Positions 1-33,173 of a DNA stretch of 33,173 nucleotides are shown here, piece by piece. The position numbers and the translations under genes are program-made. The notes under the pieces were generated by a model. The model was not told where the DNA came from. It did no database searches and worked only from the letters and a program-made list of their open reading frames with translations. The stretch is taken from the NCBI GenBank assembly GCA_030039035.1, contig JASHQQ010000234.1, positions 1-33,173 on the forward strand, in the 5' to 3' direction. Each line of letters starts with the position of its first letter. The first letter of the stretch is position 1. The stretch comes from Acidobacteriaceae bacterium. Its GTDB lineage: Bacteria > Acidobacteriota > Terriglobia > Terriglobales > Acidobacteriaceae.

Positions 1-271
1 CGAGGGTGACGCCGGCCTTCTTCAGGCCGTTGATCAGTTGCGAGTAGCTGGTGCCGTTCTGCTTGGCGGCGGCGGCAATGCGCACGATCCACAGCGAACG
101 GAACTGGCGCTTCTTCTGGCGGCGGCCGGCGTAGGCGAACTTCAGCCCGCGCTCCACGGCCTCCTGCGCCGCCTGGTAAAGCTTGGATTTGGTAAGAAAA
201 TATCCGCTCGCCCGGTCGAGAATCTTCTTGCGGCGGTCGTGCCGTTTGGTTCCACGTTTCACGCGTGGCAT
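1..271 (-). CDS. rplT: 50S ribosomal protein L20, 3'-truncated by window edge
   Basis: L20 binds 23S rRNA early in assembly of the large ribosomal subunit, and in several bacteria it represses its own operon. The first 90 residues are visible. They open [18 protein letters not shown] and continue with the basic helical segment [19 protein letters not shown] and a [14 protein letters not shown] region, a clear L20 match. The C-terminus lies beyond base 1. The ATG at 271 has an AAGGAG Shine-Dalgarno 8 nt upstream. It follows rpmI on the same strand after an unusually long gap of about 204 nt, in which I see no further gene. infC, normally next to this pair, lies 7.4 kb away. Confidence 0.97.
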
Positions 272-475
272 GGTCGGTTCTCCTTTTCGCGTTCGTATCC
301 AGCGGCTGGAGGCAGGAGGCGCGGCACTTTTCCAGAGCGGCGCCGTGAACCTCTTCACTCGCTATATCAAGCCCGATGTCTCGCCGCTGCCAACGCATCT
401 CGCAACGGCGGGGGCTGTTTGGCCCATCGATTCCCGTGTCATGTTACCGGTCCGAAGTTCTGTCCCGCGCAGTGG

Positions 476-673
476 TCAGGCGTAGGGAATCATGCGCGCC
501 ACCTTGGCGTAGTCGCCATCGGAAACCAGCACGGTCTTGCCGAGCTTCCGCTTCACCTTCGGCGACTTGGAAGACAGGATGTGGCGCACCTTCGTCTGGC
601 CGCGCTTGATCTTGCCCGTGGCCGTCTTGCTGAAGCGCTTGGCCGCGCCCGAATGGGTTTTCAACTTTGGCAT
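476..673 (-). CDS. rpmI: 50S ribosomal protein L35
   Basis: This is a complete 65-residue L35, a small basic protein of the large ribosomal subunit. It begins [14 protein letters not shown] and carries the family's TGKIKRGQ and [14 protein letters not shown] segments, at the usual family length. The ATG at 673 has a GGGAGA ribosome-binding site close upstream. It is followed by rplT on the same strand. The upstream gene is not infC but a plus-strand small membrane protein, so this gene probably opens its own transcript. A TATACT box lies about 105 nt upstream, and a GC-rich hairpin sits in the leader between that box and the start. Confidence 0.97.
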
Positions 674-699
674 CTTGTTCTCCCGATTTCCCGATCCCG

Positions 700-727
700 G
701 CGGGCCCCGCTTTCACAGTGGGCCCGC
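700..727 (-). promoter_or_regulatory. GC-rich hairpin in the rpmI leader
   Basis: On the minus strand GCGGGCCC pairs perfectly with GGGCCCGC, an 8-bp stem around a 12-nt loop, ending 26 nt upstream of the rpmI start. There is no U-run. L20 autoregulation through structured leaders of this operon is known in other bacteria, so a control element is possible. An attenuator or a chance GC palindrome are the alternatives. Confidence 0.4.
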
Positions 728-776
728 GGAAGCTGCTCGTTACACAGCCCTTCACCGCTGCACTGAGGTCTCCACC

Positions 777-798
777 AGTATACCTGAGCGTCGGTTTT
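777..798 (-). promoter_or_regulatory. Candidate promoter of rpmI-rplT
   Basis: Reading the minus strand, AAAACCG (798-792) is followed after exactly 9 nt by TATACT (782-777), a good -10 hexamer. The same two blocks with the same 9-nt spacing occur upstream of infC at 8801-8780. No TTGACA-like -35 is visible at 17 nt, so the -35 side would be weak or non-canonical. The predicted leader is about 105 nt. Confidence 0.5.
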
Positions 799-885
799 GG
801 CGCCATGAAAGCGGATCGGAGCTCCGCTCCGTGAGTAAGCAAGTGCATCCGGGCAAAGGGAGTACACTGGCCTCGAGGCGCCGCC

Positions 886-1137
886 ATGTGCCGGAGAATC
901 GGACTTTGGGCTCTCGCCGGACTTGCCATAGCCTGCTTCTGGGTCATCTTCAGCCTGATCGTTTCGCGCGGCGTCAATTTCGGCCACTGGACGATCACGG
1001 CCATTTCGGCTCCTGCTTCGCTCCTCCGTAACCGGCCTGTCACCTGGTATGAGTTCATCCTGCTCAACGCCGCGATTTACGGACTGGTCGGCCTGGCGGT
1101 TGAACCATTCTTCCGACGACTCCGTCCAAGCCACTGA
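886..1137 (+). CDS. Small hypothetical membrane protein (83 aa)
   Basis: I do not recognise the family. The reading frame encodes 83 residues with two hydrophobic segments, about 6-26 (GLWALAGLAIACFWVIFSLI) and 59-75 (FILLNAAIYGLVGLAV). The last residues are basic (FFRRLRPSH). This predicts a two-span inner-membrane protein. It is the only plus-strand gene among the minus-strand genes around it, and it converges on the large secreted protein that ends at 1190. The ribosome-binding site is poor: a GGGAG lies too far upstream of the ATG. The hydrophobic pattern is not a shadow of any minus-strand gene, which is the main reason to accept it. Confidence 0.55.
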   Translation: MCRRIGLWALAGLAIACFWVIFSLIVSRGVNFGHWTITAISAPASLLRNRPVTWYEFILLNAAIYGLVGLAVEPFFRRLRPSH

Positions 1138-1189
1138 CCTGTTGTGTCGTACCGCTGGCTCCCGGTCCCTTGCTCAAACTGGCAGATAC

Positions 1190-4100
1190 CTATTGCTTGC
1201 CGGCGGGACCGGGGAGCCCGGCCACGGTTTCCAGGCGCTCCGTCTCATAGCCACGCCGCTTGGCGACGACCCGGTAATCGAAGGCGATGCTTGCCCTTCC
1301 TCCGCCGAGTTCGCGGACTTCGAAACCCTTCGCATCGCGACGCGCCACATAGAGTCCGCGGCAATTGCCGAGCGGCGTCAAAAAGACGTGATACCCGATG
1401 CTGCTGTTGACCGTTTCGAGGAAGGCGGCATCAATCGTAACGCGGGCCACGCCATTGTGAAGTTGCGCCGAGCCGAAATCCTCGAACCAGCTCTCCGGCG
1501 ACTCCACGGCATGAACGGCAACCATGCGGCCGTCGGCGGCCGGAACGATGGCATTCTTGTTTCCCGTGACGTCGATTGAGCCGTCAATGGTGAGGGTGTC
1601 TCCGCTCAGGGTGACCGTTCCGCCGGGGGCGCCGGCAAGGGCTCCGGCGGTAGTGAGGACGACACTGCTCGAATTCAGCTTCACGGAAGAGTTGGTTGCG
1701 ATCACGTTGCCGCTGATGGTCGAGTTGGAGAGAGTCAGTGTACCGGAGCCGCCGATGAGGATATCTCCTCCATTGACACTGTTGGCCGGTTGAAGAGCCG
1801 TGGAGAAGTTCAAATCCCCCGTGGCGCCGCCGTTCGCCCCGTTTCCCGTTTCGATGTCGATATTGCCGCCATTGGTGGCGGCGCCTGGTACGTTGTTTCC
1901 GCCTCCTGAGCCCAGATCCAGTTCGCCGCCGTCTCCGTTCGAATCGCCAGAGTCAACCTCAATTGCAGCTCCATCGCCAAGGGCGCCGGTGCTGGTCCCC
2001 GTCGGGCTGTTTCCGCCATTCACGAGTACGGATTGGCCCGTGTTCCCGGTGATCTGCAGACCCTGGTTGCCGCTGATGTTGACCGAGCCACTGCCGCCGG
2101 TCAGGTCCAACGCGCCTCCGGTCGCGCCTTGCAGGTTCACGATGCCGCCGCCTGACCCTCCGGCTCCGCTCGCGCTGATGTTGAGCAAACTCCCGCTTGC
2201 GCCGTTTGCCTGAAGGAGCGTTGTCGCGGCGTTGCCGCCGGCGCCATTGATCTGGACGGCGGGAAGGTTGGAGCCCGCGCCCTGCGTGAGATTCAAATAC
2301 GGCGAACTCACGCCGCCGCTGAATGTGCTGGCAGCGGCGCCGGTTACGCCCAGGGCACCGATCGACGCACTGGTCGCAGTAAAGCCATCGAACGATAGCT
2401 GGCCCGAAAAGGTGTTATTGCCCGTCCAGGCGCCGTTTCCCGCGTATGTGCCAACCACCGCCGGGTCGACCGAGAGGGTGTTGTTGCCGCTGAGTTTGAT
2501 TCCCAGGCCTGCAGCGATGGCCGTGGTGCCGGGAAACGTTTGGCCCGAAGCGAAGGTGATGATGCCGTTGCCGGCGAAGGATAGACCGGTAGGCGAGAAG
2601 GTATTGCCGTTGGAAGAACTCAGGAAGTTCAGTTGCGCGGATGGGGTTGCCGTGTTTGCGCCCGTGGGCGCAGCCTGCAAAGCGAGCGTCGGAGCTTCAG
2701 TGGCCCCGGCATTGTTGGCGACGGATGTCTGAAAACCCAGAGGAGTCGAAGGAAACGACAGCGTAGTGCTTCCACTGCCCGTCGAGCCCAGGAACGTAGT
2801 GCCTCCGTTGCTCGTGCCGAGGAAGATGTTGTCTCCACTGGCCGGGCCGATGAAGATCGTCCCGCTCGCAGTACCGGAACCTCCAATGCTGATTTCGGCC
2901 CGACTCGTATTCGGCGTGCTGCCGCCGGCAGACAAGCTGAGCGCGTTGCCGGTGATCGCGACGGTTCCCTGGGGACTGCTGAAGCTCAGGGCGTTCCCGC
3001 TACCGGTACCGGTAAAAGTCATTCCGTTTGCCGTCGAATTCATGCTGCCATTCTGGAAGGTAACGCCGCCCGTGTTGCCGGAGGAATCGCTGTAGGTCGT
3101 CTGACCCGGGAGGAATGTAGTGCCGGCGGAGGAGGATCCATTGAAGACGCTGATATTCGCAAAGGAGTTGTTGCCGACGAATGTGGTGTTTCCCGAGAAC
3201 GAGGCATTGCCGGCAGAGATGCTCGGCGTGGTGAGGGCGCCGCCGCTGCTGAGAGTGACGTTGCCCTGAAAATCCTGGCTTCCGAAGAAGGTGTTTTTCA
3301 CCGGAGCTCCGGAAGTTCCCAGTAGCGCCAGGTTCCCCGTGGTGAGCGTCGAGCCGTCGGCGAAGCCGATGGAAGGGAGCGGGCCACCTGCCGGTTCCCT
3401 AAGAAGAAGGTTGCGGTAAAGCCATAGCGCGGAGGATCCCCCTCCACCTGCATTGGCGATGCTTTTGCCAGCCGCGGCCGTGCCGCCGAGGCCCAGGACT
3501 TCACCTTTGGCGTCCCGGATCTCAAACGTCGGGTCGACGTCATTCAGGGGATCGATGATCACCCCACCATTGAGGTTGAGCGTGCCATACAGATTTTGCG
3601 TTAGCGGATTTGCCGCCGTGCCGAGCCTTGCGAATTCGTTGGCGGCGAAGCCAGCGCTTTGAAACGAGCCGTCGGGAAAATAGATGCCGTGGCCCGTTCC
3701 GTCAATCTTGACATTGCCGGAGAGATCCAGGGTCTGCGTGGGCTTCGTGGTGCCGATGCCGATGAAGTTGCCGCTCTGGTACAGCAAGGAATTGCCAAGT
3801 GCGGACTGGCTGAAGAACCTGGCCAGATAGCCCGGCGTGCCGGAGCCGGTGATGGAGCTTGACTGCGGCGAAGCTTTGCTCGCCGCGGCCGCATTGGCGG
3901 CGGTCCCGTCGCCAGGCGGTGCGGCGAGAGCATATTCCGAGGCCGGCCTTCCGGCGAGTGTCTGGGCGTCGGCTGCGCGGAGGGCATACGGCACGCTGAC
4001 CAGCAGAACGCGAGGTTGCTCCACGAAGCCGGAACCTTCAATGCCCAGCCAGCGCGGCTCGGACGTGAGAAAAAGCTCCACGGGAACGCCGCCGCTCTTC

Positions 4101-4384
4101 GAGCCGAGGGGAACGGTGAAGCGGCCCTGTTCGTTGGGAGTCACACGTTGAATTTCCGTCCAGAGCGCGCTGCCGCCTTCCGCGTCGCCGTAAATGGCGA
4201 AGATAACCTCGGCGACGGAAGTGACAGGGCGGCCTGCGGAGTCCTTGAGCGTGCCGCTGAAACTGATCCATTCGGGAACTCCGCTCTGGAGCGCGGGAGC
4301 CGATTGAGGGTCAGCGGGCTGCGCGGCCGCGTGAAGAAACGGGAGGATCAGGATGCAGGCCAATACACCGATACGCTTGCTCAT
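1190..4384 (-). CDS. Large secreted surface protein with tail-fibre-like N-terminal region
   Basis: The start at 4384 gives MSKRIGVLACILILPFLHAAAQ, a signal peptide, preceded by an AGGAGA site; the longer frame upstream lacks one. The mature protein (1064 aa with the signal) has four parts. First is an Ig/carboxypeptidase-like domain near residues 35-145 (FSGTLKDSAGRPV to VSVPYALRAADA). Next is a segment resembling tail-fibre and peptidase-S74 protein preambles (NSLLYQSGNFIGIGTTKP, near 200-220). Then come about 650 residues of Gly/Ser/Thr/Asn-rich short repeats likely to form a beta-helix or fibre. Last is a compact C-terminal domain from about 945 (YHVFLTPLGNCRGLYVARRD, then FDYRVVAKRRGYE) that I associate with acidobacterial surface proteins. 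Cysteine is nearly absent. The role is unknown; adhesion or extracellular matrix is a guess. Confidence 0.85.
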   Translation of the reverse strand: MSKRIGVLACILILPFLHAAAQPADPQSAPALQSGVPEWISFSGTLKDSAGRPVTSVAEVIFAIYGDAEGGSALWTEIQRVTPNEQGRFTVPLGSKSGGVPVELFLTSEPRWLGIEGSGFVEQPRVLLVSVPYALRAADAQTLAGRPASEYALAAPPGDGTAANAAAASKASPQSSSITGSGTPGYLARFFSQSALGNSLLYQSGNFIGIGTTKPTQTLDLSGNVKIDGTGHGIYFPDGSFQSAGFAANEFARLGTAANPLTQNLYGTLNLNGGVIIDPLNDVDPTFEIRDAKGEVLGLGGTAAAGKSIANAGGGGSSALWLYRNLLLREPAGGPLPSIGFADGSTLTTGNLALLGTSGAPVKNTFFGSQDFQGNVTLSSGGALTTPSISAGNASFSGNTTFVGNNSFANISVFNGSSSAGTTFLPGQTTYSDSSGNTGGVTFQNGSMNSTANGMTFTGTGSGNALSFSSPQGTVAITGNALSLSAGGSTPNTSRAEISIGGSGTASGTIFIGPASGDNIFLGTSNGGTTFLGSTGSGSTTLSFPSTPLGFQTSVANNAGATEAPTLALQAAPTGANTATPSAQLNFLSSSNGNTFSPTGLSFAGNGIITFASGQTFPGTTAIAAGLGIKLSGNNTLSVDPAVVGTYAGNGAWTGNNTFSGQLSFDGFTATSASIGALGVTGAAASTFSGGVSSPYLNLTQGAGSNLPAVQINGAGGNAATTLLQANGASGSLLNISASGAGGSGGGIVNLQGATGGALDLTGGSGSVNISGNQGLQITGNTGQSVLVNGGNSPTGTSTGALGDGAAIEVDSGDSNGDGGELDLGSGGGNNVPGAATNGGNIDIETGNGANGGATGDLNFSTALQPANSVNGGDILIGGSGTLTLSNSTISGNVIATNSSVKLNSSSVVLTTAGALAGAPGGTVTLSGDTLTIDGSIDVTGNKNAIVPAADGRMVAVHAVESPESWFEDFGSAQLHNGVARVTIDAAFLETVNSSIGYHVFLTPLGNCRGLYVARRDAKGFEVRELGGGRASIAFDYRVVAKRRGYETERLETVAGLPGPAGKQ

Positions 4385-4485
4385 GATGGTTTCTCCTGTT
4401 GGACCTGGTTGGCCGGATGGAAACCTGTGGGTGGGCAACGATTCTAGCGCACCATGAAATGCGGAGTCTACGGGAATTGGCGCGG

Positions 4486-4503
4486 CCGGCCCTGGCGGGC
4501 CGG
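4486..4503 (-). terminator. GC hairpin downstream of the S9 peptidase gene
   Basis: CCGGCCC pairs with GGGCCGG around a 4-nt loop, about 95 nt past the peptidase stop and about 100 nt before the surface-protein start on the same strand. It has no U-tract, so intrinsic termination is uncertain. Confidence 0.3.
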
Positions 4504-4596
4504 GTGGCTCAACGAAGGCGGTTCCTCAATAACGACGGAGTCATCGGTTCGCCGGGATCGATTCGCTCACGTTGCGGCGGGGTCGACCCTGTGCGG

Positions 4597-6843
4597 TTAC
4601 CGGGCGGGGGTCGGTGCGGATTGCGGACCGCCGGTCGCGGCAAAGTTCTTCCCGATGAACTCCACCAGTCGCTGGCGGGCGTCGAAGCCGTGCCACGGCT
4701 CCGTTGACGGACGCCCGAAGAAACCGATGGCCAGCGGCCCGTGGTTTTCGCGCGGATACGTCACCAACTCCACCGCCACCCCTTCCTGGCGCAGGGCGCG
4801 GTACATCTCCTCGGACTGGCCGACCGGGTCGGTGGTATCGCTCTGGCCCTGGATGAGCATGAACGGAGTCCTGGCATGAGCGGCGCCGGAGAGCGGACTC
4901 TGCTTCCATGCGTCGTCGAGGTGTTCCCAGGGTTTGCCAAAATACCAGCGGTCGTACCATGATCCGCTTTCGGTGCCGTACTCGCTGAACTGGTCGATGA
5001 CGGGCGCGCCGCTGACAATGGCCCTGAAGCGATCGGTCTTGCCTTCGACGAACCCGGCCATCTCGCCGCCGTAGCTGTAGCCGATGAGCGCCATGCGCGA
5101 GGGATCGACGGGATATTTCGCCAGCACGGCGTCCACGCCTGCCATGACGTCCTGGTAATCGCCGCCGCCCAGATCGTTCTTGTTGGCCGCGGCGAATTTC
5201 ACTCCATAATTCGACGAGCCGCGCGGGTTGGGGTGCAGGACGGCCCACCCCTGGCCAACGAGAAAATCGGCAAAGACGTCGTGGCGGTCTTCCCAGGCGC
5301 CAAACGGTCCTCCGTGGACATCGACGACGAGCGGGACCTTCGCGCCTTCCGCGTGGTCCGGCATGCAGAGCAGGCCTTCGACGGTAAAGCCGCCGCTCTG
5401 CCAGCGAACCAGTTCCGGCTTCGCGGTGCGCAGGTGCTCGGGTTCGAGCGCAGGCGATTGCAGCGCGCCGCAGGTATCGCCGAGGTGCTGGGCGTAGCAA
5501 AGCTTTTCGGGTTCACCGCCGCTGTCGGCGACCCATACCCAGCCGGTCTGGTTGCGATTGGTGTTCAGCCCGGTGACGACGGAGGCGTGCAGGTCAATCG
5601 GATCCGGCTCGCGGCTGCCGGCCAGCGAGAGACGAACCGGCGTCAGATGCGTGCCCATGCCGGCTTCGGCGATCAGCGAGCCATCGGCAGCGAAGAAGAG
5701 CGCCATGCCGTTCAACTGGCCGTTGAAGCCGGACGACAGCGGAACGATTTTTTCACCCGGGCTCTCCTTGGGCAGGGCAAACAGCTCGTCGTAGCCGGGC
5801 GGCGCGTCCTCGGGTGTCTTGGCGGAGAAGACGATCGTGCCCTCGTCGGGCGACCAGGCCATGGTTCCGACGGTGGGCGGGATGGCACTCAGGCTCGAAG
5901 GATGGTCCGGATTGGCCGCGTCGACAAGGAACGCTTTTGCGGCAGGACCCAGGTCGGAGAGATCGTTCGGCGGCTCGGTGAGCACGAGCAGGCGATCCGA
6001 CGCCTGGGACCATTTCGCGCCGCGCACGTCGGGCGGCACCGCGACGTTCCTGAGGGCGCCGTCGATCGAGCCATCCGGCTTCAGCGCGGCCAGATAGAGC
6101 CGCGTCATGTGCTTTCCGTTGTTCACCCACTCGGCGTCGGCTTTGGCGTCCTTTTCTTTCTTCTCGCCCGGCGTTTCGGGGTCACGCGCCCAGAGGGCGA
6201 GCCATTTGCCGTCGGGCGAAGGCGCGTATCCGCTCACATCGATGGGCAGCGCCTCGGGCGATGCAGGTTTCTTTTCCGCATCGCCACCAGCGTCCTTCTT
6301 TTCGGCAGATTCGTCTCCATTCCTTTTCTCTGCGGGCTTTTCCGCGCCGGGCGGCGGAATGGCATCCTTCTCTTTCGACTCGTCGACCGCAGGCATCACC
6401 TTCAGATCGTACGGCGAGCCTTCGCCGCCGCGCAGGTCGAGGCGGAAGAGCTGCGTATGCTCGCCGCGCCGGGCTACGAAGTAGATCGCCGATCCGTCCG
6501 GCGCCCACTGCGCGCCGCGCTCTCCGCCCTTTTCCGCCGGCGGCGAAAACGTGATCTGGCGAGCCGGCTCTTGGCCATCGCTCGCTGCCAGCCACAGATG
6601 CGCCTTGGCGCCGTCGGCGGTCGAATCGGTCACCGTAAACAGCACCTGTCTGCCATCGGGCGAAAGCAGCGGCAGGCCCATCGACTTGATGTGGCGCAGG
6701 TCTTCGTTGGTGGGGTAGTGGGGCTGAGTGGCCGAAGGCGAGGACGCGCCGGCATTCTGGCCGGGAACGACGGAGGGTGCCGCGAAAAACGGGACAAAGC
6801 ACGCGAGGGCGCGGAGCGCGGAGCCGGCCGATGAAATTCGCAT
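4597..6843 (-). CDS. Secreted S9-family (prolyl oligopeptidase-type) serine peptidase
   Basis: This protein of 748 residues is exported: the ATG at 6843 begins MRISSAGSALRALACFV and runs into a signal peptide ending near VVPGQ. An N-terminal beta-propeller is shown by repeated blade motifs (LLSPDGRQVLF, WAPDGSAIYFVA, YAPSPDGKWLALWA, WSPDEGTIVFSA). The C-terminal alpha/beta-hydrolase domain has the nucleophile motif GYSYGG (Ser near 590), an acidic residue in GQSDTTDP (about 669) and the His in RENHG (about 701). This layout matches acylaminoacyl-peptidase or dipeptidyl-peptidase relatives that hydrolyse short peptides. Lys/Glu-rich low-complexity insertions interrupt the propeller near residues 150-195 and 220-235. 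An in-frame start 39 nt upstream is possible but would put a polar extension ahead of the signal peptide. Confidence 0.93.
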   Translation of the reverse strand: MRISSAGSALRALACFVPFFAAPSVVPGQNAGASSPSATQPHYPTNEDLRHIKSMGLPLLSPDGRQVLFTVTDSTADGAKAHLWLAASDGQEPARQITFSPPAEKGGERGAQWAPDGSAIYFVARRGEHTQLFRLDLRGGEGSPYDLKVMPAVDESKEKDAIPPPGAEKPAEKRNGDESAEKKDAGGDAEKKPASPEALPIDVSGYAPSPDGKWLALWARDPETPGEKKEKDAKADAEWVNNGKHMTRLYLAALKPDGSIDGALRNVAVPPDVRGAKWSQASDRLLVLTEPPNDLSDLGPAAKAFLVDAANPDHPSSLSAIPPTVGTMAWSPDEGTIVFSAKTPEDAPPGYDELFALPKESPGEKIVPLSSGFNGQLNGMALFFAADGSLIAEAGMGTHLTPVRLSLAGSREPDPIDLHASVVTGLNTNRNQTGWVWVADSGGEPEKLCYAQHLGDTCGALQSPALEPEHLRTAKPELVRWQSGGFTVEGLLCMPDHAEGAKVPLVVDVHGGPFGAWEDRHDVFADFLVGQGWAVLHPNPRGSSNYGVKFAAANKNDLGGGDYQDVMAGVDAVLAKYPVDPSRMALIGYSYGGEMAGFVEGKTDRFRAIVSGAPVIDQFSEYGTESGSWYDRWYFGKPWEHLDDAWKQSPLSGAAHARTPFMLIQGQSDTTDPVGQSEEMYRALRQEGVAVELVTYPRENHGPLAIGFFGRPSTEPWHGFDARQRLVEFIGKNFAATGGPQSAPTPAR

Positions 6844-6902
6844 GGCGAAAGCATACACGGGCGAAGTGCGATCGTTCGGCAAAATCCGCGAAATGGCTAT
6901 GG

Positions 6903-7008
6903 CAGTTCAGGAAATAGTGTAGCCGGAGAAAGATAGCCAAGTCGATGCGACCAACAGGGAGCGGCGACCTTGAGCACCCTGCAAGCGGACACACTGTCTC
7001 CTGAACGG
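6903..7008. repeat. Palindrome-bounded intergenic element, copy 1
   Basis: The ends 6903-6920 and 6991-7008 are inverted repeats, 15 of 18 positions pairing. The interior holds GTCGATGCGACC (6941-6952) and GGAGCGGCGACCTT, both nearly identical in copy 2 at 25972-26081, with almost the same spacing to each end. It lies between the methyltransferase stop and the S9 peptidase start, about 60 nt upstream of the latter. It could be a small mobile repeat or a structured RNA. Confidence 0.7.
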
Positions 7009-7129
7009 CTCTGGAGCGCCCGGCTTTGCGGAAAGGGAGGATCTGCCACGCGTGCCGCGCGGATTCGCCGGAGCCGTGGATTTGGAACTTTACCGGCGGC
7101 CGGCTCCATCGACTCGGCGATCCGCGGCC

Positions 7130-7990
7130 TCACAAACGATCGGCCCGGCGCGCCACGAAGAGCCCATAGACGAAGTTACCCGAGCGAAACGCCGCGCGCA
7201 GGGCGCGAAATGCGTTGAGGTAGTCCAGAAATCCCATCCCCATTCTTGCGGCGAGGGCCCAGATGGACTCGTCGGCGATGATGCTCAAACCGAGATCCCA
7301 GGTTTTCGCGCATTGTTGCGTCAATACCTCGCGATGCCCGATGGCGAGACCGCTCGCGGCAAGATAGGATTCGTATTCGTCCATGGTTTCGAGCTCGCAC
7401 AGCATTCCCCGCTCGATGGGAGCGATGCATTTGCGCGTCTGGGCGGCGGAAAGGCCGGGCCGCTTGAACCAGTCGGTAAACGCGAAAACTCCGCCGGGTT
7501 TGAGGAACTGCGCCGCGCGGCGGAAAAACTCTTTCCGGTCGTAATAGTGGGAGATCGATTCAATCGACCAGAGGACGTCGAATGGTTGCGCGAAATGCAT
7601 CGCCTCGGCGTCCATCAGAAGGAACTCGGCGTCCACCTTCGCGTCGGCGGCGGCGGTGCGAGCCATTTCCACCTGCGCGGGGGAATTGGTAATGCCGATC
7701 GGCCGGACATGGTACTTCCGCGTCAGGTAAAGGCTGCTGGCGCCGATGCCGCAACCGATGTCGAGTACGCGCCAACCCTCCTCCAGTTTCGCCCGGCCGG
7801 CCAGGTGCTCGATGAGTTGCTCCTGCGCCTGCTCCTTTGACTCGTCGCCTCGAATCCAGTATCCGTGATGGAGATGCTCGCCCCAGAACGAGCGGTAGTA
7901 GGAAGTAATGACGTCGTAGTGCGCGGCAACCTTTTGCTTGTCGTTGGGGCGCGTGACGCCGTCCGGACCGCGGAGCGCGGTGGAGATCAT
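7130..7990 (-). CDS. SAM-dependent methyltransferase, gamma-tocopherol methyltransferase-like
   Basis: This 286-residue class I methyltransferase carries the SAM-binding glycine loop in VLDIGCGIGASSLYLTRKY (about 95-113). A motif II/III region (LLMDAEAMHFAQPFDVLWSIESISHY) and a motif IV-like FLKPGGVFAFTDWF follow. The N-terminal YYRSFWGEHLHHGYW stretch is characteristic of the tocopherol/ubiquinone/sterol C- or O-methyltransferase group. The substrate cannot be told from sequence; small lipophilic molecules are usual for the group. No signal peptide is seen, so it should be cytoplasmic. It lies 117 nt downstream of infC on the same strand, with no obvious functional link. Confidence 0.9.
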   Translation of the reverse strand: MISTALRGPDGVTRPNDKQKVAAHYDVITSYYRSFWGEHLHHGYWIRGDESKEQAQEQLIEHLAGRAKLEEGWRVLDIGCGIGASSLYLTRKYHVRPIGITNSPAQVEMARTAAADAKVDAEFLLMDAEAMHFAQPFDVLWSIESISHYYDRKEFFRRAAQFLKPGGVFAFTDWFKRPGLSAAQTRKCIAPIERGMLCELETMDEYESYLAASGLAIGHREVLTQQCAKTWDLGLSIIADESIWALAARMGMGFLDYLNAFRALRAAFRSGNFVYGLFVARRADRL

Positions 7991-8107
7991 AGGCCTGGCT
8001 CTCCGTGCTGGGACTCCAGTCGTAGCGACAGGGTAACAGGCGGGGAACGGGCGGCCAACGCTGATGCCGGGCCGCGACCTGGGGAGAACCGCAGAAGGCG
8101 GGATGCG

Positions 8108-8707
8108 TCAGGCTTGCGGCGGCGGAGCGCCCGGAGCCTGCGGTGGGGCCGGCGGCTTCGGCCTGGGCGCGTCCTGCTTCTTGTTGGGCGCGAGAATGGC
8201 GTGGAGGATCGGACCCTCCATGCGCGGCACAAATTCCACCACGCCGGCTTCGCCCACGTCCTGGATGAGCCGGTTGATGATGTTGTAGCCCAGCTCGCGG
8301 TGCGCCATCTGCCGGCCGCGGAAGCGCAGGCTCGCCTTCACCTTGTCCCCGTCGTTGAGAAAACGGACCGCCTGGTTCTTTTTGGTCTGGTAGTCGTGCT
8401 CGTCCACGGTGACGGAGAACTTGACCTCCTTCACCGTGATAACTTTCTGCTTTTTGCGGGCGGCGCGCTCGCTTTTTTCCTTCTCGTAAAGGAAGCGTCC
8501 GTAATCCTGGATGCGGCAAACGGGCGGCACGGCGTTGGGCGAGACTTCCACAAGATCCAGGCCGCGCTCGCGGGCGATTTTCAGCGCCTCGTAAGGCGGC
8601 AGAATGCCCAACTGCTCGCCATTTTCGTCGATTACGCGCACTTCGCGGGCGCGGATGCGATCGTTGATGCGGGTAAAGGACTTGGCCGAACGCTTGTCGA
8701 ATGCGAT
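8108..8707 (-). CDS. infC: Translation initiation factor IF-3, probable ATC start
   Basis: IF-3 binds the 30S subunit, blocks premature 50S joining and proofreads initiator tRNA and start codon. The family match is complete: N-domain INDRIRAREVRVIDENGEQL and GLDLVEVSPNAVPPVCRI, a lysine-rich linker, then C-domain VKEVKFSVTVDEHDYQTK and KVKASLRFRGRQMAH. An unusual Pro/Ala-rich tail of about 25 residues follows (KPPAPPQAPGAPPPQA). No ATG or TTG sits at the expected place. An ATC at 8707 has a strong GGGAGG (8720-8715) exactly 7 nt upstream, and the resulting protein of 199 residues fits the family. infC is known for AUU/AUC starts that let IF-3 repress itself. The ATG at 8740 and GTG at 8722 are alternatives. 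rpmI and rplT do not follow. Confidence 0.95.
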   Translation of the reverse strand: MAFDKRSAKSFTRINDRIRAREVRVIDENGEQLGILPPYEALKIARERGLDLVEVSPNAVPPVCRIQDYGRFLYEKEKSERAARKKQKVITVKEVKFSVTVDEHDYQTKKNQAVRFLNDGDKVKASLRFRGRQMAHRELGYNIINRLIQDVGEAGVVEFVPRMEGPILHAILAPNKKQDAPRPKPPAPPQAPGAPPPQA

Positions 8708-8742
8708 GGGGATGCCTCCCACGGCCGCCCGCGCTTGCATTG

Positions 8743-8756
8743 GGTCCGCAAGGACC
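8743..8756 (-). promoter_or_regulatory. Small hairpin in the infC leader
   Basis: GGTCC pairs with GGACC around a TTGC-type loop, between the TATACT box and the Shine-Dalgarno. It could modulate infC translation or be incidental. Confidence 0.3.
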
Positions 8757-8779
8757 GCCGCAGGCCCGTGAACAGGGCA

Positions 8780-8801
8780 AGTATAGCATTGTTGCGGTTT
8801 T
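8780..8801 (-). promoter_or_regulatory. Candidate infC promoter
   Basis: AAAACCG (8801-8795), 9 nt, then TATACT (8785-8780) on the minus strand. This is the same arrangement as ahead of rpmI at 798-777. The predicted leader is about 65-70 nt to the ATC start. Confidence 0.5.
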
Positions 8802-8923
8802 GAGAGCCCCGTCGCGACCCGCGACCGATGGACCCATGGGAATGGAAAATGTCTCTTCCCGACGATCCAATGCCGGACCATCGAACCGTCGCGCGGCGTC
8901 GGGGATCCGACCTGGCCGCCGCT

Positions 8924-9346
8924 TCAAACCAGATGCGAAGCGATGGTCGATTCCGGGCGAATGGGCGGCTCGGGATCGGGACTGGAGATTTCGGAACCGG
9001 AAGCCGTGCGGGCAACGATCTTCTCCACCGCAGCCTCCGCGCCGTCGCAACCGGCCGGAACCTGAAGCCGGAAGGAGTTGTTGCCGATGGGCGTCATTTC
9101 CAGCACCATGGGCAGCCGGCAGGTCCTGGTGCGAAGGATTTTGAATTCCAGCCAATCGCGGAGCCGGCGGTCGCAGATCTCCGGCCGGCCGAGCCAGAAC
9201 TCCGGCGGCAACGGGCAATCAATGCACAACTCGCCGAGTTGCAGCTCGATGGCTACGGTGTTTTTGGGGATATGACGCCGAACGTCTTCCTTCCGCAGAA
9301 GAAGTCCGGAGACTCCTCGTCCGCTGGATTGCGTTCTGACCACCAT
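8924..9346 (-). CDS. Conserved-looking hypothetical protein (140 aa)
   Basis: I cannot assign a family. The protein of 140 residues has a regular mixed pattern without low complexity through residue 110: VRRHIPKNTVAIELQLGELC, then PPEFWLGRPEICDRRLRDWL, then LPMVLEMTPIGNNSFRLQV. A polar, proline-rich tail follows. Two cysteines flank a CIDCPLPPEFW segment. There is no signal peptide or membrane span, so it is probably cytoplasmic. Start choice is uncertain; the ATG at 9346 has GAAGG a few bases upstream. It lies between dcd and infC on the same strand, with 280 nt before it and about 120 nt between its stop and the infC promoter region. The position next to infC is not informative about function. 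Confidence 0.65.
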   Translation of the reverse strand: MVVRTQSSGRGVSGLLLRKEDVRRHIPKNTVAIELQLGELCIDCPLPPEFWLGRPEICDRRLRDWLEFKILRTRTCRLPMVLEMTPIGNNSFRLQVPAGCDGAEAAVEKIVARTASGSEISSPDPEPPIRPESTIASHLV

Positions 9347-9625
9347 GACATGCCTTCGAGCGCCGGGCGCCGGATGTTGGTCAGCCGATCAGGAAGCGGA
9401 TCAGGCAGTGGGCCTGCCGGCGTGTACGGCGCAAACCGGGGGTTCGCGCGCTTCGGCCGATGGTGAATTCGCTTTGATCGTGGGCTGCTTTTGGCCCGAT
9501 GTCAAGGTATTTCCCAGGTGGAAAAGTTGGCGAATTGGTGACGCCTCGCCGAACGCCGTATACGGCTCCGGATTCGCGGGGGGCCTTTCCGCTCTTTCGA
9601 ATTCTTGCTCCGGAACCGAGGCTGG

Positions 9626-10876
9626 TCAGATCAGGCTTTCAGCGACAGCGGGTTCGCGGAAGGCAAGACGGCCGGACGAATTGCCGTCGATTGACTGGCG
9701 GGAGGCCACGGACAGCCGCTGCGGCGCCGAGGGCTGCGCGCGCTTGAACTGCTTGCTCAATGCCAGCCCCTGCTGCTGGTACGACGAGCCAATGTTGCCG
9801 CCATAGACCTTGTCCGGCACGGCGGCCATCCGATAGTAGTTGAGCCGGCCGACGAACTGGTCGTCCTCGAGCAGGATCGGCATCTGGCTGGCGCGCACTT
9901 CGAGCACCGCCCGCGTGCCGGGAATCTCGCCGGAGGCGCCATAGCCGAAGCCGGGATCGAAGAAGCCCGCGTAGTGGACGCGGAACTCCTGCGTGGCCAG
10001 GTCATAAGGGAGCAGTTCGGCGGCGAAACCCGGCGGAACGCGCACCCGCTGCCGCGACGCGAGAAGGTAGAATTCGCCCGGCTCGAGAACGCACTGCAAC
10101 TTGCCGTTGCGAAAGATCGGATTCCAGAAGTCGGCGATCTCGTAGTGGTCGATCCGGCTCAGATCGATCGGCGTGGAGGTTTTCCGGGCCTGATAGGCGA
10201 CGATGCCCGACTCGTTGCCCTGCAGATCGACCGTCAGACGCAGGCCGCGGTCGACATTGGCCTGCGCGGAATCCTCGTCGGCGTCGATGAGCGGATCGAC
10301 CTGGTCGAGTTTGCGCAGGGCGCGATCGCCGGCGAAGATATGCCGCCCGCGAGCCAGTCGCAACTGGTTGAGTCGCAAACCCTCCTGAACGAGAATGGGA
10401 AACGTCTGCGAGACGACCTCAATGTAGAGCCGCCCGCTGTAGCCGCGGCGCACGCGCTCGAATTCGTCGCCCACGTCGGTGATCAGGCGCGTAAAGATAT
10501 CGAGCCGGCCGGTCGTGCTCTTGGGATTGGCAATGCCGAAGACATCGGGTGGAAGATCGAGGCACTCCTCGAGCGGAACAACGTAGATGAGACCGGGATA
10601 GAAGAGCGTGGGATTCGAGATATCGATCTTTTGCCGCAACATGCCGTTGGCCGCGGCCTTGTTGAGCAGCGTGGTCGAGGTGCCGGGCAGAAAGCTGGCG
10701 GCAACCTGGTATGCCTCGCGCGAAAGGCGCAAATCGATGCTCGATGGCTGGATCTGGTCTTCGTCGATCTCGTGCGCGGAGACGATGCCGTCGGAGACGA
10801 ACTGGCGGAGTTCCTGCGAAGGGATGATTCCTTCGCCGCTGGACTGCCGCAGGGGGAAAAGCGAATCCGATGCCAA
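9626..10876 (-). CDS. dcd: dCTP deaminase, long form with duplicated dUTPase fold
   Basis: dCTP deaminase converts dCTP to dUTP, feeding dTMP synthesis. The N-terminal half has the family marks SSIDLRLS (45-52), NPKSTTGRLDIFTRL (118-131) and GYSGRLYIEVVSQ, whose Glu153 matches the catalytic glutamate in E. coli Dcd. A second, related half follows (NPIFRNGKLQCVLEPGEFYL, GFAAELLPYD, GTRAVLEVRASQM), as in the long deaminases of Rickettsia and other alphaproteobacteria. Here it is 416 residues, longer by a polar C-terminal tail of about 45. The frame is open far upstream, but a TTG at 10876 has GGAGG 5 nt before it and starts just ahead of the conserved part, so I chose it. The aminotransferase lies upstream on the same strand. 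Confidence 0.9.
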   Translation of the reverse strand: MASDSLFPLRQSSGEGIIPSQELRQFVSDGIVSAHEIDEDQIQPSSIDLRLSREAYQVAASFLPGTSTTLLNKAAANGMLRQKIDISNPTLFYPGLIYVVPLEECLDLPPDVFGIANPKSTTGRLDIFTRLITDVGDEFERVRRGYSGRLYIEVVSQTFPILVQEGLRLNQLRLARGRHIFAGDRALRKLDQVDPLIDADEDSAQANVDRGLRLTVDLQGNESGIVAYQARKTSTPIDLSRIDHYEIADFWNPIFRNGKLQCVLEPGEFYLLASRQRVRVPPGFAAELLPYDLATQEFRVHYAGFFDPGFGYGASGEIPGTRAVLEVRASQMPILLEDDQFVGRLNYYRMAAVPDKVYGGNIGSSYQQQGLALSKQFKRAQPSAPQRLSVASRQSIDGNSSGRLAFREPAVAESLI

Positions 10877-11106
10877 GTCTGCCTCCGGTTGCCCGTTGGG
10901 CTTGCTGCTTCTTCCCGGCCATCCCTCGCCGGAGATCGCGGCCAGCCTCGGGACAACCCCGGCCCCCTGGAGTGGTGGAGTTCCTGAAGCATAGCAAGCG
11001 GACCGTCTTTGCGCCCCTCTGCGAAACCGGGGAGGTTGTGTGGATTTCGCGGAAGCAATCTTCGCAAGGAGAACTGTCGCCCGCCGGCTGGGGATTGGTT
11101 TCGCCA

Positions 11107-12303
11107 TTACAGCTTGCGCAGCCTTGCGCAGGCATCGTCCAGGTCGTCGTCCTTTTTCGCGAAGCAGAAGCGCAGCAGGTCTTCGCCGCGGCCGGGCCGG
11201 AAGAACGCCGATCCGGCCACCGAAGCCACGCCGGTTGCGGCGAGCAGGGCGCGAGCCTTTTCGGCTGCGGTGCGGCCGGGCAGCCGCGCCGCCTTGGCGA
11301 GCACGTAATAGGCGCCGGCGGGAACCGTCGGCTCCATGCCCGCATCGCGCAGCGCGGCCACCATGCGGTCCCGCCTGGACTGGTGATCGGCGGCAAGCCG
11401 CGTATAAAACGACGCCGGAAGCTGCTCCAGACCCGCCGCCGCGCCGTGCTGGAAGGCCGACGGCGCGCAGACGTAGGTGAGATCGTGAAAGTACGCCATC
11501 GCCGCCATCCAGCGCGCGTCGGCCGTTACATAGCCGAGACGCCAGCCGGTGATGGAAAAGGTCTTCGAGAAACCGCTCATCACGATGGTGCGCTCGCGCA
11601 TGCCGTCGAAGGTGGCCGGACAGATGTGCTTCGCGCCGTCGTAGACGAAGTACTCGTAGATTTCGTCGGTGAGCAGGAACAGATCGCGATCGCGGCACGC
11701 CTGGGCGACGGTTTCAAGCTCGCCGCGCGAAAAGATCTTGCCGCTGGGGTTGGCCGGCGTGTTGACCAGAATGGCGCGCGTGCGCGGCGTGATGGCGGCG
11801 CGCAGCGTGTCGATGTCGACCGTCCAGCCGGGCTCGGCCAGCGCCACGATGACCGGCTTCACGCGCATGGAGACGAGGGTGGAGAAATGGTAGCCGTAAA
11901 ACGGCTCGAAGAGAATCACCTCGTCGCCGGGGTTGAGCAGGGCCATGGCGGCGGCATGCAATCCGGCCGTCGCGCCGCAGGCCACCAGCACCTCGGTTTC
12001 CGCGTCGTAATCGAGCGCGTAGTCCTTCTTCTGCTTCACCGAGATGGCCCGGCGCAGCCGCTCGATGCCGTCCATGCGTGTGTAGATGTTGTGCCCGGCC
12101 TGAATGGCGGCGATGGCTCCGTCGCGCACCGGAGCGGGGACCGGCGTGTCGCAGACGCCCTGCGCCAGATTGACGCCGCCGATGCGATCGCATTCGGTGG
12201 TCATGGCGCGAATCTCCGACTGATACACGCCGGGCGCAAGTTCGCTCAGGCGCAGCCGGGGAGAAACCGTCGCCGTGGTCTCGTTGAGAACGGTTTCGGG
12301 CAC
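11107..12303 (-). CDS. Class I/II pyridoxal-phosphate aminotransferase
   Basis: This fold-type I aminotransferase (about 398 aa) has the usual landmarks. They are the substrate loop GVCDTPVPAPV, the cofactor-binding segment ACGATAGLHAA, the NTPANPSGKIF motif, DEIYEYFVYD, the Schiff-base lysine in SGFSKTFSITGWRLGY, and the carboxylate-binding arginine in LLRFCFAK. Overall it resembles the aspartate, kynurenine and methionine aminotransferase subgroup, but the amino donor cannot be fixed by eye. A GTG at 12303 with GGAG upstream is the likely start; a TTG 15 nt further upstream is the alternative. The protein should be cytoplasmic. It sits ahead of dcd on the same strand with a 230-nt gap, and diverges from hypA. 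Confidence 0.93.
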   Translation of the reverse strand: MPETVLNETTATVSPRLRLSELAPGVYQSEIRAMTTECDRIGGVNLAQGVCDTPVPAPVRDGAIAAIQAGHNIYTRMDGIERLRRAISVKQKKDYALDYDAETEVLVACGATAGLHAAAMALLNPGDEVILFEPFYGYHFSTLVSMRVKPVIVALAEPGWTVDIDTLRAAITPRTRAILVNTPANPSGKIFSRGELETVAQACRDRDLFLLTDEIYEYFVYDGAKHICPATFDGMRERTIVMSGFSKTFSITGWRLGYVTADARWMAAMAYFHDLTYVCAPSAFQHGAAAGLEQLPASFYTRLAADHQSRRDRMVAALRDAGMEPTVPAGAYYVLAKAARLPGRTAAEKARALLAATGVASVAGSAFFRPGRGEDLLRFCFAKKDDDLDDACARLRKL

Positions 12304-12398
12304 AGGAAAGCGCTCCAAACGCTGGGCAGCGGGCCAATCCGGAGGCTACGGACTTCACGGGCCGCGGAAAAAACCCAATATACGGGCGGATTTCAAAA

Positions 12399-12482
12399 GG
12401 GCGCCGCTTTAGCCGTGCCGGACAAGTCCCTTCCTTTTGATTCTCCTCGCGGGCTTCAGCCTGCGAATCGCCGATCCGCAGG
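12399..12482. repeat. Cluster of three small palindromes between the aminotransferase gene and hypA
   Basis: The 318-nt divergent spacer 12304-12621 holds no gene. Within it are three imperfect hairpins: one centred on GCTTTAGC (12399-12421), CGCGGGCTTCAGCCTGCG (12448-12465), and CCTGCG...CGCAGG (12460-12482) followed by a run of five T. The second and third share an arm, so they are mutually exclusive folds. They look like REP-type extragenic palindromes; regulation of hypA is also possible. I see no convincing promoter in the rest of the spacer. Confidence 0.45.
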
Positions 12483-12621
12483 AGTTTTTCCGAAGCTTCT
12501 TCTGCCCGTACGTGATTCGTCCCAAAAATCTCTGGACCCTTGCCCCTCGGGAAAACGGACCCGCCGCCAGACGCTGCTTTCCATCTTACATTCCGCGCCG
12601 AAGGCGTAAAATCGGCTTTTC

Positions 12622-13008
12622 ATGCACGAGCTTTCCATTGTCCAGAGCATCGTGGACTCGGTCACGGAGTCGCTGGCTCGCTATCCCGGCGCGTGCGTCG
12701 TCGAGGTGCGGCTGCGCGTGGGCGCGCTGGCCGCCGTCGCCGAGGATTCGCTGCAATTCTGCTACGGGATCGCCATCGAAGGGACCGCGCTCGCCGGCTC
12801 GCGCCTCGCGGTCAGGCATCTGCCCGTCGTGATGCATTGCGCCCGATGCGCGCGGGATGTGACGCTCGAAGGTGTGCAAAGCTTCCGCTGCCCGGACTGC
12901 GGCGAGTTGCTGGGCGAGATGCGCCAGGGGCGCGAGCTGGAGATTGAGTCCATCGGGATCGAAGAAGCGCCGGCCGGAATCCCGGCGGGAATCGGGGACC
13001 AGCCATGA
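12622..13008 (+). CDS. hypA: Hydrogenase maturation nickel metallochaperone HypA
   Basis: HypA delivers nickel to the large subunit of [NiFe] hydrogenases together with HypB. The N-terminus MHELSIVQSIVD contains the nickel-binding His2 and Glu3, and a zinc site is formed by Cys73-x2-Cys76 and Cys90-x2-Cys93. The length, 128 residues, is slightly above the usual 113-118 because of a short glycine/proline-rich tail. The ATG at 12622 is fixed by the requirement that His follows Met. The stop overlaps the hypB start (ATGA), so the two are probably translationally coupled. The ribosome-binding site is weak. Confidence 0.96.
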   Translation: MHELSIVQSIVDSVTESLARYPGACVVEVRLRVGALAAVAEDSLQFCYGIAIEGTALAGSRLAVRHLPVVMHCARCARDVTLEGVQSFRCPDCGELLGEMRQGRELEIESIGIEEAPAGIPAGIGDQP

Positions 13009-13679
13009 CCACGCGCATTGTCGAGCTGCGGCAGGGCATTTTGAAGAAAAACGACGAGCTGGCGCGGGAACTGCGCGAGCGGTTCACCCGCGCCGGCGTG
13101 CTGGTGGTGAATCTCGTCTCCAGCCCCGGAACCGGCAAGACCGCCCTGCTGGAGCGCACACTCCGCGAGTTGCAGTCGCGCGGCCAGCGAGCGGCGGCGC
13201 TGGTCGGCGACCTCGAAACCGACAACGACGCGCGCAGACTGGCGGCCAGCGGCGCGCCGGTGAGGCAGATCAATACGCATGGCATCTGCCATCTCGAAGC
13301 GGAGATGGTGGGCAGGCATCTCGACGGATGGGAGCTGGGCGGCCTCGATTATCTCTTCATTGAAAATGTCGGCAACCTGGTGTGCCCTTCGAGCTACGAC
13401 CTGGGCGAGAAGATTCGCGTGGCGCTGCTGAGCGTCACCGAAGGCGAAGACAAGCCGCTCAAATACCCGACGCTCTTCAATTCCGTCGACGTGGCCGTGA
13501 TCACCAAGACCGACCTGGCCCAGGCGTGCGTGTTTGACCGGTCGGCGGCGCTCAGAAACCTCAACGAGATCCGTCCGGGGATCCGCATCTTCGAAACGTC
13601 GGCGAAGACCGGCGCGGGCATGAGGGACTGGCTGGATTATCTGTGCGCGCAGCGCAGCGTCGCACTTGCGCAGGGATGA
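13005..13679 (+). CDS. hypB: Hydrogenase maturation GTPase HypB
   Basis: HypB is the SIMIBI-class GTPase that drives nickel insertion into [NiFe] hydrogenase. The Walker A motif SSPGTGKT is at 39-46. Further G-domain motifs are GDLETDNDARR, the metal-site pair in THGICHLEAEMV, ENVGNLVCPSSYDLGE and ITKTDLA, the NKxD equivalent. At 224 residues it lacks the N-terminal CxxCGC motif and the histidine-rich nickel store found in some HypB proteins, so it is a minimal form. It overlaps hypA by 4 nt. Downstream there is a hairpin and then a convergent gene, so hypAB appears to be its own transcript here rather than continuous with hypC. Confidence 0.96.
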   Translation: MTTRIVELRQGILKKNDELARELRERFTRAGVLVVNLVSSPGTGKTALLERTLRELQSRGQRAAALVGDLETDNDARRLAASGAPVRQINTHGICHLEAEMVGRHLDGWELGGLDYLFIENVGNLVCPSSYDLGEKIRVALLSVTEGEDKPLKYPTLFNSVDVAVITKTDLAQACVFDRSAALRNLNEIRPGIRIFETSAKTGAGMRDWLDYLCAQRSVALAQG

Positions 13680-13688
13680 GCCCCGCGC

Positions 13689-13723
13689 CACGCGGAAACC
13701 GCTCGCGAGCGGCGTTCCGCGTG
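13689..13723. terminator. Long hairpin between convergent genes hypB and the beta-helix protein
   Basis: CACGCGGAA (13689-13697) pairs with TTCCGCGTG (13715-13723), and the inner CCGCTCG/CGAGCGG is perfect, with a small internal bulge. This is about 16 bp of stem starting 10 nt after the hypB stop and serving either strand. There is no T-run, so termination could need a factor. Confidence 0.55.
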
Positions 13724-13759
13724 ACTCCCGGAGCTTTGGCCGGAAAAGCGCGATTCCAG

Positions 13760-14656
13760 CTACTCAAGAATGGTCGCAAGGGAGAGATGCCCGCTGTGCA
13801 TCTGTCCCGGCACGATGAAGGTCGTCCCGGGGCTCGACCCGGAGAGCTGGCCTCCGACGGCGACGTTCCAGGCCGCAGTGGTGTTGTCGGAGACGAGGCA
13901 ATTGGCGAAGCGCATCTTCCCGGTGGCGCTCACGCCCAGGCCGGTCCCGTTAAAGATGGCGCGGTCGTTATTGAGTGTTACTGTGCCTCCGTCGGCGGCG
14001 AAACCAACGCCATTGAAGTGTGCCGAGGAGTTGTTGAGGGTCAGCTTGCCCACCTCGGAGACTGCGCCAGCGCTGGCGTTCACATCGAACGAACTGCCAT
14101 CCACGTACGCCTCGGCCCCGGTCGCATTGATCAGCAGGCCGTCGTTGGCGTTGCTGTCGGCTTGCAGGTTCGACACATTCATTTCGCCGCCGCTGGCGTC
14201 AAATTCGACACCATTCGAAGTGAAGTCGTCGATCTGCAGGTTGAAGAGGCGCAGCACCCCGACCTGGGTCACCATGACTCCATCTGTTCCCTTGCCATGG
14301 CCGCGTAAAGCGAAACCGTTGAGCGTTACATTTCCCGTGGCGCTGATGGTTACGGCGTTTCCCGCGGCCGTCGTGCTGATCCAGGCGTCCACGCCGACTG
14401 CCTCGATGGTGACCGCCTGCGAGATGGTTGCCGGATCATAGGCGCCGGAAGTCTGGAGAATGATCGTTCCCCCCGGACTGGTCACGGCAAGCGCATGGTC
14501 GATGGTGAGGCAGGGCAGCTTTTCCGTGCAGGGGTTGGTGTCGTTCCCGGTGGTTGAGACATAGCTGACTTCGTTCAGCGCCCACGCGGCGGTTGTGAAA
14601 GCCAGCGCCATTGCGGCGCACACGATCTGCTTGATCATCGGGCGATGCATTTGCAT
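13760..14656 (-). CDS. Secreted right-handed beta-helix protein
   Basis: The ATG at 14656 has AAGGAGG upstream and yields a signal peptide (MIKQIVCAAMALAFTTAAWA after six leading residues), for 298 residues in all. The mature start YVSTTGNDTNPCTEKLPCLT is the usual opening of pectin-lyase-like parallel beta-helix proteins with two cysteines. Coils follow as repeated hydrophobic/Asn ladders (AVTISATGNVTLNGFALRGH, GGEMNVSNLQADSNANDGLL, GGTVTLNNDRAIFNGTGLGV). No catalytic residues of a known polysaccharide lyase stand out, so binding, adhesion or a degenerate enzyme are all possible. It lies antisense between hypB and hypC, an odd place for a surface protein. It probably has its own promoter in the 480-nt region upstream. 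Confidence 0.85.
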   Translation of the reverse strand: MQMHRPMIKQIVCAAMALAFTTAAWALNEVSYVSTTGNDTNPCTEKLPCLTIDHALAVTSPGGTIILQTSGAYDPATISQAVTIEAVGVDAWISTTAAGNAVTISATGNVTLNGFALRGHGKGTDGVMVTQVGVLRLFNLQIDDFTSNGVEFDASGGEMNVSNLQADSNANDGLLINATGAEAYVDGSSFDVNASAGAVSEVGKLTLNNSSAHFNGVGFAADGGTVTLNNDRAIFNGTGLGVSATGKMRFANCLVSDNTTAAWNVAVGGQLSGSSPGTTFIVPGQMHSGHLSLATILE

Positions 14657-15138
14657 GGTATCGGGTCCTCCTTGGGTTCCTGTTGGAATGGACAGTCGTG
14701 GGCCGGGGTGGCCATCGCCAGGAAGGCATTCCCCGGGAGTGTGACAGAGGGAGACGAATCGCCTCAGGGGAGCTGAAACATTCTGCGGGCGTGAGGGGAG
14801 GAGTCTCCGGTGGATTCGGGAGTCTGGAAAATGCCGAGGGTCAACGCTAGCATGCCGAAGGGAAGACCGGCAATGACGTCGAGCCCCGGTGCACGCTACC
14901 GGCAACAACCCGGTCCGCCTGAAAATGTCGCGGCCGGCGCACGTGCGCACCTGCTGAAGGTACCCCCCTTTGAACCGACATGTCTGGCCCGGGCGGCGTG
15001 AGGCCGGAGAGGAAACCGTCGCGCCGAAGTCACCTTCACCGGACCCGAACGGGTGATATCGGGGCAGCGGCCTTTGCGATATAAAGGAACGAAATATAGA
15101 GCGCGGTTTTTCCCCCAAGGGACAGGGCCCGGCATAAG
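14657..15138. other. Gene-free spacer between divergent genes (482 nt)
   Basis: This region separates the beta-helix gene (minus) from the tail-anchored protein gene (plus). I find no convincing reading frame. An A/T-richer stretch at 15075-15110 (GATATAAAGG and GAAATATAGA) is the likeliest place for a promoter reading towards 15139, but no clear -35 accompanies it. I see no strong hairpin. Confidence 0.4.
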
Positions 15139-15579
15139 ATGACACCCGTGCATCCCGCAGACAGGATCCGTGAAGCCAAGATGTTTCTGGCCAGCCGCAT
15201 CGCCGACGAGGCAGATCGCGAAGGCATTCCCCTCACGGAGATCGAGCGCAAGATGCTCTACGATTCCGAATCCGGCTGGAAGCTGCCGGAAATGGCCGAA
15301 GTCAAGGCTGCTTTCGACCGCGACTACGACCGTGGCCTGTTCGAGGCGCGGACGAAGCGCCTCATTCGCCGCGCGCGGTCGCGCCTGATGGATGGAGACA
15401 AAGCGGAGTATGTGAGATGGAAATGGGCCATCCGGGAGTTGCGCGGCCAGGACCACTATGTGCTGACGCTCATCGCCGCGGCGCCGCCCACGGGCGAGAT
15501 CACCCGGCTGGTGATCACGGCGCTGGTGATCATTGGCGTGATCCTCGTGGCGCTGTTTCTGGTGAGCCGGGGATATTGA
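15139..15579 (+). CDS. Hypothetical protein with C-terminal membrane anchor (146 aa)
   Basis: I do not recognise a named family. Residues 1-110 are polar, highly charged and predicted helical (DRIREAKMFLASRIADEADR, ERKMLYDSESGWKLPEMAEV, RLIRRARSRLMDGDKAEYVR). One hydrophobic helix follows near 122-143 (ITRLVITALVIIGVILVALF), and the protein ends LVSRGY. This predicts a tail-anchored inner-membrane protein with a cytoplasmic domain. The start ATG at 15139 has no good Shine-Dalgarno. It lies upstream of hypC on the same strand with 110 nt between, so co-transcription with hypCDE is possible, but nothing in it suggests hydrogenase assembly. Confidence 0.8.
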   Translation: MTPVHPADRIREAKMFLASRIADEADREGIPLTEIERKMLYDSESGWKLPEMAEVKAAFDRDYDRGLFEARTKRLIRRARSRLMDGDKAEYVRWKWAIRELRGQDHYVLTLIAAAPPTGEITRLVITALVIIGVILVALFLVSRGY

Positions 15580-15689
15580 GCAGCGCGCCGGGGCCGGAAA
15601 GCCGCCGGCCCGAAATGAGACCTGCGAATCTCCGGCCGGTGACATAAATCACTCCCGCCCTGACCCGCCCGGCGTATAAAAGGACTGTT

Positions 15690-16004
15690 ATGTGTCTGGC
15701 GATCCCGGGCAAGGTCGAAGCCATTTCCACCGACGGCGCGATCCGGATGGGTCGCGTGAACTTCGGCGGCGTGGTCAAATCGGTGTGTCTGGAGTACGTG
15801 CCGGAGATCGAGGTCGGCGATTACACTATCGTGCACGTGGGCTTTGCCATCGCCAGAATCGACGAAGAGAGCGCGCAGAAGACGCTGGAGGACTTCCGCC
15901 AGTTGGGCGTGCTCGACGAAGAGCTGGCCGGCGAAGAGGAAGCGTTTCGAAGAGCCGCCTCGGCGCCGCAATCGAGCTGCCCGGATGGTAGTTGCCCGCG
16001 CTGA
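15690..16004 (+). CDS. hypC: Hydrogenase maturation chaperone HypC
   Basis: HypC is the small chaperone that works with HypD to carry the Fe(CN)2CO unit and then binds the hydrogenase large subunit precursor. The N-terminus MCLAIPGKV has the essential Cys2. The conserved [11 protein letters not shown] segment (His49) and the acidic helix [15 protein letters not shown] follow. At 104 residues it is longer than the usual 75-95 because of an acidic and Ser/Cys-containing tail ([10 protein letters not shown]) that is not typical. AAGGA precedes the ATG by about 6 nt. hypD and hypE follow on the same strand. Confidence 0.96.
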
Positions 16005-16090
16005 TCGGCTGCCTGGCCAACCCGCTGACTTGCTTGCCCGCTAACCCGGCCAAGATCGCCTGCACCGCTCGTTTGGAGCCTCACCGACGC

Positions 16091-17224
16091 ATGAAATACC
16101 TCACCGAATTCCGCAACGGCGAGATCGCCCGGGCGCAGGCGCGCGAAATCCACGCCATGACCACGCGGCCGTGGAAGATCATGGAAGTCTGCGGCGGCCA
16201 GACCCACTCCATCATCAGGAACGGCATCGACCAGATGCTGCCCGCCGGCATCGGGATGGTTCACGGCCCCGGCTGCCCGGTCTGCGTCACCCCGCTCGAG
16301 CTCATCGACAAGGCGCTGGCCATCGCCGCGCAGCCCGGGGTGATTTTCTGCTCCTTCGGCGATATGCTGCGCGTTCCCGGCACCGAAGGCGACCTCTTTC
16401 AGGTCAAGGGCCGCGGCGGCGACGTGCGCGTGGTCTATTCGCCGCTTGACGCGCTGGAATTGGCCGTGCGCAATCCGGACAAGCAGGTGATCTTCTTCGG
16501 CGTGGGATTTGAGACGACTGCGCCGGCCAACGCCATGAGCGTTCACCAGGCCAGGCGGCGCGGCATCGGCAACTTTTCGCTGCTCGTCTCGCATGTGCTG
16601 GTTCCGCCGGCGATCGAGGCTATCATGAGCTCGCCCGGCAATGAAGTTCAGGCGTTTCTGGCCGCCGGCCACGTGTGCAGCGTGATGGGCTATTGGCAGT
16701 ATCCTCCGCTGGCCGGGAAATACGGGATTCCGATCGTCGTCACCGGTTTTGAACCGCTCGATCTTCTCGACGGCATTCACCGCGCCGTGCGCCAGCTCGA
16801 AACTGGCCGGCACGAGGTGGAGAATGCCTACGACCGCGTTGTCACATATCGCGGAAACGAGGCGGCGCAGCGCCTGCTTGCCGAGGTCTTCGAGGTCACC
16901 GACCGCGCCTGGCGCGGCATCGGCGTGATTCCGAAGAGCGGCTGGCGGCTGAATGCCGACTATCGCGACTTCGACGCTGAAGATCGCTTCCAGATCGCCG
17001 GCATTCACACGCAAGAGTCGCCGCTGTGCCGCTCCGGCGACGTGCTGCGCGGCGCCATCAAGCCGGCCCAGTGTCCCGCTTTCGGCAAGGAGTGCTCGCC
17101 ACGGCATCCGCTGGGCGCAACCATGGTTTCGAGCGAGGGCGCCTGCGCGGCGTACTACAACTACGGGCGGTTTTTGCCGGCGGAGGAGCTGGCGAGTGCG
17201 GGAAAGGCTATGTCGGCGTTTTAG
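16091..17224 (+). CDS. hypD: Hydrogenase maturation iron-sulfur protein HypD
   Basis: HypD is the [4Fe-4S] scaffold on which the Fe(CN)2CO group of [NiFe] hydrogenase is assembled, with HypC and cyanide from HypE/HypF. Diagnostic motifs are all present: [10 protein letters not shown] with Cys34, [10 protein letters not shown] with Cys62 and Cys65, GVGFETTAP, and a C-terminal cysteine cluster ([39 protein letters not shown]). The start ATG at 16091 ([13 protein letters not shown]) is the family's usual start; the frame is open 99 nt further upstream but that extension is not conserved-looking. The length of 377 aa is normal. It follows hypC after 86 nt and is separated from hypE by a spacer with short repeats. 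Confidence 0.97.
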
Positions 17225-17230
17225 CTGTCG

Positions 17231-17307
17231 GCTCTCGGCTATCAGCTTTCAGCGTGCAGTTGAGTCGGCAAGCGGCTGATAGCTGATAGCTGACGGCTGA
17301 AAGCTCA
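17231..17307. repeat. Short-unit repeat between hypD and hypE
   Basis: The spacer is built from variations of AGCTGATAGC and CTGAAAGCT and their reverse complements (GGCTATCAGCTTTCAGC near 17238, AGCTGATAGC at 17281, CTGAAAGCT near 17298). Several small hairpins can form. No coding potential is seen. Confidence 0.55.
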
Positions 17308-17320
17308 CCACGAGATCGCA

Positions 17321-18418
17321 ATGAGCGAGACGATGCAAGCCAAGCTCGAAGAACCGCGAACCACCACCCCCGACTTCTCCGGCTGGTCCTGCCCGCTGCC
17401 GCTGGCCGACTATCCCGCCATCGTGATGGGCCATGGAGGCGGCGGCAAGCTGGGCAGCGAACTCGTCGAGCACCTGTTTCTGCCTGCGTTCCGCAATCCC
17501 GCCCTCGAAAGCCTCGGCGATGGCGCAGTGCTCGATCTGGCGAACGGCCGAATCGCCATGAGCAGCGATTCCTTCGTCGTGCGGCCGCTCTTCTTTCCCG
17601 GCGGTTCCATCGGCGCCCTTGCAGTAAATGGCACAGTCAACGATCTCGCCGTCTCCGGCGCTGAGCCGAGGTATTTGAGCGCGAGCTTCATCCTCGAAGA
17701 AGGCCTTCCGCTGGCGCAGCTCGCCGCCATCGTCGAAGAGATGTCCCGCTCGGCGCGCGATGCCGGCGTCGAGATCGTCACCGGCGACACCAAGGTGGTC
17801 GAGCGCGGCCACGGCGACGGATGCTACATCAACACCACGGGAATCGGCATGCGGCGCGAAGGAATCGCCGTTGGCCCGCAACGCGCGCAGGCGGGCGACG
17901 CGATTCTCGTTTCCGGCACAATCGGCGACCACGGCATGGCCATCATGAGCGTGCGCGAGGGGCTCGAATTCGAAAGTCCCATCCGTTCCGATTGCGCCCC
18001 GCTCAACGGCATGATCGCCGAAGTGCTCGCCGCCGCCGGCGCGGCGGTGCACGCCATGCGCGACCCCACGCGCGGCGGGCTCGCCTCGACGCTGAATGAG
18101 ATTGCGCAGGCTTCGCGCGTTGGCATCGCCATCGACGAGACGAAGATTCCCGTGCGGCTCGAAGTGCAGTCGGCGTGCGAACTGCTGGGCCTCGATCCGG
18201 TCTACGTGGCCAATGAAGGCAAAGCCGTGTTCTTTGTCGCACCGGATGCCGCGGATCGCGTACTTGCGGTGCTGCGCGCGCATCCGCTGGGGCGCGACGC
18301 GGCGCGCATTGGCCACGTATGTGCCGAACACAAGGGAATGCTGGTGGCGCGCACCGCCATGGGCGCCAATCGCGTGATCCCGATGCAGATTGGCGAGCAG
18401 TTGCCGAGAATCTGCTAA
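17321..18418 (+). CDS. hypE: Hydrogenase maturation protein HypE
   Basis: HypE dehydrates the thiocarbamoyl group on its own C-terminal cysteine to thiocyanate, supplying the cyanide ligands of the [NiFe] site. The protein ends in PRIC, the essential tetrapeptide with Cys365. It also has the PurM/AIR-synthase-like ATP site: GHGGGGKLGSELVEHL (37-52), DSFVVRPLFFPGG, TGDTKVVERG, and MRDPTRGGLASTLNEIA. It is full length at 365 residues with a short extra N-terminal segment. A GAAAGCT stretch lies upstream, but no strong Shine-Dalgarno. hypF, which carbamoylates HypE, is not in the window. Confidence 0.97.
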   Translation: MSETMQAKLEEPRTTTPDFSGWSCPLPLADYPAIVMGHGGGGKLGSELVEHLFLPAFRNPALESLGDGAVLDLANGRIAMSSDSFVVRPLFFPGGSIGALAVNGTVNDLAVSGAEPRYLSASFILEEGLPLAQLAAIVEEMSRSARDAGVEIVTGDTKVVERGHGDGCYINTTGIGMRREGIAVGPQRAQAGDAILVSGTIGDHGMAIMSVREGLEFESPIRSDCAPLNGMIAEVLAAAGAAVHAMRDPTRGGLASTLNEIAQASRVGIAIDETKIPVRLEVQSACELLGLDPVYVANEGKAVFFVAPDAADRVLAVLRAHPLGRDAARIGHVCAEHKGMLVARTAMGANRVIPMQIGEQLPRIC

Positions 18419-18437
18419 AGGCAGGGACGAGGGGCAA

Positions 18438-18465
18438 GGGATCAGGGATCAGGGATCAGAGATCA
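18438..18465. repeat. Four tandem 7-nt units after hypE
   Basis: GGGATCA is repeated three times in direct contact, followed by one variant, GAGATCA. It lies in the spacer between hypE and the FkbM methyltransferase and could be length-variable. Confidence 0.6.
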
Positions 18466-18469
18466 CGAA

Positions 18470-19402
18470 TTGACGCTGGAGCAGGCCCGATTTGCCATCA
18501 AGCCCTGGACTTGTCCTGTGACCGTGCGGACTGCGCTCTACCGGCTGTACTTTGCGCCAAAGGCCATCCTTCTTCGCACCATGGAGAAGTATCCGCGGCT
18601 GCGCCGGCCGATCGAGATCTGCAAACGATGGGTGATGAAGCTCCTGCTTCCTGCCGGCGACGAGTGGGTGCGGGTGCGTGCCGGCCTGAGCGCGGGTCTG
18701 GCTATGCGCCTGCATTTTCCCGAGGAAGCCGGCGTGTGGCGCGGCGAGCACGAGCCGGACGTGCAAAGCGTGATCGAGTCCGTCGTTCAGCCCGGCCGGG
18801 TGGTCTTCGATATCGGAGCGGCGATCGGAACGTTCACTCTGGGCATCGCGCGGCGGGTGGGGCCGGGTGGTCACGTGGCAGCTTTCGAGGCCGATCCCGC
18901 GCAGGCCGGGCGCCTGCGCGAGCATGTTGCGCGCAACCGGCTGGATTCGATCGTGCAGGTCGTCGAGGCAGCCGTCTGGTCCTCAAGTCCCGAAGACACA
19001 ATTCCGTTCCGACGCGGAAGCCGCATGTTGACGCAGGGCGGCGTCGAGTCGGGTAGCGTCCGGCCGATCCTCGGTGATGGAGAACTGATCCGCGTGCCCG
19101 TCACATCGCTCGATGCGTACGTTGCCTCGACCGGCATCGCGCCGCAGTTGATCAAGATCGACGTCGAAGGCGCGGAGTACGAAGTCCTTTGCGGCGCCGG
19201 GAAGCTCTTCGCGGCGCACCGGCCTCTGATCGTCGCCGAAATCCACACCACGCAGGCACGCGATCGCATCCGGACGTGGATGCGGGAGCATCGGTATGCG
19301 ATCGGGGAGACCGCGCTCTTCGACCCGGTTCCGATTCGATTGCTGGCGTGGCCGGAGGAACGGGGAGTGTCGTGGACCGATGCGGGGCGACGCGGGGAGT
19401 AG
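18470..19402 (+). CDS. FkbM-family methyltransferase
   Basis: This 310-residue protein has the FkbM SAM-binding pattern: VVFDIGAAIGTFTLGIARRV (about 110-129), the acidic residue in VAAFEADPAQAGRL, and the family marker LIKIDVEGAEYEVLCGAGKL near 228-247. Family members O-methylate sugars or secondary metabolites; next to the heptose genes, a role in modifying an envelope glycan is plausible but inferred. The N-terminal 60 residues are basic and amphipathic, without a signal peptide. The frame opens at a TTG at 18470 with a poor ribosome-binding site; GTG at 18518 and ATG at 18581 are alternatives. It converges on hldE. Confidence 0.88.
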   Translation: MTLEQARFAIKPWTCPVTVRTALYRLYFAPKAILLRTMEKYPRLRRPIEICKRWVMKLLLPAGDEWVRVRAGLSAGLAMRLHFPEEAGVWRGEHEPDVQSVIESVVQPGRVVFDIGAAIGTFTLGIARRVGPGGHVAAFEADPAQAGRLREHVARNRLDSIVQVVEAAVWSSSPEDTIPFRRGSRMLTQGGVESGSVRPILGDGELIRVPVTSLDAYVASTGIAPQLIKIDVEGAEYEVLCGAGKLFAAHRPLIVAEIHTTQARDRIRTWMREHRYAIGETALFDPVPIRLLAWPEERGVSWTDAGRRGE

Positions 19403-19410
19403 CGGCAAGT

Positions 19411-19465
19411 TCAGAAGTCAGCAAGCCAGCACATCAACGAATCAGCAAGCCAAATATCAGCGAGT
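19411..19465. repeat. Short direct repeats between the FkbM gene and hldE
   Basis: TCAGCAAGCCA occurs twice (19418-19428 and 19442-19452), flanked by related TCAG-containing fragments (TCAGAAG, TATCAGCGAG). This is a decayed tandem repeat of about 24-nt period in the convergent spacer. Confidence 0.5.
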
Positions 19466-19494
19466 CCGCGAACAGATCGGCCCCTTGGATAAAT

Positions 19495-20991
19495 TCACTT
19501 CCCCGCCCCTTTTTCGATGAGGCGCGTCGTCGAAGCCCCTTCGACGAGAGGGACAATCCTGACCTGGCCGCCCCAGGCAAGCACTTCGCGCGCGCCGACG
19601 ACGGTGTCGACGCCGTAATCGCCGCCTTTGACGATCACATCGGGGCGGAGAGCGACGATGAGCTCGAGAGGCGTCGGCTGGCCGAAGACGACCACGGCAT
19701 CGACAGCGGCCAGCGCGGCCAGCACGCGCGAGCGCTCGTTCTGGCGCACGATGGGACGGGATGGGCCTTTGAGGCCGCTCACCGAGGCGTCGCTGTTGAT
19801 GGCGACGATGAGGCGATCGCCGAAGCGGCGCGCTTGCTCGAGCAGCGTGATGTGGCCGATGTGCAGCAGGTCGAAGCAGCCGTTGGTAAAGACGACTCGC
19901 TCGCCGCTGGCTCGCCATAGGGCGGCCCGGGTGAGAAGTTCGTCGCGCGAAAGCACCTTGTCCTGGGCATGGAGCGCAATTTGCGGCGCCAGCGCGGCAA
20001 GCAACTCGTGCTTCTCTACCGGTACCGTGCCGACCTTCCCAACCACGATGCCCGCGGCAATATTGGCCAGCTCAACCGCAGTCTCCGGCCTGAACCGCGA
20101 AGCCAGGCACAGCGCGAGCACGGCGATCACCGTATCTCCGGCGCCGGAGACGTCGAAGACCTGGCGCGCGACCGCCGGAATGATCGTGCGACTGCCGCGG
20201 CGGACCAGCGCAATTCCCTTTGCGCTCAGCGTGGCGGCCAGAAAGTCGAGATCGAGGGCCGAAACCATGGCTTCGGACACCGTGAGAACGGCCTGCAGAT
20301 CGTTGACGTCGAGATCGGCGGCGTCGAGGTTGTGCGCCACGCGCGTGGCCGCGGCGGTGAGCTCTCCCAGGTTGGGGCAGATCGTCGTGGCGCCGCGATA
20401 ACGCGAGAAATCGGGACTCTTGGGATCGACGAGCGCCGGGATGCCTTGCTTTCGGGCGGCCTGGATCACGGTCTGGCAGAGATCGGGCGCCAGCACGCCC
20501 TTGGCGTAGTCGGAGAGCACGACCGCCTGACAGCCAGGCATTTGCTCGAGGACGGCGGCAAGGAGACGCTCGTAGTCGCGCTGCGGGCGCGGCCCCACGC
20601 GTTCGGTGTCGAGGCGAAGCATCTGCTGCCGCCCGCCGAGGATGCGCAGCTTGGCGATGGTGGGAAAGCCCTCGCTCGAAACGAGAAAAGGTTCGATCCC
20701 GTTGTTGCGCAGGCTGGCTTCGAGCAGGCTTCGGTTTTCGTCGTTGCCGGTGAACCCCGCAACACACGCTTGTGCGCCCAGCCGGACGAGGTTCATCGCC
20801 ACGTTGGCCGCGCCGCCGGGCTGGGCGCTCTCGTGCTCTGTGAGCACCACCGGCACGGGCGCTTCCGGCGAGATGCGCGCCACCTCGCCCCAGATGTACT
20901 TGTCGAGCATCACATCGCCCACCACGAGCAGGCGGCGCGATTGCCAGTTGCGCCCGATCTCGCGGATCGCTTCATGGAGTTGCCCGATCAC
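19495..20991 (-). CDS. hldE: Bifunctional heptose 7-phosphate kinase / heptose 1-phosphate adenylyltransferase
   Basis: HldE catalyses two steps towards ADP-heptose for lipopolysaccharide inner core: phosphorylation of D-glycero-beta-D-manno-heptose 7-phosphate at C1, and, after GmhB, transfer of AMP. The N-terminal PfkB-type kinase domain (about 1-325) shows [35 protein letters not shown] and the catalytic [11 protein letters not shown]. The C-terminal cytidylyltransferase-like domain (about 345-498) shows [13 protein letters not shown] with the HxGH signature, and [11 protein letters not shown]. The start is a GTG at 20991 with GGAGAG upstream. It overlaps the gmhA stop by 4 nt (GTGA), so the pair is coupled. 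The length of about 498 aa is slightly above the E. coli protein. Confidence 0.96.
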
Positions 20992-21626
20992 CGCGGCTCT
21001 CCGGTGCGCGCCGCGCCGGAATTCCGCGCGGCCGCGGCGTGCGATGCAAGGCAGTCGATCTCGATCCAGTCGCAAATCATGTGGCCGGCGAGAATGTGCG
21101 CCTCCTGGATGCGCGCCGTGTCGCGCGAATCGACGGCGAAGAGATGATCGGCGAGCGCGGCCATTTTTCCGCCGCCGGAACCGGTAAAGGCCACCGTGAC
21201 AAGACCGATGGTCCGCGCCGCTTCGAGCGCGGCGATCACGTTGCGGCTGTTGCCGCTGGTCGAAAAGCCGGCAAGAACGTCGCCGCGCGCGCCCAGCGCC
21301 TCCACCTGTCGGGCAAAGACCGTTTCGAATCCGTAGTCGTTGGCCACGGCGGTGAGGATCGAGGTGTCGGTCGTCAGCGCGATCGAAGGCAATCCTCTGC
21401 GCTCGCGGCGAAAACGGCCCACGATCTCCGCGGCCATGTGCTGGGAATCGGCCGCGCTGCCGCCGTTGCCGCACCACAGGATCTTGCCGCCATTGCGAAG
21501 CGCCGCCGCCATGGCTCGTGCGATCGCCTCCAGCGCAGGTATCTGGTCTTCGAGCCGTCGCGCCACGTCGAGGTGATCGGCGATCGCCCTGGCAAAAACC
21601 CCGGCCGCGTGGGGGCCACTGGCCAT
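20988..21626 (-). CDS. gmhA: Sedoheptulose 7-phosphate isomerase GmhA
   Basis: GmhA isomerises sedoheptulose 7-phosphate to D-glycero-D-manno-heptose 7-phosphate, the first committed heptose step. The SIS-domain core is evident: [20 protein letters not shown], the [20 protein letters not shown] segment, [16 protein letters not shown], and the C-terminal active-site helix [15 protein letters not shown] with conserved Glu and His. The ATG at 21626 follows GAGGAG by about 5 nt and gives 212 residues, near the family norm; the frame is open slightly further upstream. It overlaps hldE. Its promoter should lie in the short divergent region shared with gmhB, which contains a repeat at 21658-21709. 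Confidence 0.96.
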
Positions 21627-21657
21627 GAACTCCTCGCTTTCCGAAAGAAGAACCACC

Positions 21658-21709
21658 GCAGATCCTTCGCTCTCGTCCCGCCGAAGCGGGACTTCGCTCA
21701 GGATGACAG
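21658..21709. repeat. Hairpin-centred intergenic repeat between gmhA and gmhB
   Basis: GATCCTTCGCT, a perfect hairpin GTCCCGC-CGAA-GCGGGAC (21675-21692), then ACTTCGCTCAGGATGACA. Read on the minus strand in one frame it gives CHPERS, the hallmark of a very common dispersed repeat of acidobacterial and other soil genomes whose spurious translations contain HPERSEG. That identification is from memory. Confidence 0.7.
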
Positions 21710-21803
21710 ACGGACACTTGTTATGCAGCTATCCATCGCTCCCGAGGAAGCTGACCCGCTTCCGATTCCTAACGGCGATTCGCGCTGTTGCTATCATAGC
21801 GGG

Positions 21804-22388
21804 GTGTCCGGCGCGTCCAACAGCTCGCCTTCGCGCAAGTTGCATACCGTTTTCCTCGATCGCGACGGAGTGTTGAACGAGAAGATGCCGGAGGGCGAAT
21901 ATGTCCGCTCGGCGCGCGATCTTCGCGTGCTGCCCGGCGTGGCAGAAGCGGTGGCGCGGCTGAACCGCGCTGGAATGCGAACGATCGTGGTCAGCAATCA
22001 GCGCGGCATCGCTTTGGGACTCTATACCGCTGCCGATGTCGAAGCGATCCACGCGGAATTGCAGGGAACACTTGCCTCTCGTGGCGGGCGCATCGACGGA
22101 TTCTTCTATTGCCCGCACGGCGAAGACGAGTGCAACTGCCGCAAACCGCTCGGCGGGCTCTTCGATCAGGCGGTCGCCCGGTTCCCTGACATCGAGGCCC
22201 GAAGCAGCGCGATGATTGGCGATTCGCTCTCCGACATCGAATTTGGCCAGCGGCTGGGAATGCGCACTGTCTTTCTCGAAGGCGATCCGCAGCGCCGCAA
22301 ATCCGGTGCTTCGCGAGCGAGCGAATTGGCCGATCTGCAATTTCAATCGCTGCCCGAAGCTGTGGACGCGCTGATCGATGGAGATTGA
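21804..22388 (+). CDS. gmhB: D-glycero-beta-D-manno-heptose 1,7-bisphosphate 7-phosphatase
   Basis: GmhB removes the C7 phosphate between the two HldE reactions. It is a HAD-superfamily phosphatase: motif I FLDRDGVLNEKM with the two aspartates, motif II VVSNQRGIALGLY, the zinc-binding loop CPHGEDECNCRKP, motif III in CRKPLGGLFDQA, and motif IV MIGDSLSDIEFGQRLGM. The GTG at 21804 gives 194 residues, close to the E. coli enzyme. An ATG at 21723 would add 27 non-conserved residues, and a TTG at 21840 would start directly before motif I. No start has a good Shine-Dalgarno; a TATCAT box just ahead of the GTG raises the possibility of leaderless expression. It is transcribed away from gmhA-hldE. 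Confidence 0.93.
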   Translation: MSGASNSSPSRKLHTVFLDRDGVLNEKMPEGEYVRSARDLRVLPGVAEAVARLNRAGMRTIVVSNQRGIALGLYTAADVEAIHAELQGTLASRGGRIDGFFYCPHGEDECNCRKPLGGLFDQAVARFPDIEARSSAMIGDSLSDIEFGQRLGMRTVFLEGDPQRRKSGASRASELADLQFQSLPEAVDALIDGD

Positions 22389-22435
22389 CCCGCGCGGCAA
22401 ACCGACCGCATCGACGGGTGGGAGCGATTCGGCCG

Positions 22436-23431
22436 TCAGGCGTCCGCTGCCGCGGCCGGGAAGGTTTCGGCAATCCCGTCTTCCAGCCGCGTCATCTCCA
22501 GATCGCAGCCCAGCTCGCGCAGGCCGCGCAGGTCGGCCTCGGTAAAGTGCTGGTAGCGGCCTTCGAGATCGGCGGGAAAGGGAATGTACTCGACAGCCGC
22601 TTCGCCGTGCACGCGCATCAACGCGCGCGCCACGTCGTTGAACGTACGCGCCGCGCCGGAACCGGCGTTCACGATGCCGCGGAACGTCGCCCGCGCCGCG
22701 CCGTGTGGAGGAGCGTAGGGACCAATCCGGGCGAAAAACATGTTCAACCGGGCCAGGTCGCGCACGTAAACAAAGTCGCGGCGCTGTTCGCCGTCTCCGT
22801 AGCCGCCGGTGCCGGCAAAGAGACGCACCTTGCCCGTCTCTTTCATCTGCCTCGAGAAATGATGGATCACCGAAGCCATGCGCCCTTTGTGCTGCTCGCG
22901 CGGCCCGTACACGTTGAAGTAGCGCAAGCCCACGAGGGTCATCGGCACGGCATCCTGTGCGAAGAGGTGGCGCAGATAGTTGTCGAAAGCGAGCTTGGAA
23001 AAGCCGTAAACATTCAGCGGGCGCTCGTTTTCCGGAGTGGGCGTGAAACGGCCCGGACCGGAGAGACCGTAGACCGCGGCGGTCGACGCGTAGACCAGCG
23101 GCACGCCCTGGCGAATGGCGAAGGCGAGCAGCTCCTTGGTGTACTGGAAGTTGTTGTCCATCATGTAGGCGCCGTCGTCTTCCAGCGTGTTGGTGCAGGC
23201 GCCCTGGTGCAGGATGGCATCGACGCGGCTCGCGCCCAGCGCATTCTCGTTGAAGGCGCGGCGAAACTCGCGCTTGTCCATGTAGTCGGTAAAGCGCGCG
23301 CCGGCCAGGTTGCTGTGCTTGGCGGCGTTGGCGAGATGATCGACGACGAGAATGTCGCTGAGACCGTGGGCGTTCAGCTCATGCACGAGATTGCTGCCGA
23401 TAAAACCCGCGCCTCCGGTCACAATCAGCAT
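22436..23431 (-). CDS. hldD: ADP-L-glycero-D-manno-heptose 6-epimerase
   Basis: HldD epimerises ADP-D-glycero-D-manno-heptose to the L-form used by heptosyltransferases. It is an extended SDR enzyme of 331 residues: MLIVTGGAGFIGSNLVHELN binds the dinucleotide, VVDHL follows, the catalytic YGFSKLAFDN gives the YxxxK pair, and HQGACTNTLEDDG and GLRYFNVYGPREQHKG are HldD-specific. The ATG at 23431 has GGAGA about 10 nt upstream. It converges on gmhB, with 47 nt between the two stops. Upstream on the same strand is the GT4 gene, so it probably belongs to the transcript running from the glycosyltransferases. Confidence 0.96.
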   Translation of the reverse strand: MLIVTGGAGFIGSNLVHELNAHGLSDILVVDHLANAAKHSNLAGARFTDYMDKREFRRAFNENALGASRVDAILHQGACTNTLEDDGAYMMDNNFQYTKELLAFAIRQGVPLVYASTAAVYGLSGPGRFTPTPENERPLNVYGFSKLAFDNYLRHLFAQDAVPMTLVGLRYFNVYGPREQHKGRMASVIHHFSRQMKETGKVRLFAGTGGYGDGEQRRDFVYVRDLARLNMFFARIGPYAPPHGAARATFRGIVNAGSGAARTFNDVARALMRVHGEAAVEYIPFPADLEGRYQHFTEADLRGLRELGCDLEMTRLEDGIAETFPAAAADA

Positions 23432-23537
23432 CGGCAGCGCATCTCCTTTCGCTCGCGAGCGACTTGTAACATGCGCGAAGCGCACCCGGCACGTTCGCGA
23501 CGATGTTTCCATGATAGCGGCAGCCCGCGAGCAGGGA

Positions 23538-24716
23538 TCAGCGATCGCGCGATGAACTCCGCGCCGGGGCAGTTTCCGCGCCGGATTGCGGCGCGCCGGG
23601 AACTTCAGCGCCGAGGACCTCTCCATAGAGGGCGCAGTATTGCCGTACGATCGTCGCTTCGTTGAAGCGCCGCGCGTTGCGAAAGCCGGCCGCGCGCAGT
23701 TCGTCGCGGCGCTCCATGCCCGCGCAGATGACGCCGGCAGCCGCCCCGGCATCGGAGGGGTCGATCAGAATTGCGGCTTCGCCCGCGACTTCGCTCATCG
23801 GCGGACGGCAGGATGTAATCACCGGACAGCCGCAGGCCTGCGCTTCGATGATCGGCCAGCCGAACCCCTCCGCGAGCGAGGGATAGAGCAGCGCCGCGGC
23901 ATGGCTGTAGAGCGCCTGAAGATCTTCGTTCGACAGACCGGTTGCTTCGATGACGCGATCGGCGATTCTCTCCTGGCGCACCACGTCCCGCAGAGCCGAT
24001 GTCCAGGGCTTGCCGGCGAGAATGAGCCTTGCGGAAGCGAATTCGACGTGCCGGACCAACCGCGCAAAGATGCGTACAACGCCGGCGCGATTCTTGTACC
24101 ACTGGTTGCCGCCGACGTGCAGCAGAAAGCGCTCGCCCGGCCTGAGACCCAGCCTTGCGCATAGTCCCTCGGGCATCCCGGCTCCGGGCGAATAGTTCCA
24201 GTTGAGAGCGTTGGGGATGACGCGGACCATCGCGCCGGTTTCGCCGATGAGAGACTTCAGATCGGCTGCGGTCCTCGCCGAGACGCACACGATGTGGCGC
24301 GCGCTCCGCAGGCCGGAGAGGACCCACTTCTGCACCAGCCGGCCCGACCAGCGGGTGGGATGATCGGGGAAATCGCCGCGCGCCGAGCGGATGGCGAGCA
24401 CGTCGTGGCAGGTTATGAGGTTCGGAGTGCCACGCACCGTGCGCAGATACATCGAGTTCGAGTGATCCAGAACGTGGACGAGATCCTGGCCCCGGGCCAC
24501 GCGGCGCAGACGCGGCGGAAAGAGCACGTATTTGTCGAGATAGCCGAGGAACTTGCCCAGGCCGGGATGCCGCGAAAGCCGCGAGAAAAACGGCCGCGGC
24601 CTGGCGATCGTCACCCGATGGCCGCGCTCGCCCAGCACGCGATCGAGCCATTCCGCGTACCGGCGCATGCTTTGCTGGCCGTCGGGCTCGTAGTTCGCCA
24701 CGAGGAGGATGCGCAT
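23538..24716 (-). CDS. Glycosyltransferase family 4 (group 1)
   Basis: This 392-residue GT-B enzyme begins MRILLVANYEPDGQQSMRRY. It has the N-terminal acceptor domain with DLVHVLDHSNSMYL and the C-terminal nucleotide-sugar domain with FLLHVGGNQWYKNRAGVVR, LILAGKPW and the retaining GT4 pattern YPSLAEGFGWPIIEAQACGCP (EGFGWPIIEA is the E-x7-E type motif). HIVCVSARTAADL at the domain junction is also typical. It probably transfers a hexose or related sugar to an envelope glycan, given the neighbouring heptose genes; donor and acceptor cannot be told. The Arg/Ser-rich C-terminal tail is unconserved. It is cytoplasmic or peripherally membrane-bound, and it follows the GT9 gene by 64 nt. Confidence 0.92.
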   Translation of the reverse strand: MRILLVANYEPDGQQSMRRYAEWLDRVLGERGHRVTIARPRPFFSRLSRHPGLGKFLGYLDKYVLFPPRLRRVARGQDLVHVLDHSNSMYLRTVRGTPNLITCHDVLAIRSARGDFPDHPTRWSGRLVQKWVLSGLRSARHIVCVSARTAADLKSLIGETGAMVRVIPNALNWNYSPGAGMPEGLCARLGLRPGERFLLHVGGNQWYKNRAGVVRIFARLVRHVEFASARLILAGKPWTSALRDVVRQERIADRVIEATGLSNEDLQALYSHAAALLYPSLAEGFGWPIIEAQACGCPVITSCRPPMSEVAGEAAILIDPSDAGAAAGVICAGMERRDELRAAGFRNARRFNEATIVRQYCALYGEVLGAEVPGAPQSGAETAPARSSSRDR

Positions 24717-24780
24717 GGCTTCAGCATAATCTTCGGCGATGCAACGGAGCCGGGCGCGAGGCGCGACAGGGCGACCGGAT

Positions 24781-25842
24781 TCAGCGATCCAGCACGCGGA
24801 CCGCAGCCGACTCCATCTCCGCAATGGGGATCGCGGTCAGGCAGCGGCGCGCTTCGCTCACGCAGGTTTCCAGGTTGCAGCCGTAGCAACTGGTCCGGTG
24901 ATACAGAATCTGGTGATCGCGTCCATAGGGATACCCGATGCCGGGCAGGGTGCGCGCCGAGAATGCGATGACACAGGGGACGCCGACGGACGCCGCCAGA
25001 TGCATGAACGCGCAATCGGCGCCGAGAAAGACCGTGGCGTGCCCGAGCGCCGCGGCCGACTCGCGCGGCGTCAGCTTGCCGCACAGGTTCACCCGCGGTC
25101 CGGTCCAGTTCCAGCCGATATAGTTGCACTCCTCTTCGTCTTCCGCGTCGCCCACAAAAGCCAGGCCGTGCTCGGGATAGCGCGAATGAAGGCGGGTGAG
25201 CAGCGTGCGCCAGCGGTCCCGCCCCCAATCCCTGGCCTGCATTCCTGCTCCGGGGCTGCAAGCGATGAGCCTTCGGCGCATGAGCGGGCCAAGACCGATC
25301 GCCGCCGCGCCCTTCTCCTCCGCGGTCAGACCCAGGCTCCAGTTGGCCGGGTCGTCGATTGCGGCGTCGCCCAGGGAACGAAGCGAGCGGGCCAGACGCG
25401 ATGCCTCCGATTCGTAACATCCGGCCGCCGCGTCGTAGGTGTGCCCTGGCGCTTCGTTGCCAGCCAGTCCGGCAATGCGCCCGATGCCGGCCAGTCGAAA
25501 CAATCGATCGTCGCGCGCGGTCTGAATCGACGGGCGCGGGGGCATGAGATGGACCAGCACGTCGGCGTTGAAGCGGCGAATGCGCCACGCAAGACGCAGC
25601 AATCCGCCGTTCGTGCGCGCGGCCAGCGTGTATTCCATGTAACGACGAACGAGACCGGACCTGCCCAGGATTCGGGCCGCGGGCGCGGCGCCGCCGCGGT
25701 CGGGAGGGCTGGTGAGGAGCACGCGCTCGGCTTGCGGAAAGGCGCGGGCAATGAGGTGAAAGCACGGCAGGGCAACCAGCATGTCGCTCAAGCCGCCGAG
25801 CCGGTAAATCAGGACCCTTCGAACCGATGAGGCGGACCGCAA
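24781..25842 (-). CDS. Glycosyltransferase family 9 (heptosyltransferase-like)
   Basis: GT9 enzymes add heptose from ADP-heptose to lipopolysaccharide core. The N-terminus VRRVLIYRLGGLSDMLVALPCFH matches the WaaC/WaaF opening. The C-terminal domain has CSPGAGMQARDWGRDRWRTL, NLCGKLTPRESAAALGHA, FLGADCAFMHLAASVGVPCV and the cysteine-containing SCYGCNLETC near the end, seen in O-antigen-type members. The frame is open to 25917, but a TTG at 25842 has GAGGAG 5 nt upstream and is the better start (353 aa). It fits with the ADP-heptose synthesis genes just downstream on this strand and across to gmhB. Whether it is the first heptosyltransferase (WaaC) or a later one is undecided. Confidence 0.9.
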   Translation of the reverse strand: MRSASSVRRVLIYRLGGLSDMLVALPCFHLIARAFPQAERVLLTSPPDRGGAAPAARILGRSGLVRRYMEYTLAARTNGGLLRLAWRIRRFNADVLVHLMPPRPSIQTARDDRLFRLAGIGRIAGLAGNEAPGHTYDAAAGCYESEASRLARSLRSLGDAAIDDPANWSLGLTAEEKGAAAIGLGPLMRRRLIACSPGAGMQARDWGRDRWRTLLTRLHSRYPEHGLAFVGDAEDEEECNYIGWNWTGPRVNLCGKLTPRESAAALGHATVFLGADCAFMHLAASVGVPCVIAFSARTLPGIGYPYGRDHQILYHRTSCYGCNLETCVSEARRCLTAIPIAEMESAAVRVLDR

Positions 25843-25910
25843 GCCTGCTCCTCGTGGCAATCGCCCGGGAACCCTCCAGGCGCCTTCCCCTGTTTGCCGG
25901 CGTTCCCTCG

Positions 25911-25924
25911 GGGACAAGTGTCCC
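25911..25924. terminator. Small palindrome upstream of the GT9 gene
   Basis: GGGACA-AG-TGTCCC is a perfect 6-bp palindrome between the repeat element and the GT9 start. It could be an operator or incidental; there is no T-run. Confidence 0.2.
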
Positions 25925-25971
25925 TGGACCTATTTTGCGGCAAATACGCGATGCGGGTCAGAAATCGCTAC

Positions 25972-26081
25972 ACCGTTTCAGGAAATTCTGTATCCGCAGC
26001 CGCAATCGATGAGTCGACGCGACCTGAAGGAGCGGCGACCTTGGGCATCACAAGAGAGGACATATTATTTCCTGAAACGGT
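25972..26081. repeat. Palindrome-bounded intergenic element, copy 2
   Basis: Perfect 15-nt inverted ends, ACCGTTTCAGGAAAT (25972-25986) and ATTTCCTGAAACGGT (26067-26081), enclose an 80-nt interior. The core GTCGACGCGACC and GGAGCGGCGACCTT (26013-26042) matches copy 1 at 6903-7008. From the core to the right arm is 26 nt in both copies. The right end abuts the stop codon of the dehydrogenase gene, so the element is the first thing transcribed after it. Confidence 0.75.
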
Positions 26082-28271
26082 CTAGTAATTCCGCAGGTCC
26101 ACGACAGCCTTGAGGATCGTTTCCGGCTGCGGCAGAATGGCGTCCTCGAGGACGGGCTGGTAGGCGACAAAGGTATCCAGCGCAGCCACGCGGCGAACCG
26201 GGGCATCGAGATCGTCGAAGAGCTCGTCGGCGATGCGCGCGGCGATCTCGGCGCCGTAGCCCCAACTCAGCATGTCCTCATAGGCCACAATCACGCGGCT
26301 GGTTTTGCGGATGGATTCGGCGATCGCCTCCCAGTCGTAGGGACTTAGCGTGCGCAGGTCGAGCACTTCGACATCGATGCCGTGCTGGCGGTGAGCCTTT
26401 TGCGCCGCCTGCAGCGCACGCGGCACCAGAGCGCCATAGGTCACCAGCGTGATTTGCGAGCCGGGCCGGACGATCTTCGCCTTGCCGAAGGGAATGGCGA
26501 AATCGGGACCGGGATACGAGGCGCGGCCATAGGTTTCGCGGTAAAGCCGCTTGTGCTCCAGGAACAGGACCGGGTCGTCGCAGCGGATGGCCGTGCGCAG
26601 CAGGCCGTTGGCGTCGAGTGCGTTGGACGGAAACGCGACGCGCAGGCCGGGAATGTGCGTGAAGATGGATTCGCCCGATTGCGAGTGATAAATGGCGCCG
26701 CCGGTGAGATAGCCTCCGATGGCCACGCGCAACACCGCGGGCGCGGTCCACGCGCCATTCGAGCGCCAGCGCATCAGCGCCAGCTCGTTGCGAATCTGGT
26801 GCATGGCCGGCCAGATGTAGTCGAAGAACTGGATCTCGACGATCGGCTTCATGCCGCGCAATGCGTAGCCCACGGCGCGGCCCACGATGTTGGCTTCGGC
26901 CAGCGGGGAATTGAAGACCCGCTCCGAGCCGAATTCGGCTTGCAAACCCACGGTGAGCTTGAAGACGCCGCCCTTGCCTTTCACCTCGCCCAGCGCCTGC
27001 TCGCGGCTGGCGTCGGCCACGTCTTCGCCATAGACCACGATGCGCGGGTCGCGGCGCATCTCGTCGGCGAGGCAGGCGTTGATCAGGTCGGCCATGGTGC
27101 GCGGCGCGGCTGTTTTGCCGCCGTTGGAGCCGTCTGGCGACTGCGCCTGCCCGGTGGCAAAGGCGGCTTTCCCCGGGTCCAGATCGTGCGAACAGACATG
27201 TTCGGTGACGCTGGAAATCGCGGGCAGCGGCGCGGCCAGCGCGTGCTCGGCAGCTTCGGCGGCCTCCTCGTCCAGCGACTTTTCGAGGCGATTGATCTCT
27301 TCGGCGCCGAGAATGCCCTCGCGCAGCAGCCGCATTTGCAGCCGCGTAATGGGGTCGCGCAGTGCATCGGCTTGGCGCTCGGCCGCCGAACGATAGAGCT
27401 TGTCGTCGTCGGAAAGCGAATGCGAATAGGGCCGGATGCAGTGCCCGTGCACGAAAGCAGGACCCAGCCCGGCGCGGCAGTGCGCCGCAGCCGCCTGGAA
27501 AGCAGCCAACGACACTTCGGGATCGGTGCCGTCAATCTCGGCAAAGTGAAAGTTGGGAAAGTTGGCCACCAGTCGTGAGATATTCCCGCCCGGCGTATTC
27601 ACCTCGACGGGAACGCTGATCGCGTACCCGTTGTCTTCGACCAGAAAGATGACGGGAAGCCTGCGGTTCGAGGCGGTGCCGATCGCTTCCCAGAATTCGC
27701 CTTCGGAAGTGGAGCCCTCGCCGAGCGAGGCCAACACGACTTCGTCGCCGTGGAACTCGACCTCGTGGAACTGGCGGTAGTCGCCGGCGGCCTTTTCGGC
27801 GGCCTCGGGATGCCGGCTGAAGTATCTGCCGGCCTCCGCGCAACCCACGGCGTGCAGCAGTTGCGTCGTGGTGGAGGAGGACGTGCTCACAATGTGCAGC
27901 GCGCGGCTGCTCCAGTGCGAAGGCATCTGCCGGCCGCCGCTGGCCTGGTCGGTGGCGGCGCCGACCGCCTGCAAAATCATGTCGGTGGGCGTGACACCGA
28001 GAGCCAGGCAAAGCGCGCGATCGCGATAATAGGGAAAAAACCAGTCGTACCCGGGACGCAGAGCCAGCGCCGCGCCCACCTGAAGAGCCTCATGCCCGGC
28101 GCCGGAGACCTGGAAGTAGATCTTTTGCTGGCGCTTGAGGAGAATCTCGCGGTCGTCCACGCGGCGGGAAAGATACATGAGCCGGTAGATTTCGATCAGC
28201 TTCTGAGGACTCAGCCCCCCGGAAGCGGCAATCGTTCCGGGCTGGCGAGCGCTGGAAATTGCCAATTCCAT
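26082..28271 (-). CDS. Fused E1 alpha-beta 2-oxoacid (2-oxoisovalerate-type) dehydrogenase
   Basis: This thiamine-diphosphate enzyme carries out oxidative decarboxylation of a 2-oxoacid and passes the acyl group to lipoyl-E2. The alpha part (about 1-340) has [29 protein letters not shown], and the TPP motif [20 protein letters not shown] (184-203) ending at Asn214. The phosphorylation-loop-like [14 protein letters not shown] is near 281-294. After a low-complexity linker (about 360-390) the beta part begins [20 protein letters not shown] and contains [25 protein letters not shown] and [20 protein letters not shown]. It totals 729 residues. The branched-chain type is favoured over pyruvate or acetoin by overall resemblance. 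The ATG at 28271 is about 10 nt from GGGGAG; an ATG at 28280 is also possible. No E2 or E3 gene is in the window. Confidence 0.92.
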
Positions 28272-28421
28272 CCCCGTCATTCTCCCCAATGCGCTTTCTT
28301 TACAGCGTCTCCGCCCAACGCGCGATCGAAGCTGCCACCGCTACATTCGATGCGGCTCGCGGTCGTGGGGTGCGGGGACCTCGAGCGGCGGACAAACGCA
28401 CATAATATTCCCTATAACGCT

Positions 28422-28440
28422 GCAAAATCCACCATTTTGC
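28422..28440 (-). promoter_or_regulatory. Operator-like inverted repeat upstream of the E1 dehydrogenase
   Basis: GCAAAAT-5 nt-ATTTTGC is a perfect 7-bp inverted repeat in the only A/T-rich patch of this region (28400-28450). It lies about 150 nt upstream of the dehydrogenase start on the same strand. On the minus strand it is followed by TTATAG and TATTAT, either of which could be a -10 box. A repressor site or the terminator of the preceding gene are the two readings. Confidence 0.4.
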
Positions 28441-28510
28441 ATTGTAGCAATCCGGCCCGGCGCATGGCGCAGCGCCCGCCGATCCCGCGGCGGAGCTGCC
28501 GGGCTCGAGC

Positions 28511-28975
28511 TCACTTTATCTGAAAAGGCGACTGCGGCACCGGCGGGGGTTGCGGTTGCGTCACCGGGGGACCACCGGCCGAATAGCTCATCTTGTCCTT
28601 TACATTGTGCGCCAGTTTTTCGATCTCGGCCAGTTTGCGCATCTGCGCAGGCGTCAGGGAGACGGGATTCTGGACTCCGATCTCCGCATCCAGCTCGGTC
28701 GCCAGCTTCAGCAGCTTGTTGGTGTCGGAAACCATCGATTTCTGGCGCTCGCGGTTGAGCGCGCGCAGGCGCTCCTGTTGCTCGACATAATCGCCGTTGC
28801 CCGTATCGTCGAGCATGCCTCCCACCCGCTGTCCTATCGGCTGCTGGAGCGGCCCCCTCGGTTGCGGAATGTTCTGGGCCCCGCCGGGCAGCGCCAGCAC
28901 CGCGGCCAGCCATAGCACCAGCCGGGCGGCGTGGGGATGGGTACGGCAAAGCGAATTCAACCGCAACGCTTGCAT
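28511..28975 (-). CDS. Exported helical-module protein, family member 1 (divergent)
   Basis: This is one of six adjacent paralogs in which I recognise no named family. An N-terminal export signal (hydrophobic stretch RLVLWLAAVLALPGGAQ, about 18-34) precedes a proline/glycine-rich segment. The shared helical module spans about 72-132: LNRERQKSMVSDTNKLLKLA, ELDAEIG, then EIEKLAHNVKDKM. It differs from members 3-6 by replacing the KDTLSL turn with a SLTPAQMRKL stretch. It also carries a proline/glutamine-rich C-terminal tail (PPVTQPQPPPVPQSPFQIK). The mature protein lacks cysteine and is probably periplasmic. It is the last gene of the array, 162 nt after member 2. The ribosome-binding site is weak compared with members 3-6. 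Confidence 0.85.
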   Translation of the reverse strand: MQALRLNSLCRTHPHAARLVLWLAAVLALPGGAQNIPQPRGPLQQPIGQRVGGMLDDTGNGDYVEQQERLRALNRERQKSMVSDTNKLLKLATELDAEIGVQNPVSLTPAQMRKLAEIEKLAHNVKDKMSYSAGGPPVTQPQPPPVPQSPFQIK

Positions 28976-29137
28976 GACGGCTTCATCTTACCGCATTCCC
29001 GACTCCGGAGCGCACCGGCATCGGGCATCGTGATTCATGCGCCAAAGCGCGGGCACGGCCCGGAAGTCCAGGAATCTTCGAAGGGATTGGACCGAAAACT
29101 GCGCCAGCATGGCTACCTTCGGGCGCCGCGGAAACAC

Positions 29138-29614
29138 TTACTCCGGCATCGGCGCCAGTTTCATGTTTTCCTTCACGTTATTGGCCAGCTTCCGGATCTC
29201 GTCGACCATGCGCGGCTCGTCCGCCGAGGGAGCGGCGCGGCCTGTGTCGCCCAGTTCCGCGCGCAGCTCACCGGTAAGCTCCAGCAGCCTCTGTACGTCG
29301 GAAACCATCGATCTTTGCCGGTCGGAACTGAAGCGCCGCCAGAGTTTCTCCCGCTCCTGAGGGGTGAGACTCGCGTTCGATTCCGCCTGCGCCAACCCGA
29401 TCTGGCCGGTCGGTTCAAGCAGGATCCCGGGGCCCGGGTTTACCGAAACGATGGCGGCGCGATCGGCTGCGGGCAATTGCGCTCGCGCCACGGCGGAAAG
29501 TCCCGGCAACAGCAGGGCCATCGCAATCCGGCTCAAAACGCGGCAGCCTGCCGCAAAACGTTCGGGATGCGGCGAGTGAATTTCCGCGGCCGCCAATGGA
29601 TTGGAATTCAGCAC
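29138..29614 (-). CDS. Exported helical-module protein, family member 2 (divergent)
   Basis: Its hydrophobic signal region is RIAMALLLPGLSAVARAQ. The mature part has a linker (SVNPGPGILLEPTGQIGLAQ) and the family module FSSDRQRSMVSDVQRLLELT, ELRAELGDTG, then DEIRKLANNVKENMKL. A SLTPQEREKLWRRF stretch just before the module resembles the Hsp20/Spy-like 'LTPEQ' type helix start, but is too short to assign. I chose a GTG at 29614 because it follows the stop of member 3 by 17 nt, has GAGG upstream and gives the long N-region seen in the other members; an ATG at 29521 would begin at the hydrophobic core. With the GTG start it is 158 residues. It is probably co-transcribed with member 3. Confidence 0.75.
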   Translation of the reverse strand: MLNSNPLAAAEIHSPHPERFAAGCRVLSRIAMALLLPGLSAVARAQLPAADRAAIVSVNPGPGILLEPTGQIGLAQAESNASLTPQEREKLWRRFSSDRQRSMVSDVQRLLELTGELRAELGDTGRAAPSADEPRMVDEIRKLANNVKENMKLAPMPE

Positions 29615-29631
29615 CAGATCGTTCGCCTCTT

Positions 29632-30090
29632 CTAGTTTGCCCCGGCAATCAGCTTCATCTTCTCCTTCACCCCGTGGGCCAGTCTCTCGATCTCCTCCGC
29701 TTTGCGAATCACGCCCAGGGAAAGCGTGTCCTTGCTCGTCTTCTCGACTTCTGCCTTCAGATCGGCGGCCAGTTTCAGCAGTTTGGCGCTGTCGTCGGCG
29801 ATCTGCTTCCTGCGTTCGGTATTGGCCGCCGCAAAGTCCTTGTCGCTTGCCAGATGTTCCCGTTCCTCCATCTGCGCATTGGCGTCGGGCGGCTGGTTGA
29901 TGGCCGTGGGCAGGCTGGCCTTGTCGGTTCGCACCGTGCCTCCGGGCGGTGGTGCGATCTGGGCTCTCCCGGCGACTGCCGCGATCAGGACAACCGTTAC
30001 GGTCACGACCGGGAGCGCGATGGAATGGAATCGGGGCAGGCGTGCGCCGGTCAAGCCACCCGGGGTACATGGGTTCGTCCGAAAGTGCAT
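29632..30090 (-). CDS. Exported helical-module protein, family member 3
   Basis: 152 residues. MHFRTNPC opens a basic N-region followed by the hydrophobic signal core (SIALPVVTVTVVLIAAVAGRAQ, ending about 44). A spacer contains PPDANAQM, the recurrent family motif before the module. The module (about 89-146) reads ANTERRKQIADDSAKLLKLA, DLKAEVEKTSKDTLSLGVIR, then EEIERLAHGVKEKMKL. The amphipathic spacing predicts two helices joined at the KDTLSL turn. The ATG at 30090 has GGAGG followed by TTCCC, a leader also found in member 6 and nearly so in member 5. No cysteine remains after signal removal. Function is unknown; a periplasmic or outer-membrane-associated helical protein is the most that can be said. 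Confidence 0.88.
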   Translation of the reverse strand: MHFRTNPCTPGGLTGARLPRFHSIALPVVTVTVVLIAAVAGRAQIAPPPGGTVRTDKASLPTAINQPPDANAQMEEREHLASDKDFAAANTERRKQIADDSAKLLKLAADLKAEVEKTSKDTLSLGVIRKAEEIERLAHGVKEKMKLIAGAN

Positions 30091-30236
30091 GGGAACCTCC
30101 AGGGCGATCATGGTCGGGAATGCCGGACTTCCCGCTCTTCCCGGAGACTTCGACAGCCTGCCGGAATGAACGGATCGCGCACCGGCACGGCGCCGCTCCT
30201 ATGGCGCGCCGGCGCGCCGGCGAAAACCGGGCGTAA

Positions 30237-30704
30237 TTAACTGGCTCCCGCGCTGAGTTTCATCTTTTCCTTTACGCTGTGCGCCAGCCTCTCGATCTCG
30301 TCGGCCTTGCGGATGACGTCGAGCGAAAGAGTATCCTTGCTGGTCTTGTTCACTGCAGCATTCAGATCGCCGGCCAGCTTGAGAAGCTCCGCGGTGTCGT
30401 CGACAATCTGCTTTTTGCGTTCCGTATTGGCCGCCGTATAGTCCTTGGCCTTCTGATCCTTCTGCTGCTCGTTCATCACCATCTGGTCGTTGGCATCCGG
30501 CAGATGGTTGGCCTCCGGCAGCAGAATCGGATGCGGAGGGCGAGCCGGCGGCTCCTGCGGGTTCTGGCCGGCGGACCGCAATGCCCCCGCCAGCGCCAGC
30601 GCCGCCGTGCAGACCGCGATTCGCGTCGTCAGGCGAATCGCAAGCCGGTGGGGTAAAACGCCGCGGCGGCTGTTTTCGGGGCGGGGGAGCCGAGCAAATC
30701 GCAT
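30237..30704 (-). CDS. Exported helical-module protein, family member 4
   Basis: 155 residues. A long basic N-region (MRFARLPRPENSRRGVLPHR) precedes the signal core IAVCTAALALAGALRSAGQ. The linker is proline-rich and contains LLPEANHLPDANDQMVMNEQ, very like member 6. The module (about 91-150) reads AANTERKKQIVDDTAELLKL, DLNAAVNKTSKDTLSLDVIR, then ADEIERLAHSVKEKMKL. At DNA level the last part of this gene is almost the same as member 6 (for example GATGACGTCGAG and the bases around it), so the two are recent duplicates. The ATG at 30704 has GGAGG 5 nt upstream. It lies 76 nt from member 5 and 146 nt from member 3. Confidence 0.9.
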   Translation of the reverse strand: MRFARLPRPENSRRGVLPHRLAIRLTTRIAVCTAALALAGALRSAGQNPQEPPARPPHPILLPEANHLPDANDQMVMNEQQKDQKAKDYTAANTERKKQIVDDTAELLKLAGDLNAAVNKTSKDTLSLDVIRKADEIERLAHSVKEKMKLSAGAS

Positions 30705-30780
30705 GCTATCCTCCAGCACAAACGAATTACCTCGCGACCACTATAGAACCTGGCGACGATTCCGTCGCGCGGATTCCGAT

Positions 30781-31218
30781 CTAACCTCCGATCGTCAGTT
30801 TCATATGCGCCTTTACATCCCTGGCCAGCTTTTCAATCTGTTCCGCCTTGCGAATCACTCCCACAGACAAGGTATCCTTGTCGGTCTTGTCCATCTCGTT
30901 CTTCAACTGCGCGGCGAGTTCCAGCAGTTCCGCGCTCTCGTCGGTGAGCAGCTTGCGCCGCGCCGCGTTGGCGTTCTCGAAGTTCTGGTCCTGTTCCTGC
31001 TGCTGTTGCATCAGCATCTGATCGTTGGCATCGGGAATCCGGTTGGCGTCGGGGGAAAGATGCAACCGGATGGAATTGCGCTGCAGCGCCGGTGCTCCGG
31101 ATTGGGCCTGGGCGCCCACCGCAAAAATCGCAACCAGGACGGCGATCGCCCAGCCCGAGTGAAAGCCGGATGAGCCGATGAATCGGCGATCGCCTTCAGG
31201 ACACTTGCGGAAATGCAT
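30781..31218 (-). CDS. Exported helical-module protein, family member 5
   Basis: 145 residues. MHFRKCPEGDRRFIGSS is the N-region, WAIAVLVAIFAVGAQAQ the signal core with an AQA cleavage-like end near 39. The linker has SPDANRIPDANDQMLM followed by a glutamine run (QQQQEQDQ). The module (about 83-141) reads NANAARRKLLTDESAELLEL, QLKNEMDKTDKDTLSVGVIR, then EQIEKLARDVKAHMKL. It is the most diverged of members 3-6. The ATG at 31218 has a strong AAGGAGG followed by TTCTTCC. It follows member 6 after 106 nt. Confidence 0.88.
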   Translation of the reverse strand: MHFRKCPEGDRRFIGSSGFHSGWAIAVLVAIFAVGAQAQSGAPALQRNSIRLHLSPDANRIPDANDQMLMQQQQEQDQNFENANAARRKLLTDESAELLELAAQLKNEMDKTDKDTLSVGVIRKAEQIEKLARDVKAHMKLTIGG

Positions 31219-31324
31219 GGAAGAACCTCCTTGCTACGGGGTTCGATGCAGGTCCTTCCATTTGCGTTCAGCACTGCGGCACATTTTGCCCGTCGTTGTC
31301 AAGGGCTTTTTTCAGACGGGCTGC

Positions 31325-31786
31325 TCAGCTCCCTCCGGCTTCGAGTCTCATCTTCTCTTTCACGCTGTGCGCCAGCCTCTCGATCTCATCGGCCTTGCGG
31401 ATGACGTCGAGGGAAAGTGTATCCTTGGTCGTCTTGTCCACCGCTGTCTTCAGCTCTGCCGCCAGCTTGAGGAGTTTGGCGGAATCGTCGGCAATCTGCT
31501 TCTTGCGCTCCTGGTTGGCCGTGGCGTAATCCGCAGGTTTCGCCTGTTGTTGTTCCTTCATCTCCATCTGCTGGTTGACGTCGGGCAGACGGTTTGCCTC
31601 GGGCAGCAGGTACGGTTTGTCGGTATTGGGCGCAGGCGTCTGCTGGCCCGAAAACGACGCGCCCGTCAACGCGGCCACCGCGGCGATGCAGGCGAGGCTG
31701 CGCACCCATTCAAATGCGGCGGGGAACCCGCGGGAGCTTTCCCGGCGGCCGGCGACCGGGAGTTCCTGGCGTGGGGTAAATGGCAT
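31325..31786 (-). CDS. Exported helical-module protein, family member 6
   Basis: 153 residues and the first gene of the array. The N-region (MPFTPRQELPVAGRRESSRG) and signal core (SLACIAAVAALTGASFSGQ) are followed by a linker with LLPEANRLPDVNQQMEMKEQ. The module (about 89-148) reads TANQERKKQIADDSAKLLKL, ELKTAVDKTTKDTLSLDVIR, then ADEIERLAHSVKEKMRL. The ATG at 31786 follows AGGAGG and TTCCC. It is divergent from the MscS channel gene at 31903, with 116 nt between; the promoter of the whole array probably lies there. The function is unknown. Proximity to a mechanosensitive channel hints at an envelope-stress role, but that is only inference. Confidence 0.9.
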   Translation of the reverse strand: MPFTPRQELPVAGRRESSRGFPAAFEWVRSLACIAAVAALTGASFSGQQTPAPNTDKPYLLPEANRLPDVNQQMEMKEQQQAKPADYATANQERKKQIADDSAKLLKLAAELKTAVDKTTKDTLSLDVIRKADEIERLAHSVKEKMRLEAGGS

Positions 31787-31902
31787 GGGAACCTCCTGTT
31801 CCGTCATGCACATGTTTTGCGGTCTGCGCGCACAGGAATTGGCAAGGCGCGACCTCGGAAGGGCTTCCTGCGCCTAGTCTAGTCTACAAACAGGAGATTT
31901 GG

Positions 31903-32913
31903 ATGCATCCTTTTTTGCTGGCGGCGCGCCTGGGCTGGTTCGCCGAAGGACGCTTTCTGGGCAGGATCCTCGACGAGTGGATCAACGACGCGCAGGAATT
32001 CATCCGCACCAAGCTGCCCCACCTCGTTGTCGTCGCGATTATCGCTTTTGTTCTCAATTATTTGGTCAAATCGATTACCGACCGCATGATCCGCATTGCC
32101 GAGCGGCACGCCGCCGGCCGCAGCCGCATTTCGCAGGTGAAAACCCTGGCCGGCGTCATCCACACCACCGGGATCGCGATCATCGGCGCCATCGTTACAT
32201 TGCAGGTGTTGGCCGCCGTGGGCGTCAACCTTGCGCCGCTGCTGGCTTCGGCGGGCGTGGCGGGGGTGGCCATCGGCCTGGCGGCGCAGAACATTGTCAA
32301 GGACATGCTGAACGGCGTCCTCATTCTCATCGAAGATCAGTTCGACGTCGGCGACACGGTCAAGCTGGCCGGCCTGGCCGGCGTAGTGGAAGGCATGACG
32401 CTGCGCAAGACGCTGGTGCGCGACGGCGACGGGACGCTGTACGTGATCCCCAATTCGCAGATCACCACGGTGGCCAATCAGAGTGTTGGCTATTCGGTGG
32501 CGACCGTCAACGTCAGCGTGGACTTCTCCGCGAATCCCGATGAAGTGGTCGATCTGTTGAAAACCATCGCGATGGAGATCCGGAGCAGCGCCGAATTCGC
32601 CAGGGTATTTGTCGCGGACCCGCAGGTATTGGGCGTCGACGCGGTGAAAGGATCGGAACTGGTCTTCCCGGTCGTCTTCAAAACCCTGGCCACGCAGCAA
32701 TACGGTCCGGTGCGGGAGTTCCGCCGCAGGGTCCGCCTGGCGCTCGAAGAACATCACATGCTGCCTGGCGATCCCAACCGCGTCTTCAAGGCCTTCGGCG
32801 CAAGCGAAAGCGACGAGGTCCAAGTGACCAAGCGGCCGACCGAAGAGCACGCGGCCGCTCCGGACCCGACCACGATCAAGCCGCAGGAGACGAATCCGTT
32901 TTCCGGCGAATGA
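31903..32913 (+). CDS. MscS-family small-conductance mechanosensitive channel
   Basis: MscS channels open under membrane tension to release solutes on osmotic downshock. This 336-residue protein has three spans, about 38-58, 83-107 and the pore-lining 111-143. The pore helix has the alternating Gly/Ala packing pattern LLASAGVAGVAIGLAAQN, then IVKDMLNGVLILIEDQFDVGD. The beta domain (LAGVVEGMTLRKTLVRDGDG, YVIPNSQI) and the alpha/beta C-terminal domain follow. A charged, proline-rich tail of about 50 residues ends the protein. The ATG at 31903 follows CAGGAG by 6 nt. It diverges from the six-gene exported family. The gene name is left open because several MscS paralogs are usual in one genome. 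Confidence 0.94.
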   Translation: MHPFLLAARLGWFAEGRFLGRILDEWINDAQEFIRTKLPHLVVVAIIAFVLNYLVKSITDRMIRIAERHAAGRSRISQVKTLAGVIHTTGIAIIGAIVTLQVLAAVGVNLAPLLASAGVAGVAIGLAAQNIVKDMLNGVLILIEDQFDVGDTVKLAGLAGVVEGMTLRKTLVRDGDGTLYVIPNSQITTVANQSVGYSVATVNVSVDFSANPDEVVDLLKTIAMEIRSSAEFARVFVADPQVLGVDAVKGSELVFPVVFKTLATQQYGPVREFRRRVRLALEEHHMLPGDPNRVFKAFGASESDEVQVTKRPTEEHAAAPDPTTIKPQETNPFSGE

Positions 32914-32930
32914 TGGCGCGACACCGCACG

Positions 32931-33173
32931 TTACGTCTTGGCCGCGGCGTAGTCGCTTCCGCCCATCAAATGCAGGGAGACATAGGGCTCGTCGCCGATC
33001 ACCCAGCTATCGTGGCCCGGCGCGATGTAGAAGATGTCGCCCGCCTTCATCTCGTAGACGCGTCCATCGTCCATGGCCGCGGTCGCGCGGCCCTGAAGGA
33101 CGATCCCGACGTGCTCGACCGCGCAACTCTTCTTGCCCAGCGCCTTGCCGACATGCTCGGACCACTTCCATCC
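32931..33173 (-). CDS. Cupin-domain protein, N-terminus beyond window
   Basis: Only the last 80 residues are visible. They read GWKWSEHVGKALGKKSCAVE, then VGIVLQGRATAAMDDGRVYE, MKAGDIFYIAPGHDSWVIGD and PYVSLHLMGGSDYAAAKT. This is the second half of a single-domain cupin: a GDIFYIAPGHDSW motif 2 with a potential metal-binding His, preceded by a V(L)QGR strand. Such small cupins are varied and function cannot be assigned. The stop is a TAA at 32933-32931. It converges on the MscS gene with only 17 nt between the stops. Confidence 0.85.
   Translation of the reverse strand, partial: GWKWSEHVGKALGKKSCAVEHVGIVLQGRATAAMDDGRVYEMKAGDIFYIAPGHDSWVIGDEPYVSLHLMGGSDYAAAKT

What the first reader, a model, noticed from the sequence alone, without database searches (positions are those of the whole stretch)
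28511..31786. Six adjacent exported proteins sharing an undescribed helical module, divergent from an MscS channel
Six consecutive minus-strand genes each encode a signal peptide, a Pro/Gln-rich linker and one module of about 60 residues. The module pattern is xxR[KQR]xxxx[DS][DET]xxxLLxLxxxL, a turn, then [ED]xIxKLAxxVKxxM. Members 3-6 also share PDAN/PDVN-x-QM before the module, a KDTLSL turn, and strong GGAGG start signals. No cysteine, enzyme motif or lipobox is seen. The tandem expansion implies selection for dosage or variety. I know of no described function; a periplasmic helical-hairpin protein linked to envelope stress is one hypothesis, suggested only by the divergent MscS gene.
Basis: partly seen in the sequence, partly recalled or inferred. 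Interest (0 to 1): 0.72.

Follow-up and report, generated by a model that had tools for sequence, protein, structure and literature searches.

The report
Undescribed exported helical-hairpin proteins beside MscS
Six neighbouring genes of a soil Acidobacteria-type bacterium encode small exported two-helix proteins of a family that the databases searched do not describe; most sampled genomes of its class carry it, and in two families of that class it usually sits back-to-back with a pressure-release (MscS) channel gene, so it is a promising but functionally unproven part of the cell envelope.

Summary
In detail: six minus-strand genes (m1-m6, 28511-31786) each encode a hydrophobic export-type signal, a linker and one ~60-residue module. 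The module has no consistent Pfam, NCBIfam or PDB match and is modelled as a confident helical hairpin. It is no local oddity: 133 of 151 sampled genomes of the class have it, and two-module relatives outside the class lie before VWFA genes. The divergent MscS is not incidental: strong MscS hits have a module gene adjacent and divergent in 29 of 31 cases in the window's family and 22 of 30 in a second family, but 0 of 37 in seven others; six genomes have MscS and no recognisable module gene. A tree splits the arrays into two old types: A (m1-m4, expanded) and B (m5, m6; the last member of all 25 arrays), and type A copies are under purifying selection. Best explanation: a periplasmic hairpin that oligomerises and binds an envelope component through a conserved basic helix carrying IEKLA, made alongside MscS. 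The role is inferred, not shown. A Spy/ZraP relationship was tested and not supported.

The parts
31325..31786 (-). m1, type A member (MscS-proximal), signal + linker + helical module
   Evidence: GGAGG start signal
30781..31218 (-). m2, type A member
30237..30704 (-). m3, type A member, module 80% identical to that of m1 (start taken at the ATG behind GGAGG; the gene caller took the GTG at 30719)
29632..30090 (-). m4, type A member; folded by AlphaFold2 as a hairpin (helices 70-117, 125-151)
29138..29614 (-). m5, divergent type B member, GTG start, no GGAGG
   Evidence: (long branch)
28511..28975 (-). m6, type B member (last, next to the E1 gene)
31787..31902 (.). divergent intergenic region shared by m1 and MscS
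31875..31886 (+). TAGTCTAGTCTA element just upstream of the MscS ribosome-binding site, conserved in loci of similar arrangement, one exact copy in this genome
31903..32913 (+). MscS-type mechanosensitive channel gene
   Evidence: Pfam PF00924 E 1e-17; start
26082..28271 (-). fused E1 dehydrogenase (E1_dh + transketolase domains), the gene after the array in the genus
   Evidence: Pfam scan was of the L016 relative, not of the window copy

Best explanation
The six genes belong to an undescribed family of export-type helical-hairpin proteins found in most sampled genomes of this class of Acidobacteriota. SHOWN by sequence: hydrophobic export-type N-terminus, a linker, one hairpin module (model) with a strongly conserved I-E-[KR]-L-A-x-x-[VI]-[KR] second helix, two old paralogue types (A and B), purifying selection on the A copies, and a divergent MscS gene conserved across two families. 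INFERRED: after export the hairpins pair into bundles (A with A or A with B) in the periplasm and use the conserved basic face of the second helix (positions 129, 130, 136, 139, 142 around E135, m4 numbering) to bind an anionic envelope component or an envelope partner protein. They are made alongside MscS, so that an envelope-supporting protein and a pressure-release channel are produced together when turgor changes. Extra type A copies raise dosage. I give about 0.9 to the family statement and about 0.4 to this role.
For: Family and spread. No known family. Hairpin: (71 of 152 residues at pLDDT >=90; helices 70-117 and 125-151); a natural two-module protein, P0048, models as the hairpin twice. 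Conservation over 216 module rows, weighted: E135 95%, L137 95%, A138 95%, I134 92%. MscS adjacent and divergent: 29 of 31 in f1 and 22 of 30 in f7, plus one further f7 case. Within five genes of MscS the module gene is the only cluster frequent in both families, 18 of 20 f1 and 19 of 20 f7 loci (the f7 loci were chosen for having the pair). A and B types: all 25 last members plus m5 on one side of a starred branch. Constraint among m1-m4: dN 0.10-0.36 against dS 0.69-1.79.
Against: No experiment. MscS without an adjacent module gene is common: 0 of 37 strong MscS hits in seven other families, and six f7 genomes have MscS and no recognisable module gene. The module gene lives in many other contexts: H+-pyrophosphatase, VWFA, Ddl, homoserine dehydrogenase, and (by eye) carA-like and trpB-like genes. 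The model gives no oligomer (monomer only, pTM 0.51). Export rests on hydropathy and by-eye cleavage sites; no signal-peptide predictor was at hand. Joint production with MscS rests on gene layout alone.
Confidence: 0.4

Rival explanations
1. Direct partner: the hairpin proteins are periplasmic gating modulators or auxiliary subunits of the adjacent MscS channel.
For: Pair conserved in two families while the other frequent neighbours change; short intergenic region (116 bp in the window).
Against: Six f7 genomes keep MscS with no recognisable module gene; in most lineages examined the module gene is away from MscS; the window MscS is short (336 aa) with no periplasmic domain in the Pfam scan.
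Confidence: 0.18
2. Bystander synteny: the module protein is a general envelope protein (perhaps a partner of VWFA-type proteins) and has simply stayed beside MscS by inheritance.
For: Single genes in many unrelated contexts; same-strand position before VWFA-like genes in 7 of 7 fetched loci outside the class (7 of 11 matching genomes fetched), gaps 2-374 bp; MscS kept where the module gene is missing.
Against: Between f1 and f7 the other frequent neighbours of MscS differ (E1 16 of 20 against 0; DUF4760-type 0 against 18 of 20) while the divergent pair stays.
Confidence: 0.22
3. Periplasmic ATP-independent chaperone or metal sensor that works like Spy, CpxP or ZraP.
For: Small, export-type, helical hairpin; LTxxQ-like start of the first helix in some f5 members (L102, L109, by eye); one of 34 members hits Metal_resist at E 0.00099, below its cut-off.
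Against: Profile comparison with 17 Metal_resist proteins of relatives: probability 0.6%, about that of six controls at 0.1-0.5%; true Metal_resist proteins exist separately in 26 of 31 genomes searched.
Confidence: 0.15
4. The ORFs are not real genes, or the similarity is only generic coiled-coil composition.
For: Helical stretches attract weak matches to unrelated helical families.
Against: Strong position-specific conservation, purifying selection, many relatives, start signals.
Confidence: 0.02

Closest known systems
Metal_resist / LTXXQ group (PF13801: Spy, CpxP, ZraP-like; names recalled)
   Same: Small exported helical proteins with helix hairpins; some members here share an LTxxQ-like start
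   Different: No significant profile similarity (probability 0.6%); no consistent LTxxQ motif in the alignment; separate true PF13801 proteins exist in the genomes
Skp and FadA (fold resemblance only)
   Same: Long antiparallel helices
acidobact_VWFA (TIGR03436) gene neighbourhoods
   Same: Two-module relatives lie before such genes outside the class
   Different: No VWFA-like ORF immediately next to the module genes in the loci of the window's class that were scanned; the nearest found are about 2-3 kb off. The VWA protein itself is a different family
MscS auxiliary proteins
   Same: Gene beside an MscS channel
   Different: No described exported MscS partner of this type came up in four searches (listings and abstract starts only)

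Membership tests
Any Pfam-A family | Score above the curated cut-off | tested here: not met
   0 of 6 window members; over 34 members no family is matched by more than two, best E 0.00018 (GspL_C, one member)
Any NCBIfam family | Score above the curated cut-off | tested here: not met
   0 of 6 window members; none for the one two-module relative scanned, L192
Metal_resist (Spy/CpxP/ZraP-like) | Profile similarity to the family | tested here: not met
   hhalign of 216 module rows (100 after its own filter) against 17 PF13801 proteins: probability 0.6%; six controls 0.1-0.5%
Metal_resist (Spy/CpxP/ZraP-like) | Same fold | tested here: inconclusive
Metal_resist (Spy/CpxP/ZraP-like) | Chaperone or metal-binding activity | not testable with these tools
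   needs purified protein
This new hairpin family | Export-type signal + linker + one hairpin module with I-E-[KR]-L-A-x-x-[VI]-[KR] | tested here: met
   m5 departs (IRKLA in place of IEKLA)
MscS partner protein | Physical or functional interaction with MscS | not testable with these tools
   only gene adjacency was tested
MscS channel (the neighbour gene) | MS_channel_2nd domain | tested here: met
   PF00924 E 1e-17, 64.4 bits over a cut-off of 20.2

The most novel reading that the evidence does not exclude
A class-wide, previously undescribed two-type (A/B) periplasmic hairpin system acts as an adjustable accessory of an MscS channel: A and B hairpins co-assemble near the channel or the wall and tune its opening or protect the envelope during release, with A copy number setting the dose; two-module versions do a related job with VWA-domain proteins outside the class.
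Probability: 0.15. Interest if true: 0.75.

Novelty: new variant of a known kind. Interest (0 to 1): 0.5.

Why it matters
A protein family found in 133 of 151 sampled genomes of a class of soil bacteria (62 of 67 genera) that matches no Pfam or NCBIfam family in the scans made here is a sizeable gap in annotation. The conserved pairing with MscS in two families, the A/B split and the genomes that have MscS without the module gene give a concrete, testable entry to how these bacteria handle osmotic shock.

Tried and rejected

Spy/ZraP relationship: raised by LTxxQ-like starts and one weak Metal_resist hit; tested by profile comparison and not supported. Of 25 PF13801 loci, 23 gave a translated frame, some of them antisense frames; the 17 with an LTxxQ-like motif were used.

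Regulon by the TAGTCTAGTCTA element: with exact YAGTCTAGTCTA, one copy in the window genome, one each in two of six relatives, none in four; the reversed control pattern occurs once in G001 and twice in G002. So it is a local element, not a regulon. My notebook says 22 intergenic regions; the recount is 21.

Two-module structure: the model shows the hairpin twice, pTM 0.38, so packing between modules is undecided.

Literature: eight full-text searches; I saw listings and the starts of abstracts only and read no paper. None of the listed titles describes this family.

Limits of the counts. The one search list is cut at about E 5e-12, so adjacency is a lower bound (one more f7 case, G151). Of the MscS hits I kept those down to about E 1.5e-53 and dropped the weaker ones (two f1 genomes, G086 and G143, among them), but added one weaker partial hit, G128, that lies beside a module gene; without it f7 is 21 of 29. 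The 20 f7 loci were all chosen for having the pair; the 20 f1 loci are 20 of the 31 f1 hits and include G167, the one without a module gene. In some searches my gene caller missed the module gene in L154 and L176, where one search places one; of 29 loci with MscS, array and E1, three were dropped as the same contigs as others and one (L030) as a likely near-copy of L024; the rows of genomes without a match are only partly listed. VWFA: of seven neighbours four were scanned with NCBIfam and all four confirmed; the other three rest on similarity to them and were in the training set of the model. Genes other than those scanned were called by a simple script of mine.
Full report
WHAT IS THERE. Six minus-strand ORFs lie at 28511-31786 between a divergent MscS gene (31903-32913, +) and a fused E1 dehydrogenase gene (26082-28271, -). 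I number them m1 (next to MscS) to m6. Each has a net basic N-terminus, a hydrophobic stretch (best 15-residue hydropathy 1.7-2.7), a variable linker and one module of about 60 residues. A protein search of the window's genome finds six copies and they are these six (5.9 Mb in 404 contigs, about 86% complete, so others may be missing).

HOW WIDE. Query m4 alone has 1322 relatives; a 34-row profile has 4761 among the 8000 candidates scored, a capped number. By profile the module is in 27 of 41 relatives (narrow six-row profile) and in 133 of 151 genomes of the class, 62 of 67 genera. The 32 named loci of one scan all bear Acidobacteriota titles: Terracidiphilus, Granulicella, Sulfotelmatobacter, Solibacter, Bryobacter and unnamed MAGs. 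In a phylum sample 28 of 149 genomes match: 17 of the window's family and 11 outside the class, the latter more weakly, best E 7e-12. Seven of those 11 were fetched: each relative carries two module matches in one protein, one of the two weak in some, and lies on the same strand before a VWFA-like gene in all seven, with gaps of 2-374 bp; NCBIfam TIGR03436 confirms the four VWFA proteins that were scanned. A profile comparison between the module rows and these proteins gives probability 97.4%, against 0.1-0.5% for six controls; the set was found with the module profile, so this is support and not an independent discovery.

MSCS LINK. Among 98 MscS hits taken, a module gene lies within 2 kb and divergent in 29 of 31 in family f1 and 22 of 30 in f7, with one further f1 case adjacent in another arrangement; in f3, f4, f5, f6, f8, f9 and f14 it is 0 of 37 (what was kept and dropped is told in Tried and rejected). 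One more f7 case, G151, was found later. Within five genes of MscS, in 20 f1 and 20 f7 loci, the module gene is the only cluster frequent in both families (18 and 19). The next best are clusters at 3 and 10, and at 9 and 3; the E1 gene is 16 and 0, and the DUF4760-type gene behind MscS 0 and 18. So other frequent neighbours have changed while the divergent pair stayed; the f7 loci were chosen for having the pair, so the unbiased rate there is the one. Against a strict partnership: six f7 genomes have MscS and no module match better than E 0.07. In two of them (G136, G120) the gene across the gap looks, by eye, like the one that follows the module gene in G151, as if the module gene alone had been lost.

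OTHER CONTEXTS. In f5 the gene sits tail-to-tail with an H+-pyrophosphatase gene in 8 of 10 loci, and the same neighbour recurs in seven loci and in one f12 locus; the pyrophosphatase was named by Pfam on one member of the cluster. Elsewhere neighbours include Ddl, homoserine dehydrogenase and glucuronate isomerase. The protein therefore has a job that does not always need MscS nearby.

TWO TYPES. A tree of 70 module regions from 25 arrays puts all 25 last members plus window m5 on one side of a fully supported branch, and all 44 other first and middle members on the other (98 columns, quick method, 36 of 67 inner branches unresolved). Array sizes are 2 (13 arrays), 3 (7), 4 (3), 5 (1) and 6 (1, the window). 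The window thus holds four A and two B copies; m5 is a long branch whose place is less sure. Module dN/dS among m1-m4 is well under 1 (dN 0.10-0.36, dS 0.69-1.79), so these copies are kept as proteins; m5 and m6 were not tested.

CONSERVED FACE. Over 216 module rows the most conserved positions (m4 numbering) are A138, E135, L137, I134, L104, L111, L107, L123 and S124, and the second helix carries mostly basic residues at 129, 130, 136, 139, 142, 144 and 146. A polar residue as constant as E135 (95%) suggests binding or a fixed packing contact; this is inference.

MECHANISM. Shown: export-type sequence, hairpin model, old A/B split, constraint on A copies, divergent MscS conserved in two families. 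Inferred: export itself, periplasmic bundle formation, binding of an anionic envelope component or partner through the second helix, joint production with MscS. I give about 0.4 to this role and list rivals. A Spy/ZraP-like action is possible, but membership in that family was tested and not met.

CIS ELEMENT. Between m1 and MscS lies TAGTCTAGTCTA (31875-31886), just upstream of the MscS ribosome-binding site (by eye). Within two mismatches it occurs in 21 of 75 MscS-module intergenic regions; its exact 8-mers occur in up to 20 regions against 0.2-0.6 in base-shuffled sequence. One exact copy exists in the window genome, so it is a local element, perhaps the MscS promoter or an operator.

VERDICT. 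A real, widespread, export-type protein family with no description found here and a conserved but not obligatory link to an MscS gene. Function open. Interest 0.5.

Noticed in passing
window 31875-31886: TAGTCTAGTCTA element upstream of MscS, within two mismatches in 21 of 75 intergenic regions, one exact copy in the window genome.
   Followed up: partly
   Followed up: partly
L100, L101, L103-L107, L109, L115, L011, L012, L026, L033, L036, L085, L086: Recurrent neighbourhood of the module gene with an H+-pyrophosphatase gene.
   Followed up: partly
L140-L159 (family f7): A DUF4760-type gene lies near MscS, as a rule behind it on the same strand, in 18 of 20 f7 loci; Pfam scan of one (L142).
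   Followed up: no
window 12622-18418: Plus-strand genes that look like hydrogenase maturation genes (HypA, B, C, D, E; by eye, names recalled), with a minus-strand ORF among them.
   Followed up: no
window 1190-4384: A long Gly/Ser/Thr-rich minus-strand protein of 1064 residues with an export-type start and repeat-like composition, by eye.
   Followed up: no
P0048: A protein of 234 aa with two modules that resemble type A by eye, modelled as the hairpin twice.
   Followed up: partly
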